A stretch of DNA of 64,000 bases from a virus. The DNA lies in IMG/VR virus record IMGVR_UViG_3300031963_000068, positions 20,231 through 84,230 of that record, one strand, 5' to 3'. The notes under the pieces were generated by a model. That model was not told the DNA's origin, made no database searches, and saw only the letters and a list, made by a program, of their open reading frames with translations. Shown in pieces: positions 1-64,000 of the stretch. Within the stretch, counting starts at the first letter, position 1. Each line of letters starts with the position of its first letter. The position numbers and the translations under genes were made by a program.

Positions 1-1513
1 TTCCACCAGAACCTCCACGTTCAATATTACCATAACCACCTGAATTGTTAGAAGTCGGAATACTAGCAGATGAACCACCTCCACCACCTCCACCACCAAA
101 AGCAATTAGGTTACTACCAAATCCAGAACCTAGTGCTGAAGTACCAAATATCGAATCAGTACCCGCGGCACCATCACTTCCATCTTGATTATTGGCAGTC
201 ACTACTCCTCTACTACCACCCTGACCAACCTGAACCGTCTCTGAGTTTTGTAAATCAGAAGCCCTGAAAATAGCTCGTGAAAAACCTCCACCACCTCCAC
301 CATTACCACCCCATCGAGCAGTACTAGTAGCTGACCTTCTACCAGCACCTCCTCCTCCGCCACCACCAATACAAATCACTTCAACCTTATCTGCATTTGC
401 AGGCTTTGACCAACTAAAAATTGTTGTAAGTGGACTAGCAATAACCGTGTAAACCTGAACATCAATAACATTCAGTGTACCGGATGTTCCAGATGTTCTT
501 GATAAACCAGAAGGAGCAATAGCTCCTTGACTAGTTGATATACCAGAAGTTCCACTTGTCGTAGCATTAGGAAAAGAAGATTGAAAACCAGAAAAATTTG
601 GATTATTACCGGTAGTTCCTGAAGTACCTTGTGTACCAGATGTACCTACAGCTCTGCTAAGACCACCCGTACCAGAGCTACCAGAGGTACCATTGGTTGA
701 ATTTAATCCAGCAGTACCACTAGTAGAAAAATTGGTTGATATTCCTGTGTTACCACTACTACCAGATGTTGTGGAAAATCTGTTACCACCACTCTCTCCA
801 CTCGTACCAGAAGTTCTAGATAGACCGTTAGTAGTCAGACCTGATGTTCCATTTGTTCCTGAAACCGAAACAAAACTACTTGAGGTTCCAGACGATCCAG
901 CGGTACTCTGTGGCGTTTGAGCAGATATACCTGAATTTCCAAATGTACCAGATGAACCAGAGGTCAATGAAACCCTGCTTGAACCAGAATTTGATGAATT
1001 TGATGAATTTCCAGACGTACCAGAAGTTTTATTTGAACCAGATGTTCCACTTGTACCATTCGTACCTGATGTAGAAGAATTTCCAGCGGTTCCTGTAGTA
1101 CCATTTGCTGAAGACTGACCAGAAGTACCGGAAGTTGAATTTGTACCAGAAGTGGATGATTGGCTTGACAAACCAGACGTACCACTCGTACCATTAGTTC
1201 CAGAAGTAGAAGAATTTCCAGCGGTTCCTGTAGTACCATTACTTCTTGAATTACCAGCCGTGCCTGATGTAGAAGAGGTACCAGCTGTTGAATTTATACT
1301 TGAAATCCCACTTGAACCTGAAGTACCAGAACTACCAGAACTACCGGATGTTGTAGATAAACCACTAGTACCTGTTGTACCAGAACTACCAGAAGTACCA
1401 GAAGTACCAGAAGTAGAACTTACTAAGCTATTAGTAGATTGTCCAGATGTACCAGATTGACCATTTGTACCGGACGTACCAGTATCTATAACAATACCAT
1501 TTATTTTCTGCAT
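1..1513 (-). CDS. Tail fibre/adhesin with collagen-like repeats and poly-glycine tip (3' partial)
   Basis: Reading from ATG at 1513 the frame stays open to the window edge, so the C-terminus is missing. Residues 10 to about 330 are Gly-X-Y triplets dominated by G-T-S, G-S-S and G-N-S. A short beta-rich stretch (VIDVQVYTVIASPLTTIFSW) follows, then a glycine-rich region with runs such as ICIGGGGGGGGAG and AFGGGGGGGGSS. Glycine-rich loops of this kind form the receptor-binding tips of several phage fibres and adhesins (T4-like gp38 adhesins are a known case), so a distal host-recognition role is likely. It is the last gene seen in the minus-strand fibre cluster and has its own promoter box 2 nt before the ATG. 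The repeat and glycine-rich character is seen directly; receptor binding is inferred. Confidence 0.75.
   Translation of the reverse strand, partial: MQKINGIVIDTGTSGTNGQSGTSGQSTNSLVSSTSGTSGTSGSSGTTGTSGLSTTSGSSGSSGTSGSSGISSINSTAGTSSTSGTAGNSRSNGTTGTAGNSSTSGTNGTSGTSGLSSQSSTSGTNSTSGTSGQSSANGTTGTAGNSSTSGTNGTSGTSGSNKTSGTSGNSSNSSNSGSSRVSLTSGSSGTFGNSGISAQTPQSTAGSSGTSSSFVSVSGTNGTSGLTTNGLSRTSGTSGESGGNRFSTTSGSSGNTGISTNFSTSGTAGLNSTNGTSGSSGTGGLSRAVGTSGTQGTSGTTGNNPNFSGFQSSFPNATTSGTSGISTSQGAIAPSGLSRTSGTSGTLNVIDVQVYTVIASPLTTIFSWSKPANADKVEVICIGGGGGGGAGRRSATSTARWGGNGGGGGGFSRAIFRASDLQNSETVQVGQGGSRGVVTANNQDGSDGAAGTDSIFGTSALGSGFGSNLIAFGGGGGGGGSSASIPTSNNSGGYGNIERGGSGG
540..1500 (-). repeat. Degenerate Gly-Thr-Ser collagen-like coding repeat
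   Basis: In-frame 9-nt units coding for G-T-S, G-S-S, G-N-S and G-T-A triplets inside the fibre gene. At DNA level the units are diverged and no long identical copy is kept, unlike the arrays at 2.5 and 3.4 kb. Confidence 0.7.
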
Positions 1514-1515
1514 GT

Positions 1516-1527
1516 CTTATATATTAA
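1516..1527 (-). promoter_or_regulatory. Phage promoter box TTAATATATAAG
   Basis: Exact match to the window-wide consensus, ending 2 nt before the ATG at 1513. If it acts as a -10 type element, the transcript would start at or next to the start codon. Confidence 0.6.
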
Positions 1528-1537
1528 AATACAAGTC

Positions 1538-4183
1538 TTACAATTCTATCCAATCTTGAGAAGGATTAAAATAAATTCTTCTATTTGTAGAAGTTCCTAT
1601 TACATAACCTATGACTCTTACAATATTTCCAGCAGAAGAAGGCGCAGCAGCGACTGTTCTACCAGCTGTTGAAGAACTCAAAAATAATGGCTCTCCTATA
1701 TTACCAACGGTGAATAAAGAAGAACGATAGAAGCCTCTTACTAACATACCATCATTGGTTGAGTTTGTGCCAATTGCAACGGCTAATAAATCATTTCCGC
1801 CATTTACCAATACATCACCTTGTGCTTTAGTCCAAGTACCACCGGTATTTAGGTAGTAAATTTCACCAGCAACAGTTGTTGTATTTCCAAAATTAACAAT
1901 ATCACCATAACCGGTGCTATCAGCCGATAAATAAGTATTGGATGTAGGGTCAGATATTAAATCATAACTACCAGATAATACTAAATTTGTACCATCAAAA
2001 GTAAAGTTTGGTTCACCATCTAATGTAGAAGCAGTACCAGTCATAGTAACAACTCTGTTATTAGAATTACCATTTAGTGTGACCGTCGCTGAGTTGCCAG
2101 ATGTTCCAGAAGTTCCTTGGTTTGTTGTTATAAACAATAATAAATCAATTGAATTACTAAAGTTAGTAGTACCTGTTCCACCAGAATCTATATAAGTTAC
2201 CGGAAATGAATAGTAGTTATTAGAAACAAAAGTTGGATTAGAATTTACTTTCCAAGTCTGATAATTATTTGAATTTGTTCTATCTTGAATTATAATATTC
2301 TGACCAATTTGCATCAACCCTAGAAATACATCAATATCATCACTATTTGTAGTAAAATGATCGATGTTGATAATAGTAGAAGCTGTCTGACCTGAGCTAT
2401 TCCAAATTATGAAACCTGGTCCTGGATCTCCACTGAATATTGTTGTGTTGGATTGATACGGAAATACATTGGACGAACCACCGTTTAAACCACTAGTACC
2501 GGAAGTTCCTTTAGTTCCGGAAGTTCCAGCAGTTCCATTGGCACCATTAGCACCGGAAGTTCCGGCAGTTCCATTAGCACCATTAGCACCCGAGGTTCCA
2601 GCAGTTCCGTTAGCACCATTAGCACCCGAGGTTCCAGCAGTTCCGTTAGCACCATTAGCACCGGAAGTTCCTGATGTTCCGTTAGCACCATTTGCACCAG
2701 AAGTTCCTGATGTTCCGTTAGCACCATTTGCACCAGAAGTTCCTGATGTTCCATTAGCACCGGAAGTTCCTGATGTTCCATTAGCACCGGAAGTTCCGGC
2801 AGTTCCATTAGCACCCGAGGTTCCAGCAGTTCCGTTAGCACCATTAGCACCCGAAGTCCCCGAAGTCCCAGCAGCTGAATTGATTGTTAATATGTTACCA
2901 TTTGTATCAAAACCAAGAGCTCCAATAGAAGTTCCTGGAAATTTACCAGCGGTGTTATAATTAGGTAGTTGTAATTGACCAGTCAAATGATTTATTTGTA
3001 AATCAACAGCACTTGAAGTAGTATTATTTCCTTTAAGTATTCTAAAGGAGTCTTGATAGTTATCTATAGCAGAAGCTGTACCATATCCAGAACCAGATTG
3101 AAGTGTTATTTGACCACCTTCACCAGAACCTCCTCTTGCGCCCAGAAATAAAGTAGCCTCTGTTGATGAATAAGTTGTTCCTATTAGAACGGATATTGAA
3201 TTCTGTGTCGAAGACTGCGTAACTGTCATCCATGTTGAAGCAACAGCAGCATTTGTAGAACCATCTGACAATAAAACACGTAAATTGCCAGCATTACTGA
3301 TTGTGTTGAAACCTGTTCCAGAAGTACCTGATGTTCCGTTAGCACCCGAGGTTCCAGCAGTTCCGTTAGCACCATTAGCACCCGAGGTTCCAGCAGTTCC
3401 GTTAGCACCATTAGCACCCGAGGTTCCAGCAGTTCCGTTAGCACCATTAGCACCAGAAGTTCCAGCAGTTCCGTTAGCACCGTTAGCACCCGAGGTTCCA
3501 GAAGTGCCATTAATTCCAGAGGTTCCGGATGTTCCCGATACCCCATCAAGACCATTTAATAAAATCCAATCATTAAGTGAAGATGGAACATTATTATTAT
3601 TATTTGCAGTGGATTGATAAGAAAACAAACCATCAATAACAATATCACCATCTTGATATGTTCCAGCTACATAAGCACCTTTATATGGTGATGTTCCTGA
3701 AGTTCCAGATGTACCATTATCACCAGCAGCACCGTTAACACCGGATGTCCCAGAAGAACCTGATGTACCATTATCTCCTTGATTACCGGAAGTTCCTGAT
3801 GTACCATTATCTCCTTGATTACCGGAAGTTCCAGCAGTCCCATTATTTCCATTAACACCGGAAGTTCCAGCAGTTCCGTTAGCACCATCTACACCAGAAG
3901 TTCCTGATGTTCCATTAGAACCTGTTGCACCCATGCCAGATGTACCTGATTGTTTTAAAACTAAATTCCCATCTAAAATACCACCATAAAACCAATATTC
4001 TACTATGGGATCAGAACCAACAATAATACCAACCGTCAAACCTTCATATCTATAAGATGGTAATAAGTAAGTAGTTGCTGCCGAAAGAGCTGCTGATAAG
4101 TTGGCACCAGTATATGGACCATATTTGGCATCACCGGGACCTGTAGTTTTAGCTAGTATGTTATCACTTAAATTAATTGCCAT
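1538..4183 (-). CDS. Tail-fibre protein with two Gly-X-Y repeat blocks (881 aa)
   Basis: The N-terminal 80 residues form a non-repetitive head (starts [20 protein letters not shown]). A first collagen-like block follows, then a short spacer (around [20 protein letters not shown]), a second block of G-A-N/G-T-A/G-T-S units, a beta-rich domain, and a third repeat block. The C-terminal 170 residues (ending [14 protein letters not shown]) are a compact beta domain that carries [20 protein letters not shown]. Such Gly-X-Y rods joined to beta heads are typical of trimeric phage fibres. The gene lies 17 nt after the stop of the next gene upstream and has no promoter box of its own, so it is probably cotranscribed with 4201-5658. 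Structural role likely; receptor unknown. Confidence 0.7.
2495..2865 (-). repeat. Collagen-like tandem repeat, near-identical 27/36-nt units
   Basis: Units such as gcacccgaggttccagcagt recur almost unchanged at DNA level, in multiples of 9 nt, coding for G-A-N/G-T-A/G-T-S triplets on the minus strand. High nucleotide identity suggests recent expansion or gene conversion. Confidence 0.8.
3315..3525 (-). repeat. Second tandem collagen-like repeat in the same fibre gene
   Basis: About five 36-nt units (four Gly-X-Y triplets each) with near-identical DNA, matching the array at 2.5-2.9 kb closely enough for recombination between the two. Confidence 0.8.
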
Positions 4184-4200
4184 TTTATTCTAAATCTATT

Positions 4201-5658
4201 TTAGGAGATTGTCGCAGTTCCCAAAGTTGTTACTTTATTCGCTGGATAAATTTTAAACGTGACAGTCCAGTAACCATCCGGTGAAACAACAGAAAGCGTT
4301 GTAGGAGAAGCAAATAAATCCGTAACACCACCAATACTTCCATTATTTAAAGCATTTTCAAACCAAGTTGTCTTCGTTGGGTAAACACTATATACAGCAA
4401 ACCAAGGCCACTCACCTGAAGCATTAAATGCCATACTCAAAGAACCACTACCAGCATTTACAACTTTTGTAAAATCAGTACCAGATTCAATTATACTAAC
4501 AATTTGACTAGCCGTTTTCTGTGTAGAAGTTTTACCATAAAAATATGGATAGTAACCAGTAATAGTCTGTGAGTTTGATGCAAAATTTGTACTAGATGCC
4601 TGAGGAGCTGAAGTTGTCCTAACAGCAGGCGTAGCACTATGAGTAATACCCTTATTATTCTTTTTTGCTATACCAGCATCATAGTCACCTGTACCAGAAT
4701 AAACTATCGTGCTACTATCCCCCGAAACAGGAGCAGGCACCATTATTGACTCAGATGTATTTATTTGATATGTTAAATTTGGGTTATTTGGATCCGCATA
4801 ACCAAACTGAGCAGCAATTGAAGTAGTTGTATTTACCGTCATACTCGCAGTTGAGGTAACTGTCAATAAAGCAGTATTTCCAGCACCATTTATATTTTTA
4901 TTAATAACCAGTTTGGAAAAAGGACCAGAATCATTTTCAGTACCGGTTAAAGTTATTGTTGGACTAACAGTAAGACCAATCTCTCTTATTCCTGTAACAT
5001 CTGAAGAAGCTGCTATAGTAGGTATAGTATAAGTAGGACTGACAGTCGGAAACAACAAATCATCAAATAATTGGACAATTGTTTTACTATTCAAATCAGC
5101 AACCGTTGTAGTAGCTGGTATCCCACCAACTGTAGCTGGCATAGCTAAAGATGAATCTAAAGCAGAGTTATAAATCGTATCAATTATACTATTAGTAGTT
5201 CCTGGTGTTATTTCTATTCCAGAATTATTAGAAGTAATTATATCTACTGACCCACTACCACCACCAGTTCCTGACGAATAAGAACTAAATGTTAGACCAG
5301 TAACGCCCAATTGTATTGGATTTGAAGTATTAAGAACAAAAGTTTTATTACCATTTATTGAGCCAGATGTTACAAAAATTTGAAGACCTTGTAAAAAATC
5401 ATCATCTATACTAGAATCAGTAGATCTTGACCAACTTCCATCAGAACCAGTACCAACGACATTAACAGTATAAATACCATTCTCTATATTTGTTGTTTGA
5501 TCCTTTACTAAAACTCTATAACCAACTTGTAAAGATTGACCGTCTAAAGTATCAGGAGCACCATTACTTAAATCAACAATGTTAGTTGTTGTGGCTAAAT
5601 TACATGGTTGTTTAACCGGAAGTCCTTTAATCGAAGAATAGCCTATTCTTGTAATCAT
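4201..5658 (-). CDS. Tail-fibre/adhesin protein (485 aa)
   Basis: The N-terminal 110 residues hold a module seen in many phage fibres: VGYRVLVKDQTTNIENGIYT, then a SWSRSTD segment. The middle has a module (MPATVGGIPATTTVADLNSK, then VQLFDDLLFPTVSPTYT) that is clearly paralogous to the gene at 17208-18218 (VTIGGIPAGSTFSNLTISQM, then FDKLLYPYQSP). The rest is Thr/Ser-rich beta sequence. A promoter box lies 26 nt upstream. It probably starts a unit reading through 1538-4183. Fibre role is inferred from the family module and the neighbours. Confidence 0.65.
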   Translation of the reverse strand: MITRIGYSSIKGLPVKQPCNLATTTNIVDLSNGAPDTLDGQSLQVGYRVLVKDQTTNIENGIYTVNVVGTGSDGSWSRSTDSSIDDDFLQGLQIFVTSGSINGNKTFVLNTSNPIQLGVTGLTFSSYSSGTGGGSGSVDIITSNNSGIEITPGTTNSIIDTIYNSALDSSLAMPATVGGIPATTTVADLNSKTIVQLFDDLLFPTVSPTYTIPTIAASSDVTGIREIGLTVSPTITLTGTENDSGPFSKLVINKNINGAGNTALLTVTSTASMTVNTTTSIAAQFGYADPNNPNLTYQINTSESIMVPAPVSGDSSTIVYSGTGDYDAGIAKKNNKGITHSATPAVRTTSAPQASSTNFASNSQTITGYYPYFYGKTSTQKTASQIVSIIESGTDFTKVVNAGSGSLSMAFNASGEWPWFAVYSVYPTKTTWFENALNNGSIGGVTDLFASPTTLSVVSPDGYWTVTFKIYPANKVTTLGTATIS

Positions 5659-5684
5659 TGTTTAAAAAATTTTTATTATCTTAT

Positions 5685-5696
5685 CTTATATATTAA
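5685..5696 (-). promoter_or_regulatory. Phage promoter box TTAATATATAAG
   Basis: Exact copy of the box found at 1516-1527 and 20360-20371, 26 nt before the ATG at 5658. Confidence 0.55.
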
Positions 5697-5748
5697 ATAA
5701 ATAAAACCTTTTTAAATAAGAAATTGAAAAATATAAAATTAGATTTCT

Positions 5749-7026
5749 TTATAAATAAATTCTTTTAAATAATTTTATATTATCAACAGCAAAAGGAGGA
5801 TTGTTTCCAGTACCAAAATCATTTGACCAACCAAATACTAGTCTTTTTGTTTGACCCTTATACCCGTTAAGTAAAATTAGTTCCTGTCGCCAGAAACTAT
5901 CCGGACCTCCATATCCACTATTAAATTTACCAAGATTAGTAGTAGCACCAATTCGACCATTATTTGTAGGCGCTGAGGTTGGAGTGGCCTGAGTATTTGT
6001 TAAATCAGTACCAGCAACAGGAGTAGTCGAAGTAGCAACAATATGAACAGTACCATAATCATAACCAAGACTATTACCAGCAGCATTTTCACCATAACAT
6101 TTCCAATCAAAACTAAGATAAAAATCTCCTGTTTCATTTGGTATTGTAATATCTTTATAAAAATGTGAAACTCTTGATGTTGGACCAGCTGTGTAAGCAT
6201 GAGTCGTACCGTTTGTAGCTGAAATATATGCCGAAAATGTACCAGAGGAACCAGTAGCAGCGGTTCCTACAAACCATTGGTTTACTGAATCATTTACTAT
6301 TGTCCATGAATTAGTTGAGAATGTACCTGATGAAAATTCTTCATCTAAAACATATGTAACTATTGCATCCTCCAACTTTAAAACTTGTAATGAAGCATTT
6401 TCAACTCGGTACCCTGATGTGACAGTCGAAGGTAGTCTATATCTTTTAGCAATAGAAATTCCTTGATTTGGTAAAATCTCAGTTATAATATTAGATTGAG
6501 CAACCATTTTAAAGTTAGCATACGTAGCTGAACTTCTCATCAACTCATTTGTAATACCTTTAGTTGGACTTATAGTTTTAGTACCAGATATCGGATAAAG
6601 AGTTGGCACCATTTCTATAGAGTGGGCATCTGTTATATTGACAAAAGTAGCTGATGACCTAATTAAATATTTACCAATACTACCTGGATCTGTAATTCTT
6701 AAACAACCATTAAACGAGGATGTGAAACCCAACATATCAGCATCATTTCTATAACTTCCCGGACTTGTTCCACCAATCGAAGTAGAAGCGTCAAAATACC
6801 ATGTTCCTGTTGTACTATCAGTGTCAGTAGTCACAGAAGATCCAGTAAAATAAATACCACCATAATTAGGAGTTACTAAAATCTCCCAACCCGATGTATT
6901 ATAAATAAAATATTTTCCACTTTCATTATCAAGCGCAATGACTCCGGTTGTTGCAGAATGTGTGGGCGCACCACTTACAACCTGATACAATACCGAACCA
7001 ACTGAAATTTCATTTAATACTGGCAT
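5749..7026 (-). CDS. Tail-fibre protein with C-terminal jelly-roll-like adhesion domain (425 aa)
   Basis: Residues 1-70 (GVIALDNESGKYFIYNTSGW, then PNYGGIYF) are paralogous to the start of the next gene upstream (7030-7647), an attachment-type module common in phage fibres. The C-terminal 200 residues resemble the choice-of-anchor J/MAM-type carbohydrate-binding jelly rolls frequent in Bacteroidota surface proteins: EFSSGTFSTNSWTIVNDSVN, then FYLSFDWKCYGEN, then PFAVDNIKLFKR. That resemblance is from memory. The ATG lies 3 nt after the upstream stop, so the pair is translationally close. Likely a receptor-binding fibre. Confidence 0.65.
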   Translation of the reverse strand: MPVLNEISVGSVLYQVVSGAPTHSATTGVIALDNESGKYFIYNTSGWEILVTPNYGGIYFTGSSVTTDTDSTTGTWYFDASTSIGGTSPGSYRNDADMLGFTSSFNGCLRITDPGSIGKYLIRSSATFVNITDAHSIEMVPTLYPISGTKTISPTKGITNELMRSSATYANFKMVAQSNIITEILPNQGISIAKRYRLPSTVTSGYRVENASLQVLKLEDAIVTYVLDEEFSSGTFSTNSWTIVNDSVNQWFVGTAATGSSGTFSAYISATNGTTHAYTAGPTSRVSHFYKDITIPNETGDFYLSFDWKCYGENAAGNSLGYDYGTVHIVATSTTPVAGTDLTNTQATPTSAPTNNGRIGATTNLGKFNSGYGGPDSFWRQELILLNGYKGQTKRLVFGWSNDFGTGNNPPFAVDNIKLFKRIYL

Positions 7027-7029
7027 ATT

Positions 7030-7647
7030 TTAATATATTTTTATAGCAGTAAGAGAAGCATGTCTTAAATTTACAGAAACAGTTGCTGTTGTGCATCTAA
7101 CAACAGTAGATATAGTATCACTATCGGAAAGATTTAAATATCCAGAAACATTTATATTCCTATAATCAGCAGGTGATAAAAATAAAACCGTTGCTGCTTG
7201 ATACATGTTATTGGATGGAGTAGCACCATTTACTGAAACCCCAATTTCATAAGTTTGATTTGAAGCAGGATTACCAATCGAACCATTAAGAGTTACAATA
7301 TATTTACCTGATTTACCAGTCAAAACTTGAATAGATGAACTCGTTCCTGATTGCGTAAAACCATTGAAGAAACCAGCATTAGACCAACTTAAGCTATTTG
7401 TAGGGACCCAAGTATTTGTAGTAGAGAAGGTTGTAGATACAGCATTTGCATTCAAATATATTTCTCCATATCCTGGTTTTAATAATGGTTCCCATCCAGA
7501 GGCATTACCTGTCGAGTTGACCCAAGGAGTCCCTGTTGAAGTATCAGTATATAACGAACCCTTTGGTGAAATATGATCAGGGGTTCCATTACCACTTCCT
7601 AATTCAATAGAACCTAAAGATTTTGATATCAAATTGTTAGTAGGCAT
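7030..7647 (-). CDS. Small tail-fibre protein (205 aa)
   Basis: The module GSLYTDTSTGTPWVN, then STGNASGWEPL, matches the widespread phage fibre motif (GSLY..T..G..W....G..GW). The C-terminal half is a beta domain ending in LRHASLTAIKIY. I chose the ATG at 7647 because it overlaps the stop of the upstream gene as TAATG. An ATG at 7677 would add ten residues and a 31-nt overlap. Paralogue of the N-terminal part of 5749-7026. Confidence 0.65.
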   Translation of the reverse strand: MPTNNLISKSLGSIELGSGNGTPDHISPKGSLYTDTSTGTPWVNSTGNASGWEPLLKPGYGEIYLNANAVSTTFSTTNTWVPTNSLSWSNAGFFNGFTQSGTSSSIQVLTGKSGKYIVTLNGSIGNPASNQTYEIGVSVNGATPSNNMYQAATVLFLSPADYRNINVSGYLNLSDSDTISTVVRCTTATVSVNLRHASLTAIKIY

Positions 7648-10013
7648 TATATAATTCGTTGATATTTTGTAATCCAATTAACGGTTTGTGAACTAGTACC
7701 AGTAACTTGTACAATCAAGTTTCCTGTCGAACATGTAAATGAAAGATTTGTTGGTATAAGACCGGATTGCTTATCTAATTGAGCATTACTCAAAACAACA
7801 TTAGCTGTACCACTAAAGTTAGTAAGCACAAGCTCTCTTCTCCAAGCACCCCATATTGTATTACTACAAGTAGCAGTAACATAAACTTCTACTATACTAG
7901 TAAAACCTTGAGGCACCGAAATAGTTGCAGCATTTATTGTAGAACCTGTAGTAGTTTGAGCGGTAGTTGTCAATCTACTAGCGGTCCAACTACCATTTCC
8001 AGAACTATCAGAAACCATTATATACTCATTATCAGCACCATTAGTCATTCTAAATCCAGTAGAAGATACAGTACCAACAACCTCCAACTTATAATTTGGA
8101 GAAGCTGTACCAAAACCAACTAAATCTCCTAAAACATTTATAGAACCATCCTCTGTTCTAAAGTGAGGAGCTGCCTTTCCATCAACACCACCTCTATCCG
8201 CTGAATATAATTGAAAACCATCAATAAAATTACTTTCTGTAGGACTTTGATTTACTGAACTAGAAGTACTGCTATATAAATTTAGAGCATTATCAGGTGA
8301 CAATTTCATCTGAAGATTAGAAAGTAAAGCTGAATTTTTATGCCACATAAAACCAGCATTAAATCCATCACGTGCAGTATTCGTACCATAATACAAAGTT
8401 GGATTCACAAAATGCATCCTATAAGGCACGTTATTTGCATCAACAAAAGAAGAATGTTGAAATAAAAATGTGTTATCACTATAAGTTCCAGTATTGGACC
8501 TTCTAGTTAAAGATATTTGACAATCACCAGATGTGCTGTAACCAGTATCAAATATCAATCTATTGTTATTATAACCAGCTATAGATATATCTCTTGTACC
8601 AATATCTGTTCTATTTCCAACTTTTAGATTACCATTTCCAGTAAACTCTAATAGATTTAAATCATTTGCAGCATTTCTAATAATTAATGGTAAGTCCGTA
8701 GATGATGAACCCGTCGCGATTATAGTCAAATGTGCACCACTTCCAGTACCAGAACCAATTCCTAATTGGACAACATTTGTTGTGCTATTAAAAGTCAATC
8801 TTTGACTTTGTTGAACAAAATTACCAGATTGAAATAATAACTGATTATTTGTACCTCCAATTACTGATGTTGTTCCAATAACTATAGGGGTTGTAGCAAT
8901 AGCTGATGAAGTCCAAGTTGCCAATCCAGTTGAATCCGAAATTAAATAAAAACCACTAGAAGCACCATCTGTTATCTTAAGTGTTTTTCCTGTAAACTGA
9001 CCAGCAGTAACATTTGAGTAAGTTATTCGGTTAACAGGACCAATACTAATATGGTCATTAGTAGTTGAAGCAAAGGTCCACTCATCTGAATTTTCATCCC
9101 AATAAAAAGCCTGAGTAGCACCGGTTCCTCTATCAATAAAAATACCAGAATCTAACGCAGGCGTTGATTGACTATGTGACAACACGATAATTGAATCACC
9201 AACTATTAAATTCGATGTATTAATAGTAGAAGAAGAACCTAAAATTGAAAAAGAACCAGTGACTAGTAAATCTCCTTGTATGTTAAGTAGATTACCATCA
9301 AAGGTCAAATTTACTTCCGCATTAGCTGAGTTAGAAGTACCATCTGATGTTAAAATTCTATTATTTGAAAAATTAGAAATTGTGTTAAATCCTGTTCCAG
9401 AAGTACCAGCGGTACCACTAGATCCACTAGAACCGGATGTTCCTGATGAACCAGAAGTGCCGGAGGTACCAGACGAACCACTAGTTCCAGAAGTTCCACT
9501 AGTTCCAGAAGTTCCACTAAAACCAGAGGTTCCAGAAGTACCAACTGAACCAATAGAAACAGATGAACCTAACAATCTTAACGAGTCTGTGCTCGTAGGT
9601 GCCGGTCTATCAACATCTATAGATAAGGCTGTACCAGAAATAGTATAATCAATCGATGATTGCATTAATTGACCATTGATAAAAAATAGATTTGATGGAT
9701 ACAACAATGGATAAGCTAATACAAAGTTTTTGTTTACACCATTTTGTGTTCCAGATATCGGTATTTCTATAATACTTTGAGTAGCAACCAAAGACTGAGT
9801 CCATGTTGCCAAACCAGTACCATCAGAAGTTAAAACATATCCAGATTGTTGATTACCATCAACAATCTTTATTTTACCAACTAAAGAAAAAACATCGCTA
9901 TTTTGGTCCCAACTTAGCTTGTTTACATCTTCACTAACCGAACTTCCAGTTCCCAAAAAAAGTATGGAACCTTGAGAAGCTCCTCGTAGTTGTTTAATAT
10001 CAATTTGAGCCAT
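7647..10013 (-). CDS. Large tail-fibre/tailspike protein (788 aa)
   Basis: The N-terminus MAQIDIKQLRGASQGSILFL leads into repeated short modules of the type GYVLTSDGTGLATWT. These appear three times (near residues 57, 360 and 700) and are typical of Bacteroidota-phage tail proteins. A fibre module with FFINGQLMQSSIDYTISG lies near residue 110, and a Gly-Thr-Ser collagen-like block at about 158-210. The C-terminus is a beta domain (SQTVNWITKYQRII). A promoter box sits 26 nt upstream and a terminator hairpin lies beyond that, so this starts a transcription unit that includes 7030-7647. Confidence 0.7.
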   Translation of the reverse strand: MAQIDIKQLRGASQGSILFLGTGSSVSEDVNKLSWDQNSDVFSLVGKIKIVDGNQQSGYVLTSDGTGLATWTQSLVATQSIIEIPISGTQNGVNKNFVLAYPLLYPSNLFFINGQLMQSSIDYTISGTALSIDVDRPAPTSTDSLRLLGSSVSIGSVGTSGTSGFSGTSGTSGTSGTSGSSGTSGTSGSSGTSGSSGSSGTAGTSGTGFNTISNFSNNRILTSDGTSNSANAEVNLTFDGNLLNIQGDLLVTGSFSILGSSSTINTSNLIVGDSIIVLSHSQSTPALDSGIFIDRGTGATQAFYWDENSDEWTFASTTNDHISIGPVNRITYSNVTAGQFTGKTLKITDGASSGFYLISDSTGLATWTSSAIATTPIVIGTTSVIGGTNNQLLFQSGNFVQQSQRLTFNSTTNVVQLGIGSGTGSGAHLTIIATGSSSTDLPLIIRNAANDLNLLEFTGNGNLKVGNRTDIGTRDISIAGYNNNRLIFDTGYSTSGDCQISLTRRSNTGTYSDNTFLFQHSSFVDANNVPYRMHFVNPTLYYGTNTARDGFNAGFMWHKNSALLSNLQMKLSPDNALNLYSSTSSSVNQSPTESNFIDGFQLYSADRGGVDGKAAPHFRTEDGSINVLGDLVGFGTASPNYKLEVVGTVSSTGFRMTNGADNEYIMVSDSSGNGSWTASRLTTTAQTTTGSTINAATISVPQGFTSIVEVYVTATCSNTIWGAWRRELVLTNFSGTANVVLSNAQLDKQSGLIPTNLSFTCSTGNLIVQVTGTSSQTVNWITKYQRII
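9395..9545 (-). repeat. Gly-Thr-Ser collagen-like coding repeat
   Basis: About 16 in-frame Gly-X-Y triplets (GTSG, GSSG, GTAG) inside the 788-aa fibre gene. Copies are partly diverged at nucleotide level. Confidence 0.7.
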
Positions 10014-10039
10014 TAACGACTAATAAATTTTTTCACTTA

Positions 10040-10051
10040 TCTATATATTAA
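10040..10051 (-). promoter_or_regulatory. Phage promoter box TTAATATATAGA
   Basis: Lies 26 nt before the ATG at 10013, the same spacing as the box at 5685-5696. Confidence 0.55.
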
Positions 10052-10080
10052 AACAATTTATCCTATTTTGAACGAAGCAC

Positions 10081-10112
10081 AAAAAAAGGAGTAAGTTTTC
10101 TTACTCCTTTCT
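10081..10112 (-). terminator. Rho-independent terminator
   Basis: GGAGTAAG, TTTT loop, CTTACTCC, with an A run on one side and a T run on the other. It follows the stop of the 921-aa fibre gene (10124) on the minus strand. Confidence 0.8.
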
Positions 10113-10123
10113 AATATTTATTA

Positions 10124-12889
10124 TTAAGATTCATAAACTATATCTATAACATCAGTAGTAGATAAATCATATCCAGCAACTAATCCGTTCCAGTATAGTT
10201 GTTGACCGGCTACAATATCTACAAAAGCCTCAGCAACTGAAGCAGTTGAAGAAATATAACAATCTACTAAAGAAGCTGTACCATTACCTAATCTTTGTAA
10301 CTGACCATTAACATAAACTTGTATTCTTGAGTAATCATTAGGTGTTGATGATAATAAAACTGCAGTAGGAGAATCATCACCAGTTGTAACAGAAGCATTT
10401 GTTCTATCATATACAGGTTGTGAAGCACCAGCAATTACTGATAATACGCCACCTGAGAAAGTAAGACCAGTACCAGCTATTGTTGGAGAAACCTCTACAT
10501 TATTACTATTAATAGTAAGTCCATTTGCAACATTCACATCTAAAGTTATAAAACCAGACGTACCACCACCTGATAGACCACTACCCGCAGTAACTCCTGT
10601 TATGAAATCACCATTTATTGAATCAATAGCATTCCAGATTGAAGCAGTTCCAGCATCAACATAACCTTTAGAAACAAGTGAATAACTGACAAATGTACCA
10701 GAATAATCTGATGTATATACCAATCCTTTTTGATTTGATGTTGTGATTGAACCAGTTGCCGTATTCACCGTAAACTCGTTAGTAGAAATAATATCCACAC
10801 TACCAGTTGCGTATATAGTCACATCACCACCATACATATCTATAGATCCAGAATTACCAACATCCACTAAAAATAATCCATTATCTAATTGAACATCAAC
10901 AGTAGAACCAGTAAGAGTAAGTATATCAAAATCTTGTATAGTTAAATCATATCCATCAGAATTTAAGAAAGTATCTTGAATTAGATTTCCTCCTAATCCT
11001 AAAAACCCTGGAGCAATTTCAGTTAAACCATTTGTTGCCCCAACTCCAGATACAGCAGAGTCAACATAAGCCTTAGTAACCAATGAGAATGTAGTAAAGT
11101 TAGCCGTATAATCTCCTTCATATACAAGTCCTTTATTAGCTATGTTATCTTTTATTAACAAATAGTTACCAGTAGAACCATCAATACCACCTAAAGTCTG
11201 AGAGTCATTAGTAACTCTAATTGAGTTAGCAATTCCATTAGACTCTGAATTCAATGATGAATCGTTGTATGTTGTTTTTATAACAGAGAATGTAGCAACA
11301 TCACCAGATTTTAAAGAAGCGATTACATTTGTAATTTGTAATTTATTTTCAGCATTTGGAATACCACTTTCAACTTTGACATCAGCTCCATTGGATGCGG
11401 TAAATGTAAGAGACCCAATATTTTCTATTGTAAAATCATTAGTTGCTGCTTGTATCTTAGTAGTTTGACTTAAAGTACCACCTAAATAAACTTTATCAGA
11501 TACTATTTCAAGTCCGTTTCCAACGTTAACAGAAAGTACTCCACCACTTGCTGATAAACCAGCTCCGGCTAAATTACCTGCGAACCCCGATGTATCAATA
11601 AATATTTGAGAGCCATTTTGTGTCAATCCAGTTCCAGTAATAGAATTAAAATCTATTGATATAGCATTTCCATTCTGCGTAAGACCTGTGCTTGTAATAT
11701 CATTGAAATTGACTGACAATTGATTACCCGACTTTGTAAGTCCAGTACCAGCTTCTGTAATTATTGATGAAACAGAACCAGAAAAACCAGCAGACCACAA
11801 TGATGTAGTATTATCCCAAATTAAAGCGGCATATGTTCCACCACCTAAGTTTGCTTCAATACCTGTATTTAATGCATTATAAGGACCAGAATAAGTCGCA
11901 TTTAATGTAAGGATATTATCTTGAACTAAAATTGTCTCTGTACTTATGTAAGAAACCGTTCCATTAACGGTTAAATCTCCATTAATAGTTACAGAATCTT
12001 GAAAAGTTCTATCACCTGTAATAGTATCTTTTAATCTAATTGAATCTAAATTTATCTCTAATGAATCAGAATTAACATTAACGTCTAAAGCCGAACCATT
12101 ATCTGTTAAACCATCACCAGCTAGTGTTGAGGTAATTTCAGAAGTATTAACACTAAGAACACCAGTTGTGAAATCTAATCCATTTCCAGCCAAAGATGAA
12201 TCTATTATAATATCGTTTCCTGAAAATGTTAATCCTGAATTTGCTCCTAAATTCACACTCAATGTGATAGCTCCTTGTGTTCCACCTCCACTTAGACCAC
12301 TACCAGCAGTTACACCAGTTATACTACCTAAACCTGTTGATGTAAAATCAGACAATGTGTCTCCAACATAAACATACAGGGCAATAGATGAAGGCGCACC
12401 TCCAGTGACGTCTTGTTGAAAGAACACACCTGAGTTATATTGGTAAATCCAGTTTCTAGCATCACCAGGAGGTATCAAAGAAGCACCAGTATAAGGTTTA
12501 GCCTCAAAAGTCAAACCATATGAAGGCGGAATACCATTTCTTACTCTAGATCCAGTTGTTATTCCAGATAAAACACCAGAACCATAAGCATATGGTAAAG
12601 ATGTTATAGGGTCGGTTCCGGATGGTGCTGCAACCGGCCAACTTGCAAAATAACCTCGACCATTTGAAGTTCCATCAAGAGTCAAACTAGCAGTTACTCC
12701 GATAGCCACACCCTGACTAACCGCAATACTTGCAGTTCCTGGTATGTCATTTACCCATATATTAGACGAATCTAAGTTAAAAAATATACCTTCCGCTTCG
12801 TTGTCAACACCTTTAATTGTGTCAGTCATCGATTTACCTAAGATATTCTTAAGAGCTATTGCCGCTTGTGTAGATGATGTTAAACTCAT
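10124..12889 (-). CDS. Large tail-fibre protein (921 aa)
   Basis: Beta-repeat fibre protein. The phage-fibre module ITGVTAGSGLSGGGT occurs twice (near residues 190 and 785), each followed by GLTFSG/GVLSV motifs. Further G-x-G-L-T-x-N-G-x-x-I repeats fill the middle. The C-terminal 90 residues (VYVNGQLQRLGNG, then QQLYWNGLVAGYDLSTTDVI) form a domain also present at the C-terminus of 15599-17179. The start MSLTSSTQAAIALKNILGKS is the only good ATG and lies 28 nt after the upstream stop. A clear hairpin terminator follows the gene. Structural fibre role is well supported; position in the fibre is unknown. Confidence 0.7.
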   Translation of the reverse strand: MSLTSSTQAAIALKNILGKSMTDTIKGVDNEAEGIFFNLDSSNIWVNDIPGTASIAVSQGVAIGVTASLTLDGTSNGRGYFASWPVAAPSGTDPITSLPYAYGSGVLSGITTGSRVRNGIPPSYGLTFEAKPYTGASLIPPGDARNWIYQYNSGVFFQQDVTGGAPSSIALYVYVGDTLSDFTSTGLGSITGVTAGSGLSGGGTQGAITLSVNLGANSGLTFSGNDIIIDSSLAGNGLDFTTGVLSVNTSEITSTLAGDGLTDNGSALDVNVNSDSLEINLDSIRLKDTITGDRTFQDSVTINGDLTVNGTVSYISTETILVQDNILTLNATYSGPYNALNTGIEANLGGGTYAALIWDNTTSLWSAGFSGSVSSIITEAGTGLTKSGNQLSVNFNDITSTGLTQNGNAISIDFNSITGTGLTQNGSQIFIDTSGFAGNLAGAGLSASGGVLSVNVGNGLEIVSDKVYLGGTLSQTTKIQAATNDFTIENIGSLTFTASNGADVKVESGIPNAENKLQITNVIASLKSGDVATFSVIKTTYNDSSLNSESNGIANSIRVTNDSQTLGGIDGSTGNYLLIKDNIANKGLVYEGDYTANFTTFSLVTKAYVDSAVSGVGATNGLTEIAPGFLGLGGNLIQDTFLNSDGYDLTIQDFDILTLTGSTVDVQLDNGLFLVDVGNSGSIDMYGGDVTIYATGSVDIISTNEFTVNTATGSITTSNQKGLVYTSDYSGTFVSYSLVSKGYVDAGTASIWNAIDSINGDFITGVTAGSGLSGGGTSGFITLDVNVANGLTINSNNVEVSPTIAGTGLTFSGGVLSVIAGASQPVYDRTNASVTTGDDSPTAVLLSSTPNDYSRIQVYVNGQLQRLGNGTASLVDCYISSTASVAEAFVDIVAGQQLYWNGLVAGYDLSTTDVIDIVYES

Positions 12890-12917
12890 TTTTTATATTT
12901 ATTTTTTCATTTTATTT

Positions 12918-15542
12918 TTAAGAATAATTAAACGTTATACCAGTAAACGAACCACTAAACGATGGACCAACGGTGATTCTAATCAACATAATTCCGTTAG
13001 TGTTTGCTGTATTTTTTGTTCCTATATTTAATCCCCAGTTAGTATTAAATGCTCTACCAGCACCAGTAGCATTATTTCTCACACCATCACCATCATTCCA
13101 TTGACCGGTAAGAAAATCATTGTAAGCATCTAACCAACCAGTCTCAGCAGAAGAAGCACCAGGAGCTTTAATTTCTACCCAGATGTAATTTCCTGTTAGA
13201 GGGGTAGATTTAGCAACAAATGTACCACCAGAACCTAGTATCTGCATTACAAAGTTTGCAGTCGTTGGAGATACCTGTCTAAACCATCTAACATATTGTC
13301 TATTACCAGTGGCTCCTGAATAATCAGTTGCTAAATTTCCGAAATTAGCATTTGATGTCAACACACCAGGTGTGCTAAAGTTTGTAGTCGGATATATTAA
13401 AGTACTATTGTAAACTTGTAATCCGTCATTGTAACCAGAACCACCAGATATTAATGATTGGGTTGAATCCCAAGCATTAGATGTAGTAGAACCATATGTA
13501 TCATATTGATTTCCAACATACGTACCAACTAATCTGTATCTTTCATCATCAAATCCCTCACAAGTTGTACCAACAGCGGTTGAAGAAGCAGCAACGTTGT
13601 CTAAATAGACATTTGTCACCGACACAGCACCACCTGTCGAGTTACCCTGAATAGTTCTTTTAGCATTTACACTCAACGAAATTGATTCATTTAATCTTCG
13701 TTTTGCTAAAGAGATGATGTTAAAAGTAGCAGGAGCATTATTCTGATCAGAATTTGATATTTTGAATTGTTTTGCTTCGTTACCACCAGAAGCTGCTAAT
13801 GAATATTGTGTTGAAACTGTCAATATTGGAGTAGTTGCTCCAGTACTTGTTTCATTAAATGTGATAGCATCAGCACCTGAATAATATGTATTTCTGTATA
13901 AGTTGTCTATAGTAACATCATAACTAACAGTACCACCTGTATAATAATTGATACCTGATAGATACTTGCTACCTGTTAATGTGTAACCAGTGATAGTTGC
14001 TCCCGAAATTGATGTAGCAGTAGTATCACCATCAATAATAAATTCATATCTTGTTAATGTTCTTGTGAAACTTGGAGCGTTATCATGAACTACATATACA
14101 TAGTTATAACCATAAACTATATCAGGATCATTACCTCTTAATAACCAAGTTCCAGTTCTATTCCAAAATTGCTCAAAAACAGCACCTTGTGGGAACTTAG
14201 AAGCAGTAGCAGCACCTACACTGAAACCAGTCGTTGTACCACCAGTCGTTGTATTCTGAGCCGCTAAGTTAGATAGTGTTATTGTTGCTGATGTTTTTTC
14301 AACTCCGTTAACGTACATTTTTAACGTTCCTACGTTAGCATCTCCAAAAGTATCAGCACCATATGCGGGTGTTGGTGTAGTAGTACTAGCAGACACTTGA
14401 TCATTTAATGTTCCAGAAATATTTCCAGAAGCACTAGCAGAAATTGCTAATCGTTTTCCAGTCGCAGTCCAAGTTCCATCTACTGAAATAGGTGAAGAAG
14501 GTGCGAAAGTAGCACTGATATAATTAAATCCAGATATTGGATTATTACCATCAAAACTCAATTTACCATTAGCCAAAGTTCCAGCTTTACTACCAGTCCA
14601 ATCAGATAAGTCCGGAGCATCAGGTGGAACCAACGCACTTAATAATTCGTTGATATTATCTACTGCATGACCTATTGGTGTTGAGTTAGTAAAACTAAAT
14701 ACACCATCAGCATAAGTTCCGTCTTCAGCTGGACCAATTGCAACCGTTGTAGAGCCACTTGTCAAATCTAAAGAAACCGTTCCAGCATTTGTCAATCTAC
14801 CCTGTGTGTCTACGGTAAATGTTGGTATCTGAGTTGATGAACCATAACTACCTGCAGTAACACCTGTCGTACTTAATTGTAATGTATCAGATGATATCGT
14901 TAAACCAGTAGAAGAGGATAAACCAACATTTATATGAAATTCATTTCCAACTTGAATCAAACCATCTCCAGGTGTTATAACACCTGCAGAAGAAAACTGA
15001 ACCCAATGTTGTGACTCGGTACCTACTAATATGTTAAAATCAGAAGAGTCTGATACATTCAAAACCCAACCTGAACCAGAATATAAATCACCATTTCCTA
15101 CAAAAACGAAATCACCAATCTGAACCTCACCTATTGTTGGAAGACCATCAGCATCTAAAGATCTTGACCAAGTTCCTGTTGCAACTACATAAATACCGTT
15201 TGATGCAGTAGGGTTAGAATTATCTTGACCATTTACTAAAACTCTTTCACCAACTTCGACATCATGATTATCAATTGATTGTGTTCCCGATAAAGTTATA
15301 GGTGAATTAGATACAACATGAACAGACTCTTTGATATTAAGACCTTGAGCAACAGCATCAACATAGTTTTTATTAACTACGTCATGACCCACAAGTATAT
15401 TTTCGTCTGCTTGTCTTAATGTAGACCCAGCATTAAAGCTCATTGTAGCCGCTGTTGTAAAGGTTACTAGACCATTAAGTCCACTAACTTTGTTTAGTGA
15501 TAGAGAGGAGTCTCTAAGTTGTTTTCCATCAAGTAGTGACAT
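12918..15542 (-). CDS. Large tail-fibre protein (874 aa)
   Basis: The N-terminal 150 residues contain GERVLVNGQDNSNPTASNGI, then YVVATGTWSRSLDAD, the same attachment-type module as in 4201-5658. The motif TTGVTAGSYGSSTQIPTFTV, then DTQGRLTNAGT, is widespread in phage fibres. The C-terminal half is a long Ser/Thr/Asn-rich beta region ending SFSGSFTGITFNYS. Its promoter box lies 24 nt upstream. Cotranscription with 10124-12889 (28-nt gap, no box) is likely. Confidence 0.7.
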   Translation of the reverse strand: MSLLDGKQLRDSSLSLNKVSGLNGLVTFTTAATMSFNAGSTLRQADENILVGHDVVNKNYVDAVAQGLNIKESVHVVSNSPITLSGTQSIDNHDVEVGERVLVNGQDNSNPTASNGIYVVATGTWSRSLDADGLPTIGEVQIGDFVFVGNGDLYSGSGWVLNVSDSSDFNILVGTESQHWVQFSSAGVITPGDGLIQVGNEFHINVGLSSSTGLTISSDTLQLSTTGVTAGSYGSSTQIPTFTVDTQGRLTNAGTVSLDLTSGSTTVAIGPAEDGTYADGVFSFTNSTPIGHAVDNINELLSALVPPDAPDLSDWTGSKAGTLANGKLSFDGNNPISGFNYISATFAPSSPISVDGTWTATGKRLAISASASGNISGTLNDQVSASTTTPTPAYGADTFGDANVGTLKMYVNGVEKTSATITLSNLAAQNTTTGGTTTGFSVGAATASKFPQGAVFEQFWNRTGTWLLRGNDPDIVYGYNYVYVVHDNAPSFTRTLTRYEFIIDGDTTATSISGATITGYTLTGSKYLSGINYYTGGTVSYDVTIDNLYRNTYYSGADAITFNETSTGATTPILTVSTQYSLAASGGNEAKQFKISNSDQNNAPATFNIISLAKRRLNESISLSVNAKRTIQGNSTGGAVSVTNVYLDNVAASSTAVGTTCEGFDDERYRLVGTYVGNQYDTYGSTTSNAWDSTQSLISGGSGYNDGLQVYNSTLIYPTTNFSTPGVLTSNANFGNLATDYSGATGNRQYVRWFRQVSPTTANFVMQILGSGGTFVAKSTPLTGNYIWVEIKAPGASSAETGWLDAYNDFLTGQWNDGDGVRNNATGAGRAFNTNWGLNIGTKNTANTNGIMLIRITVGPSFSGSFTGITFNYS

Positions 15543-15566
15543 ATTTTATTTTATTTTTTTAATTTT

Positions 15567-15578
15567 CTTATATATTAT
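15567..15578 (-). promoter_or_regulatory. Phage promoter box ATAATATATAAG
   Basis: One base from consensus, 24 nt before the ATG at 15542. Confidence 0.5.
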
Positions 15579-15598
15579 ATTTTTAATCTCTAAAATTT

Positions 15599-17179
15599 CT
15601 AATTTATATAATAAAGTGAAATTCTCCATGTTGAATAAAGATCGGTTCCAACGAAATTACCATTCCAATAAAGAGCATCACCTGATTGTACATTTATTTT
15701 TGATGTGACTCCACCGTCGTCACTGAAATAACAAGGAACACTTGTTGTAGTTCCATAACCTACTTCAAATTCTTGACCATTAACAAATACTCCTACATAA
15801 CCACCAGGTAAAGGTGTCTGTGAAATAGTTAAACCAGTAAATTGCCCATCACCATTTGTTGTAAAAGCCATTTGAAAGTTCTTATCACTAGAAGTAAGTG
15901 TACCAGAAGTTTGAGAAGGATCCAACCAATTAAATTTTCCTGCATTATCTACAGATAAAATGTATCCAGCAGTAGCACCACCATTTGTTCCTGTATCTAA
16001 TTTTGAAGCAGTTAATGAACCATCCTTAACTATTGCAGACACAGATAATCCCATAATTGTGTTTTCTTGTGTAAAGTCTATAGTTTCAGAATCATTAAAT
16101 GAAGTAGTCAACCCTGTATTTAGTGTAATAAAAGCTAAACTTCCGCTATTTGAAATAGTACCTCCTGATAAGTATAATGAACCATTTACTACAATGATTT
16201 GACCATAATTGACTAATGTTCCAGCAATTGTTAAATCAGAATATACCCAATATTGATAATAAGGTGGAACAACTATGTAATCGGTAGGTTCAATGTAATA
16301 TTTTACATTAAATAAATCTTCGTTTACAAAAGGTCTATTCAATTGAAAATCTACACCATCATAAACAACAGTATAAACAACATTAGCTTGTATATCCGAT
16401 GGTAAGAGATCCACTACGCCAGAAGGAGTTGGTTTTTTTATGTAAGCAGAGCCCAAAGAATTTATATTTAAAGATGCGGTTGTTCCAACATTTTGAGCTG
16501 AAAATTTGACTAAAAAAACTGAATCTTGATTATAATTACTGATTGGAGGTGTTGTAGTTGCAATATAATCAACACCATTACTTGTCGAAGCAGCTAAATT
16601 TCTTACTTGACCAAGTTTTTCTTTTTGCCAAGCACCAGTGGGAAAATTACCTTCATATTTATAAATTGAGTTATCTTCATCATCTACTCTCACAGACATT
16701 CCATCTTTAGGAACAGTCAAAGTCCAAGTTGAAGAGTTCCATTCTGCTACTTGCGAAGAAGTAAACGAACTCCATTGAGCACCCGACAATACTATAGATG
16801 AATCAATTCCTAATAAATATCTATCTCCAATTGAAGGAGACCCAGGCTGAGAAAAAGCAACAGAAATAACGGAATCAATCCATTCGGTTCCCCCACCACC
16901 ACCAGATCCTCCAGAACCACTGAATTCTTTCCAATTGGAGTTATCCATGATACTAGTGGAAACAAAATTATATGTTAATTGATATGTTTTATTATCACTT
17001 TGAACATAACACATCATACCCCATTCTCTTCTTTCAAAAATAATTGCATTCCGTGTTGTTATATCTATAGCAGTGTGTAGACCACCACGAATTTCAGTAG
17101 CAAATGCGGATGCTATTGGATCTAACGAGTCGTTAGGTCTTATCGCTGATGATATTAATGTTCCTACGTTTTTAGCCAT
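15599..17179 (-). CDS. Tail-fibre protein (526 aa)
   Basis: The start MAKNVGTLISSAIRPNDSLD, then IASAFATEIRGG, is followed by a fibre-type head (RREWGMMCYVQSDNKTYQL), a glycine linker (SGSGGSGGGGG) and beta domains. The final 100 residues (VGVFVNGQEFEVGYGTT, then ALYWNGNFVGTDL) are paralogous to the C-terminus of 10124-12889. The promoter box overlaps the end of the upstream gene. Confidence 0.65.
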   Translation of the reverse strand: MAKNVGTLISSAIRPNDSLDPIASAFATEIRGGLHTAIDITTRNAIIFERREWGMMCYVQSDNKTYQLTYNFVSTSIMDNSNWKEFSGSGGSGGGGGTEWIDSVISVAFSQPGSPSIGDRYLLGIDSSIVLSGAQWSSFTSSQVAEWNSSTWTLTVPKDGMSVRVDDEDNSIYKYEGNFPTGAWQKEKLGQVRNLAASTSNGVDYIATTTPPISNYNQDSVFLVKFSAQNVGTTASLNINSLGSAYIKKPTPSGVVDLLPSDIQANVVYTVVYDGVDFQLNRPFVNEDLFNVKYYIEPTDYIVVPPYYQYWVYSDLTIAGTLVNYGQIIVVNGSLYLSGGTISNSGSLAFITLNTGLTTSFNDSETIDFTQENTIMGLSVSAIVKDGSLTASKLDTGTNGGATAGYILSVDNAGKFNWLDPSQTSGTLTSSDKNFQMAFTTNGDGQFTGLTISQTPLPGGYVGVFVNGQEFEVGYGTTTSVPCYFSDDGGVTSKINVQSGDALYWNGNFVGTDLYSTWRISLYYIN

Positions 17180-17199
17180 TTAACATTTATTTTTCTTTT

Positions 17200-17211
17200 T
17201 TATATATTTAA
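17200..17211 (-). promoter_or_regulatory. Phage promoter box TTAAATATATAA
   Basis: Ends 20 nt before the ATG at 17179 and overlaps the last codons and stop of the upstream gene. Confidence 0.45.
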
Positions 17212-18218
17212 CTAACTATAACATCTAAAGCTGAGTTTTGAACCGTATTTGTTATCCAAACCTCAAAATTAGTAGTAAAACCATATTGATTTACAAATGG
17301 CTGAGCAGTTCTAATTCTTGTAAAAGCATTGCTTGAAAAACCACCTACTGTAAAACTTGGGGCAGTAGCACCACTAACCGAAGAAGGCCAAGCAAATACT
17401 AAATAATTACCACCTCCTCCAATTTGACTATAACTTTTATTTTTAGTGGTAGATAATTGACTACTTAAATTCTGTATTACTGTATCAGTAACAATAGATG
17501 AAACCATAGATGCTGAACCAGGATTATAAAATAAATTTGGATTACCAATAGAAGATAAATTCACATTGCCCCAGAAAATTCTATTCATCCAAGTAAAAGT
17601 AGCAGAACTATTGTAAGTTCCAGTACCATCATTAACAGAGATAGGAAAAGTCTGTACATAGGATGCTCCCGGTGAGACAGGATAAAAACCAGTTGTAGTC
17701 TGACTACCAGCAACACTTGAAGACCAAGGTGGTCCACCAGTAGAATAAGGAACACTATTAACAGTTATAGAACTAATATCATTAGTTTTTTTGGTTACAC
17801 TCCAATTCAAAGTGATAGAAGAAAGAGGTACAGGATAGCCATACTCAGCCTGATTACTTCCAGAAACACTAATACTAACAACTGGACTCTGATAAGGATA
17901 AAGTAATTTATCAAACATCTGAGAAATAGTTAAGTTAGAAAAAGTTGAACCTGCTGGAATACCACCAATCGTAACTGGTGTAGGAGTAGAATTTGAATAA
18001 AACAGAGATACAGAAGCAGATGCTGCAGTCGCAACCACAATAGATAAATCATCAACTTTCTTCCACAAAGAGTAAACAGGGCTACGTATATCAATAGGAT
18101 CAATTAAATTACTATTATTATCTAATAGATTCTTCAATAAATCATCTACGTTATCATACAAATCTGTAGCTGTAACCGCTTCAAAACCAGTAACAGAATA
18201 TGAGCCAACTAATGCCAT
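17208..18218 (-). CDS. Tail-fibre/adhesin protein (336 aa)
   Basis: I chose the ATG at 18218 (MALVGSYSVTGFEAVTATDL). A longer frame from 18254 would translate the promoter box itself (MVFYIYLKLIFL). Residues 90-125 (VTIGGIPAGSTFSNLTISQM) match the middle of 4201-5658, so the two are paralogues. The remainder is beta-rich and ends TNTVQNSALDVIVS. It is the first gene of the minus-strand fibre cluster. Confidence 0.6.
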   Translation of the reverse strand: MALVGSYSVTGFEAVTATDLYDNVDDLLKNLLDNNSNLIDPIDIRSPVYSLWKKVDDLSIVVATAASASVSLFYSNSTPTPVTIGGIPAGSTFSNLTISQMFDKLLYPYQSPVVSISVSGSNQAEYGYPVPLSSITLNWSVTKKTNDISSITVNSVPYSTGGPPWSSSVAGSQTTTGFYPVSPGASYVQTFPISVNDGTGTYNSSATFTWMNRIFWGNVNLSSIGNPNLFYNPGSASMVSSIVTDTVIQNLSSQLSTTKNKSYSQIGGGGNYLVFAWPSSVSGATAPSFTVGGFSSNAFTRIRTAQPFVNQYGFTTNFEVWITNTVQNSALDVIVS

Positions 18219-18236
18219 TAAAAAAATTAATTTTAA

Positions 18237-18248
18237 GTATATATAAAA
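18237..18248 (-). promoter_or_regulatory. Phage promoter box TTTTATATATAC
   Basis: 18 nt before the chosen ATG at 18218. Identical 12-mer to the boxes at 19352-19363 and 32615-32626. Confidence 0.5.
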
Positions 18249-18338
18249 TACCAAAAACTAAATAAAAGAAAACTTATGGAAAAATTTAAATTTTGAGAAA
18301 CCAAAAATCAATTAAGAATGTATCATGATGTTTCATGT

Positions 18339-19049
18339 TTAGCATACCCAAATAAAGTGGTCAGATTTCTCGGATTCAAAAGCCCAATCCTCACCTAAGC
18401 AATCTGCGATAATCTCTTTTAACTTAGCGACAGATAATATTTCTTCTAACTTATCGTTAAATTTATCCTCCGGCACAATATTTTTTAAATTAATTTTGAT
18501 ATTAGGTAAAATTTCTATCTCCTTATCAGAAAATTCACCATATAAAAAAGACAAAATATTAGTTTTAATAAGGTCTACCTCCTCCTTTGAATAGATTACA
18601 ACATTCCAGTCGTCATTTTCCCAATCGCTTATTTTAAAAGTGTGTTTATCCGAATCAACCACTTCTATATCACCTAAATTCAAATCGAAATAATCCGCTA
18701 AAATTTTTTCTTGTGACAAAGTAGATTTTTCAACTCCTTTATATAGACACTCTCTTAAAGAACTCATTTTGAAATCAACCGATTCAAAATAGTTGAAAGA
18801 TTCAAAAGTCACAACACCATCTGATTCCATAGAAACCCTGTCATTAATAATATCATTAAGGACTACATTTGCACCAGACACGTTTTCTAAGTTATTTCTT
18901 TTTAAAAAACGATTAAATCTATCAGAACCTGGCCTTAAATAACTTTTTAAATTCTTTGGTCTGATTTTCCACTTATCAATATAATCATCAACCAACAAAT
19001 TAATTTGTTGGTAGTATCTATTAGCATCTTCTCTATTATTAATTGACAT
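18339..19049 (-). CDS. Unknown protein (236 aa)
   Basis: Not recognised. A soluble, Asp/Glu/Lys-rich protein starting MSINNREDANRYYQQINLLV, without membrane segment or Cys motifs. A helical N-terminal half (residues 1-70) precedes a mixed region ending in EKSDHFIWVC. The start overlaps the end of the upstream tagged gene 19039-19347 by 11 nt, so they form a two-gene unit from the box at 19352. Confidence 0.6.
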   Translation of the reverse strand: MSINNREDANRYYQQINLLVDDYIDKWKIRPKNLKSYLRPGSDRFNRFLKRNNLENVSGANVVLNDIINDRVSMESDGVVTFESFNYFESVDFKMSSLRECLYKGVEKSTLSQEKILADYFDLNLGDIEVVDSDKHTFKISDWENDDWNVVIYSKEEVDLIKTNILSFLYGEFSDKEIEILPNIKINLKNIVPEDKFNDKLEEILSVAKLKEIIADCLGEDWAFESEKSDHFIWVC

Positions 19050-19347
19050 TTTTTTTATTTAAATTATATAGGTTTATAAAAGTAGATTCTTCTCTTTCTC
19101 TATCTTGTCTTAAATCTTCCTTCTCATCATCATCTAATCTTTCACCAACTGCAGAATAATATTCATCTTCGGATAATTCTTCAATTTCTTCAGAATCACA
19201 AAATTTACAAATACTTTCATCTGTGTTAAAAGATTTAAACAGTGCATTACAACCATCACAATGATAATAATTGTTTAAAAAATTTTTCGATGTTGACGGT
19301 AAAGTCTGACTAAAATCAAAAGTTTCAAAAGTTTTTACATACTTCAT
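19039..19347 (-). CDS. Unknown tagged zinc-ribbon-like protein (102 aa)
   Basis: I chose the ATG at 19347 (MKYVKTFETFDFSQ). The 8-residue longer form from 19371 would include the promoter box. The N-terminus fits the recurring tag M-x-x-x-K-[FY]-x-x-F. CDGCNALF (about residues 30-37) and CKFC (about 49-52) form a C-x2-C...C-x2-C zinc ribbon. The C-terminal half is very acidic. Function unknown. Confidence 0.6.
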   Translation of the reverse strand: MKYVKTFETFDFSQTLPSTSKNFLNNYYHCDGCNALFKSFNTDESICKFCDSEEIEELSEDEYYSAVGERLDDDEKEDLRQDREREESTFINLYNLNKKNVN

Positions 19348-19351
19348 ATTA

Positions 19352-19363
19352 GTATATATAAAA
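19352..19363 (-). promoter_or_regulatory. Phage promoter box TTTTATATATAC
   Basis: Ends 4 nt before the ATG at 19347 and decides the start choice. Confidence 0.55.
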
Positions 19364-19386
19364 TTTTTCATTTATAAAATTACTTA

Positions 19387-19398
19387 TTAATATATAGT
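19387..19398 (+). promoter_or_regulatory. Phage promoter box TTAATATATAGT
   Basis: Ends 2 nt before the ATG at 19401, back to back with the minus-strand box at 19352-19363. Confidence 0.6.
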
Positions 19399-19400
19399 AT

Positions 19401-20303
19401 ATGAATTTATCACAAACAAGAACTTATTACAATACAAAGCCTGTAGAATTTGTAGTGAAAGAACATTATAACCTGATTGAAGATAATGAGTATATCCCAA
19501 GATTTTCATTAAAAAATGTAAAAGATATAGCAAACATTCCTATTAATGAACCAGTAAAGTATTCAGACGCGTTGATGATAAAATGCATCAAATATGGAAT
19601 GATAATGTTGATAAACTATAAAGGTGAAAAAGACCAACACTTTGCCGGACACGAAAGAGTGGTATATCCTATGGTTTTAGGAAGGTCTTCAAAAGGTAAA
19701 ACATTACTAAGGGGTTGGCATTTGAACGGTTGGTCGGTTTCTCAGAAAAGACATATTAACAAAATCTGGAGATTGTTCAGAACAGATAGAATATTATCTA
19801 TGACTTTTACCGGTTCTTTTTATAGACTTCCACCAGCTGGTTATAATATGAATGATAAAGGAATGAGAGGCGGTATTATAACTAAAGCAGATTTCAATGA
19901 AATTAGAAGAAATCAACAAAATCTTGTCAATCAAAACAAAATTCAAAATAGAGAAGAAGTTGAGATGACAACCGATGATAGAAAATTTGCTACGATTAGA
20001 GTAAAGCAAACTGACACTCAAATAGATTTAATGAATCCTAATGAAAATGCTTACATAAATAACAACAAAGATGTAGCAGGACTAAGATTATCTTTTTTGA
20101 AAAGTATTTATGGTAATAAATACGTAGCAATTTTAGGAGCGCTTGGCCAACCAGGAAACACGGTAAAAATTTTGACAGATAAAGGAACACAATTGGGTGT
20201 TTACAAAGTATTAGACTCTATAACTGGACAAGTGTTAAAAAGTATCAAAAATGTAAAAGGTAATTCAGTTTACGACCTATATTTATTTGATAAAAAAATG
20301 TAA
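19401..20303 (+). CDS. WYL-like domain protein (300 aa)
   Basis: Residues 50-150 read like a WYL domain: ALMIKCIKYGMIMLINYKG, then HERVVYPMVLGRSSKGKTLL, then RGWHLNGW, then RLFRTDRILSMTF. In known WYL proteins this order of a charged strand, R/P loop, W-x-L and FRxDRI forms a ligand- or nucleic-acid-sensing Sm-like fold. The C-terminal 100 residues (KFATIRVKQTDTQIDLMNPN) are a separate unrecognised domain. No helix-turn-helix is visible. It is transcribed alone from its own box. The WYL call is by eye; a regulatory role is inference. Confidence 0.45.
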   Translation: MNLSQTRTYYNTKPVEFVVKEHYNLIEDNEYIPRFSLKNVKDIANIPINEPVKYSDALMIKCIKYGMIMLINYKGEKDQHFAGHERVVYPMVLGRSSKGKTLLRGWHLNGWSVSQKRHINKIWRLFRTDRILSMTFTGSFYRLPPAGYNMNDKGMRGGIITKADFNEIRRNQQNLVNQNKIQNREEVEMTTDDRKFATIRVKQTDTQIDLMNPNENAYINNNKDVAGLRLSFLKSIYGNKYVAILGALGQPGNTVKILTDKGTQLGVYKVLDSITGQVLKSIKNVKGNSVYDLYLFDKKM

Positions 20304-20359
20304 GTTAATAAAAAATTAATATAGGAGTTTTTATAATTATAATTTTTCTAAATATATTA

Positions 20360-20371
20360 TTAATATATAAG
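20360..20371 (+). promoter_or_regulatory. Phage promoter box TTAATATATAAG
   Basis: Exact consensus, ending 2 nt before the ATG of the PPK2 gene at 20374. Confidence 0.6.
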
Positions 20372-20373
20372 TT

Positions 20374-21528
20374 ATGTTAAAGAAATTTTCAAGTTTTTTA
20401 AGAGAAGAGCTATATATCGAAGATATGGATAAAAACTCAGTAAATACTCTGAAAGAAAACATACTTTTCAGACTGAATGAATATAGAACTTTTATTCTCT
20501 CAAATATAATCTACAATTTTGAAACAAATAAAGTTGAATATAAAAATTTTGACCATATAGATATCAAAATTATTATGAGAGAACTAACAAATGAGTTTAC
20601 ACAAGAAGTTGTTGAGGAGTTGAATATAGAATCGTTTTTAAGAAAATTAAACCAAATTCTTGAATTAAAGAAAAGAAACACAAAAAGAAAAATAAGAGAA
20701 GCTTTTGATGATTATTACAAATCTATTGAAGTTAGAATCGACCAATTACATCAAATGGGTAAAACAGAAGACCACTTTGATGAATTTGAAGGAGAAGGTT
20801 CTATATTAGGCAGAAGACAATATGAATCTGAAAAGTATCAATTACAAGTAGAACTACTTAAACTTCAAGAATGGGTAAAAACAAATGGAAAAAAAGTTGC
20901 AATAGTTTTTGAAGGAAGAGATGCCGCAGGTAAAGGTTCCACTATAAAAAGATTCATAGAATACTTAGACCCTAAAGGATTCAAAGTAGTTGCTTTAGGC
21001 GTTCCTACTGAGCAAGAAAAAAACAATTGGTTTCAAAGATATGAAAATCACTTACCAAATACAGGGGAAATAGTTTTCTTTGATAGAAGTTGGTATAATA
21101 GAGCAGTAGTTGAACCAGCAATGGGATATTGTACAGAAGAACAATATCAAGATTTTATGGATAAAGTAGTTGATTGGGAAGAAAAGCAAATAAGAAATGG
21201 ACTAATACTTATTAAATTTTGGTTTTCAATTACTCAAGACAAACAAATTAAAAGATTTGAATTGAGACAAAAATCACCATTGAAATATTGGAAGTTTTCA
21301 CCAAATGATGCTAAAGTCTTAGATAAATGGGATGTTATTGGTAATTTTAAAAGACAAATGTTCCAACAAACATCTTCTAGACTATCACCTTGGGTTATAA
21401 TTAATTCAAATGATAAAAAAATAGGTAGATTGAATGCTATAAGATATGTATTATCTCAAATCAATTATGAAAATAAAAACAACGAATTATGTAAATATTA
21501 TCCAGAAGTTGTAAATATTCTGATATAA
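20374..21528 (+). CDS. ppk2: Polyphosphate kinase 2 with N-terminal tag (384 aa)
   Basis: PPK2 enzymes move phosphate between polyphosphate and nucleoside di-/triphosphates. Core motifs are intact: Walker A GRDAAGKG at residues 181-188, lid/Walker B FDRSWYNR at 236-243, then AVVEPAMGYC and the LRQKSPLKYWKFSP segment. The sequence is closest in feel to class I, one-domain PPK2. About 140-160 extra residues precede the core, against 30-60 in most family members. They begin MLKKFSSFLRE, one of four best matches to the T4-like capsid-targeting tag, with a possible cut after LRE. The extension is helical and Lys/Glu-rich. Function is well supported; packaging into the virion is inference. Confidence 0.92.
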   Translation: MLKKFSSFLREELYIEDMDKNSVNTLKENILFRLNEYRTFILSNIIYNFETNKVEYKNFDHIDIKIIMRELTNEFTQEVVEELNIESFLRKLNQILELKKRNTKRKIREAFDDYYKSIEVRIDQLHQMGKTEDHFDEFEGEGSILGRRQYESEKYQLQVELLKLQEWVKTNGKKVAIVFEGRDAAGKGSTIKRFIEYLDPKGFKVVALGVPTEQEKNNWFQRYENHLPNTGEIVFFDRSWYNRAVVEPAMGYCTEEQYQDFMDKVVDWEEKQIRNGLILIKFWFSITQDKQIKRFELRQKSPLKYWKFSPNDAKVLDKWDVIGNFKRQMFQQTSSRLSPWVIINSNDKKIGRLNAIRYVLSQINYENKNNELCKYYPEVVNILI

Positions 21529-21558
21529 AAAAATTTAATATAAAAAAGAAAAAATATT

Positions 21559-22323
21559 ATGAATTCAATAAAAAAATTCGAAAACTATATGTCAAGAGAA
21601 GAAATGTGTAATATGCTATGTAATATTGGACATGAAATGAGCGATTTAGAAAATTGCTCAACACAAGAACTTGAACAAATGTGTAAAAACGCTGAAAATT
21701 CAAATTCATATAATTCCATTACACAGGAAAAAAAGAACGAAAAATGGATAAAAGACGCCATTAAAAAACCAGGTTCTTTAAGAAAATCTATGGGTAAAAA
21801 AGAAGGTGAAAAAATATCTAAAACTGAAATTGACTCCGAACTTCAAGCACTTAGAGGAAAAGATAAAGATAAATCTAAAAAAGGAGTTCAAGGTTTATCT
21901 AAAAATGATTTAGCAAAATATAGAAAATTAAATTTAGCAAAAACACTTAAAGGATTGAAAGAAAACCAAGGAACTCAAAACTATATGTTTTTTGGAAACC
22001 TTAAAACAATCAAAAGATTGGTAGATAAGATGTTAGAAATGGATGAGGCAGAAGTTGACTCTATGCTTACAAACGGGCACAACTGGGCATTAGACCACAT
22101 CGCAACATCTAAAGATGATGTAGAAGAAGTATTTAACTTTTTAGCTGGACACGATGAACCAGAATCAAATCACGAAGATGAATTGATAGGTGGTCCAGGT
22201 GCTAAATATCCAACACATATTCACAAAGATGAACCATCACATGAAGAAACAGAAGGAAGTTTAGCTAATAAAGATTTAGAAGATGAAATGAAAAATTTGA
22301 AAAGTTTTGGAAATTTCAAATAA
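21559..22323 (+). CDS. Unknown tagged basic protein (254 aa)
   Basis: Starts MNSIKKFENYMSREEM, a variant of the recurring tag. Residues 62-95 (KWIKDAIKKPGSLRKSMGKK, then EGEKISKTEI) form a Lys-rich motif I have seen in other large-phage proteins of unknown role. A helical block NLKTIKRLVDKMLEMDEAEV (about 145-165) and a His/Asp/Glu-rich tail follow. No promoter box is evident, so it is probably read from the PPK2 promoter 30 nt upstream. A bidirectional terminator follows. Confidence 0.55.
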   Translation: MNSIKKFENYMSREEMCNMLCNIGHEMSDLENCSTQELEQMCKNAENSNSYNSITQEKKNEKWIKDAIKKPGSLRKSMGKKEGEKISKTEIDSELQALRGKDKDKSKKGVQGLSKNDLAKYRKLNLAKTLKGLKENQGTQNYMFFGNLKTIKRLVDKMLEMDEAEVDSMLTNGHNWALDHIATSKDDVEEVFNFLAGHDEPESNHEDELIGGPGAKYPTHIHKDEPSHEETEGSLANKDLEDEMKNLKSFGNFK

Positions 22324-22352
22324 AAAAAACCCAGTCGTTTGACTGGGTTTTC
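22323..22352. terminator. Bidirectional rho-independent terminator
   Basis: AAACCCAGTC, GTTT loop, GACTGGGTTT, with A and T runs on both sides, between the convergent genes ending at 22323 and 22357. Confidence 0.85.
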
Positions 22353-22356
22353 TATT

Positions 22357-23091
22357 TTATAATAAATCCTTTTCATCTAAAAGAGTATATGTAAATTTAT
22401 TCTTAGTTATCGTCTTAAACTTTTCACAAACATTCATAACTTCTTCTTTATGAGACCAATTTGAAAATACTTGACAACCAGCAGACCATTTTCCAATCTT
22501 TGCAGAAGACCCAGCCTTATTTGATCCATGAATATTAATACCAAATAAACCAGTCTCAACTTTTGACTCATTCAATTGATAGTTATTATCTTTGTTAGAG
22601 TCTCTATAAACAGTCACTTTACCAGTTTGAACTAATGCTCTGTGGTCTGTTTTTTGTTGATGAAATCCTAATGACCAACAATCTACCCACTGATTTGGTT
22701 TTAAGATTGCAGTTCCTAATTTACTCATAGGATTATTTAACCAATAAACACCTGGGTTTGTTGTGTTCGGAAAAATTTTAATAACTTCTTGGCCAGCCAC
22801 TAAGTTATATTGTTCTAATGCAAAAGTAGTATTTTTACCAGCAACGCCATCTTCAGCCAAAGGCTTACCATTAGCACCTTTAAATCCATAGGAATTCAAA
22901 AATTGTTGTTGACCTTTTAAATCTAAATTTTTTGGCATTTGAGGTATTTGATAAACTAAACAGAAAAAATCATTAAACGCATCTGGAACATCTAACGTTG
23001 CTCTGACGCCTATTAAATTTGGTCTATCGGTGTACCATTTGTAGCCCTTCTTTGAAAGTGCTGATTTTAATAAATCGATTGTTATATTCAT
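22357..23091 (-). CDS. Endolysin candidate: peptidoglycan-binding plus L,D-transpeptidase-like domain (244 aa)
   Basis: I chose the ATG at 23091 (MNITIDLLKSALSKKGYKW); the longer frame uses TTG and translates the promoter box. Around residues 60-95, FLNSYGFKGANGKPLAEDGV, then AGKNTTFAL, matches a PG_binding_1 type repeat. Near the C-terminus, H178 followed by S-A-G-C at 193-196 reproduces the YkuD/L,D-transpeptidase pattern H-x14-17-[ST]-H-G-C, with Ala in the His position. This suggests a cysteine-dependent cell-wall enzyme, probably the lysis endolysin or a related murein-modifying protein. No signal peptide is visible. Convergent with the PPK2 unit across a shared terminator. Confidence 0.55.
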   Translation of the reverse strand: MNITIDLLKSALSKKGYKWYTDRPNLIGVRATLDVPDAFNDFFCLVYQIPQMPKNLDLKGQQQFLNSYGFKGANGKPLAEDGVAGKNTTFALEQYNLVAGQEVIKIFPNTTNPGVYWLNNPMSKLGTAILKPNQWVDCWSLGFHQQKTDHRALVQTGKVTVYRDSNKDNNYQLNESKVETGLFGINIHGSNKAGSSAKIGKWSAGCQVFSNWSHKEEVMNVCEKFKTITKNKFTYTLLDEKDLL

Positions 23092-23110
23092 AATAATAGT
23101 TCTTTTTTTT

Positions 23111-23122
23111 GTATATATCAAA
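23111..23122 (-). promoter_or_regulatory. Phage promoter box TTTGATATATAC
   Basis: 19 nt before the ATG at 23091; argues against the upstream TTG start. Confidence 0.45.
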
Positions 23123-23195
23123 ACAAAAACATAAACTTTTACTAAAATTTAAATGAGAATCATAGTATTCTTAATAAATAAAGTAGTTTCAACAA

Positions 23196-23618
23196 ATGAA
23201 CAAAATTGACAAATTTTTAGAATTTTTTATAGAAAACTTAGACGACAAAAGAATATCTGTTTCAAAAAAAATGAAATACGGTCATAGATATTACTATATA
23301 AATTTCATGGTAGATGAAGATCCAACAATTCAAAATAATCAACACAGCATCTATCAATATAGAGATAATATGGAAATAATATTTGATAATAGAAATGGTT
23401 GTATCGAGATTTACGGAGGCGATGAAAATAATACATTAATAGTAGAGGATAAAACACTACTTGAAAAATGGTCAACTATTTTAGAAAAGATTGTAAATAC
23501 AGACTTAGAAAACAGAGTAATTAATATTTTTGAAAAGACTCTAAATGAGTGCTATAATAAAAATCTCTACAGAGAATTACAGATGAAAAAATTATTTAAA
23601 GAAGATGAATCCCTATAA
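23196..23618 (+). CDS. Unknown protein (140 aa)
   Basis: Starts MNKIDKFLEFFIENLDDK, loosely similar to the recurring tag. A small, charged, mostly beta-strand-then-helix protein, not recognised. The last 14 nt overlap the start of the UvsY-like gene, so the two are coupled. No clear promoter box precedes it. Confidence 0.55.
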   Translation: MNKIDKFLEFFIENLDDKRISVSKKMKYGHRYYYINFMVDEDPTIQNNQHSIYQYRDNMEIIFDNRNGCIEIYGGDENNTLIVEDKTLLEKWSTILEKIVNTDLENRVINIFEKTLNECYNKNLYRELQMKKLFKEDESL

Positions 23619-24099
23619 TCAAGACGAAATTGATAGAATTAATAAATCAAAAGACACTAATGACAAATTAGAGGAATTTTTTAACGATAAAAGAGCAGAG
23701 TGGAATAAAAATGTTGAACCATTATTCAAAATAATTAGAGTTGATTTGACTAATCCTTCATCCGCTAAAGATATAATGGAAGCACAATCTATGGCTCTTT
23801 CGTATAGACAAGCAATCAGTGAACAAATAAATTTCTTTTTAAATAAACGAAGCAAAGAAACAACCAAAATTAAGAAACTTAGACAGGACAAGTTTATTTT
23901 TTACGCAACAGGATTTGGAGTTAAAACAAACTTAGGAGAAAAAGGAATTTTAATTGATGGACATCTAGCTGAAAATGACAGAAGTCTTGAACTTATCGAA
24001 TCTTATATTGAATTCTTAAGAGATACTACTAAAAATTTAGAAAGTTTGAGTTATTCAATTAAGAATATGATAGAATTAATGAATTATTTGGGTCGTTAA
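23605..24099 (+). CDS. uvsY: UvsY-like recombination mediator (164 aa)
   Basis: T4 UvsY loads the UvsX recombinase onto SSB-covered ssDNA. Similarity is in layout: a helical AMALSYRQAISEQINFFLNK segment (seen here as SMALSYRQ...), a basic KIKKLRQDKFIFYATGFG block, then a C-terminal helical region (SLELIESYIEFLRDTTKNLE, then SLSYSIKNMIE). This order and spacing parallel the T4 protein (YSKWLNKH, RIEAQKKVALKARLDYYSG, then AIKSRGFAIKHIQDM). The overlap with the upstream gene by 14 nt and convergence with 24096-25214 by 4 nt are compact phage features. No uvsX is in this window. Confidence 0.5.
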   Translation: MNPYNQDEIDRINKSKDTNDKLEEFFNDKRAEWNKNVEPLFKIIRVDLTNPSSAKDIMEAQSMALSYRQAISEQINFFLNKRSKETTKIKKLRQDKFIFYATGFGVKTNLGEKGILIDGHLAENDRSLELIESYIEFLRDTTKNLESLSYSIKNMIELMNYLGR

Positions 24100-25214
24100 T
24101 CAACCTTTTTATTCCATTTGGTTTCGATACCCATATTTTTAAGAGTTTGATGACCAGATGAACAATCCATACATAATTGTTTATCACCATCATAGTTAGT
24201 TATTATAATATCACCTTCACAATCTTCACACCTCTCTCTATCACCATAAACACTATGTAAGTAATAGCACTTTTTGTCTGAAAGATTTGATAGACTATCC
24301 TTATCTTTACTAAGATAACACATTGTATCTATATAAGGATAGTTTCTAAAATCACCGTTAAGGTTTAACTTAACTTCACCAGCAACTTCTGTTCCTTTAT
24401 AAATAAAAATAACACTATCACTATCATGTGAAGCGGTTTTCTTTTTATAAAACCACCCTTCAGTATCAGCAAATTGTTTAAACCTATTTATATCCGAATC
24501 ACGGTTAGTATATACTCTGTCCATAAAATATCTAGACTCACAAGGTGATTTCTTTACTTTCCAAACTAAAGCTCTTCCGTGAATCTTATCATCTCCATCC
24601 ACATAAATAAGTAACTTAACTTTAGTCGGATTCTCAGTGTATATCTTAAATATTTTACTACTCTCTTCTCTCATACAAGATGAACCCAAAGTTCCTGATT
24701 TACTATGATATTTACTCTCATCATAGTATTTTGAAATATCTTCACCGTAGACCAATTTAAACTGAATTGTTGGAATCTCAGTAGAGGCTATCCAAGCATT
24801 TACAAAAGACTCTCTATCAGAATCAGTAACTGAAATATTTCTTAAAGAGCAAATATAATTAACGATTTTTCCAATTTTTACTTCAGATCTACCAGGCATT
24901 GTGAAAGGGAGTTCCGGATTATCATATACATCATCCATTACTGTTTTAACCTTTGATTGATTAACAAATCCAACCATGTCTTCTTTATCAACTAAATCAA
25001 AATAATTTTGTTTTATTTTACTATCAGCAAACCATTGTTGACTCTCAATAACATCTAAAATATGCTCAGCAATTTGACCAACCATTCCGGGTTGTTTCAC
25101 CAATGACTTCATCTTCATAATAAAATCAGTAGTTGCATAAATGTGACCTTCAAGCAATGAAAAGATTTCAAACTTTAATCTTTCTAATATAAAACCATCG
25201 TATTTTGTTATCAT
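24096..25214 (-). CDS. Tagged large-phage protein with C-terminal zinc ribbon (372 aa)
   Basis: Starts MITKYDGFILERLKFE, one of four best tag matches, with possible cleavage after ILE. The middle GTLGSSCMREESSKIFKIY, then PTKVKLLIYVDGDD, then GRALVWKVK, then MDRVYTNRDSDINRFKQFAD, belongs to a family I recognise from other large phages without known function. Cys at 329, 332, 348 and 351 (C-x2-C...C-x2-C) form a zinc ribbon. Promoter box 6 nt upstream. The 3' end overlaps the UvsY-like gene by 4 nt tail to tail. Confidence 0.6.
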   Translation of the reverse strand: MITKYDGFILERLKFEIFSLLEGHIYATTDFIMKMKSLVKQPGMVGQIAEHILDVIESQQWFADSKIKQNYFDLVDKEDMVGFVNQSKVKTVMDDVYDNPELPFTMPGRSEVKIGKIVNYICSLRNISVTDSDRESFVNAWIASTEIPTIQFKLVYGEDISKYYDESKYHSKSGTLGSSCMREESSKIFKIYTENPTKVKLLIYVDGDDKIHGRALVWKVKKSPCESRYFMDRVYTNRDSDINRFKQFADTEGWFYKKKTASHDSDSVIFIYKGTEVAGEVKLNLNGDFRNYPYIDTMCYLSKDKDSLSNLSDKKCYYLHSVYGDRERCEDCEGDIIITNYDGDKQLCMDCSSGHQTLKNMGIETKWNKKVD

Positions 25215-25220
25215 ATAATC

Positions 25221-25232
25221 GTATATATTAAT
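25221..25232 (-). promoter_or_regulatory. Phage promoter box ATTAATATATAC
   Basis: 6 nt before the ATG at 25214, in the 27-nt space between divergent genes. The plus gene at 25242 has no separate box, so this near-palindrome may serve both. Confidence 0.5.
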
Positions 25233-25241
25233 TTTACAATT

Positions 25242-25595
25242 ATGAAATTTAAATTAACTGAAGACTGGATTCATGAGTACTCATTTTTAGATAGAAAAAT
25301 GACAAAAAAAATTTATGACAAAGGTCATGTTTTTGAACCGATAGATGGTAAATATGAAATTATTCATCATACCGGTGAGATATTTAATTTAGATGAAGAA
25401 CAGATGAAATCTTTTGATATCTTAGAAGAAGTAAAGGAAATATCAGATGATTTTGAAATTATAATTGAAGAGATTCCAGAAGATGATGATATCTTAGTTA
25501 GAAACTGGAGGATTCAATTAGATGTAAAAACAACTCGTAAAAAACTAAAAGAAGTTCAGAAGATTATAGAAGAATATGTAAAACCTATTCTTTAA
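25242..25595 (+). CDS. Unknown small protein (117 aa)
   Basis: Starts MKFKLTEDWIHEYSFLDRKM. Acidic, with EDWIHEY/GHVFEPIDGKYEIIHHTGEI, a short beta segment like those of small phage accessory proteins, and a C-terminal basic helix. Not recognised. The 3' end overlaps the convergent gene 25585-25896 by 11 nt. Confidence 0.5.
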   Translation: MKFKLTEDWIHEYSFLDRKMTKKIYDKGHVFEPIDGKYEIIHHTGEIFNLDEEQMKSFDILEEVKEISDDFEIIIEEIPEDDDILVRNWRIQLDVKTTRKKLKEVQKIIEEYVKPIL

Positions 25596-25896
25596 TTTTA
25601 TCCATAGCTTCTTCCAATTCTTGAATCCTCTTGAATATTTTTTCTTTAAAAACATGAGGATCCACTGTTAGCTTAACAAGTTTTGAACGATACCAGTCAC
25701 CAGAAGGTATTGTATTCATTCTAAAAATAGCATCTTTGTATTGATAAAAATCATCATATAGATGAAGTTCTTTTATCTTTTTATTATTTCCATAATAATC
25801 CATATTAAAACTACACTCACTTGTTTTGTATGCCTCTTCAAAATCATTTATGATTTCTTGTTCTTTTGATTCATTAAACTTTTGTAAGTGTTTCAC
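25585..25896 (-). CDS. Unknown tagged protein (103 aa)
   Basis: GTG start overlapping the upstream stop as TAGTG, so it is translationally coupled to 25896-26594. The N-terminus MKHLQKFNESKEQE fits the recurring tag. The rest is a small charged alpha/beta protein, not recognised. Third gene of a three-gene tagged operon. Confidence 0.55.
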   Translation of the reverse strand: MKHLQKFNESKEQEIINDFEEAYKTSECSFNMDYYGNNKKIKELHLYDDFYQYKDAIFRMNTIPSGDWYRSKLVKLTVDPHVFKEKIFKRIQELEEAMDKIKE

Positions 25897-26594
25897 TATT
25901 TCTTTTTCTTTTTTCTTGCCTTAGCCGCCTTAGCTTTAGTCCATAAAGCAGCATCTGCTTTTCTAGCACCACCAGCACCAGTGATAAATGAATTTACTCT
26001 ACCCATTCCCCATTGATGTTGAGCAACACCTGGTCTATGACCAGCGTTCCAAGCTTGCATACCTTTAGCAAAAACTTTTCTTAAAATACCTACTGGAATT
26101 CCCGAAGCCTTTGATTTCTTTTTAAGAGAAGCAGTAACTCCAGATTTTTTTGATTCATCAAGTTCTTCTAATTCATCAGAAGATACTCCATGTTTATTTA
26201 TAGTATCAATGATTTGTTTAACAACATAAATTTCCAAATCTAACTCAATTGAAATTTGTTCATCAGTAAGACCCATATCTAAAAGTTCTCTTACATCTTC
26301 CATATCAGCATGTGTAAAATCTTCAAATGTATAAGATTCTTCATAGTAATCACCTTCTTCCTCTTCTCTTGCATGATAAGGCCCTCCTATCCAATTTTCA
26401 CCACCGGTTGTTTCTCTATCTAACTCATCAATCCAATCTTCGGTTTCTAATGAGTGAAATAATTCTTCTAATTCATCATCTGTCATTGCTTCTAACTCTT
26501 CTCTTTCAAAAGTCGAAGTAGTAGTTAATGTTTCAATCATCTCTTCTCTATTAGATGGTTCTCTAAAACTTTCGTATGTTTTTAAGTATTTCAT
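25896..26594 (-). CDS. Tagged protein with conserved basic C-terminal domain (232 aa)
   Basis: Starts MKYLKTYESFREPSNREEM (tag). Residues 10-130 are strongly acidic. The C-terminal 85 residues are basic: SLKKKSKASGIPVGILRKVF, then AKGMQAWNAGHRPGVAQHQW, then GRVNSFITG, ending KARKKKKK. This basic block is a module I recognise from many phage proteins of unknown function (possibly the DUF5824 family; number from memory). The bipolar charge suits a DNA- or core-associated virion protein. It sits 14 nt after the upstream gene in the same operon. Confidence 0.6.
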   Translation of the reverse strand: MKYLKTYESFREPSNREEMIETLTTTSTFEREELEAMTDDELEELFHSLETEDWIDELDRETTGGENWIGGPYHAREEEEGDYYEESYTFEDFTHADMEDVRELLDMGLTDEQISIELDLEIYVVKQIIDTINKHGVSSDELEELDESKKSGVTASLKKKSKASGIPVGILRKVFAKGMQAWNAGHRPGVAQHQWGMGRVNSFITGAGGARKADAALWTKAKAAKARKKKKK

Positions 26595-26608
26595 ATTTTC
26601 AATTATTT

Positions 26609-27517
26609 TTATTTATCACCAAACATTCTTTGATAAGCTTTTGTAGCAGCTGATTTTTTTGTTTTAATTCTCTTACCACTTCTTTTATCGTAGTCTGCTT
26701 CCCAATCTTTTTTATACTCCTTTTTTCCTCTAAAAGTGTCAATTTCTTTTTTCATAGCACCCTTTTTACGAGTTAAATATTTAGCAGGTATATGTTTTCC
26801 TTTATATTTTTCACCACGAGTTTTTGCTTTTTCTAACAACTCAAAACCAACAATTTTAGAGAAATGCTCTAAAATTTTATAAATTGCGCTCATCAAATTA
26901 GTGGGTTCAATATCATAATCATATTTTAAATCATCACCAAATAATATAATCTTTTCTATTATAGACTCATAACCTGTAAATTGAGAAAATAAAAATAACT
27001 CTATCAAAAATTCTACTAATTTTGGGTGATATTCTGATAATAATCTTTTCAATGTATTTGATTTTGTAACTAAATCTTCTTCAAAAAACTTTGAAAAGAA
27101 TAGTTGACATTTTTTGATACTTGATAAAACCGGTTCTAAATCTTGTTCTGATATTGATGAGTCCCATTGACCTAAATAATAACTTTCGTTTATACCCAAG
27201 ACCATATAAATATCTTTCTCTATAATATCTAAACCCTCGTCTATTGATTCAACATCCTTTGTGAAATCTGTCTGATTATCAACATATTTTGCAACGAATA
27301 GAGAGTCAATATCAAACTCATACTTTATAGATAAATCATTGAACGTAAAATTAATTACCAATTCATGGTCTTCTTTATTTTGCCACTCATACATTATATT
27401 TTGAGTATTGACTGATACATTATCAATAAGGTCTTTTAATTCGGACATTTTTGCATCAATTAAATTATCAGAATTTTCTATAAATTCTCTTATAAACTCG
27501 TTAAACTTTTTTATCAT
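26609..27517 (-). CDS. Tagged protein with Lys-rich C-terminus (302 aa)
   Basis: ATG at 27517 (MIKKFNEFIREFIEN) is the closest match in the window to the T4 internal-protein leader MKTYQEFIAE, with possible cleavage after IRE. A frame from TTG at 27520 adds only one residue. The body is helical. The C-terminal 70 residues are Lys-rich: KGKHIPAKYLTRKKGAMKKE, then IDTFRGKKEYKKDWEADY, then IKTKKSAATKAYQRMFG, a block I have seen in other phage proteins. First gene of the tagged operon, with a promoter box 3 nt upstream. Confidence 0.6.
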   Translation of the reverse strand: MIKKFNEFIREFIENSDNLIDAKMSELKDLIDNVSVNTQNIMYEWQNKEDHELVINFTFNDLSIKYEFDIDSLFVAKYVDNQTDFTKDVESIDEGLDIIEKDIYMVLGINESYYLGQWDSSISEQDLEPVLSSIKKCQLFFSKFFEEDLVTKSNTLKRLLSEYHPKLVEFLIELFLFSQFTGYESIIEKIILFGDDLKYDYDIEPTNLMSAIYKILEHFSKIVGFELLEKAKTRGEKYKGKHIPAKYLTRKKGAMKKEIDTFRGKKEYKKDWEADYDKRSGKRIKTKKSAATKAYQRMFGDK

Positions 27518-27520
27518 CAA

Positions 27521-27532
27521 TTATATATTAAT
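27521..27532 (-). promoter_or_regulatory. Phage promoter box ATTAATATATAA
   Basis: 3 nt before the ATG at 27517; drives the three tagged genes 25585-27517. Confidence 0.55.
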
Positions 27533-27607
27533 TTCTAAGTAGAATATATATTAACTTTTAATAAACAAAATAAACATTTTGAATATACCATGTAAATAAC
27601 TAAGTGC

Positions 27608-28390
27608 ATGTCTCATAAAATTAAGTTTAACATCAAAAAAGAAAGTTTTTCAGATTTTATAGAAAAATTGTCAGATCTAACACATATAGACGATACTATA
27701 AAACTCAAAATTGATAATGAACACATACTAATGTATTCTGTTCTTGGTGGTAATGTTATGCTTGCTTTCAAAAACTACCTAATAAAAACAAAAGAAATTT
27801 TAGAAAGCAAAGAAGAAATAGAATATGACTATGATATAATTTTAGCTAATTCAAAAAAATTAGTAAAAAATCTCAATTTCATTAAAGACTCTGAAAAAAT
27901 AACAATCGAATTTAATTGTAAACAATCACCAGATGATGAGTCAGTAATGAATGCTAGATCTATACAAGTAGTTGGTGGCAAACTAAAGGTAAATTGGCTA
28001 GCTGGTGAAAGATATGAAATGAAAGACATAAATAAAAAGGTTCTAAACCAAAGGCTTGATTTAAAAAATAGAAAATGGTGTTTTGCATTGACTAATCAAG
28101 AATTTACTGACGTAAAAAAATTATCATCTATAAATTCTGATAAAATTATTAACATAAATGTAAATTCTGGAAATGTTGTTTTATCTGAAAATGCCGCCTG
28201 GGAATTAGAAATTGGTAACATAGAAGATAGAAACGCTAGTTTAATTCTTAACAAAAGATTTTTAAATTGTATAAACGCCGAAAGAGAAACAATTGAGTTT
28301 AGTATGTTTGATACATTCATTTTAATAAAAGACGAAGAAACAAATTTGATGCTATCATATGAACAAGATTTTTCTGACGATGATGTATAA
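27608..28390 (+). CDS. 45: Sliding clamp, gp45/PCNA-like (260 aa)
   Basis: Clamp proteins ring DNA and hold the polymerase. The layout of repeated beta-alpha-beta units fits: FSDFIEKLSDLTHIDDTIKL, then KIDNEHILMYS, then DYDIILANSKKLVKNLNFIK, then EKITIEF; later CFALTNQEFTDVKKLSSINS, then SLILNKRFLNCINAERETIE, then DTFILIKDEETNLMLSYEQD. Length is near T4 gp45 (228 aa). Position as first gene of an operon that ends with a DNA polymerase part supports the call. A far box-like AGAATATATATT lies at 27541. Similarity is of pattern, not strong identity. Confidence 0.6.
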   Translation: MSHKIKFNIKKESFSDFIEKLSDLTHIDDTIKLKIDNEHILMYSVLGGNVMLAFKNYLIKTKEILESKEEIEYDYDIILANSKKLVKNLNFIKDSEKITIEFNCKQSPDDESVMNARSIQVVGGKLKVNWLAGERYEMKDINKKVLNQRLDLKNRKWCFALTNQEFTDVKKLSSINSDKIININVNSGNVVLSENAAWELEIGNIEDRNASLILNKRFLNCINAERETIEFSMFDTFILIKDEETNLMLSYEQDFSDDDV

Positions 28391-28404
28391 TAATTAATAA
28401 TAAA

Positions 28405-28758
28405 ATGTTTACTAGAGAAAGTGTAAAATTAATAAAGCTAAAGAGAAGATTAATCTTTTCTTATTTCATAATATTGATATTATCAGTTTGGATTAAAAAC
28501 AAATTTGATGATTTAAAATTTCAAGAAGATGAAAATTCAATATTAATGATGGATTTATTAGAAAAAGATAAAGAAATTAAGAAATTAAAAAATGAACTAA
28601 CCAATTGCGATAGTGCTAAAATTCTTGTTCATAAACCCCAAATAAAGAAAAAAATAATAAATAAAGAAAAAGTTGAAAATTTAGAACAAAAAGTTGATTC
28701 ATCAAAATCAATTCAAATTGAAATAGAATCAAAGGATACTCTAAAAATTAATAACTAG
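28405..28758 (+). CDS. Small membrane-anchored coiled-coil protein (117 aa)
   Basis: Basic N-terminus (KLIKLKRR, residues 8-15), a single hydrophobic segment at 16-30 (LIFSYFIILILSVWI), then a charged coiled coil (about 38-66) and a Lys-rich tail. The positive-inside rule puts the tail outside the cytoplasm, the layout of an i-spanin (Rz-like), but its place between the clamp and IF-3 genes is unusual for a lysis gene. The TAG stop is directly followed by the IF-3 ATG. Confidence 0.5.
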   Translation: MFTRESVKLIKLKRRLIFSYFIILILSVWIKNKFDDLKFQEDENSILMMDLLEKDKEIKKLKNELTNCDSAKILVHKPQIKKKIINKEKVENLEQKVDSSKSIQIEIESKDTLKINN

Positions 28759-29283
28759 ATGAGAAAAAGACCAGAAATAAAAAGAAAACACAAAATTAAC
28801 GAAGAGATAAAATCTTTTGAAGTAAGAATTGTTGGTGATGGTGAACCAAAAGTTATCAAAACAAGTTTAGCAATCAAAATTGCTCAAGACCAAGAAAAAG
28901 ATTTAATTCTAATTAATGAAAGTCAAAATCCACCAATAGTAAGAATTGAAGATTATAATAGATTTCTATATCATCAAGAAAAAATTGAGAAAGAAAAGAA
29001 GAAAAATTCTAATCAATCTCAATTAAAGGAAATACAACTTTCTACAGAAATATCCGACCATGATTTACAAATTAAAGCTAAGAAAGCAAATGAATTTTTA
29101 AAAGATGGAGATAAAGTTAAATGTGTAATACTTTTAAAAGGTCGACAAAAAGCAAATCCTGAAAGAGGACAAATCACTATGTTAAAATTTGCATCATTAG
29201 TTGAAGAGTTAGGTGTTCCTGAAAGTCTACCAAAGCTTGAATCGTCTAAGTGGCTAATGATGGTAAAACCAAAAAAGAAATAA
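28759..29283 (+). CDS. infC: Translation initiation factor IF-3 homologue (174 aa)
   Basis: IF-3 binds the 30S subunit, prevents premature 50S joining and checks start-codon and initiator-tRNA pairing. Both domains are present. N-domain: FEVRIVGDGEPKVIKTSLAI, then KIAQDQEKDLILINESQNPP, then VRIEDYNRFLYHQEK. C-domain: LKEIQLSTEISDHDLQIKAK, then KANEFLKDGDKVKCVILLKG, then RGQITMLKFASLVEE. Length matches bacterial IF-3 (about 170-180 aa). It abuts the upstream stop and precedes the polymerase gene, so it is made with the replication proteins. The family call is strong; the purpose (reprogramming host initiation toward phage mRNAs) is inferred. Confidence 0.9.
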   Translation: MRKRPEIKRKHKINEEIKSFEVRIVGDGEPKVIKTSLAIKIAQDQEKDLILINESQNPPIVRIEDYNRFLYHQEKIEKEKKKNSNQSQLKEIQLSTEISDHDLQIKAKKANEFLKDGDKVKCVILLKGRQKANPERGQITMLKFASLVEELGVPESLPKLESSKWLMMVKPKKK

Positions 29284-29312
29284 ACTTTTAATTTATAGTT
29301 CATAAAATATCT

Positions 29313-30740
29313 ATGACTAAAGAAGAAAAGATTAAAAAAATAGACCTTCTAAAAAAGAAAGCCTCTGACTTAAAAAAGGAAGTAGACTATTATAACGCAT
29401 TACAACTTGCCCTAAAATTGGTATTGAACGGTAGTTATGGCGCATTTGCTACTTCTTATTTCATACTCTATAACAATCACGTAGCAGGAACAATTACAGC
29501 ACAAGGTCGAGACTTGACCAGAACAATGGATAAAGTCAACGAAGAATATTGGTACAAACAATGGCATAATGACCATGAACTACATTTTAAACTAGGAATA
29601 AAAAATGTAACACCCCTAACTAAGGATGAACATGTATCAATTTATGCAGATACCGACTCTTTATTTGTTACTTTCAAACCAGCTATTGACCATTGTGATT
29701 GGAAAAATATAATTTTTGACAATTTAGATGCCATAGAGAAAAAATTTATTATTTATACACCAGAAGAGGATTTTATTTGCAAAAATAAAAATTGCATTGG
29801 TGTTACAAATAAAATTGAGGAGTTACAAAATTTTCTTAAAGAAGATTACGAACTAATTATCTTTGATGGTCATTTCATAAAAGACAGAAAGATAAACTCT
29901 ATGATAGATGAAGGTGTCTTCACATCAGAAATAAGATGGAATTGGTCAAATGAAACTGATTTTATACAAGGATTAGACCACTTCAGATACGCTGGATATT
30001 TTAAAAAGTGTTTAGAAGAATATGCTGAGTCTTTTGGTGTCGAAAATAAAGAAGATTTTGAACTCGAAAGAATTTCAGAGTCAATAATAAACATAGCAAA
30101 AAAGAAATATATACAACACATTCTTTTTGAGGACGGAATTCCCTATGAAAGACTAAACTATATTTATCCAAAGGGAGTAGAACTAGTAAGATCCTCTACA
30201 CCTGCCTTTGCAAGAGAAAAAATTGTAAACATAGTAAAGTATCTTTTCTCTCATCCAGACACTTTTAATATAAAAGATTTATTAAAATTGGTGAAACAAC
30301 TGAGAAAAGAATTTGAATTAGCGGATATTGATGATATAGCAATGCAATCTTCTTGCTCTAATTATGACATAAAAGTATTAAATGATAAAACACTTCCGTT
30401 ACAATTTGTATCAGGTGCTCACTTTGCAGTAAAATCAGCAGCTCACTATAACTATCTTTTATCTAAAGATAAAAATATGCAGCAAAAGTATGAATTTATT
30501 AAATCAGGAACTAAAATTAAATACTATGTCTGTAAAGACAAATCTATCACCGATATGTTTGCTTATATTAGAGGTTCTTTTCCAATGGAGTTTGCGCCAC
30601 AGATAGACTTCGATGAGCAATTTGAAAAATCAATTCTTTCACCAATTAATTCAATTATTGAACCATTAGGAATGCCTGAAATTACTAAAAGACTTTCAGT
30701 AGTTATGGATATTTTCTCAGGATTCGGAAAAGGCTTTTAA
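29313..30740 (+). CDS. 43: Family B DNA polymerase, C-terminal part (475 aa)
   Basis: Contains motif B (KLVLNGSYGA, about residues 36-45) and motif C (YADTDSLF, about 112-119) of family B polymerases, followed by a thumb-like region and a C-terminal MDIFSGFGKGF that resembles the clamp-binding tail of T4 gp43. The 3'-5' exonuclease domain and motif A (DxxSLYPS) are absent, and no start further upstream exists because the IF-3 gene ends 29 nt before. The polymerase is therefore split, with the N-terminal part presumably outside this window. A Lys-rich helix (KIKKIDLLKKKASDLKKEVD) opens the fragment. Confidence 0.85.
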   Translation: MTKEEKIKKIDLLKKKASDLKKEVDYYNALQLALKLVLNGSYGAFATSYFILYNNHVAGTITAQGRDLTRTMDKVNEEYWYKQWHNDHELHFKLGIKNVTPLTKDEHVSIYADTDSLFVTFKPAIDHCDWKNIIFDNLDAIEKKFIIYTPEEDFICKNKNCIGVTNKIEELQNFLKEDYELIIFDGHFIKDRKINSMIDEGVFTSEIRWNWSNETDFIQGLDHFRYAGYFKKCLEEYAESFGVENKEDFELERISESIINIAKKKYIQHILFEDGIPYERLNYIYPKGVELVRSSTPAFAREKIVNIVKYLFSHPDTFNIKDLLKLVKQLRKEFELADIDDIAMQSSCSNYDIKVLNDKTLPLQFVSGAHFAVKSAAHYNYLLSKDKNMQQKYEFIKSGTKIKYYVCKDKSITDMFAYIRGSFPMEFAPQIDFDEQFEKSILSPINSIIEPLGMPEITKRLSVVMDIFSGFGKGF

Positions 30741-31435
30741 AATACTTTATGATAAACTAAATTAGATTTAGGAAAACTCAAGTATTCCGGAGTTACTTGA
30801 TGATTATATGTTCTATATATGTAACATTCATTATCGTTTATAGCCACAAAAAAGTTAGTGACAAGTGGTTTTAAATGACCTCTACATCTTGCAAAATCTC
30901 TAAATTTACCAGTAGTTAAATTATCAAGAGGTTTTACTTGAGCAGATTTAACACCACCATTTATTTCCCAAAAGATATCGTAACCTTCCTCGTCTCTTTT
31001 TCTACTAGGACTAAATGGTTCTATTAAAATACCTTTTGAGTCGTAGTATTCAATTAAAACATCTTTTGCTTTTTGCTCTAATCCTCTACCTCTATTGTAA
31101 GAGTTTGTCAGAATGTTTATAACATTTTTGAAATATTGACCATTCGGATGATATAACTCAAATTCATTATTTGAAATCCAAGTAGTTAAATCATCTATTG
31201 TTTTAGTTGGTGATATATTATTGACATAATCTATTAATAATCTGTTATTTTTTGACAATCTAAGAATTTCAGCCACTATTTTCATACCATGAGCCTTTAC
31301 CCAATACCTATTTATATAACCCCAAATATTTCTACAAGATTTTATAAGAGCTGTTCCTATCTTATCTTTATCGTCCTCTGTTAGAGCATTTGTTAGAGAC
31401 TCATTAAAATTGAGCCAATTCTTAATATTTTCCAT
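30737..31435 (-). CDS. Tagged PD-(D/E)XK nuclease-like protein (232 aa)
   Basis: Starts MENIKNWLNFNESL, a variant of the tag. Around residues 125-170, GRGLEQKAKDVLIEYYDSKG, then RDEEGYDIFWEINGGVKSAQ, then VKPL, shows the E...D...[QE]-x-K arrangement of restriction-endonuclease-like folds (here D-x-n-Q-V-K). A helical N-terminal half precedes it. The 3' end overlaps the polymerase gene by 4 nt tail to tail; the promoter box lies 5 nt upstream. The nuclease assignment rests on the motif alone. Confidence 0.45.
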   Translation of the reverse strand: MENIKNWLNFNESLTNALTEDDKDKIGTALIKSCRNIWGYINRYWVKAHGMKIVAEILRLSKNNRLLIDYVNNISPTKTIDDLTTWISNNEFELYHPNGQYFKNVINILTNSYNRGRGLEQKAKDVLIEYYDSKGILIEPFSPSRKRDEEGYDIFWEINGGVKSAQVKPLDNLTTGKFRDFARCRGHLKPLVTNFFVAINDNECYIYRTYNHQVTPEYLSFPKSNLVYHKVF

Positions 31436-31440
31436 TTGAG

Positions 31441-31452
31441 GTATATATTAAA
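31441..31452 (-). promoter_or_regulatory. Phage promoter box TTTAATATATAC
   Basis: 5 nt before the ATG at 31435, with a plus-strand box 2 bp further on. Confidence 0.55.
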
Positions 31453-31454
31453 GT

Positions 31455-31466
31455 AGGATATATAAT
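31455..31466 (+). promoter_or_regulatory. Phage promoter box AGGATATATAAT
   Basis: 2 nt before the ATG at 31469; divergent from the box at 31441-31452. Confidence 0.45.
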
Positions 31467-31468
31467 TT

Positions 31469-31699
31469 ATGAAAAATGAAGAATTATATCAGGAGTACCT
31501 TACTTATTTAGATTGGAGATTAAGTGAGAAAAAAATTAATAAAGGAAAATACTCACTATTAAAAATGAGCAGATCGGCTTTTGAAGATTTCAAAGTTAGA
31601 ATAGAAAATGATGAAACTTTTAATGATGTGATAATAGAACTTATGAAAACTGAAATTAGAGATAAAAAAATAGATGACATTTTCGATGACTTTGATTGA
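31469..31699 (+). CDS. Unknown small helical protein (76 aa)
   Basis: Starts MKNEELYQEYLTYLDWRLSE. A charged, fully helical-looking protein ending DDIFDDFD. Not recognised. First of a two-gene unit. Confidence 0.5.
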   Translation: MKNEELYQEYLTYLDWRLSEKKINKGKYSLLKMSRSAFEDFKVRIENDETFNDVIIELMKTEIRDKKIDDIFDDFD

Positions 31700-31706
31700 A
31701 AAAATT

Positions 31707-32078
31707 ATGGTTAATAAAAGTTCAGTTTCATTCTATAATGGAATTGACTTTGACTTAATAATGAAGCATGCAAAAGACGGCACTGACGGATTCATATTTT
31801 GTTTTATAAAAAATTGGGCAGATGAGGTAAAATCATGGGAAAGAAATTGTAAAATAAATTCAGTACTGACTAATGAGTTTATCAAAAAATTTAAAAGTAA
31901 AGATATTGAGAATGACTTTGTATCAATTTATCAATTAGATGGTATTGAAATTAAAGTTTTATTAGAAATAATAAAAGAAAAAATAGTTAATAAAAACTTA
32001 TTAAATCAAACATATATACACGATGGTGATTTAGACAAAGGGGCCTGGAAGATAGTAAAAACAAGGCTTTCAAACTAA
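31707..32078 (+). CDS. Unknown protein (123 aa)
   Basis: I favour the ATG at 31707 (MVNKSSVSFYNGIDFDLIMK), 7 nt after the upstream stop. ATGs at 31674 and 31686 would overlap that gene. Contains DGTDGFIFCFIKNWADEVKS and a C-terminal DGDLDKGAWKIVKTRLSN. Not recognised. Confidence 0.5.
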   Translation: MVNKSSVSFYNGIDFDLIMKHAKDGTDGFIFCFIKNWADEVKSWERNCKINSVLTNEFIKKFKSKDIENDFVSIYQLDGIEIKVLLEIIKEKIVNKNLLNQTYIHDGDLDKGAWKIVKTRLSN

Positions 32079-32086
32079 ATATATAT
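32075..32086 (+). promoter_or_regulatory. Phage promoter box CTAAATATATAT
   Basis: 4 nt before the ATG at 32091; overlaps the last codons of the upstream gene. Confidence 0.4.
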
Positions 32087-32090
32087 CATA

Positions 32091-32606
32091 ATGAAAAGCA
32101 CATCACATACTATGAAACATTTGATGAGATATGAGGGTTACACATCTAAAGAAAGAGTAGATGATATTTTAGATAAGATTTCTAAGTATGGTATAAAATC
32201 GCTTACTCCTATGGAAAAGGAATTTTTAGACTCACATAAATCAGGAGAAGAAGAAAAATATCATGACAAATTAGCTAAATCTGAAACAGAAACAACATTC
32301 GAGGATGATAATGGCTATTTCAAATTTGAATTTGATTCATGTGAAGATTATGGTGATGAGACTCACTATTTAGGAACTCTTTATGTTCCTGATTTGAAAT
32401 GGCCAAATGGCAAAAAAATTGAAGGCAGACTAGAAGGAAGATTAATTGTTTTTTCAAATGGGCAAGTATCTCCAGATTTTTACTCCATACAAAAAGATCC
32501 TAAATCAGGTGATCACTATGATGTATTTGAGTTTTGTAACGGATTAGAATATGAACTTGACTCATTTTTAGACTATGTAGCCTCTGAATTAGAACAAAAA
32601 GATTAA
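32091..32606 (+). CDS. Unknown protein with internal tag-like start (171 aa)
   Basis: The promoter box favours the ATG at 32091 (MKSTSHTMKHLMRY). An ATG at 32112 would give MKHLMRYEGYTSKERV, closer to the recurring tag. The segment ISKYGIKSLTPMEKEFLDSH (about 25-45) resembles short helical hairpins of other phage proteins. The C-terminal two-thirds are an acidic beta-rich domain. Function unknown. Confidence 0.5.
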   Translation: MKSTSHTMKHLMRYEGYTSKERVDDILDKISKYGIKSLTPMEKEFLDSHKSGEEEKYHDKLAKSETETTFEDDNGYFKFEFDSCEDYGDETHYLGTLYVPDLKWPNGKKIEGRLEGRLIVFSNGQVSPDFYSIQKDPKSGDHYDVFEFCNGLEYELDSFLDYVASELEQKD

Positions 32607-32614
32607 TTTCAAAA

Positions 32615-32626
32615 TTTTATATATAC
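32615..32626 (+). promoter_or_regulatory. Phage promoter box TTTTATATATAC
   Basis: 19 nt before the ATG at 32646. Confidence 0.45.
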
Positions 32627-32645
32627 AAAAAAAATAAGAATTAAA

Positions 32646-33137
32646 ATGATTAAAAGATATAATCAATTTGTAAAAGGTAAAGTAAATGAAGACTATGAAA
32701 TGGAAGCAGAATTAGAGGCTCCTGTAAAAAATTTACCTTCTTTAGGTGGAAGACCACCTGTTAATCCACCGGTTGAAATGGAATCTGAATTCGAAGGTGA
32801 GGAAGAGGAAGTAGCAACTGATAAATATGAGTTAGCATTACAGAAATTAGCCGATGCTGCTGGTGTTGAGTTTACACCTGGTCAAAAATCAGTTGTAATT
32901 GATGGAAAAGAAATTACCTATCCTGCTGAAACCGAAAAATATCATATAAAGGGTGTGAAAAAATCATTTACGACCGTTGAAGACGTTTTAGCAAATTTAG
33001 GAGGTCAATCAAACACTCCAACTGAAAGGTCAGAGGAAGCAAAAGATGAGTTATCCTCTATAAAAGATGAAGAAGTTTTAGATTCATCAGAACAATTTGA
33101 ATCAAAAAGTTATAAATTTAAAAGATTCAAAAAATGA
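32646..33137 (+). CDS. Unknown tagged acidic protein (163 aa)
   Basis: Starts MIKRYNQFVKGKVNEDYEM, matching the tag. Followed by a Pro/Glu-rich acidic stretch (residues 20-58) and a small domain (KYELALQKLADAAGVEFTPG, then VVIDGKEITYPAETEKYHIK). The C-terminus is basic (SYKFKRFKK). The stop overlaps the ATG of the lipoprotein gene as ATGA. Function unknown; an internal head protein is one possibility. Confidence 0.55.
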   Translation: MIKRYNQFVKGKVNEDYEMEAELEAPVKNLPSLGGRPPVNPPVEMESEFEGEEEEVATDKYELALQKLADAAGVEFTPGQKSVVIDGKEITYPAETEKYHIKGVKKSFTTVEDVLANLGGQSNTPTERSEEAKDELSSIKDEEVLDSSEQFESKSYKFKRFKK

Positions 33138-33250
33138 AATTAATAATTTTACTAGTCATTTCTATTATGTTGTTTTCTTGTAAAACATCAAAAAATAGTA
33201 ATTGTGATGCTTACTCACAAAAAGAAATAAAAAAAGACCATCAAATTTGA
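33134..33250 (+). CDS. Small lipoprotein (38 aa), o-spanin candidate
   Basis: Reads MKLIILLVISIMLFSCKTSK and ends KKDHQI. A short charged start, a hydrophobic core and the lipobox L-F-S-C (Cys16) form a lipoprotein signal; the mature peptide would be 23 residues. The start overlaps the upstream stop as ATGA. The last codons and stop lie inside the terminator hairpin. Tiny phage lipoproteins near holins are often o-spanins (Rz1-like), but no Pro-rich part is seen. Confidence 0.55.
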   Translation: MKLIILLVISIMLFSCKTSKNSNCDAYSQKEIKKDHQI

Positions 33251-33262
33251 TGGTCTTTTTTA
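33229..33262. terminator. Bidirectional rho-independent terminator
   Basis: A perfect palindrome, AAAAAGACCATCAAA with TTTGATGGTCTTTTT, between convergent genes. It overlaps the end of the lipoprotein gene. Confidence 0.85.
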
Positions 33263-33267
33263 TTTTA

Positions 33268-33573
33268 CTATTCAGCTTGTTTTTCTTTTTGAATTTTGTT
33301 AATTATATACCCCGAAACTGCAAATTCAGCCGCTGCCCAAAGTAAAAATTCACCCATAGTCAATGTTGAATGTTTTTCTAAAAGGAAGAAAATCATACCC
33401 CACTGAGCTATTATGAAAGCTAAACCTGATTCAATTCTTTTCTTAGAAAAATAAGAATCTTTTGATGAATAAATGTTAATCAATTCTTTGATACCCCATT
33501 TAATATTTGACCACCCAAAAAACATTTTTTTATCTGTTTTTGTGACCGGTGTTGTTTTTTTTTCGTTTGCCAT
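33268..33573 (-). CDS. Holin-like two-segment membrane protein (101 aa)
   Basis: Two hydrophobic segments at about residues 50-65 (GLAFIIAQWGMIFFLL) and 74-91 (GEFLLWAAAEFAVSGYII), a Lys-rich N-terminus and a charged tail (NKIQKEKQAE). Size and layout suit a phage holin or a similar small inner-membrane protein. It is convergent with the lipoprotein gene, which fits a lysis locus. No family-specific motif was recognised. Confidence 0.5.
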   Translation of the reverse strand: MANEKKTTPVTKTDKKMFFGWSNIKWGIKELINIYSSKDSYFSKKRIESGLAFIIAQWGMIFFLLEKHSTLTMGEFLLWAAAEFAVSGYIINKIQKEKQAE

Positions 33574-33588
33574 AGTGATTAATTTTCT

Positions 33589-33600
33589 TTTATATATTTT
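33589..33600 (-). promoter_or_regulatory. Phage promoter box AAAATATATAAA
   Basis: 15 nt before the ATG at 33573; a weaker match. Confidence 0.35.
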
Positions 33601-33619
33601 TTAGGAGAAACGGATTTTG

Positions 33620-33631
33620 GCAATATATATC
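33620..33631 (+). promoter_or_regulatory. Phage promoter box GCAATATATATC
   Basis: 3 nt before the ATG at 33635. Confidence 0.4.
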
Positions 33632-33634
33632 TAA

Positions 33635-34099
33635 ATGAATATTTTTAAAGTAATTAAATTTTTGATTTCTTCAAAACATTCTCATTTTTTATCAGTTGAT
33701 AAAAAAACATATAAAAAATGGAAATGGCTTATAATAGCAGCGGTCAAAATAAACAAAGAATATAAATCAGTAGAGATTTTTAGAAAAAAGTTCAAAGTAT
33801 TAGAAGACTTTGTTGTTGTTGGATTGAAATATAATGGTAAAAATGTAAGGAGGAGAACTTCTGGTTTCGCAAAAGAATTTATAGAACAAAACGATGACGC
33901 TAAATGTCTTTATTGTGATAAAATACTTACTTCTGAAAACGCCACGGCCGACCATATAATTCCAATATCAGAGGGTGGCAATAACTGCCAAGTAAATTTA
34001 GTAGTTTGTTGTAAGGATTGTAATGTAGAAAGAGGCAATTTAGATTTCAAATTTTATCTATCAAAGAAGAATGTTAAAAAAATTAAACATTTTATTTAA
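33635..34099 (+). CDS. HNH endonuclease (154 aa)
   Basis: C-terminal HNH domain: C91-x2-C94, then ADHIIPISEGGNN with the catalytic His107, Asn121 in NLVVCCKDCN, and C126-x2-C129. The zinc-binding beta-beta-alpha metal finger is complete, so activity is likely. The N-terminal 80 residues are basic and may bind DNA. In phages such free-standing genes are homing enzymes or take part in packaging or DNA processing. The 3' end overlaps the convergent gene by 8 nt. Confidence 0.85.
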   Translation: MNIFKVIKFLISSKHSHFLSVDKKTYKKWKWLIIAAVKINKEYKSVEIFRKKFKVLEDFVVVGLKYNGKNVRRRTSGFAKEFIEQNDDAKCLYCDKILTSENATADHIIPISEGGNNCQVNLVVCCKDCNVERGNLDFKFYLSKKNVKKIKHFI

Positions 34100-34625
34100 T
34101 TCTACCGACTTTCACATCAATTTCTTTTGAAACCTTTTCATTTATAGTAGAAACTCGCTTAGATGATTTTACCATGAACTTTTCATGCCATGGTATGAAA
34201 ACATTACCCTCGGCAATTATTTCAAGTTTGATATCACCAGTCAAATTCTCACTAAGTATATCTAATTTTTTTATAGGAATATTACATTTTCCATTTTCAA
34301 TAACTCCATTGAAAACTAAGTTCCAATCTTCTGACTCTACAACCAATCTTGCCTTTGCCTTCTCTGGATTAGTACCCTCAATAAAAATATCACAACTGAA
34401 ATTTTCATTAACGTCTCTATAAAGATTGTAATACTCATCATTATCTTCAATGACATTACTCATGTTAGATAAATCTTCTTTAGTCAGGCCGAAGTCATTT
34501 AATAAATAATCAACTCGGTCTTTAGTAAGTAAACTCTGTTCAAAATATTCGTTTGAATCATCTAAATTCAGTTCATTTGAATTTTTATTAACAAAATCAT
34601 CAAAGCTAAATACATCTTTCTGCAT
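34092..34625 (-). CDS. Unknown protein (177 aa)
   Basis: Starts MQKDVFSFDDFVNKNSNEL, a loose variant of the tag. Residues 75-165 are a beta-rich region (CDIFIEGTNPEKAKARLVVE, then WNLVFNGVIENGKCNIPIKK, then GDIKLEIIAEGNVFIPWHEK) that looks like one immunoglobulin-like or C2-like sandwich. Function unknown. Promoter box 3 nt upstream. Confidence 0.5.
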   Translation of the reverse strand: MQKDVFSFDDFVNKNSNELNLDDSNEYFEQSLLTKDRVDYLLNDFGLTKEDLSNMSNVIEDNDEYYNLYRDVNENFSCDIFIEGTNPEKAKARLVVESEDWNLVFNGVIENGKCNIPIKKLDILSENLTGDIKLEIIAEGNVFIPWHEKFMVKSSKRVSTINEKVSKEIDVKVGRIK

Positions 34626-34628
34626 ATT

Positions 34629-34640
34629 GTATATATAAAT
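34629..34640 (-). promoter_or_regulatory. Phage promoter box ATTTATATATAC
   Basis: 3 nt before the ATG at 34625. Confidence 0.45.
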
Positions 34641-35051
34641 TTATAATTTGACTTTTATTTTTATTTCGTTTTCTTTTCTTATAAAATCATTAACGACAAC
34701 TCTTATATTATTTTTATTCTCTAAAATTTTTGTATAGTCAACTCCTTTAATTTTACATAAAACTTTTATAAATTCTTCAGTTTGTTCAACACCAACTTGA
34801 TCTTTCATCTGTCTCCAAGGATTACCTTCAATATAAAGCTTTTCTATCTCACCTCTTTGTAACGCACCACCAGAACCACCACCTCTTTTTCTTTCAATTT
34901 CTAATAAAATAAATATATCTTCCCAATGCAATTCAATAGATTCCCAGTGTAATGTTAATTCTTGCCAATCTAAAAATTTTTTACCTAAGGATATCTCTTC
35001 ATCAGTCCAATCTATAAAAGAATCAAGTAAAGAGGAGTATTTTAAAGACAT
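34641..35051 (-). CDS. Unknown, probably structural protein (136 aa)
   Basis: Has a Trp-rich repeat (DWQELTLHWESIELHWEDIF, residues 28-47), a loop RKRGGGSGGALQRGE, and a C-terminal alpha/beta part. I have seen the same W-x-x-I-x-x-x-W-E order in other Bacteroidota-phage proteins found next to fibre genes. Just upstream of the fibre pair at 35105-37022 on the other strand. Function unknown. Confidence 0.45.
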   Translation of the reverse strand: MSLKYSSLLDSFIDWTDEEISLGKKFLDWQELTLHWESIELHWEDIFILLEIERKRGGGSGGALQRGEIEKLYIEGNPWRQMKDQVGVEQTEEFIKVLCKIKGVDYTKILENKNNIRVVVNDFIRKENEIKIKVKL

Positions 35052-35062
35052 AATCTTTTATT

Positions 35063-35074
35063 TTTATATATTAA
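35063..35074 (-). promoter_or_regulatory. Phage promoter box TTAATATATAAA
   Basis: 11 nt before the ATG at 35051; a plus-strand box lies 17 bp away. Confidence 0.5.
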
Positions 35075-35090
35075 AATCAGGTTGACTAAA

Positions 35091-35102
35091 TTTATATATA
35101 AG
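35091..35102 (+). promoter_or_regulatory. Phage promoter box TTTATATATAAG
   Basis: 2 nt before the ATG at 35105. Confidence 0.5.
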
Positions 35103-35104
35103 AT

Positions 35105-35779
35105 ATGATTTACGATTTGACCGGCTCAACTGTCTCAACCACCTATGGTAGGTTAGTTCAAGTAATACACGGTACACCAGAAACATATTATGATGGATTT
35201 GGCAACTTATTAGACTTAGGACCAGGAACTTATTCAATTGGACCAGTTGGTCCAACTGGTCCTACAGGCTCAAACGGTACATCAGTATATTGGGCTGGTA
35301 GTTGGGATGATATGATGTTATATAATTTTTATGATATAGTTTCATATAATGGCAACACATATCTCTGTATAAACTCTCTTACACCCGGTACAATGTATGA
35401 TTCACCAGATTTAGACCCAACAAATTGGATTTTAATGGCGGAAGGAATAATAGGACCAACTGGTCCACAAGGCGTTACTGGTAGTTCTGGATTTCATTCA
35501 GTGACTGGAGTGACAGCAGCATCTTACAGTATAACTTTAAATGATAACCCAACTCAATATTTCGGAATATCTCATTCTTCAACATCAGCCAATATAACTA
35601 TACCTAATTACACTTCCGATGGAAAGGTTGTAATTGTTAAAGATGAGTCAGGAAATGCTTCAATTTTTCCAATAACAGTAAATGCATCAAAGATTGACCA
35701 ATCAAATCAAGCTATAATTGCTTTAGATAATGGTTCAATCACTATGATGTGGAGAGTTAATACTTGGTGGATAATATAA
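35105..35779 (+). CDS. Short fibre/collar-like protein with collagen-like segments (224 aa)
   Basis: Two short collagen-like runs (GPVGPTGPTGSNG and GPTGPQGVTG) flank a module with YDIVSYNGNTYLCINS, which resembles the small chitin/carbohydrate-binding CBM5/12-type repeat frequent in phage tails. The C-terminal domain (STSANITIPNYTSDGKVVIV) is beta-rich. The Gly-Pro-Thr collagen style differs from the Gly-Thr-Ser style of the main fibre cluster. Cotranscribed with the next gene (16 nt). Confidence 0.6.
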   Translation: MIYDLTGSTVSTTYGRLVQVIHGTPETYYDGFGNLLDLGPGTYSIGPVGPTGPTGSNGTSVYWAGSWDDMMLYNFYDIVSYNGNTYLCINSLTPGTMYDSPDLDPTNWILMAEGIIGPTGPQGVTGSSGFHSVTGVTAASYSITLNDNPTQYFGISHSSTSANITIPNYTSDGKVVIVKDESGNASIFPITVNASKIDQSNQAIIALDNGSITMMWRVNTWWII

Positions 35780-35795
35780 AAATAATAAATAGATT

Positions 35796-37022
35796 ATGTC
35801 ATACTTATTTAGTAATACCTTTATTCCAAAAAACACAGACGCATTTGGAAGAACAAGAGTCTCTGAACCTTTTACATTATTTGATTCAAATCATAGATAT
35901 GCAGATAACCAATTATGGTCATCGACTACGGCAACAGGAGGAACAGCTACATTTAATTCCGCACAAGGACTAGTTGACTTAGCCGTAACCGCAGCATCAG
36001 GTTCTGAGGTTCTAAGAGAGACAACAAAAGTGTTTGCTTATCAGCCTGGTAAGAGTTTACTAGTATTAAACACGTTTGTAATGGAACCTGCTAAAACTAA
36101 CCTCAGACAAAGGGTTGGTTATTATGGATTATCTAACGGTTACTATTTAGAACAAGATAATACCACGGTAAGTTTTGTAGAGAGAAGCTTTGTTACAGGA
36201 GTAGTTGTAAATACTCCGGTTGTTCAGGCAAATTGGAATATCGACCCAATGAATGGTTCTGGACCTAGCGGAATCACACTTGATTTAACAAAGGCTCAGA
36301 TTCTTTTTATGGATTTAGAGTGGCTAGGAGTAGGAACAGTACGAATCGGTTTTGTAATAAATGGAGAATTTTACATTTGTCATAAGTTCCACCATGCTAA
36401 CTTAATTACTTCTACTTATATTACAACAGCATCTTTACCATTAAGATATGAGATAACAAACACAGGCGCTACAAGTGGGATAAGCACACTCAAGCAAATT
36501 TGCTCTACGGTTATATCTGAAGGTGGTTATACTCTTAGTGGACTACAGCAAGCAATCGGTATTCCTTTAACTGCTCCAAGAAACTTACCAATTGCTGGAA
36601 CATTTTATCCCATAGTAAGCATACGCCTTAAGGCATCTCCTGATCGTTTAGATGGTTTGATAATATGCACCGCAATTTCTGCAATGGCTACTACTACAGG
36701 ACATTACAACTGGCAACTAATTGCAAGCGGAACTACAACAGGTGGAACCTGGTTAAGCGCAGGAACAAACTCCTCTACAGAATATAATATCACAGGAACG
36801 AGTTTTACGGGAGGTAGAATACTTGCAAGTGGATTTTTTAGTGTGTCAAACCAAGGATCAACTCAAGTTGATATTCTTAAAGAGGCACTATTTAAGACAC
36901 AGCTTGAAAGAAACGGACTGACATCGACTCCATTTGAACTTACTATTGTAGTTGCTTCTGACGCTGGAGGCGGAGGAGGAAATGTTCTTGCATCAATGGA
37001 TTGGGAGGAAATAACTAGATAA
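35796..37022 (+). CDS. Phage structural/fibre protein of the widespread DAFGRxRVS type (408 aa)
   Basis: The N-terminus has TFIPKNTDAFGRTRVSEPFT, then LFDSNHRYADN, a motif I recognise from large-phage and algal-virus structural proteins. The rest is a beta-rich domain with few charged residues (ERNGLTSTPFELTIVVASDA). The sequence is visibly less AT-rich and less Lys-rich than its neighbours, which could mean transfer. The stop directly meets the convergent primase stop. Exact virion position unknown. Confidence 0.6.
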   Translation: MSYLFSNTFIPKNTDAFGRTRVSEPFTLFDSNHRYADNQLWSSTTATGGTATFNSAQGLVDLAVTAASGSEVLRETTKVFAYQPGKSLLVLNTFVMEPAKTNLRQRVGYYGLSNGYYLEQDNTTVSFVERSFVTGVVVNTPVVQANWNIDPMNGSGPSGITLDLTKAQILFMDLEWLGVGTVRIGFVINGEFYICHKFHHANLITSTYITTASLPLRYEITNTGATSGISTLKQICSTVISEGGYTLSGLQQAIGIPLTAPRNLPIAGTFYPIVSIRLKASPDRLDGLIICTAISAMATTTGHYNWQLIASGTTTGGTWLSAGTNSSTEYNITGTSFTGGRILASGFFSVSNQGSTQVDILKEALFKTQLERNGLTSTPFELTIVVASDAGGGGGNVLASMDWEEITR

Positions 37023-38219
37023 TTAAAGATATTTCAGACCATCAAATTTTTTGTTGTAATCAGTCTCCTCGGTATTTTTTTTCTTTTTTCTAAACTTTGG
37101 AATCCATTTGATATCTAAAATATCTTTTGAAAAGAATTTTTCAAGTTCTAATTTTTTATACGGATTATCGACTAAAGTAGATAATTTATTTATGTCTTTT
37201 ACCTTTGAGATTCTATGAAGTAATGAAAATGGATCTTGAGAGTTTTTTTTATCTACTATATCTTCAAATAATTTTTTCCATAGAAAAACAGGATATCCTT
37301 CTTTTATCTTTTCTTCAGATTTTTTATAACCAGCTTCATCGTTATCAAAAAAATATTGAATATCTAAATCATTATTTTCTAAAAATCTATAATCAGTATT
37401 AACTCCAACAAGGCCTATTGAATTTGGAAAAAATAATGAATCTAAATAACCTTCAAAGACGGTAATAGTTTTAGAAAAATCTACGTTTAAAATATTAAAG
37501 TAATAAGAAAGTTTATTGTAAACTACTAATTGATTTATATCCATTTCTACATCATTATCTTTTCCGATGTTTATCCACTCTAAAAGGTTTTCATAATTAT
37601 AAATCTTAAACATTCTACGTTTACCCTCTTTCAAATTTCTTATTTGAAGACCTAAAACTTTAGTATCTCTTCTATTTAACATCACAATTATCCACTCAGC
37701 CTCATCTTCATTCTTCCAATATTTAGCTTGATAAATATTTTTATGAAATTCAACAGGAATTCCTCGACCTAGAAGATATTTGTAAACACCACCGTTTACT
37801 TGTATTGGTTTAAAATCCGATATCGGAGTTAAATCTTGTGAAAAAACTCTTTCTAATTCTGATAAGTCTATAAGATCATCAAATTTAGCATCAACAAAAT
37901 CACCCTCATAATCAGAATACGTCATAACACTATTCAAGTGTTCAATCATTTCTAATTTTTTATCAGGGTCTATTTGTTCGTTAAAATCCTTACATATTCT
38001 ATCAATTGTAGTTTTTTTATCACAATTAAAACAAATATAAATAAGTCGATTTAAGTAAAGATTTCCTCTTTTTGCATGTTTGTTTTTATGACTATCACCA
38101 CAATAAGGACAAGCAACATTGAATCTATCATTATAGTCCATAATTTTTCTTTTATGACTATCTGAAAATTCTTTGTTTAAAATCTTTTGTAAAATGTCTT
38201 TTATATAAATCTTATCCAT
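37023..38219 (-). CDS. 61: DNA primase with zinc ribbon and Toprim domain (398 aa)
   Basis: Makes RNA primers for the lagging strand. Zinc ribbon: CPYCGDS (about residues 37-43) and CFNC (63-66). Toprim: TVFEGYLDSLFF with Glu at about 256, and FFDNDEAG with Asp at 292 and 294. Overall layout fits DnaG/T4 gp61 type primases, without a helicase domain. I chose the ATG at 38219; the longer frame starts with TTG and crosses the promoter box. A two-codon ATG-TAA minigene overlaps the start as TAATG. Confidence 0.8.
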   Translation of the reverse strand: MDKIYIKDILQKILNKEFSDSHKRKIMDYNDRFNVACPYCGDSHKNKHAKRGNLYLNRLIYICFNCDKKTTIDRICKDFNEQIDPDKKLEMIEHLNSVMTYSDYEGDFVDAKFDDLIDLSELERVFSQDLTPISDFKPIQVNGGVYKYLLGRGIPVEFHKNIYQAKYWKNEDEAEWIIVMLNRRDTKVLGLQIRNLKEGKRRMFKIYNYENLLEWINIGKDNDVEMDINQLVVYNKLSYYFNILNVDFSKTITVFEGYLDSLFFPNSIGLVGVNTDYRFLENNDLDIQYFFDNDEAGYKKSEEKIKEGYPVFLWKKLFEDIVDKKNSQDPFSLLHRISKVKDINKLSTLVDNPYKKLELEKFFSKDILDIKWIPKFRKKKKNTEETDYNKKFDGLKYL

Positions 38220-38224
38220 TACAT

Positions 38225-38236
38225 GATATATTGTCA
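38225..38236 (-). promoter_or_regulatory. Phage promoter box TGACAATATATC
   Basis: Directly abuts an ATG-TAA minigene (38224-38219), whose stop overlaps the primase ATG. Confidence 0.4.
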
Positions 38237-38280
38237 AAACTATTAGGAGTTTTAATATAAAATAACTATATTTGTTTATT

Positions 38281-38517
38281 ATGACACTAAAAGAACTATA
38301 CGAATCAAACGTTGATGTAAAAGAATCTCAAATCCCAGAAGAATGGAAAGAAAGTTTCAATAAATTTATCTTTGGTTCTACCTGTCTTGCTGAGACAAAT
38401 GAAGATGGTACTATAAAAGAATTTATTTACTATGCTTGTGATTTTAGATCATGGTATTTCCAAAATAAAGAAGCGATTGAAAGAGATATCAAAATAGACC
38501 AAATAACTAACAAATAA
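38281..38517 (+). CDS. Unknown small protein (78 aa)
   Basis: I chose the ATG at 38281 (MTLKELYESNVDVKESQIPE); the TTG at 38272 would add three residues. Contains EEWKESFNKFIFGSTCLAET, then EFIYYACDFRSWYFQNK, an acidic small fold. Not recognised. Followed by a terminator. Confidence 0.5.
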   Translation: MTLKELYESNVDVKESQIPEEWKESFNKFIFGSTCLAETNEDGTIKEFIYYACDFRSWYFQNKEAIERDIKIDQITNK

Positions 38518-38550
38518 AAAAGTCCTCTTATTTAGAGGACTTTCTTTTTT
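38516..38550. terminator. Bidirectional rho-independent terminator
   Basis: AAAGTCCTCT, TATTT loop, AGAGGACTTT, with flanking A and T runs, between convergent genes. It overlaps the end of the HAD gene. Confidence 0.8.
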
Positions 38551-39595
38551 TATCTTTTAAAATTTCTTTTGAATTTTTAGCTAAATATTGTACTTGTTTT
38601 CTGAATTGATTATAAAAATCATCCTGCCTATTTAAACCACCACTTGGATTTAATCTATTAGTCATATTTCCAAATTGAGTACAAGTAAGTACTGAACTTT
38701 CTAGTCCAGGTGTTTGATGTGATGTCTCAGTTAAACCCATCATCGTTACTTTTTTAGTAATATTTTCAGGGTCTTTAGTACCCTTAACAACAAACTTTAT
38801 TATGTTCGGGAATTCTTCATGATTCAATTTATCAGCTAACTCCTCAATATGCGCAACATTACCTAAATCATCATCAGAAAAACCTATCATGGCCTTCATG
38901 CCTAATTGACCAGCAAATCTATCAACTTTTGACTTAAACAAAAGTAAGGCTTCTTCTTTAGCCTTTTCAGGATTATCTGGTGTACCACCTCTTGATGGTG
39001 CCGAAACTCCGATAAAATCACAATTGTCTAAATACAATTTTATCAATTCATTCTGTGATGGAACCCCTTTAAGAATTCTTTCTCTGTCAGTAGAAATATC
39101 ATAGAAGTAGGAAAATTTAAGTAAGTTATTATACATACTAAAAAGTTGTTCTTCCGAAAGAACATTATCAATAATCCATTCTGTGCCTATTCTCATAGTT
39201 TCGGGCTCATGACCACGAGCTGTAATAATCGCAAAAAGAGAACCGTTTGATAAACACTCTATAAAATCATCCCAAGCAGGAGCAAATCTATTAGCAGAAA
39301 TTGCTTTTTTTACATCCTCTAAAAAGACTTGACCACCCAAAGGTCCTGTATCTCTGAAGTTAGCAAATGCTTCATCAGCACTTTGATTCAAATATCGGTA
39401 ATTTTCTTTATCATTTCTTACCTCAGCAAACTCTGCAGTTGATACATCTGTTGGTATCCATTGTTCTCCAACTTTTTTCTCAAGTCTAATCATAGTTGGC
39501 ATTCTTAGAATATTATCATCCCAATCAAATGCGTAATATAATAAAATATTAGAATCGCTATTTTCCGATATAAACTGATTAAATCTTGATATCAT
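38528..39595 (-). CDS. Tagged HAD-superfamily phosphatase (355 aa)
   Basis: HAD motifs: DWDDN at residues 24-28 (nucleophile Asp24, acid/base Asp26), T125 in FAIITARGHEP, and DDD at 241-243 in IGFSDDDLGN. These support a phosphohydrolase acting on a small phosphorylated substrate or a nucleic-acid end. The start MISRFNQFISENSD at 39595 is one of four best tag matches, with possible cleavage after ISE. A longer frame from 39853 would add 86 Lys-rich residues that are only the shadow of the acidic gene 39600-39947. The real gene lies 4 nt after that gene. Confidence 0.75.
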   Translation of the reverse strand: MISRFNQFISENSDSNILLYYAFDWDDNILRMPTMIRLEKKVGEQWIPTDVSTAEFAEVRNDKENYRYLNQSADEAFANFRDTGPLGGQVFLEDVKKAISANRFAPAWDDFIECLSNGSLFAIITARGHEPETMRIGTEWIIDNVLSEEQLFSMYNNLLKFSYFYDISTDRERILKGVPSQNELIKLYLDNCDFIGVSAPSRGGTPDNPEKAKEEALLLFKSKVDRFAGQLGMKAMIGFSDDDLGNVAHIEELADKLNHEEFPNIIKFVVKGTKDPENITKKVTMMGLTETSHQTPGLESSVLTCTQFGNMTNRLNPSGGLNRQDDFYNQFRKQVQYLAKNSKEILKDKKRKSSK

Positions 39596-39599
39596 AAAT

Positions 39600-39947
39600 T
39601 TATTTCTTTGATTTCTTATTGATAAAAGATTGAAAAGATTCAAGTGCAGCAGGTTCTCTAACTTCTTCTTCACCTTCTTCCATTTCTTCTTCACCTTCTT
39701 CCATTTCTTCTTCAAAGTCATCACCTTCTTCTGACTCATCATCAAAGTCTTCTTCTTCATCTTGACCAAATTCGTCAAAATCTTGAACTTCTTCAGCATC
39801 ATCGTCTTCATCTTGACCTTGACCTTCTTCAACTTCAATAGAGAATTCTTCAACTACTTCGTCATCTTTCTCAGCTTTAACAGAAATGACACCGTTTGCG
39901 AATTCAATTTCTATTTCATATCCTTCTATTTCAACTTTAGTTTTCAT
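39600..39947 (-). CDS. Very acidic protein (115 aa)
   Basis: The N-terminal 45 residues are a small beta unit (MKTKVEIEGYEIEIEFANGV). Residues 46-95 are almost all Asp/Glu, with a short repeat (EEEMEEGEEEMEEGEEE). The C-terminus, ALESFQSFINKKSKK, is basic and contains an F-x-x-F-I pattern like the tag. Strongly acidic small proteins occur in T4-like prohead cores (gp67), which is a possible but unproved comparison. Cotranscribed with the HAD gene. Confidence 0.6.
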   Translation of the reverse strand: MKTKVEIEGYEIEIEFANGVISVKAEKDDEVVEEFSIEVEEGQGQDEDDDAEEVQDFDEFGQDEEEDFDDESEEGDDFEEEMEEGEEEMEEGEEEVREPAALESFQSFINKKSKK

Positions 39948-39966
39948 AAATTAATAATTTTTTTTA

Positions 39967-39978
39967 TTATATATTAAA
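39967..39978 (-). promoter_or_regulatory. Phage promoter box TTTAATATATAA
   Basis: 19 nt before the ATG at 39947. Confidence 0.5.
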
Positions 39979-40041
39979 AACTAAAATTCACTTTTAAAAC
40001 TATTTTCTAAATTCAAATAAAATAAAAAACTATAATAATTT

Positions 40042-40698
40042 ATGCAAAAAGACTTTGAAAAATATTTAATCAGTAAAAATATATCTAGTGTTTATTCCAA
40101 TGATTATTTCAAAAAAATTCAAAAAAATAGTTCACATTTCTTAGATACTAATGGTCTACCTTTTGATATTTTTTCCAAACTATTAGAAGACAGAATAATT
40201 TTCCTATCAACCGATATTGATGATTACATATGTAACTTAATAAAAGCTCAGCTTTTATATTTAGAAATGGAAAGCGATGACGATATTTCTATCTATATTG
40301 ATAGTGGAGGAGGTTCTGTTTATTCCGGACTTGGTTTATTAGACGTTATGGATTTTGTTAAGCCTGATATTGCAACAGTCAATACAGGATTAGCAGCTTC
40401 AATGGCCGCTGTAATTTTATGTTCTGGTACAAAAGGAAAAAGAAAAGCACTAAAACGTAGTAGAACAATGATACATCAACCATTAACATATGGTGGTTGG
40501 ATGCAACAAGCTTCGGATGTAGAAATTGAAGCAAAGGAAATGAATACTTTGAAAAAAGAATTATATGAAATCATATCTGATAGAACAGGACAAACTTATG
40601 ACAGAGTTTATAAAGATGGTGACAGAGATTACTGGATGTCTGCAATTGATGCAAAAAAATACGGTATGATTGATGAAATTGTAGTTAAAAGAAAATAA
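40042..40698 (+). CDS. clpP: ClpP-type serine protease (218 aa)
   Basis: ClpP forms tetradecameric chambers that degrade proteins fed by a Clp ATPase. The triad is complete: Ser120 in TGLAASMAA, His145 in RTMIHQP, and Asp196 in RDYWMSA. The spacing Ser-His of 25 residues equals that of E. coli ClpP (Ser97-His122). The oxyanion/glycine loop IDSGGGSVYSG (86-96) is also intact. A 40-residue N-terminal extension precedes the core. No Clp ATPase is in the window, so it may work with a host ATPase or on a virion precursor. Transcribed alone and closed by a terminator. Confidence 0.9.
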   Translation: MQKDFEKYLISKNISSVYSNDYFKKIQKNSSHFLDTNGLPFDIFSKLLEDRIIFLSTDIDDYICNLIKAQLLYLEMESDDDISIYIDSGGGSVYSGLGLLDVMDFVKPDIATVNTGLAASMAAVILCSGTKGKRKALKRSRTMIHQPLTYGGWMQQASDVEIEAKEMNTLKKELYEIISDRTGQTYDRVYKDGDRDYWMSAIDAKKYGMIDEIVVKRK

Positions 40699-40730
40699 AA
40701 AAAACCCACTTTGAAAGTGGGTTTTTTTTA
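40699..40730. terminator. Bidirectional rho-independent terminator
   Basis: AAACCCACTTT and AAAGTGGGTTT with flanking A and T runs, between the convergent clpP and the basic protein gene. Confidence 0.85.
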
Positions 40731-41003
40731 TTCTCCTTTCTTCTTAGAAGGCTTTTTAGCTTTAGGCTTTGACTCACCTTCAACTTTCTTTTGTGATTTA
40801 GGTTTCACTTCAGTAGTTTCTGGTTTTGTTTTTTTCACCTTAGCCTTGATTTCTTTAGCAGTTACTTTTTCTTCAACTTTTGGAGCCTCAACTTTTTCAA
40901 CTTTTGGAGCCTCAACTTTAGCAACTACCTCAACTTCTTTAGTGACAACAACTTCTTCCTTCTTCCCACTAAACAAATTTTTAAAAAACGATACTATACT
41001 CAT
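40728..41003 (-). CDS. Histone-H1-like Lys/Ala/Pro/Glu protein (91 aa)
   Basis: An amphipathic N-terminus (MSIVSFFKNLFSGKKEE) is followed by low-complexity sequence with a VEAPKVEKVEAPKVEEKV repeat and a Lys/Pro-rich tail (KPKAKKPSKKKGE). This resembles H1-type tails and could bind DNA or be a disordered linker. The plus-strand frame over the same bases is a shadow. The promoter box lies 17 nt upstream. Confidence 0.6.
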   Translation of the reverse strand: MSIVSFFKNLFSGKKEEVVVTKEVEVVAKVEAPKVEKVEAPKVEEKVTAKEIKAKVKKTKPETTEVKPKSQKKVEGESKPKAKKPSKKKGE

Positions 41004-41020
41004 GACTATAATTATTTTTT

Positions 41021-41032
41021 ATTATATATCAT
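41021..41032 (-). promoter_or_regulatory. Phage promoter box ATGATATATAAT
   Basis: 17 nt before the ATG at 41003. Confidence 0.4.
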
Positions 41033-41093
41033 AAACAAAACACTCCCTATTTAAAAAACCACAAAAAAATTAAGGTTTAAACAAAAATCCTTA

Positions 41094-41105
41094 TTTTATA
41101 TATAA
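41094..41105 (+). promoter_or_regulatory. Phage promoter box TTTTATATATAA
   Basis: 2 nt before an ATG-AGA-TGA minigene (41108-41116) that overlaps the uvsW ATG at 41113. Confidence 0.5.
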
Positions 41106-41112
41106 TCATGAG

Positions 41113-42729
41113 ATGAAGTTTAGATATGATAAACAGTCGGAAGAGCTTGTGGTTACAGAGGCAACCAGAACAGAATATCACCAGTTAGATTTGTGGCTGA
41201 CTAGACATGTTAAGGGCTATAGATTTATGCCCGCATTTAAAATGGGTGTTTGGAATGGACAACAAACTTATTTCAAAAATGGAAAAATTAATTTAGGTCT
41301 TTGGAAAGAAGCACTAAAAGGCTGTCAAGAAATAGGCTCACCTTTTTTTATGGAAAACAAAATTGATTTTCCAATAAACAGAGATGTAACTTTAGAAAAG
41401 GTGCAAGAGTTCTGTAAAGAGTTTTTTAAATTTCATAAAGTAAGAACTAAATCCGGAGAATGGATTCAATTTATGCCTTATGATCATCAGATTGAATCGG
41501 CATATAAAATCCTAAAAAATAGATACTGCATGGCAGAAGTTGCCACATCAGGTGGTAAATCTTTAATCATATCAATTGTTATGTTCTATACTCTAAAACA
41601 CATACAACCAGATGCAAAAATTTTAATTATCGTTCCATCAATAACTCTCGTAACACAATTCTACGACAATATAATTGAATATAATTGGGGTATAAACACC
41701 TTAACTGAAATGAGAGAAAAAAAAATTGATTCAGTATTAAATCCAGATGCAAAATATTCACCATGTGATGTTAGAGTAGAAGAAATTATGTCCGAAAGAC
41801 CAAGAAAACATTCAGGTACTCAAGACGCTAATATTTACATCGGAACTTACCAATCTCTTGAAAAATGGCCAAAAGAATTTTTTCAACAATTTCACACGGT
41901 TGTAACCGACGAGGCACACGGTGCAAAAGCAAAAACAATTACAACAATTTTACAAAAAACTTTTAAACATGCTTATTGTAGATTCGGTGTGTCAGGTACC
42001 TTTCCAGATGATGATAGTTGTGAGATTCTTACTATACAATCTGTCTTAGGTCCAAAAATTACCGAGGTTTCAGCAAATGAATTAAAAGAAAAAGGTATCA
42101 TAACGCCTATGGATATAAAAGTTGTTTTGATGAACCACGATGATATTGATTTTGATTCAAGAATTAAGGAGATAAGAAAGGGTGGTTATGGAAAAGAAGC
42201 GTTTGAAATAGAAAAGGACTACATTCACATTTCCGACAAAAGACTTGAATTTATAAAAAAAATAGTTGAGAAATGCGATACAAATACTCTACTACTTTTT
42301 CACACTATAGACTATGGTCAAACTATCTTTAATAAACTTTCTAAAGAAATAAAAGATAAAGACTTTTTTTATATAGATGGTGAAATTTCCGGAAAAAAGA
42401 GAGAAGAAATAAAAAAACAAATGGATTCAACTGAAGGAAATGTAAAAGTTTTAGTTGCATCATATGGTACGTTATCTACAGGAGTCTCAATTAACGCTAT
42501 TTTTAATGTAATATTTGCAGATTCTTTCAAATCCGAACAAATAATTATACAATCTATAGGTAGGGCACTTAGATTACATTCGGATAAAAAGAAAGCTAAT
42601 ATTTTTGACTTAGTAGATGTATATAATTCGGAAAATTTTAATAATATATTATTTAGACACTTTAAAGAAAGAGAAAAGTTTTATATAAAAAGAAGCTATC
42701 CATATAAAATCATAAAGATAAATTTGTAG
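41113..42729 (+). CDS. uvsW: UvsW-type SF2 helicase (538 aa)
   Basis: T4 UvsW unwinds R-loops and branched DNA and shifts replication from origin- to recombination-dependent. N-terminal UvsW domain (FMPAFKMGVWNGQ, about residues 38-50), Walker A ATSGGKS at 144-150, DEAH box at 266-269, motif III VSGTF, and motif VI QSIGRALRLHSDKKKANIFD near the end. Length is close to T4 UvsW (503 aa). A two-codon minigene ATG-AGA-TGA overlaps the start as ATGA. It pairs functionally with the UvsY-like gene at 23.6 kb. Confidence 0.9.
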   Translation: MKFRYDKQSEELVVTEATRTEYHQLDLWLTRHVKGYRFMPAFKMGVWNGQQTYFKNGKINLGLWKEALKGCQEIGSPFFMENKIDFPINRDVTLEKVQEFCKEFFKFHKVRTKSGEWIQFMPYDHQIESAYKILKNRYCMAEVATSGGKSLIISIVMFYTLKHIQPDAKILIIVPSITLVTQFYDNIIEYNWGINTLTEMREKKIDSVLNPDAKYSPCDVRVEEIMSERPRKHSGTQDANIYIGTYQSLEKWPKEFFQQFHTVVTDEAHGAKAKTITTILQKTFKHAYCRFGVSGTFPDDDSCEILTIQSVLGPKITEVSANELKEKGIITPMDIKVVLMNHDDIDFDSRIKEIRKGGYGKEAFEIEKDYIHISDKRLEFIKKIVEKCDTNTLLLFHTIDYGQTIFNKLSKEIKDKDFFYIDGEISGKKREEIKKQMDSTEGNVKVLVASYGTLSTGVSINAIFNVIFADSFKSEQIIIQSIGRALRLHSDKKKANIFDLVDVYNSENFNNILFRHFKEREKFYIKRSYPYKIIKINL

Positions 42730-42746
42730 CGGGTAGTTTGACTATC

Positions 42747-42758
42747 AGAATATATAGT
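42747..42758 (+). promoter_or_regulatory. Phage promoter box AGAATATATAGT
   Basis: 2 nt before the ATG at 42761; probably drives the baseplate genes 42761-47916. Confidence 0.45.
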
Positions 42759-42760
42759 TT

Positions 42761-45700
42761 ATGGCTATAGAAGTTGCTAGTACGAATATAATACTTGATA
42801 AAAGTGGACCAAAAGATGGTGATTATAATCCACAAAGTAAAACTTGGGCCGAAAAAGTAATCGGTACCTGGAAATCTGAAATTCTACCAAACACTGGAAA
42901 TTCGAGAATAACTGTTCAAGTATCAGGTAATTATGATACAAAAGGCTGGCCTTATGGTGGTGGAGGCGACGCTTTACACTCTTTTGAAAACAGAAAAAAA
43001 GACAAAACCGGGGGTAGAATGAATACAAACGTTAATAACGTTTTGAAAGCCATTTACAACGAACGCAAAATTAATCCCAAAATAAAATCAATATCTGTTG
43101 AAATGACTGGCTCAGTAGTGAGTTGGAAAGTCACAATAGAAGAAAGCGATGATGGTAAAGCATGGGTTGGATTAACAAGTAGAGGAGGTGCTGGTGGCGG
43201 CGCATCGAAAGGTGGAAGACCTGATATTGAGACCCAATTGAGTAAAAAGAAAAAAGGTCTACCAGGTGAAATAGGTGAAAGTAGTATAGACTTCAATGAA
43301 GTTTTAAATTATATAAATACACAACAAGATATTAGACAAGTGTTTATTCAATATACTAGTCCAACAAAATATCCTCCATTACCTTCTAACGCTGCTACAA
43401 ACGCACCATCAGATGGTTTGGTTGGACCACAATCTGCAAATCCTGCAAATGCAAATCAACCACAAGCAAACCCGACACTGCCATATTTAATAAAGAGTAA
43501 AATAAGTCTTAAAAAAATTAGTGGACCAGGTGAAATAGTTGGCGTCGTTGAAGTTGATGCTATAGATGGTAGAGCTGATTTCTCAGGTATTCAATTTACT
43601 GATCCAGGTAACTATATCATTCAAGTTCTACCATCAAACTCTCAACAACTAATTGGAACGACTTTTTCAGTGACAGTGAGTGGTGAGCCAATTGAAGAAC
43701 AACCACAGACAGGAGAGGACAAACCAATTACAGGTAACAGACCAATAATAGCACAAATAGATGAGCCTCGTGTAAAACTTAAACCAATGGTACATCCAGC
43801 TAGTGATAACAACATAGATAACGCAAGTATAGCAACGTCTACCGGTGCAATTCCCTTTGTTTATTATGACGGAACTCAGATAAACCCAGTAGATATTGAT
43901 AATCTTGAGCTTTATTATGAGGATTGTGTTCCAAAAATAAGAATGACTATAAACGATACAACAGGTAGATTAAGAATAGCCGAGTCAAATCCTATAAGAG
44001 ACCCCAAAATACAAATATTTATGAATCCGGGTTCAAGTGTTTTAAAATTCATACACCTGCAATTTATAATAACTTCAAACTCTGAGAGAAAAAATGGTTT
44101 ATTGACAATTTTTGGCACACTAGATATAAAAGGATTTTATAAAAAGAGTACTAAATCATATAAATCAACTTCTTTCAATGCACTAAGAGAATTTGCAAAA
44201 GATATGGATTTAGGCTTTAATTCAAACATAACTGATACTGATGATGAGCAAGTCTGGTCGAGAAAAAATGGCACAGGTTCGGATTTTATAAAAGAGGTCT
44301 TTCAACATGCTTATATAAATGACGATACTTTTGTAATGGCATACATTGATTATTACTACTGCCTAACATATGTAGATGTTCAAAAAGAATTAGAAAGAGA
44401 TATTACTTCGGATGTTGGTTTATTAAGTAATGGTGTCACATTAGCAACAGACACACCAGAGGAAAAGAAAATAGTACCAATGATTATAAGTAATGAATAT
44501 AAGGCACATGGTGGTCCTTTCACGTTTATGAGCCCTGCTAAAGTGACAAACAACACAGAACAAATTAATAGACAATATGGTACACAGACAGAAAGTAAAT
44601 CATATGATAGATTAGGAAAGAAATTTTTAGTGTTTGTTGTTGATGCTTTGACTGGTGATAGAACTAAGAACGTTGAAACAAGAACAGAAGATGACATGAA
44701 GACCAATACTCTACCAAGTTTTGGCGGTAAAGTTGACTATGATAGCGTTCATAAAAACTACGCAATTGCATATGATATGCAGGTGCGAAACTTCTTAATG
44801 TTATCAAATAACACGGCTGAATGTTACTTCCCAACTCCAAATTTCAACATATATCGATATCAAAAAATTAAAGCCATATTTGTAAATCCAAGAACAACAG
44901 CTACTGATCCAGAAGTAATAAATGTAAGACAAACAGGTGAGTGGACCGTTTTAGAAATTTCATTTATATTTAAAAAGGGAACACTCTCTCAAAAGGTAAT
45001 ATTAGGTAGAAGAGAGTTAAGTAAAACAGCCGAGGAGATTAATAGGGAAGTTGTGGAACCAGATAAAAAAGACAATGCAGAAATTAATGAGAATCCTGAT
45101 ACTGAAAACAAAATTGTACCAAATAGTACTTATACCGTCGGTCAACGGGTTTTAGTAGAACAAAACGGAAAACAATATATCATAGAAGTAACATCTGTCT
45201 TAGACAACGGTGTTGATATAGAGGGTACAATAACTGATTTTAATATTGTATCTGAAAAGACTTCAGAATCTATGCAAGCGGATACACCAGTTGGTGAACA
45301 AAAACCAAGTGAAAAAGGCGAAGTTACTTTAGAACAGGCTAATAGTAGGTCTAAAAATTCTTATAACTATAGTTATTTAGAAAAAGAAATGCAACTAGGT
45401 CTTTTTAAACAAATAACTATAAAAGATAAAGATAGTAAGATTATTATGACAGTTGATAATATTTCTGAACCAATGATATCTCAATCAAATTTAATCTGGT
45501 TAGCAGTTGAAAAATCAGGTGACCAACTGAGAGATCCATCAGAAACACCTACACCAACTCAAACACCAGCAGGTCAAGAATATATAATAGGTATGAAAGA
45601 TCCTAAAACTGATAATGATAAAAAGATTACCGGTAAAATAGTAATAGAATCAGGAGGTAGTGACAGAATAGCAAAAGCCGAAATCGGAGGATTTCCAGAT

Positions 45701-45844
45701 GGAAAAACTATAGGGCCTATTGAAGGCGGAAGAACAAAAGTCGGATTACCAGTTGACGGGGTTATTGGTGAAAGTTTAATTAGACTACAAGATTTGATAA
45801 TTCAACAATATAATACTAACATAACCTTAGAAGTTAAAAATTAA
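42761..45844 (+). CDS. Baseplate hub-like protein (1027 aa)
   Basis: Residues 365-560 contain the pattern I associate with baseplate hub proteins of large phages (gp27/late-control-D type): PFVYYDGTQINPVDIDNLEL, then SYKSTSFNALREFAKDMDLG, then FNSNITDTDDEQVW, then DFIKEVFQHAYINDDTFVMA, then YIDYYYCLTYVDV. Upstream is a 150-residue N-terminal domain with a glycine loop (GGAGGGASKGG), then a Pro/Asn linker. Downstream is a small beta domain (YTVGQRVLVEQNGKQYIIEV). It is the first gene of the plus-strand baseplate group, 5 nt before the lysozyme gene, as expected for a hub. Identity with T4 gp27 is not visible; the assignment rests on pattern and context. Confidence 0.55.
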   Translation: MAIEVASTNIILDKSGPKDGDYNPQSKTWAEKVIGTWKSEILPNTGNSRITVQVSGNYDTKGWPYGGGGDALHSFENRKKDKTGGRMNTNVNNVLKAIYNERKINPKIKSISVEMTGSVVSWKVTIEESDDGKAWVGLTSRGGAGGGASKGGRPDIETQLSKKKKGLPGEIGESSIDFNEVLNYINTQQDIRQVFIQYTSPTKYPPLPSNAATNAPSDGLVGPQSANPANANQPQANPTLPYLIKSKISLKKISGPGEIVGVVEVDAIDGRADFSGIQFTDPGNYIIQVLPSNSQQLIGTTFSVTVSGEPIEEQPQTGEDKPITGNRPIIAQIDEPRVKLKPMVHPASDNNIDNASIATSTGAIPFVYYDGTQINPVDIDNLELYYEDCVPKIRMTINDTTGRLRIAESNPIRDPKIQIFMNPGSSVLKFIHLQFIITSNSERKNGLLTIFGTLDIKGFYKKSTKSYKSTSFNALREFAKDMDLGFNSNITDTDDEQVWSRKNGTGSDFIKEVFQHAYINDDTFVMAYIDYYYCLTYVDVQKELERDITSDVGLLSNGVTLATDTPEEKKIVPMIISNEYKAHGGPFTFMSPAKVTNNTEQINRQYGTQTESKSYDRLGKKFLVFVVDALTGDRTKNVETRTEDDMKTNTLPSFGGKVDYDSVHKNYAIAYDMQVRNFLMLSNNTAECYFPTPNFNIYRYQKIKAIFVNPRTTATDPEVINVRQTGEWTVLEISFIFKKGTLSQKVILGRRELSKTAEEINREVVEPDKKDNAEINENPDTENKIVPNSTYTVGQRVLVEQNGKQYIIEVTSVLDNGVDIEGTITDFNIVSEKTSESMQADTPVGEQKPSEKGEVTLEQANSRSKNSYNYSYLEKEMQLGLFKQITIKDKDSKIIMTVDNISEPMISQSNLIWLAVEKSGDQLRDPSETPTPTQTPAGQEYIIGMKDPKTDNDKKITGKIVIESGGSDRIAKAEIGGFPDGKTIGPIEGGRTKVGLPVDGVIGESLIRLQDLIIQQYNTNITLEVKN

Positions 45845-45849
45845 AAATT

Positions 45850-47916
45850 ATGGCACAACTAACTCAAAAAGTACTAGACTATTTTACATACGCATATGAT
45901 TCGAAAGGTCAAAAAATGGGTAATACTGGATTCAAAGCCGAAGATCTTTTAACAGCGGTAAGAATTAGAAGCTCTAAATTAAAACCAAAATATCAAGGAG
46001 GACTTGATAAAGTTATATTCTTAGCTAAGAATGATAAAAAAACACTTCAATATGTTATTAAATCACAAATTATTCTTGATGATGGTAGTTACACCGTTAT
46101 TATGTCAGCATATTCACCTTCCGGGTCAACACTTGTTGGGCAAAATGGAGTCACTTGGGGTAAAGATGGTGTAAAAGAAATAATAGAAAGTGAAGAAAAA
46201 CAACTTGAGGTGATTAATAACCTGCTAAAATATAATGAGTTTCAAATACAAGCAAAATATAAAGATGATTTTATTGAAGATGGTCCGTGGACTATAATAC
46301 AAAATCCTTGGAATCCTGATGTAATACCACCTCAAGCCTTAGAAACTAAACCATCACCACCATTCAAACCAGAAGAAACTTTTATACCTTGCACATCAAA
46401 TGGATTTATAAGCGAAAATGCTTACACAAAAAGTTATAAATTTATAATAAAAGAACCACCAACATATCCAGAAGAAAGTAATGTTTACGCAGTGGTCTGG
46501 GTAATGAGTTTGGAAGAATTTTCTAAAGTAAATCAAAAAGATGCTGAAGTATTGGCTGGTATTAAAATTGTGAATAATACTGAAATACAGAGACCAGTAA
46601 AGGATAATTATTATCTTGTTGGTCACATATACTCTTTTCCAGAGGTGAATCCTAAAACTAAACAACCACTTTATGATCCATTTTACGAGGTTCGAGAAAG
46701 AGAAGGAAAAAAATTTATTAATTTAGATACAACAAGAGGCTTCAGATTAGAAACTCAAGAACTAAGTGAAAGTAGTACGGTGGATGACTTTATAAATTTA
46801 GAAGTTAACACTTATCTTACAAGTCTTTATAAGGATATCGTTTATGGTACTAAACAAACTACACAATGGACAGAAGCCTACGAAAAATTCAAAAATAATC
46901 AAATTACGGATGCACAACTTACAAAAGTTTATGAAAATATTCATAATCTACCGGAGTTTAAATTTAACCTAATTCAATCTGAAGTACCGGTACAAAAACA
47001 AGAAGCTACACCTGATCCAGAAACAACTCAACCAGCAATAGTAGAACCATTCAAAAGTGGAAAATATATCTTTAACGTAGGTACGGTAAGCAATAGTGGT
47101 ATTTTAACAAATTCAGAGCTAGGCACATTCAGCGTAGTCAATCCATTTCTTGATGAGAATCCTTATCAATATACAGAACTCGATGAGAATATTGTTGATG
47201 ATGAATATAGTGAGGTTTCAGCAACAGATTTAGACGAAGCGTCACAGGAAGTTCCTAAATACCTAATTGACGACAGAGCAGATCAACCAAGCACTTCAGA
47301 AAGTTCCGGCACAGGAACTGGCACAAATGACGGTGGAGGAGGTTCTAATGAAACAGCACCTACTGTCTCAATAGATGGTCTGTCACCATGGACAAGAAAA
47401 ATTAGCAGATTGACTAAAGGAAATACTTGGCAAGACCATGCAGCAAATTACATTTCACTGAAAGAAGGATTCACATCAAAAGCATCCTGGGATGTCAATC
47501 ACTACAGAATGGGATATGGTACTGAAGTTATAGTGAAAAATGGAGTAAAATACGAGGTGAAACAGGGTGATACTTGTACAAAAGAAGAAGCAGTTGTAAC
47601 ATTAGCGAAGTATGGTATTCCAGAATATTCTAAACAAATAGGTAAAGATATTGGTGCTAATTGGGATAAGTTAACAGGTTACCAAAAAGCAGCACTTACA
47701 AGTCTTGGTTATAATGTTGGTGCTTATTACATCACATCAAGAGGGTATGGTAAAAGAATTAAAAAAGCTATAGATAAAGGCGACTACAAAGAAGCCGCAA
47801 AAGAAATACTAAACGGACCAAGAAGTGCAGGTGGTAAGGTATTAAAAGCATTAGTGCGAAGAAGAGAAGAAGAGGCTCAATTGTTTTTACTACCAGATAG
47901 TAAATCTATTTACTAA
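45850..47916 (+). CDS. Baseplate protein with C-terminal GH24 lysozyme domain (688 aa)
   Basis: Residues about 530-680 are a T4-lysozyme-like domain: ISLKEGFTSKASWDVNHYRM with Glu539 and Asp548 at the spacing of T4L E11/D20, then YQKAALTSLGYNVGA, then AAKEILNGPRSAGGKVLKAL, then RRREEEAQLF. The third T4L catalytic residue (Thr26) is not conserved; Arg or Met occupies that place. The N-terminal 500 residues are structural (YKFIIKEPPTYPEESNVYAV), followed by a Gly/Ser/Thr linker (SSGTGTGTNDGGGGSN). In T4 the lysozyme is part of the spike gp5; here it sits on a separate hub-neighbour. Local murein digestion during injection is the probable role. Confidence 0.75.
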   Translation: MAQLTQKVLDYFTYAYDSKGQKMGNTGFKAEDLLTAVRIRSSKLKPKYQGGLDKVIFLAKNDKKTLQYVIKSQIILDDGSYTVIMSAYSPSGSTLVGQNGVTWGKDGVKEIIESEEKQLEVINNLLKYNEFQIQAKYKDDFIEDGPWTIIQNPWNPDVIPPQALETKPSPPFKPEETFIPCTSNGFISENAYTKSYKFIIKEPPTYPEESNVYAVVWVMSLEEFSKVNQKDAEVLAGIKIVNNTEIQRPVKDNYYLVGHIYSFPEVNPKTKQPLYDPFYEVREREGKKFINLDTTRGFRLETQELSESSTVDDFINLEVNTYLTSLYKDIVYGTKQTTQWTEAYEKFKNNQITDAQLTKVYENIHNLPEFKFNLIQSEVPVQKQEATPDPETTQPAIVEPFKSGKYIFNVGTVSNSGILTNSELGTFSVVNPFLDENPYQYTELDENIVDDEYSEVSATDLDEASQEVPKYLIDDRADQPSTSESSGTGTGTNDGGGGSNETAPTVSIDGLSPWTRKISRLTKGNTWQDHAANYISLKEGFTSKASWDVNHYRMGYGTEVIVKNGVKYEVKQGDTCTKEEAVVTLAKYGIPEYSKQIGKDIGANWDKLTGYQKAALTSLGYNVGAYYITSRGYGKRIKKAIDKGDYKEAAKEILNGPRSAGGKVLKALVRRREEEAQLFLLPDSKSIY

Positions 47917-47930
47917 AAAGAAAGACTTAT

Positions 47931-47942
47931 TTTATATATAAA
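47931..47942 (+). promoter_or_regulatory. Phage promoter box TTTATATATAAA
   Basis: 18 nt before the ATG at 47961. Confidence 0.45.
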
Positions 47943-47960
47943 ACAAAATATAATTTAAGT

Positions 47961-50006
47961 ATGCCAGAAGGTTACACTTTACCAGATTCACCAGGCGGCC
48001 AGGAGACTGGACCAAAGCCAAATAGCGATAAGAGTTTTCTTAATTCTGTTGGTAATACGATATCAAACTTGAAAAATAAATTCACAGGAGTTGGTCTTGA
48101 TGTATCAGGCGTAGCGCTAAATGTAACAGGTGATCCTTGGCCACAAACTCAAACAGTTTCAGACTTTAAAAACTCAGAGGTCCTTAGAGAACTCTATCCA
48201 GGTTGGAAAAGTAAAGGTTTCTTACCTCCAGTTCTTTGTGTGCCAAGATCAAAAGAATTAAAATCAGAAAGTGATAAAAGAAAAACAAAATTAGTTGTCA
48301 AGAAAAAAGACGGATATATTTATCAAGACTGGAGAGGCCAAATTATTGAAAAGAAAACGGGGTTTCCCAACGCTGCTCAAAATTTTAAAAGCAGAGACAC
48401 TTCAGAGAGATTTAATTTGAGCTTAGCAGGTGACTTACCAAGAAAAAACAATCAAAACCTGATAGATAATCCGTATTCAACAAGAGATTTACTTTCAATA
48501 TTTGGTGACTACTCTACCGATTATTTCAAACACGGCTTACAAATAGTAGACGGAATTGGCACATTACCACCATCTATGGAAGATTTTTATAAAGCAGGCC
48601 AAAGTGCAGATTATAGAAAAACAAACTTCAAATATACACCATTTGAAAATTCAGATCCAGTAATTTTTGGATTTGAAATTATTTTTGATGATGTAAGTTC
48701 ACCACTATTAAATGGCTCTGTATTAGATTTTCTAAATCTGATAGGAAATGTTTCAGAAATAAACGCAAGAAAAAGAGTTTATGAAGAATTTAAATACCAT
48801 TTTACCAAATTTTTTAAGACAAAAGCAACTGTAAGGTACGATGAAAGTCAACTTTCTATAACTAAAACACGTAATTTTGGTTTTCCTGATACAGAAAAAA
48901 ATCAAAAAATTTCCGAAGCTGGAAAAAAAGCATACAAAAGTTATTATGTTCAGAAAATAGCTGGTTTAGCAAAATTAATTGAAAATAATACTCCTGTTGA
49001 TAAAAATTACATCGTTGATTACAATAAAGACATTATAACTTTAGACTTTCATGAAAGTGTGTCTCTTAGTGTGGGTACATTAGCACATCTTTATAAATTA
49101 TTATATTGGTCTAAACCAAATGGTAAAGGCATGGTTCCTGAAAATTTATTGAGATTTAATTGTGATATCATAATTTCAGAAATGAGAAACTTTGCCAGAA
49201 TAAGAAAATCGGGAAATAATTTAGAAGTAATAAAAGATAACTTATCTAGATACATTTACTCTCTTAGAGAGTGTCAATTTTATTTTGATAAAATGCCACA
49301 CGAAGACGCACTTGATTTATCACAACCAAAAAACTTTGAGCACGTACAAGTTCAATTCGATTATAAATATTCTACTATGAAATTTGAAAGATTTGTACCA
49401 GATGGTGACACAGGCCAGGGTAAATATGTAGGATATGACATGGGTGCTTTATGGAAAGTTGGTAACCCAGGTGAAAGAGATAATAGAAAACTAGAAAATG
49501 GTGGAAGTGTTAATGATAGCTCTATACCTAAATTTTATACGGAAAAACAAAATAGATATAATCAAAATGGTGTAACAGAACCTATAGTTTTATCAATACC
49601 AAGTGGTAGAGTCACTGGTGAAAAAGTAGAGTCAACGCCAACAGATGATAAAATTAACGAACAAGAGGATAAAAAAGAGACTACTGAAGAAGAAAACTCA
49701 ACTGGCTTTCAAAAGTTTAAAGAGACTTCAAAAAAATTAGCAAAAGAAGGAGCAGACAGAGCACTAGATGCTGGAAAAGCAGCTTTGAAATCAGAATTGG
49801 GTAGAATAAAAGGAAAAGTAAGAAGATCTCTTAGAGGGTTGCTTAATAAAGTCACAGGTATCAATGGAATAAGCCCACCAAGAAACGTTTATACTGGTTC
49901 AATAACTGGTAATCCAACAGCAAATAGAGTCTTCTATGATATCAGAGGAGAATTATTAAGCTTTGCTGGTGATGCATTAGGAGATTTAATAAAAGGTCAA
50001 AAGTAA
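47961..50006 (+). CDS. Baseplate/tail-tube-associated structural protein (681 aa)
   Basis: Between hub/lysozyme and gp5-like genes. Residues 420-480 (YIYSLRECQFYFDKMPHEDA, then VQVQFDYKYSTMKFERFVPD) resemble the tube-fold beta hairpins of tail-tube and tube-initiator proteins (T4 gp19/gp54 type). A helical Lys/Glu region lies at 560-620. N-terminal part not recognised. The end is only 3 nt from the gp5-like ATG, so they are coupled. Structural role likely from context; exact T4 counterpart uncertain. Confidence 0.5.
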   Translation: MPEGYTLPDSPGGQETGPKPNSDKSFLNSVGNTISNLKNKFTGVGLDVSGVALNVTGDPWPQTQTVSDFKNSEVLRELYPGWKSKGFLPPVLCVPRSKELKSESDKRKTKLVVKKKDGYIYQDWRGQIIEKKTGFPNAAQNFKSRDTSERFNLSLAGDLPRKNNQNLIDNPYSTRDLLSIFGDYSTDYFKHGLQIVDGIGTLPPSMEDFYKAGQSADYRKTNFKYTPFENSDPVIFGFEIIFDDVSSPLLNGSVLDFLNLIGNVSEINARKRVYEEFKYHFTKFFKTKATVRYDESQLSITKTRNFGFPDTEKNQKISEAGKKAYKSYYVQKIAGLAKLIENNTPVDKNYIVDYNKDIITLDFHESVSLSVGTLAHLYKLLYWSKPNGKGMVPENLLRFNCDIIISEMRNFARIRKSGNNLEVIKDNLSRYIYSLRECQFYFDKMPHEDALDLSQPKNFEHVQVQFDYKYSTMKFERFVPDGDTGQGKYVGYDMGALWKVGNPGERDNRKLENGGSVNDSSIPKFYTEKQNRYNQNGVTEPIVLSIPSGRVTGEKVESTPTDDKINEQEDKKETTEEENSTGFQKFKETSKKLAKEGADRALDAGKAALKSELGRIKGKVRRSLRGLLNKVTGINGISPPRNVYTGSITGNPTANRVFYDIRGELLSFAGDALGDLIKGQK

Positions 50007-50009
50007 TTT

Positions 50010-51905
50010 ATGAAAGTAGATGCAAAAAAAACCTATATTGGAGTTGTTGAAGATAATAAGGATCCAAAAAAGGAAGGAAGAGTAAAAGTAAGAGTCATGA
50101 ACGTTTATGACAAAATGCCTTTAGAAGAAATTCCTTGGGCATTTCCATGGAAAGATTTAAATGGACTTCAATTTAATTTACCAGACAAAGGTAAAGTTGT
50201 AATGGTAGTTTTTGAAGATGGTGATGGAAATAAACCTGAGTATATTTATGCAGACCATTATAATATTAATTTAGAAAAAAAATTGAAATCTCTTTCAGAG
50301 TCTGATTATATTTCTATGAAATCACTTATTTTTGACCATAAAACTCAAGTTTATGTAAATGATAAAGATGGTTTAAAAATTGACCACAAATATAATAATA
50401 TCAATATAACTGAAAACACAGTAGATATTAATTTAAAAGATAACAATAGAAATATAAATATAGGTGATGCAACAGCCACACAACAAGCGGTATTAGGAAA
50501 TCACTGGATGGATTGGTTTGATGAATTTGTTGAAAATTTACTAGGTTCACAAGCAGGACCTTTTTTAGGTAATTTAGGAGCACCTGTAATTCCAAATCCA
50601 GCATTTATATCTTGTCTATTAAGATATAAAGCGCTAAGAGATACTACTTTTTTATCACATCATGTCAACATAGTCGATAATAATAAAGTAACTACAGTAG
50701 GTCTTTCAAAAAGAGAAGATGATGCAACTATAGGTGACAACTGGGAATCAACAGTACAAGAAAATACATTTACCGAAAAGAAAGAAGAAGATTTCAAACC
50801 AGTAGAAGGTCCCAAAACAGCCTATGAACAACCAACACCAACAACGGCAGGACCATCATCTTCAGTACCAACAAAAGAGTCACTTTCTTCTATCAAATCT
50901 GATCCTAAATTAGAAAAACTAGTCAAATTCCTTAGGTCAAAAAGTTACAAAGTCTATGAAGATCCAGGAACCGTAAATTTAGTAGCAATGAGAACAAAAG
51001 ATGCTGGGCAAATAACGAATAAATTTGACGACACACTTTATGTATTTTTTAGAAAAGATAATCTAAATTGGCAATTACTTGAATATGAAATAACAACAAC
51101 TCCTGGTTATGTACCAGAAACTAGTAATTTACCTGATAAAGTTCCAATAATAGCTTATGCTCAGTTTATCGACAAATTGAAACTTGATACCTATGTCAAG
51201 ACTAAACCAGAATATGTTAATGCAGAAGGAAATTTGGTTCCTTCTTCAACAGAAGAACATAAAGCATTAAGATTCACAGAAGCCGCAATCTATAGAAATG
51301 ATAAATTAGACAAATATAACTATAGAGCTAAAGTCGAAACAGGTGATTTTAATTTATGGATTAGAAGAGCATCTAGTACGGGCAGTGTAGAAAAAGTATT
51401 TAACTACTCAGAAGATGGTTCTCAGGTTTTCAAAAATACAAACCAATATAATCAATTTATTACTATAATAGAGGAACAAGCAAAAACAAATAACATTTTC
51501 AGCTATGCTATTTGTAGAAAAAGTGAATTTGATGATTTCATACCTGATTCTGAACAGAAAGAAAAAGAAAAAGAAGAAGCAAAGGCAGCAGCAAGAGGCA
51601 ATAAAGAACTTACAGGTGAAGAAGAATTAGATTTAATTTTAAGTAGAATAAATACAGCGCAAGTTCAAAAAAATTCATCTGGTGATAGACAAATAGTTTT
51701 ATTTTATAACTCTCAAAGAAATTACATTGTTTTTTATAACAATAAACGATTTGCTATATTTGACAATCCAAGTCCCGGAGGATTTGTATCAAAAGGTTCT
51801 TTCAAAAATGGTGGTAGAAAACTTGTTGTAACTGAAGGAAAAAAAGAAGGAAAAACTTTTGAAGCTGAAAATTTTTGGGAAACTTTGAAGTTGTATAAAA
51901 AATAA
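50010..51905 (+). CDS. 5: gp5-like baseplate spike protein with OB fold (631 aa)
   Basis: The N-terminal 90 residues match the OB domain of T4 gp5/VgrG-type spikes: TYIGVVEDNKDPKKEGRVKV, then IPWAFPWKDLNGLQFNLPDK, then GKVVMVVFEDGDGNKPEYIY. A beta-rich segment follows (HKYNNINITENTVDINLKDN). The central linker is Pro/Thr-rich, and two similar C-terminal halves end in a Lys-rich region. No lysozyme insert is present; that domain is on the gene 45850-47916. Works at the central spike that pierces the envelope. Confidence 0.75.
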   Translation: MKVDAKKTYIGVVEDNKDPKKEGRVKVRVMNVYDKMPLEEIPWAFPWKDLNGLQFNLPDKGKVVMVVFEDGDGNKPEYIYADHYNINLEKKLKSLSESDYISMKSLIFDHKTQVYVNDKDGLKIDHKYNNINITENTVDINLKDNNRNINIGDATATQQAVLGNHWMDWFDEFVENLLGSQAGPFLGNLGAPVIPNPAFISCLLRYKALRDTTFLSHHVNIVDNNKVTTVGLSKREDDATIGDNWESTVQENTFTEKKEEDFKPVEGPKTAYEQPTPTTAGPSSSVPTKESLSSIKSDPKLEKLVKFLRSKSYKVYEDPGTVNLVAMRTKDAGQITNKFDDTLYVFFRKDNLNWQLLEYEITTTPGYVPETSNLPDKVPIIAYAQFIDKLKLDTYVKTKPEYVNAEGNLVPSSTEEHKALRFTEAAIYRNDKLDKYNYRAKVETGDFNLWIRRASSTGSVEKVFNYSEDGSQVFKNTNQYNQFITIIEEQAKTNNIFSYAICRKSEFDDFIPDSEQKEKEKEEAKAAARGNKELTGEEELDLILSRINTAQVQKNSSGDRQIVLFYNSQRNYIVFYNNKRFAIFDNPSPGGFVSKGSFKNGGRKLVVTEGKKEGKTFEAENFWETLKLYKK

Positions 51906-51914
51906 ATTTTGAAC

Positions 51915-51926
51915 TTAATATATAAT
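51915..51926 (+). promoter_or_regulatory. Phage promoter box TTAATATATAAT
   Basis: 23 nt before the ATG at 51950. Confidence 0.45.
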
Positions 51927-51949
51927 AAGTAAAAAATTTATTTTTAATT

Positions 51950-52237
51950 ATGACAAATCCACAATATCAAGTTTCAATTAGCTATGAACCAGTGAGACCA
52001 CTAGGTAAATCCGGTGTTTATGCGACTTCTAGTGTAAATGGTAAAGTAATTAGCACACTAGTAAGTGAATCAATAACTTATCAAGGTGGTTATTTTGTTG
52101 CGAGCATGATAGAATTAAAAATATCAGCAACAGGCTCAGATTATTCTTCTGCTTTGAATAATTTACTTAATATCGCAACTGCTTCTTCGACTTTAAATCC
52201 TGGATATTTACCATATTCTCAAACAAGAACTTGGTAA
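51950..52237 (+). CDS. Unknown small protein (95 aa)
   Basis: Starts MTNPQYQVSISYEPVRPLGK. Low in charged residues, beta-strand pattern with ASMIELKISATGSDYSSALN and a C-terminal YLPYSQTRTW. Probably structural, given its place at the end of the baseplate group. Not recognised. Convergent with the C39-like gene, 3 nt apart. Confidence 0.5.
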   Translation: MTNPQYQVSISYEPVRPLGKSGVYATSSVNGKVISTLVSESITYQGGYFVASMIELKISATGSDYSSALNNLLNIATASSTLNPGYLPYSQTRTW

Positions 52238-52240
52238 ATT

Positions 52241-54544
52241 TTAACCCTTTAAAGGATTTCCTAAAGCATCAGGCCATAAAAAACTTTGAGAAGTCTTTTT
52301 AGTATTTGCTTGAGACCACTTTCCTGGATAATGAGTTATGGCTTTCTTACCGGTTGCTGGATTGTTACCCGAATCATTTACCCTTATTCTACCCTGTTCA
52401 TCTATGCCTGTCATACATAAGTAGTGAGCACCATAAGATTTTTTTGTACTACCATCACCACATAAACCAGTAGTACTACCTGCATGGTTTATTGGGTAAC
52501 CTTTTTTCAATAAAAGTTCAACTTTATCATCACCTATATTTGAAAATGCTTCTATATTTAATCCAAAAGTTTCTTTAAACTTAGCCTTATTAATTCCTAA
52601 GAGTGTACCACCGGCGCCACAAACTCTACCTCCATAATCTAAAACAAACTGACCTACTATTGATGGTGTTACAAAACTTTTAGCATAACCCTTTTTAGCC
52701 CAGTAATTTATCATCATCGATAAACTACTTGGCATACATCCTGAAGAACAAATAGTAGAACCATCGGTACAAACTGTTTTATTACCTTTACCATATGCAT
52801 ATTTATTAAATCTAGGATCACACTGAGTGTGTAGAGGAACTCCATTGAAACCAGGAGGTACTTTTAATTTAGAGGCCTCCCATGGTGTATCTGGCTCAAG
52901 ACCAGTAGCCGAATATGAACCTTGTGGCACTGTCAATTGTTGGCCGCCGTTTGGTAATTGAGCAGCTATAGAGGCTTGTTCAGCTTCTATCTCAGCTCTT
53001 TCTTCAATGGTATGTATATTTTCACCTTCACCAACAAAAGCAGCTTCAGTAAATTCATCATCACCATCTTGAAGATATTGCTCGATTTCATCAGTAAATA
53101 TATTATCTGGATCAATAGCAGGTATATCACCAATATAAACTGAAAACATTGGCATATCAACTCTTGTTTTGACATCTAACAAATCTGGTAATTTTACATT
53201 AAGCTGGTACTTTTCATTATTAGCTAGTGCCTCTTGATTGACTGGATCATTCGGATCATTGGCAAATGGACTGACATATTCTAATTCGACTGTCGGATAA
53301 AAATCAGGTTCACATAAAGCCAATTTTTCATAATTTGGTGTCGATTTCTTCCAAACATCTATGATTGCAGTAATCAATGATTTATCTGAGTTAATTTTTT
53401 CTATTGCTGGACTCCAGGTCGTTGGTAATTTTACTGAGAATGCTGGATTTGAAGAACCAGATGTTCCCGATGTTACAGATATACCACTTGTTCCGGAAGT
53501 ACCAGATGTTGAAGCACTAGTACCACTAGTTCCTGATGTTGAAGCACTAGTACCACTAGTTCCTGATGTTGAAGCACTGGTGCCGCTAGTTCCTGATGTG
53601 GAAGCACTGGTGCCACTAGTTCCTGATGTTGAAGCACTGGTACCACTAGTTCCTGTAGTAGATGAACCAGATGTTCCACTTGTTCCTGTTCCAGCATCAG
53701 TAGATGAACCAGGTTTTGGTCTCCTTTCAAATTCTAATATCGTGGCATCTTTGGTAGTGAAATATTCCTCTTTCTGACTTTTTGGGTCTTTGTATTTGAC
53801 CAATACATATTTTTTTATCAATGTTTCAGGATACACTTCTATTTTTGAAGTATCAGGATTCAACCAATGAGCAGAGCCAATAGTTTTATCTGATGTTTCA
53901 ATTTCAATACCTCCATTGGTAGACCAAATTTCACCACCCAACCAATTTCCTTTTTCAGGTGAATTTCCGTCAATATTTTTATAAATAGGTTCTTTTGTTT
54001 TACTATCATATCCAGATAACCACAAATTGGCTTCTTTACCATTTATAATCCATGCTATATTTATTTCAGCACCATTATTCAAATAGTATTTATCAAAACC
54101 AAAATTTCTCACTTTTGCTGGAGTATCCTGCCACGGATCTTGTACTATCTTGTAATAATTTTCAGGTGTAGCTCTAACATCTATACCTTTAGTGGCTGAT
54201 AATTTTTTTTGTGCAGCAGTAGTCATCATTTCGCTAATTAAACTATCTTCAGTAATTGGCTTATCCGCCTTAGTAGTCTTTTTAAAATTAAGAGTGCCTT
54301 TTGGATCCCCGACTGGTAAAAAATCTACCGAATATTCAGTTTTATCATCATTAACCGAGACAACTATTTTTGCATCACTTAATGCACCTTTCATATTACT
54401 TGGTGCTAAATCAGAAACTCCAGATGTACCTGAAGTACCAGAGGTTGAAGTATTGGAAACACTTGTATTTGGTGTCACTTCTCCTAATCTTTCATCAACA
54501 CTAGCAAATCTTGGTCTAACTCTGACCTCTTTTAATACCGCCAT
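52241..54544 (-). CDS. Tail protein with Gly-Thr-Ser repeats and C-terminal C39-like peptidase (767 aa)
   Basis: C-terminal 165 residues match papain-fold C39-type peptidases: oxyanion Gln in PLHTQCDPRF, catalytic Cys in ICSSGCMPSSLSMMINYW (G-C-x-P-[ST]-S), His in YGAHYLCMTGID, and Asp/Asn in RVNDSGNN. Residues about 290-365 are collagen-like GTSG/GTSAS triplets, linking to a structural N-terminal region with another short GTSGTSG run (residues 34-41). A cell-wall or precursor endopeptidase at the tail tip is plausible. The ATG at 54544 lies 21 nt after the upstream stop, and no promoter box is visible. Confidence 0.65.
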   Translation of the reverse strand: MAVLKEVRVRPRFASVDERLGEVTPNTSVSNTSTSGTSGTSGVSDLAPSNMKGALSDAKIVVSVNDDKTEYSVDFLPVGDPKGTLNFKKTTKADKPITEDSLISEMMTTAAQKKLSATKGIDVRATPENYYKIVQDPWQDTPAKVRNFGFDKYYLNNGAEINIAWIINGKEANLWLSGYDSKTKEPIYKNIDGNSPEKGNWLGGEIWSTNGGIEIETSDKTIGSAHWLNPDTSKIEVYPETLIKKYVLVKYKDPKSQKEEYFTTKDATILEFERRPKPGSSTDAGTGTSGTSGSSTTGTSGTSASTSGTSGTSASTSGTSGTSASTSGTSGTSASTSGTSGTSASTSGTSGTSGISVTSGTSGSSNPAFSVKLPTTWSPAIEKINSDKSLITAIIDVWKKSTPNYEKLALCEPDFYPTVELEYVSPFANDPNDPVNQEALANNEKYQLNVKLPDLLDVKTRVDMPMFSVYIGDIPAIDPDNIFTDEIEQYLQDGDDEFTEAAFVGEGENIHTIEERAEIEAEQASIAAQLPNGGQQLTVPQGSYSATGLEPDTPWEASKLKVPPGFNGVPLHTQCDPRFNKYAYGKGNKTVCTDGSTICSSGCMPSSLSMMINYWAKKGYAKSFVTPSIVGQFVLDYGGRVCGAGGTLLGINKAKFKETFGLNIEAFSNIGDDKVELLLKKGYPINHAGSTTGLCGDGSTKKSYGAHYLCMTGIDEQGRIRVNDSGNNPATGKKAITHYPGKWSQANTKKTSQSFLWPDALGNPLKG
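53511..53655 (-). repeat. Tandem 30-bp coding repeat, about five copies
   Basis: Unit gaagcactagtaccactagt plus tcctgatgtt, starting at 53511, 53541, 53571, 53601 and 53631, with one to three mismatches per unit. Codes for G-T-S-A-S-T-S style repeats in the peptidase gene. Confidence 0.85.
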
Positions 54545-54565
54545 AATTTATATTTATAAAAAAAA

Positions 54566-55069
54566 CTATACTCCACCCACATAAAACTTACCATCTTTTA
54601 CAACGACAGGATCCTTAGGAGTTTTAGCCACTGTAGGTGGGATTGAATAATTATTTTGTAAAAATTTCTTTCTTTGAGGATCAACTTTTCTTGATGTATT
54701 AGGTTTTGATAATTTTTGAGTTAAATTATTATTATTAGTTACAAAAGGATCCTCATTAATTCTGAAGTTATCAAGTGCGTCTAATGCAGGATACTTTAAA
54801 ATATCACCTTCCATAATATTAAGTGGATTGTCTATATTATTAATGCACAAAATTATATCAACTTGTTCTAAATAGTACTCAACCTCAAAAGCTTCCATAT
54901 CATACATTGATTTAAAAATTAAATCAATTCTCATGTCCTCGCCTTTCTTAACGACATACTCATTAAAAGGAAAGTCGGTTCTGGCAACCCAGTATGGCTC
55001 AAAAAGGTTATATAGACCACCTTGCGAACCGTCTGTTTTTACTGACTCAAATAAAACTTTTACATTCAT
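54566..55069 (-). CDS. Baseplate wedge gp53/LysM-like protein (167 aa)
   Basis: Residues 45-95, DMRIDLIFKSMYDMEAFEVE, then VDIILCINNIDNPLNIMEGD, then ILKYPALDAL, follow the order seen in T4 gp53-like/LysM-type baseplate proteins (oligomer helix, then N-x-I-x-x-P...GxxLxYP). The C-terminal tail is Asn/Lys-rich and ends GKFYVGGV. Lies between two other baseplate-type genes on the same strand. Confidence 0.5.
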   Translation of the reverse strand: MNVKVLFESVKTDGSQGGLYNLFEPYWVARTDFPFNEYVVKKGEDMRIDLIFKSMYDMEAFEVEYYLEQVDIILCINNIDNPLNIMEGDILKYPALDALDNFRINEDPFVTNNNNLTQKLSKPNTSRKVDPQRKKFLQNNYSIPPTVAKTPKDPVVVKDGKFYVGGV

Positions 55070-55084
55070 TTTATATTATTATTT

Positions 55085-57148
55085 TTAACTAGGTGGAGTG
55101 AAAACTGTTTGATTTGTGAATGATGTTAAAACTGAAGCATTACCTTGTCCTAAATTTACCTCATCACCAGTTTTGGCAACAACAGCTGGATTAACATTAC
55201 CACCACTTGGTGCTCCTGATTTATCCTCTGTCTTTGCACCTTCTTTTTGAGTATTTTGAGCCTGTGATGCCAATTCAGCCACCTTCTTATCATATGCGGC
55301 CTTAGCGGTTGTATATTCAGTACTAGTCTCGCCTTTTTCAGCCTTAATCTTATCCAATTCTTCTTTTTCTTTTTTCAATTGATCAGTAGCAGCATTTGTT
55401 TGAGTTGTCGCATCTTGTGTGGTTGATGGGCTACCACCAGATAAACCTGGAGAAGGCGGAGGCGTGAGTGGTAAATTAAGTTGTTGACCAGACGCGTCAA
55501 ATATAGGATCAAAATATTGACCTTTATCAGAACCAGTATCATTACTCTCAATATAATCTTTTTTGATATTGACAACTCTTAAATTACCAGTGTTAAATTT
55601 TGCTAATATTTCTTGTAGACCTTGAGGTCTCGCGTTTGTTAAAGTAAACTCCGCCTTTATACTAGCGGGCAAGTCGTTAAAAGCAAGATGGGGACCAAAT
55701 GTCAAAGTAATATCACCAGCTAACATATCACCGCAACAGAAAAATGGTCTCATAGGATTACCTAATGTCAAATGCCAGGGTGTAGAAGGCGCACCTGATA
55801 AAGCATTAGCGATACCTAATATTTCAACTTTATATTTAGTAATATATTGTTTAAATAAATTACTTAATTTACTTAATAATCCACTTATAAAACTTTTAGC
55901 TTTATCAACTAAATCTTGATTTTTTGCCAAAGCATCAGCCTCTGCTTGTGAAGGATCTACTGGCTCAGCTGGTGTTGATGAAGGTACTGCATCATTTAAA
56001 AGTTTTAGAGCTTTATCAGCAGCCTTTTGTAACTCTCCTGTAATTTTTGATATACCAGCCTGTATACCAGTTAAAATATCATTTACTAAACTACCAGGAT
56101 CATTCATCCACTTTCTTAATTTAGCAGTAAATGCACTTGATAATCCATAGTTATCACTACGAGAAGTACCAAAAATTACAATATTATTAACTATATCCAT
56201 AAATGCTATTGTAGGATCTATACCAGAAATAAATTTTTGTTCGTATTCGACTTCCATTTTTACCGAAATAGCACATTTTAAACCGGATGCATTTTCACCA
56301 TATCCAATAGTTTTTCTTCTTTTTGCTTGTTTTATGATATTGGGATTACCCGATGGTAATGGACCAGAAATTGAACTACCACTCAAAACACCCATTGAAA
56401 CTAAAACCTGTCTTTGTAAAACTTCTGTAAAACCAGGAAGAGGTATTATGTTAAATGCTTTACCGGCAGCATCGCCTAAATTATTTAACCCAAAATCTTG
56501 ACCCATTTTATTCAGTACCGCTGTAAAATCAGCATCTGCTTCAATCCATTCCTCACCAAATGTAAAACTTAAAAAATCTTGATCTTCCGGCTTCCAACCG
56601 ATTAATACGGCTTTTGGAACACCAGCAGACTTTCCAAAAATATTATCACCAACTGGACCACCAAATCTACGACATATCATCAATCTATTGTTTGGGTAAA
56701 CACCAAGATGTTTTAAATATGCAAAATCACCCGGACGGAGTGCAGCACTAGGTGACTTACTTAAATTTTCTATGATATTAAGTAAACTCATATCATACAT
56801 CCTATCATTATGAATTTTTGATGGAAGTGTTCTATAAGTATCAGAAGCTGGATTAGTAAATTGAGAAGATGCTGATAAACCTAACTCATCAACTTCACCT
56901 TCATTTAAAGGATCTGGATTTGCATAAAATCTTGGTATAGAACCACCAGTAAATAAAGATCTAGGTGCCTGAACGTTTTTACCGCCTTGAACAACACCAG
57001 TATCTTGTGGTCTACTTCTGTTATAAGAAATAACATTTACGTTTCTTGATTTGCCAGCGTTAAAGGTTGACATATTATCTCTAGTAGGTCGAGATAAAAT
57101 ATTTATTAAACCCAAAGGAGAACCACCAAGTTTATAAGTATTTGCCAT
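55085..57148 (-). CDS. Baseplate/tail structural protein (687 aa)
   Basis: Residues 95-210 (DMSLLNIIENLSKSPSAALR, then PGDFAYLKHLGVYPNNRLMI, then CRRFGGPVGDN) are a block I recognise from other large Bacteroidota phages. Residues 445-530 (TPWHLTLGNPMRPFFCCGDM, then LAGDITLTFGPHLAFNDLPA) suggest a tube-like beta domain. The C-terminal part has Thr/Gln/Lys-rich low complexity. First gene of the minus-strand baseplate group, from a box 22 nt upstream. Structural role by context. Confidence 0.55.
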   Translation of the reverse strand: MANTYKLGGSPLGLINILSRPTRDNMSTFNAGKSRNVNVISYNRSRPQDTGVVQGGKNVQAPRSLFTGGSIPRFYANPDPLNEGEVDELGLSASSQFTNPASDTYRTLPSKIHNDRMYDMSLLNIIENLSKSPSAALRPGDFAYLKHLGVYPNNRLMICRRFGGPVGDNIFGKSAGVPKAVLIGWKPEDQDFLSFTFGEEWIEADADFTAVLNKMGQDFGLNNLGDAAGKAFNIIPLPGFTEVLQRQVLVSMGVLSGSSISGPLPSGNPNIIKQAKRRKTIGYGENASGLKCAISVKMEVEYEQKFISGIDPTIAFMDIVNNIVIFGTSRSDNYGLSSAFTAKLRKWMNDPGSLVNDILTGIQAGISKITGELQKAADKALKLLNDAVPSSTPAEPVDPSQAEADALAKNQDLVDKAKSFISGLLSKLSNLFKQYITKYKVEILGIANALSGAPSTPWHLTLGNPMRPFFCCGDMLAGDITLTFGPHLAFNDLPASIKAEFTLTNARPQGLQEILAKFNTGNLRVVNIKKDYIESNDTGSDKGQYFDPIFDASGQQLNLPLTPPPSPGLSGGSPSTTQDATTQTNAATDQLKKEKEELDKIKAEKGETSTEYTTAKAAYDKKVAELASQAQNTQKEGAKTEDKSGAPSGGNVNPAVVAKTGDEVNLGQGNASVLTSFTNQTVFTPPS

Positions 57149-57170
57149 TTGTCGAGATAATTAATTTCTT

Positions 57171-57182
57171 TTATATATTAAA
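57171..57182 (-). promoter_or_regulatory. Phage promoter box TTTAATATATAA
   Basis: 22 nt before the ATG at 57148; directly follows the stop of the upstream gene. Confidence 0.5.
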
Positions 57183-57572
57183 TTAATAGTCCCTGATGAT
57201 TTGTGAATTTGAAAATTTTGATAAATTAGATAAGACATCGTCCATAATATCAGGACTTTTTCTAAACTCATTATAGAATATTAAAACATTGAAATTATTT
57301 TCACCAAGTATCTTTTTAAGATTAAGTAGTTTTTCTATTGAAAAATCATTATCAAAATCTGGTAAATAATAAATATCTTTCTTTTTGTCTATTGCTTGTT
57401 GTATTTTATTAAACACAATTATTTTTAAATAAGTTTTATCATCATTAAAATCTACCTCCTCTTCGTCAAGAATTTTCTTTATATCTATAATATATTTATT
57501 CTTTATTCGATTTATTTTAATAAACTTATCAAATTTCTTCCTTGTTTTGCAATAGACGCAGAAAAACTCCAT
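57183..57572 (-). CDS. Unknown protein (129 aa)
   Basis: Starts MEFFCVYCKTRKKFDKFIKI, with one C-x2-C pair. The rest is an alternating beta/alpha pattern (KIIVFNKIQQAIDKKKDIYY, then NFNVLIFYNEFRKSPDIM) reminiscent of a P-loop-like or Rossmann-like fold, but no Walker motif is present. Not recognised. Confidence 0.5.
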   Translation of the reverse strand: MEFFCVYCKTRKKFDKFIKINRIKNKYIIDIKKILDEEEVDFNDDKTYLKIIVFNKIQQAIDKKKDIYYLPDFDNDFSIEKLLNLKKILGENNFNVLIFYNEFRKSPDIMDDVLSNLSKFSNSQIIRDY

Positions 57573-57646
57573 TCATTTTCTTTATTTTATAAATCTATAT
57601 ATCCAATTAATAAGCTCCTTATAAAAAATTATTTTCAGAGAAAATA

Positions 57647-57658
57647 TTTAATATATAG
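57647..57658 (+). promoter_or_regulatory. Phage promoter box TTTAATATATAG
   Basis: 5 nt before the ATG at 57664. The spacer gaaggt is one of the few purine-rich pre-start sequences in the window. Confidence 0.55.
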
Positions 57659-57663
57659 AAGGT

Positions 57664-59052
57664 ATGAAGAAATATTCTGATAAATTTTTGAATCAATCTA
57701 ATAAATTGAAGACAGCTAAAGTTGGTTTTGAGTTTGAGTTCTATATGAAAGACCTTTCATTTTATAAAACGTTAGAAATGCTAAATGAAGAAATGAAACC
57801 AGTAAGAGTCTGGGGTTTTAGACAATATCATTCAGATTTTACACCAGATGAACTTAATTTTAAAATTGAACCAGATCTTTCCGGTGGCTCAAACATGGTT
57901 GAATTAGTTACCGGACCATTGGATTTTTTTGATGCAAAATACTATTTAATAAAAATACTAAAGTTTATCCAAAACTATGGTTACACCAATGAAAAATGTT
58001 CTATACACTACAATCTATCATTCAATAACGAAGAAAAAAACTTAAACGATATAAATATTTTAAAGTTAATATTAAATACGGATGAAGAAGAAATATACAG
58101 AAGTTATCCTACCAGAAAAGGCAGTATCTATGCAAAAACAATTAAAAAAATAATACCTTATAAAGAATATGATTTCTTTAATATACCTATAAACGTAGTA
58201 AAAAACAATATGAGACTACCTAGTGATAAATATTACGGTATAAATTTTTTACACATTAACAATGATAAAGAAAGTCAAAGATTAGAATATAGATATATCG
58301 GTGGTAAAGATTATGAAAAAAATATAGGTCAATTGATATATTTTATGGAAAGATTTATAATAAACACATTTGATGCTATAGATGCTGATTTCAATTCTGA
58401 AGATATTAATAAACTTGAAGAATATCTTGAGACAAACATAAAAACATATCAAAATTTATCAAAATATGATAATTTTATTGTTGACTTTCCAACAATACAA
58501 ATACAAATTGACCAAGATAATGCTTATGATGTTATATCTGCTTATTATAATAAAATTTATAATAAATTATTTAACTTAATAGATTCAACTCAAGAACTAA
58601 AAGAGTGTATTGTAAATTATGTGACAGCAACACAAACTATAGAAGTTGTAGACGCAAATGTCAAATCAACATCGACTGTATATGGCATTGAACTCATTAA
58701 TTGTAAAGTAGAAGGTATTTTTGAAGATTGCTTTTTCGTTGGTTCAGAAATAAATAACTCACAAATAACCAAGTCTAAATTACAACACACCGATGCTGTG
58801 AATTCTAAAATATTAAATTGTAGAGTTGAATCATCACAATTAGATAATTGCTATTTTATGGATGGTTATCTAAACGGCGATATGTTTGGTGGTATTTATA
58901 GATCTGGTAAGTTAGGCCCATATGCGACTATGGATTCTGATGTTAAAATCGTAACAGATCATGACAATTTCTTTGACACAAAATACGAAGACGAGACAAA
59001 AGGTGATAAGAAAGGTAGAATTGAAGGCTACGGCAAACCGATAAAGAAATAA
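57664..59052 (+). CDS. Amidoligase-like enzyme fused to a beta-helix repeat domain (462 aa)
   Basis: Residues 18-215 fit the amidoligase (COOH-NH2 ligase, glutamine-synthetase-fold) family: GFEFEF at 21-26, DLSGGSNMVELVTGPL at 71-86, CSIHYNLSF at 112-120 and RLEYRYIGG at 206-214. These supply the metal- and ATP-binding Glu, His and Arg residues. Family members make ATP-dependent amide bonds on peptides or amino acids. Residues 340-405 are short repeats (LINCKVEGIFEDCFFVGSEI, then KILNCRVESSQLDNCYFMDG), a pentapeptide-like or right-handed beta helix. The start MKKYSDKFLNQSNK is a weak tag variant. The fusion is unusual; substrate unknown. Confidence 0.7.
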   Translation: MKKYSDKFLNQSNKLKTAKVGFEFEFYMKDLSFYKTLEMLNEEMKPVRVWGFRQYHSDFTPDELNFKIEPDLSGGSNMVELVTGPLDFFDAKYYLIKILKFIQNYGYTNEKCSIHYNLSFNNEEKNLNDINILKLILNTDEEEIYRSYPTRKGSIYAKTIKKIIPYKEYDFFNIPINVVKNNMRLPSDKYYGINFLHINNDKESQRLEYRYIGGKDYEKNIGQLIYFMERFIINTFDAIDADFNSEDINKLEEYLETNIKTYQNLSKYDNFIVDFPTIQIQIDQDNAYDVISAYYNKIYNKLFNLIDSTQELKECIVNYVTATQTIEVVDANVKSTSTVYGIELINCKVEGIFEDCFFVGSEINNSQITKSKLQHTDAVNSKILNCRVESSQLDNCYFMDGYLNGDMFGGIYRSGKLGPYATMDSDVKIVTDHDNFFDTKYEDETKGDKKGRIEGYGKPIKK

Positions 59053-59060
59053 AAATTAGA

Positions 59061-59072
59061 ATTAATATATAA
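59061..59072 (+). promoter_or_regulatory. Phage promoter box ATTAATATATAA
   Basis: 4 nt before the ATG at 59077. Confidence 0.55.
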
Positions 59073-59076
59073 AGAT

Positions 59077-61293
59077 ATGAAAATAAAAGACTACAGGTTA
59101 TTTTTGGATTTAGAATCCGATGAACCAATTAATGAAGAAGTTGGACTAAGAAACCTTAAAAAAATAGCTAAAAGTTTAGATAACATTGACCAAGCGTTAG
59201 TAGGAACACAAGCTATGGATAAAAAACCATCAGTTTCGGCTAATAAGTCTGACCTAACAGAGGTTGTCGGTAATCTAAGAACATGTGAGATTTATTTTCA
59301 TAAAGACTTGGACGGAGTTACATCAGCATTAGCAATGAAACAAGTGTTAAAAGGTCAGTATGGCATAGAGACGGTTGATTGTCACACAATTCAGTATGGT
59401 GGTTTAGAATTCGCTGTTCAATTACCAAAGGAAGGAAACTTAGCAGTTCTTGTTGACTTCGCACATTCGAAGCCAATGTTTACAATAGCAACTGACCACC
59501 ATCAAGAACAAGTAGGTGCTGAAGATACAAAATCAACTTATTATAAACATTCAAGATCTAATGTTGAAACAATATCTGGAGAAATAGCAAAACAAGAAAT
59601 TTTTCCTCAAGGTGACATAGAATTTATACAAACAATAGATTCTGCAAACTTTTTAAAATGGAATATTGAACCAAAAGACTTACATCAATCAATTTTTAAA
59701 TTGGATAAAAATCAACCAATTGAGAAAATTAAATTTACTTTAGGTTTTGTTGTAAATAGACTATTATTAGCGTATAAAAATAAAAGAATCACTTGTAAAT
59801 CTTTAGACGGTAAAAGAGATCACATTAACAGGAATTTATTAGAATGTTTAGTTTTGGATTGTTCTCCAAATTTATATTCAATGTTCAATAATCTTAGTCA
59901 TTATATTAAATATGCTAAAACAAATGATAAACTAGGAACTCTTGCTGATCCCGAGGACTTAGCCAAAAACTTATCATCATATAAGCAAAGAATGAAAACC
60001 TATAAAGACAAATCTTATGATGAAAAATATAAGATAATTCAACAATACGGCGGTGGTGATATGATGAAACCGGGTTCTTATGATAGATACGTTGTTTTTG
60101 AAAACACTCCTGATTCTGAGTTTTTATGTATAGTTTGGCCAATGGGTCTTATACAAGTATCTTGTAATCCATTCAAAGAAAAAAAATTAAAAGATATTAA
60201 TTTAGGCGAAATCGCCAAAGAGGTTTTGGGTAATTACGAATCTGTCTTCAAAAGATATTTTATATCACTTGAAGCTATCAAACAAGTTTATGAAACATCG
60301 CAAGATTGGAGAAGTATGCAAAAAGCGATTGGAGACAGCTATGTTGGTATAGGATTTAAATTTTCAGATTTAGAGGCATTCTATATTGATTGTATCTACA
60401 ACAAGCAGGAAAAAGTCACTAATATTTTGACCAAAGTGCTTGAAATTGACTTTAGAGCAAACTCTGAAAAGTATGAAGATATTGATGTAATCATAGATTT
60501 CAATGGTGAAAAATTCCAATTTAAAACTACTGAAATTGATTCAATAAAAGAATTTGTTAATATTGTTGGAAGATTAGGTTTAAATGCTACAAATAAGTTA
60601 ATACCTTTCAGAAAAACTAATCAATTTAAAGAATCTGAAACATTTGTTAGTGATATTTCAAAAAAACAAATCGAAGGTGCGAAAAATAACATCGCAAACC
60701 TAATTAAATCAATGTTAAGCAATGGCATTGTATCAAAAAGAGATAAAATAACAATATTTGAAGGTCTACCTGATAGTAAACTAAAAGAGGCAATGGATAC
60801 AAATTATGAAGAATTGACTAAAGAACAAAAAAACTACTTAAGTGGATTAAAAATTCCAGTATGGGAATTAATCATCAGGAATTCAGGAGGTCATCCTTCA
60901 ATCACAAACATTTCAGGACTAAATTTCTTAGCTTATAACAAAAAGGTAATGAAAATAGTTTATAAAACTGAAAACTATACAGATTTACTTAAGAAAATAG
61001 CAAAGGATTTTGTCAATAATTTAAAGGAAAAAATAGATGCAGTGAATGCTGGTGAAACCGTAACTTATGATACTAAGGGAATTGAACTTTATGGTCAAGA
61101 TACAAATGAAAGTTTTGAGTACCAACTTGTTGATAAAAACACAGGTGTTGCGAAACCAGTAAGCAAAGAAGAGTTTTTAAAAGCTGGCGCTGAAAAGGCA
61201 ATGAGACCTGACAGAAAAAGTTTAATGACCATTGATAATGATAACAAGAGAATAATTGCTAAATTTGAATCATTTAATAATTCAAAATTGTAA
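59077..61293 (+). CDS. DHH-family phosphoesterase (738 aa)
   Basis: DHH domain: FHKDLDGVTSA with D-x-D at residues 77-79, VDFAH at 126-130, ATDHHQEQ (139-142 is the DHH core) and a further Asp at 188 in TIDSAN. A DHHA1-like NSGGHP occurs at 602-607. Such proteins are RecJ-type nucleases, oligoribonucleases or cyclic-dinucleotide phosphodiesterases. This one is large, with about 400 residues between the two parts. Start MKIKDYRLFLDLESDEPINE is a variant of the tag. The 3' end overlaps the convergent gene by 20 nt. Substrate cannot be told from sequence. Confidence 0.8.
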   Translation: MKIKDYRLFLDLESDEPINEEVGLRNLKKIAKSLDNIDQALVGTQAMDKKPSVSANKSDLTEVVGNLRTCEIYFHKDLDGVTSALAMKQVLKGQYGIETVDCHTIQYGGLEFAVQLPKEGNLAVLVDFAHSKPMFTIATDHHQEQVGAEDTKSTYYKHSRSNVETISGEIAKQEIFPQGDIEFIQTIDSANFLKWNIEPKDLHQSIFKLDKNQPIEKIKFTLGFVVNRLLLAYKNKRITCKSLDGKRDHINRNLLECLVLDCSPNLYSMFNNLSHYIKYAKTNDKLGTLADPEDLAKNLSSYKQRMKTYKDKSYDEKYKIIQQYGGGDMMKPGSYDRYVVFENTPDSEFLCIVWPMGLIQVSCNPFKEKKLKDINLGEIAKEVLGNYESVFKRYFISLEAIKQVYETSQDWRSMQKAIGDSYVGIGFKFSDLEAFYIDCIYNKQEKVTNILTKVLEIDFRANSEKYEDIDVIIDFNGEKFQFKTTEIDSIKEFVNIVGRLGLNATNKLIPFRKTNQFKESETFVSDISKKQIEGAKNNIANLIKSMLSNGIVSKRDKITIFEGLPDSKLKEAMDTNYEELTKEQKNYLSGLKIPVWELIIRNSGGHPSITNISGLNFLAYNKKVMKIVYKTENYTDLLKKIAKDFVNNLKEKIDAVNAGETVTYDTKGIELYGQDTNESFEYQLVDKNTGVAKPVSKEEFLKAGAEKAMRPDRKSLMTIDNDNKRIIAKFESFNNSKL

Positions 61294-61666
61294 TTTCAAT
61301 TTCTTCTTTTAGTTGTTCACCATTCAGTAAAGCATCTATTTTATTATCTCTCATAGTACTTTTATCATATCTGAGAATAATCGTATCTGATGGAGAAAAA
61401 AGATCTAAATAGACCTCAATTCCATTTATTGAACCCATGTGTCTTAAAGGATCTTCACTCATAATCGAATCTAATGGTGCAAATTTAAAAGATTTATTTG
61501 CTTCTAAAATATTATAGATAGACATAGGAACAATCATAAAGTTCTGACCTGTTTTATTTCTTTGCATAACTATTTCTTTAATCAACTTATTTGATTTAAG
61601 TTGAGATAATTCAAAACTGGTCTCGGCATAACCTAAATTGTTATCTTTATTTAAATCAATTATCAT
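61274..61666 (-). CDS. Capsid-domain-like small protein (130 aa)
   Basis: GQNFMIVPMSIYNILEANKS, then MGSINGIEVYLDLFSPSDTI, then ILRYDK, resembles the segment of tailed-phage major capsid proteins in which a fixed-position strand is followed by G-x-L-x-G-x-x-V-Y-x-D and a final G-Y-K strand. At 130 aa it could be only a fragment or a re-used domain. Its C-terminal DNKIDALLNG is echoed by the upstream gene (NNKINSILDD). The start overlaps that gene by 11 nt. The capsid likeness is weak and by eye. Confidence 0.4.
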   Translation of the reverse strand: MIIDLNKDNNLGYAETSFELSQLKSNKLIKEIVMQRNKTGQNFMIVPMSIYNILEANKSFKFAPLDSIMSEDPLRHMGSINGIEVYLDLFSPSDTIILRYDKSTMRDNKIDALLNGEQLKEEIEITILNY

Positions 61667-62318
61667 CTAGTATTGAATTTATTTTATTATTTCTCAACTT
61701 TTGAGTATTGACAACTCTTATTTTGTATGAATTAAAATCACAATTATAAATTGGCATCTTAATTATATGCTCATTATCGTAAAACGAACTTTCTATAGAA
61801 TATCTCATATTTTGCAAAGACCAAACCAAGCTTTGTATTGGTTCATCAATTAAATAAAAATGACAATCATCTGAATCATCTTCTATTAAAGGTGAGTAAT
61901 AAGCCGAAACTTCTCTATTATGAGACATAAGTTTAAACCTACGCGTGAAATAACTCGGTAGATATCCAGTGTCATGTTCAGATTCTAAAACATGACTTCC
62001 TAAATTCAAATTTAGATTTGAATTCGTTGAGTAAAAAAGTATTTTAGGGTTAATTGGGATTTTATCCATCAATCCATAGACATCTGTAAAATTATTCCTA
62101 TGCACAATAATCTCTTTTGATACATTTTTCATTTTTTCAAATGACCAATTATAAACATCAATCATAATGTTTTTAAAAAGATTTGAGGAAAATGAAGAGT
62201 GTTTTAATTTTTGTGAATAAGTCTTATCTATAGAATTAATTACATCACCAGAATATATAAAATTTATATTCTGTAAAAAATCTTCTAAACTTTTTTTATG
62301 TTTTTCAAATTGTTCCAC
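61656..62318 (-). CDS. Unknown protein (220 aa), GTG start
   Basis: Starts with GTG (MEQFEKHKKSLEDFLQNINF). Charged, with FFYST/VYGLMDKIPINPK and a C-terminal VNTQKLRNNKINSILDDN that resembles the end of the next gene. No promoter box is visible upstream. Not recognised. Confidence 0.5.
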   Translation of the reverse strand: MEQFEKHKKSLEDFLQNINFIYSGDVINSIDKTYSQKLKHSSFSSNLFKNIMIDVYNWSFEKMKNVSKEIIVHRNNFTDVYGLMDKIPINPKILFYSTNSNLNLNLGSHVLESEHDTGYLPSYFTRRFKLMSHNREVSAYYSPLIEDDSDDCHFYLIDEPIQSLVWSLQNMRYSIESSFYDNEHIIKMPIYNCDFNSYKIRVVNTQKLRNNKINSILDDN

Positions 62319-62346
62319 TTTTATTTTTATCTTTTTATTTTATAAA

Positions 62347-62358
62347 GTTTATATATAG
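62347..62358 (+). promoter_or_regulatory. Phage promoter box GTTTATATATAG
   Basis: 3 nt before the ATG at 62362. Confidence 0.5.
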
Positions 62359-62361
62359 TCT

Positions 62362-62940
62362 ATGAGATGGATAAAACTATTTGAAGAATTTGGCAACGAT
62401 TTCATAAATCTATCAAATATTCTTACTAAATACGATATACCTTTCCATCTTTGGGGAAAAGGAAAATCTAAAACATTAGAAAATCTATTAGATGAGATAG
62501 AAAAGAAAGAATGTTACCTTGAGGAGAAAAATGGCTTATTAATAAGGTACATAGAATTTGTCGGTATCAAAATTTATTTCAGAAACAATAAAGGAGAAAC
62601 TTGGCGATTATTTGAAGACAGACAAGAGTTTAAAGATGGTAGAATCAGAAGAAGAAATATGCCTAACTCCGTATCCGAAAAAATGATAGCTGGCGAAGAT
62701 GCGCTATTAGCTGGATTACGTGGAATAAAAGAAGAACTTGGAATAGAAGTTAATGAAAATCAATTAATTAAGAGACAAGATTTATTTTATGATGGTGGTT
62801 CACTTTCCTATCCTGGTTTAGAAACAAAATACAAAGGACATAAATTCATTTGTTATTTAAATGAAAGTCAATTTAACGAAGAAGGATATGTAGAGAATCA
62901 AAAAGACAAATCAACTTTTTTTGTTTGGAAAAAATTATAA
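62362..62940 (+). CDS. Tagged Nudix-like protein with degenerate box (192 aa)
   Basis: Residues 106-128 match the Nudix box G-x5-E-x7-R-E-U-x-E-E-x-G-U in part. E112, R120, E124-E125, G127 and I128 fit, but the first Gly is Glu106 and the Glu of R-E is Gly121. The two metal-binding Glu (124, 125) remain, so hydrolysis of a nucleoside diphosphate derivative is possible. The start MRWIKLFEEFGNDF matches the tag. An N-terminal helical part of about 55 residues precedes the core. Confidence 0.6.
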   Translation: MRWIKLFEEFGNDFINLSNILTKYDIPFHLWGKGKSKTLENLLDEIEKKECYLEEKNGLLIRYIEFVGIKIYFRNNKGETWRLFEDRQEFKDGRIRRRNMPNSVSEKMIAGEDALLAGLRGIKEELGIEVNENQLIKRQDLFYDGGSLSYPGLETKYKGHKFICYLNESQFNEEGYVENQKDKSTFFVWKKL

Positions 62941-62944
62941 ATTA

Positions 62945-63046
62945 ATGCAATTAATAGAAAAAATATTACACTCTATTGCTATACCACTAACCATAATAGT
63001 AATAATTATAACTATCTATAAGAATTATAAAAATAAAGACAACTAA
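62945..63046 (+). CDS. Single-span membrane micropeptide (33 aa)
   Basis: ATG 4 nt after the upstream stop. Reads MQLIEKILHSIAIPLTIIVI and ends YKNYKNKDN. One hydrophobic segment (about residues 9-23) and a Lys-rich end. Too short for a family call; coding status rests on its gapless fit and membrane pattern. Confidence 0.4.
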   Translation: MQLIEKILHSIAIPLTIIVIIITIYKNYKNKDN

Positions 63047-63084
63047 TAAATTTATTCTACTATAATATAAAAATAAAGCATATT

Positions 63085-63501
63085 ATGATAGAAAATGGTA
63101 AAATTGTCTCAGTTCACTACACAGGAAAATTAACTGACGGTGAAATGTTTGACTCGTCAGAGGGTAGAGACCCGTTAAAATTTCAAATGGGCTCTGGTCA
63201 ATTAATTCCTGGATTTGAAAAGGCTCTTGTTGGTAAATCTGTAGGTGATAAAGTTACAGTAAATATTCCAGCCGAAGAAGCATATGGTGCAATTAGAGAG
63301 GATTTAATCGTTTCAGTTCCTATGAACCAGATGCCAGGTCCAGTTGAGATTGGCCAATCTTTACAAGCACAGGGAGATAACGGACAATCATTCAACGTTA
63401 CAGTCAAAGAAGTTAATGAAGAAAACGTTATTATAGATGGTAATCATCCACTAGCCGGAAAAGAATTAGTCTTTGATATTGAAGTAGTTGAAATTCAATA
63501 A
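63085..63501 (+). CDS. slyD: SlyD-like FKBP peptidyl-prolyl isomerase (138 aa)
   Basis: FKBP core: VSVHYTGKLTDGEMFDSSEG, then DPLKFQMGSGQLIPGFEKAL, then VGKSVGDKVTVNIPAEEAYG. An insert-in-flap chaperone region follows (LIVSVPMNQMPGPVEIGQSL, then NVTVKEVNEENVIIDGNHPL), then AGKELVFDIEVVEI. The His-rich C-terminal tail of E. coli SlyD is absent. Catalyses Xaa-Pro isomerisation and aids folding; fibre or baseplate proteins are plausible clients. A terminator follows directly. Confidence 0.92.
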   Translation: MIENGKIVSVHYTGKLTDGEMFDSSEGRDPLKFQMGSGQLIPGFEKALVGKSVGDKVTVNIPAEEAYGAIREDLIVSVPMNQMPGPVEIGQSLQAQGDNGQSFNVTVKEVNEENVIIDGNHPLAGKELVFDIEVVEIQ

Positions 63502-63532
63502 AAAAATCCACTCAATTGAGTGGATTTTTTTT
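63501..63532. terminator. Bidirectional rho-independent terminator
   Basis: A perfect palindrome, AAAAAATCCACTCAA with TTGAGTGGATTTTTT, between the convergent FKBP and small basic protein genes. Confidence 0.88.
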
Positions 63533-63677
63533 ATCTACCTTGTCCTCTATAAGCTTTTCTGTAATTTTTAGAACTTTTACTCCTGCAGTTTTTTTTCTTT
63601 GAATGTACACCTGGTCTCTTTTTATGAGGTTTAGCGATGTGAAGTTTTACGGATGATGTAGTGGTTTTCTTTGCCAT
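63531..63677 (-). CDS. Small highly basic protein (48 aa)
   Basis: Reads MAKKTTTSSVKLHIAKPHKK, then RPGVHSKKKNCRSKSSKNYR, then KAYRGQGR. About 40 percent Lys/Arg/His, like ribosomal or DNA-condensing peptides. I recall a K-P-H-K-K-R-P-G-V-H core in other Bacteroidota and phage small proteins, without known role. Has a promoter box 17 nt upstream and shares a terminator with the FKBP gene. Confidence 0.65.
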   Translation of the reverse strand: MAKKTTTSSVKLHIAKPHKKRPGVHSKKKNCRSKSSKNYRKAYRGQGR

Positions 63678-63694
63678 AGTCTTAATTATTTTTT

Positions 63695-63706
63695 GTTATA
63701 TATTTA
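63695..63706 (-). promoter_or_regulatory. Phage promoter box TAAATATATAAC
   Basis: 17 nt before the ATG at 63677. Confidence 0.45.
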
Positions 63707-63720
63707 ATTTAAAACAAAAA

Positions 63721-63732
63721 ATAATATATATC
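63721..63732 (+). promoter_or_regulatory. Phage promoter box ATAATATATATC
   Basis: 2 nt before the ATG at 63735. Confidence 0.45.
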
Positions 63733-63734
63733 TT

Positions 63735-64000
63735 ATGAGATTATTATTTTTATTTTTATTACTATGTACTTTTAGTTGGTCACAAACAGAAATTAAATTA
63801 GACAACAACTTTACTGGTATTTTATCAACAAATAAAAACACAACATTCGGTTTTAACTATGTAGGCAATAACTCTATAGACTTTAAAAAAATATCTTACG
63901 ACTTTTCAACAAACTATTCAATAAGATTTTCACCAAGTCTTAAAGAAAATGAATTCAACCAAAGACAAAATATTGGATATGAAAAAGAAAAGTGGGACCT
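63735..64000 (+). CDS. Exported, outer-membrane-type protein (3' partial)
   Basis: Signal peptide MRLLFLFLLLCTFSWS followed by a Q-T-E junction, as common in Bacteroidota. The mature part (GILSTNKNTTFGFNYVGNNS, then IDFKKISYDFSTNYSIRFSP) has the alternating strands of a small beta-barrel, similar to DUF481-type outer-membrane proteins. The frame runs off the window. An exported barrel encoded by a phage could alter the host surface, but the role is not known. Confidence 0.6.
   Translation, partial: MRLLFLFLLLCTFSWSQTEIKLDNNFTGILSTNKNTTFGFNYVGNNSIDFKKISYDFSTNYSIRFSPSLKENEFNQRQNIGYEKEKWD

Follow-up and report, generated by a model that had tools for sequence, protein, structure and literature searches.

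A predicted, divergent amidoligase fused to a pentapeptide-repeat β-helix, widespread among phages and present in the largest of them

Introduction

What might a phage do with an amidoligase that is joined to a repeat domain and that lies apart from the peptide or GAT-domain genes which could be expected as its partners? This question is raised by a gene located in the window analysed here, that is, a stretch of 64,000 nucleotides corresponding to positions 20231-84230 of the 84,230-base virus record IMGVR_UViG_3300031963_000068, in which the gene is present as a single copy. In the literature searched, the terms ‘amidoligase’ and ‘pentapeptide repeat’ were found together in one paper only, a broad survey of a different protein superfamily, and neither term occurs in the main text of the paper on huge phages (PMC7162821). 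Here, we describe the fold, conservation, distribution and neighbourhood of the encoded protein and then consider which activity, docking partner and target we infer for it.

Results

The gene encodes a protein of 462 residues, which can be divided into the following parts (AF2 models and homologues are described below):

57664-59052, + strand: amidoligase-pentapeptide-repeat fusion, 462 aa; open reading frame, with 131 distinct homologues aligning over both domains
57664-58383, + strand: predicted glutamine-synthetase-fold (GS-fold) amidoligase core, residues 1-240; AF2 model of residues 1-320 and matches to glutamine synthetases in the PDB
58636-58917, + strand: predicted right-handed pentapeptide-repeat β-helix, residues ~325-418; AF2 strands, Pentapeptide_4 matches and a period-5 test
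58918-59049, + strand: C-terminal tail, Gly/Lys-rich, residues 419-462; disordered from residue 434 (pLDDT <50) and variable among homologues

The AF2 model of residues 1-320, for which 82 homologues were used, exhibits a pLDDT of 88.5 and a pTM of 0.84. Comparison with the PDB yielded 45 chains at E≤1e-3, nearly all of which are glutamine synthetases (best E 9e-7, probability ~1.00), with TM-scores that are modest, about 0.4. Based on this model, the N-terminal core is predicted to adopt the glutamine-synthetase fold. While the predicted core fold is alike, glutamine synthetases (8fbp and others) share ~10% sequence identity with the core and give no sequence-level match, and a sequence-profile search of the PDB with the core returned chance matches only.

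Searched alone against Pfam, PHROGs and NCBIfam, the window protein yields no family match for its core, and it falls below detection by Pfam Amidoligase_2 (PF12224), so that the family claim depends on its relatives. Among these, homologue L069 exceeds the curated Amidoligase_2 cut-off (23.0 versus 22 bits), and matches at E≤0.1 were obtained for 6 of 23 diverse homologues. Furthermore, hhalign comparison with the profile of the Atu_ph07 amidoligase (AUZ94978.1), which itself exceeds the Amidoligase_2 cut-off, gave a probability of 97-98% and an E-value of 4e-13 over 198 columns, with the motifs EPDxS...VEL, H-x-N, N-x-YA, KY and E-[FY]-R being aligned. The two proteins share a GS-fold core as well as PD-x-S, VEL, H-x-N, N-x-YA, KY and E-[FY]-R motifs, but the Atu_ph07 protein is devoid of a Pfam pentapeptide domain and its N-terminal part is longer. 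A structure search among viral models ranked A0A6J5PQ40 from BFVD highest (E 4e-30 over the full length; 454 aligned columns, 22% identity), which belongs to an uncultured Caudovirales phage and is uncharacterised; many phage proteins that bear the name amidoligase came next. The catalytic signature of Amidoligase_2 (E-x-E, D-x-S...E, H-x-N, E-x-R) is present, with only H115 varying among the 131 homologues. Judged from these sequence comparisons, membership in Amidoligase_2 appears remote, yet real. A ligase of the GCS/glutathione type was also considered and rejected: no GCS family was matched at E≤1 by 21 members or at E≤0.1 by the 23 diverse members.

Residue conservation was assessed in a set of 233 loci, which encode 137 distinct proteins, 131 of them full length. 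The motifs of the core are:

57724-57741, + strand: GFEFEF, residues 21-26, with predicted Mg-binding E23 and E25, both invariant (131/131)
57868-57918, + strand: EPDLSGGSNMVELVTGP, residues 69-85, with D71, S73 and E80 invariant (131/131)
58003-58014, + strand: IHYN, residues 114-117, with H (87/131) or Q (44/131) at position 115
58228-58245, + strand: KYYGIN, residues 189-194, with K189, Y190, G192 and N194 invariant (131/131)
58279-58305, + strand: RLEYRYIGG, residues 206-214, with predicted catalytic E208 and R210 as well as Y211 and G213 invariant (131/131)

Ten motif residues (E23, E25, D71, S73, E80, K189, Y190, N194, E208 and R210) are hence invariant in homologues whose identity decreases to ~28%, as are R151, Y156, G192, Y211 and G213. 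The metal-binding role of E23 and E25 is predicted by inference from the glutamine synthetase family, H115 is a probable further metal ligand, and in the Atu_ph07 amidoligase it is (I)EFR that is aligned with the RLEYRYIGG motif. Glutamine at position 115 is found in all members of group C (see below) and in L054, and histidine elsewhere. Mean pairwise identity amounts to 53% for the core, 36% for the helical linker, 38% for the β-helix and 31% for the tail.

The full-length AF2 model, computed with 21 relatives in the alignment, exhibits an overall pLDDT of 74, and pLDDT values are mostly 92-97 over residues 340-410. In this model, strands recur about every 5 residues across residues ~325-418. 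Pentapeptide_4 is matched by 21 of 21 close members, with a best E-value of 2.6e-6 and with scores under the 38-bit cut-off among the matches listed, and a period-5 test was significant for both the homologue family (p = 0.005) and the window protein alone (p = 0.025), with no signal for period 6. Foldseek matches of the full model comprise glutamine synthetases as well as the pentapeptide proteins Rfr23, AlbG, MfpA and Qnr, and profile matches in the PDB likewise include AlbG and MfpA. A left-handed hexapeptide (LbH) helix was rejected: weak Pfam matches exist in a few members, but the period is 5 and not 6. MfpA, AlbG and Qnr are right-handed β-helices with 5-residue strands, as is predicted for the window protein; they are, however, free-standing gyrase-binding proteins, whereas the helix in the window is short and fused to an enzyme.

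An earlier note, made from the letters of this DNA, had described an amidoligase core with intact motifs joined to about 65 residues of pentapeptide or right-handed β-helix repeats. The core, for which the note named loss of catalytic residues in relatives as an argument against it, is borne out by the GS fold of the AF2 model and by the ten invariant residues, H115 alone being variable. The helix likewise appears in the full-length model with a period of 5, and its length had been underestimated, since it extends over residues ~325-418. The note had also proposed to look for the same fusion in other phages, and the two-domain architecture turned out to be retained across the 131 distinct homologues, including those of the four giant genomes considered below. 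The fusion protein is very probably a new, widespread and divergent variant of Amidoligase_2.

Average-linkage clustering of the 131 proteins, which does not represent a rooted tree, yielded four groups: A (the type of the window, 54 members), B (the type of the 735 and 636 kb genomes, 20 including singletons), C (43) and D (14 including singletons). In a collection of phage records, matches are confined to six records of 462-735 kb, and the nearest DNA is that of LR745206, a 634,780-base uncultured phage, with 75% identity. Successive queries of IMG/VR returned 30, 67, at least 475 and 218 relatives in result sets that overlap, and hundreds of other metagenomic phage contigs also encode the fusion protein. 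The four largest complete phage genomes of a 2020 paper comprise 634, 636, 642 and 735 kb (PMC7162821), and all four encode the fusion protein with intact predicted catalytic residues (LR745206, LR756504, LR756502 and LR756501/LR756503). The hosts of the largest phages are predicted to be Bacteroidetes (PMC7162821). The gene is absent from Lak-C1 (540 kb), whose group is also assigned to the Mahaphage clade (PMC7162821). Among 84,980 cellular genomes scanned for the motifs, no homologue was found; distant ones would escape a scan of this kind. Weak matches to the core profile occur in other open reading frames of LR756502 (642 kb; 208759-208974 and 81114-81209), which are possible paralogues. 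Such deep conservation in genomes as fluid as these implies that the protein has an important job.

The genes of the window to which we refer in the following are:

45850-47916: endolysin-domain protein (phrog_7, E 4e-19)
50010-51905, + strand: gp5-type baseplate hub protein (phrog_430, baseplate hub subunit and tail lysozyme, E 5e-14)
52241-54544, - strand: protein with long GTSGTSAST-type repeats and, at its C-terminus, a C39-like peptidase domain (PF13529, E 1e-7)
55085-57148, - strand: conserved neighbour, 687 aa, near the amidoligase in 52 loci of group A, 24 of group C and 5 of group D
57183-57572, - strand: divergently transcribed neighbour, 129 aa, in 52 of 54 group A loci, mostly with 70-92% identity (tblastn)
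57649-57657, + strand: promoter-like motif TAATATATA, separated by 6 bp from the ATG of the amidoligase gene
59077-61293, + strand: DHH-motif phosphoesterase-like protein, 738 aa (PF01368 DHH, E 5.8e-5, 23.8 bits; cut-off 28.1)

Two further statements of the earlier note concern this neighbourhood. As regards GAT and cyclotransferase genes, its remark that no partner is near holds for the entire 84 kb record, in which neither GATase_6 nor GGACT was found. A DHH-motif, phosphoesterase-like gene follows as it had stated, beginning 24 bp downstream of the amidoligase gene with conserved DHH and SGGH motifs, and this association is limited to group A: a DHH gene is near the amidoligase in 51 of 54 group A loci (in 12 directly after it on the same strand), and none was found in the other groups. 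Being restricted to a single group and mostly not directly adjacent, the DHH protein was rejected as functional partner.

The informative neighbourhood of the amidoligase is the baseplate and structural region, on which the earlier note is silent. In group A, three conserved genes (at 57183, 55085 and 54566) adjoin the amidoligase and the gp5-type gene is close by; a gp5-type gene is likewise near the amidoligase in groups C and D. The 687-aa protein matched no named family and may be structural, judging by gene context. The 129-aa protein is the most conserved neighbour, with a conservation generally above that of the amidoligase itself. In groups C and D, a series of genes on one strand comprises, in this order, the gene of the gp5-type hub, in C also one of 620 aa, an S1-repeat gene, the amidoligase, a head-tail-adaptor-like gene (phrog_211), a gp25-like gene (phrog_261), a gp6-like baseplate wedge gene (phrog_219, E 2e-32) and two more genes, separated by short gaps or joined by small overlaps. 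Here, the S1-repeat gene abuts, overlaps or just precedes the amidoligase in 55 of 57 loci; examples directly before it are L069 4830-5987, L238 6231-7517 and L077 17550-18716. The S1 and amidoligase genes of groups A and B are far apart (in LR745206 at 316 and 108 kb, respectively), and S1 proteins are encoded by all ten large phage genomes or contigs examined, including Lak-C1. The amidoligase of group B is often near a DNA polymerase gene, and the sole structural neighbour is an adaptor-like gene, located, where seen, mostly 1.6-4 kb away on the opposite strand. Two loci of this group, L055 and L070, contain a multi-copy family which by eye resembles mobile, homing-endonuclease-type proteins. 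Amidoligases of unrelated phages are also found near portal, adaptor or terminase genes.

The motif TAATATATA occurs 17 times in the window, and 16 copies are within 40 bp upstream of an ATG (14 when open reading frames cut by the window ends are excluded), where ~0.3 would be expected from position alone. Example sites are 57649, 59063, 20361, 19388, 5687 and 57172. Two classes of spacing to the ATG can be distinguished, 4-7 bp for several enzyme genes versus ~18-28 bp for several structural genes, and both are also evident at further group A and group B loci, but not in C and D. For 46 of the 54 group A loci, a TATATA-type motif is located 4-7 bp before the ATG of the amidoligase; the gene at 55085 exhibits the long spacing, and the DHH gene has a promoter-like motif of its own at 59063. 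If TAATATATA is a promoter, the short spacing suggests that the amidoligase mRNA would be leaderless or nearly so. A scan for sigma-70 promoters revealed no excess over shuffled sequences. The phage also encodes a polyphosphate kinase 2 (PPK2; 20374-21528, PF03976, E 7e-80).

Discussion

We propose that the GS-fold core would bind Mg-ATP, phosphorylate a carboxylate to yield an acyl phosphate, and join the latter to an amine under release of phosphate, with the β-helix possibly serving as a rigid, perhaps dimerising arm for protein docking, by which the ligase would be directed to a macromolecular target. This target might be a protein of the phage's own particle, which would be modified during assembly. 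The protein is very probably an active GS-fold carboxylate-amine ligase equipped with a β-helix, considering that conservation is higher in the core than in the helix or the tail and that the motif residues are invariant. Taken as a whole, an active ligase docked by its β-helix onto a virion protein is the best explanation that we can offer, and we hold it with moderate confidence. Considered separately, the assignment of a virion protein as target is tentative and could well prove wrong. Since the amidoligase is encoded amid tail, baseplate and connector genes in most groups, a protein of the phage's own particle is nonetheless the likeliest target: the gene is part of a baseplate operon in groups C and D, and in group A it is near the gp5-type gene and conserved genes of the structural region. 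Against this explanation we count that (i) in group A, transcription of the amidoligase and of the adjacent structural-region genes is divergent, (ii) its own, near-leaderless motif is of the class found before enzyme genes as well, e.g. that of PPK2, which suggests a control apart from the structural genes in group A, and (iii) group B exhibits a different setting, often with a DNA polymerase gene nearby and with an adaptor-like gene that is mostly encoded on the other strand as its sole structural neighbour. The location of the Amidoligase_2 gene of phage tf in an early metabolic cluster and the glutamine replacing H115 across an entire group are likewise counted against the proposal. One may speculate further, although we consider this rather unlikely, that the largest phages possess a dedicated ligase which, guided by the β-helix, adds a new amide-linked modification to their own tail, baseplate or connector proteins as a conserved step in the assembly of giant virions. 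If virion or host proteins are indeed modified, this would represent a new post-translational chemistry of phages that is accessible to mass spectrometry.

The baseplate operons, together with the replacement of H115 by glutamine in one group, would also fit a non-enzymatic structural or assembly factor that merely kept the fold and uses its β-helix as a tail-spike-like element. However, the other predicted catalytic residues do not vary in spite of a very large divergence, and the helix is less conserved than the core, which makes such a factor highly improbable. The same operons place an S1-repeat gene beside the amidoligase in nearly all group C and D loci, and S1 genes are present in every large phage genome examined, as one might expect if the ligase acted on the translation apparatus or on the phage S1-repeat protein as its partner, in a manner resembling RimK, which adds glutamates to ribosomal protein S6. 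We nevertheless regard this as unlikely, since the S1 gene is remote in groups A and B, Lak-C1 encodes S1 and lacks the amidoligase, and the adjacency may merely reflect a frozen operon.

Host peptidoglycan represents another conceivable target. Wall peptides of Bacteroidetes contain free carboxylates. Stem-peptide carboxylates of peptidoglycan peptides or precursors might, for example, be amidated or capped in order to prepare lysis or to block other phages, with the β-helix binding the wall or a wall enzyme. The endolysin-domain and C39-like peptidase genes of the window and the Bacteroidetes hosts predicted for the largest relatives (PMC7162821) are consistent with this. Yet a C39-domain gene is nearby in just 20 of 69 loci (tblastn), a domain search found no wall-binding domain in the window protein, and its N-terminus has no apparent signal peptide, as judged by eye, so that a cytoplasmic enzyme would need to act on precursors; we thus give a peptidoglycan target little credence. 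Finally, the product might be a small molecule, e.g. a γ-glutamyl amine made in a butirosin-type or LUZ24-type pathway, for which the GGACT cyclotransferase would provide the releasing step. GGACT is indeed encoded by the genomes of 634, 642 and 735 kb as well as by two more large contigs, and amidoligase and cyclotransferase genes are close together elsewhere (phage tf, a Christensenellales phage). In none of these five large records, however, is GGACT linked to the amidoligase; it is absent from 13 of the 18 amidoligase-carrying records examined (the 84 kb record included, and several being fragments), and GATase_6 is absent from nearly all of those searched, with one occurrence among the giants (G004, ~16 kb from the amidoligase). 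A small-molecule product is therefore, in our assessment, improbable. GGACT as hidden partner was likewise rejected, given its patchy occurrence and neighbours that show no evident amide pathway. The amidoligase cluster of phages LUZ24, PaP3 and tf (tf_21), which like the window comprises an Amidoligase_2 domain in a phage, is an early block with COOH-NH2 ligase, GATase, ATP-grasp and AIG2/BtrG-like genes (PMC3890496); the locus in the window, in contrast, has no GATase or AIG2-type gene nearby, and the direct profile similarity between tf_21 and the window protein is weak. About 1.2 kb from GGACT, LR745206 encodes a 285-aa protein (L264 5339-6193, corresponding to ~23.3-24.2 kb of the genome) which by eye resembles a truncated glutamyl-tRNA synthetase.
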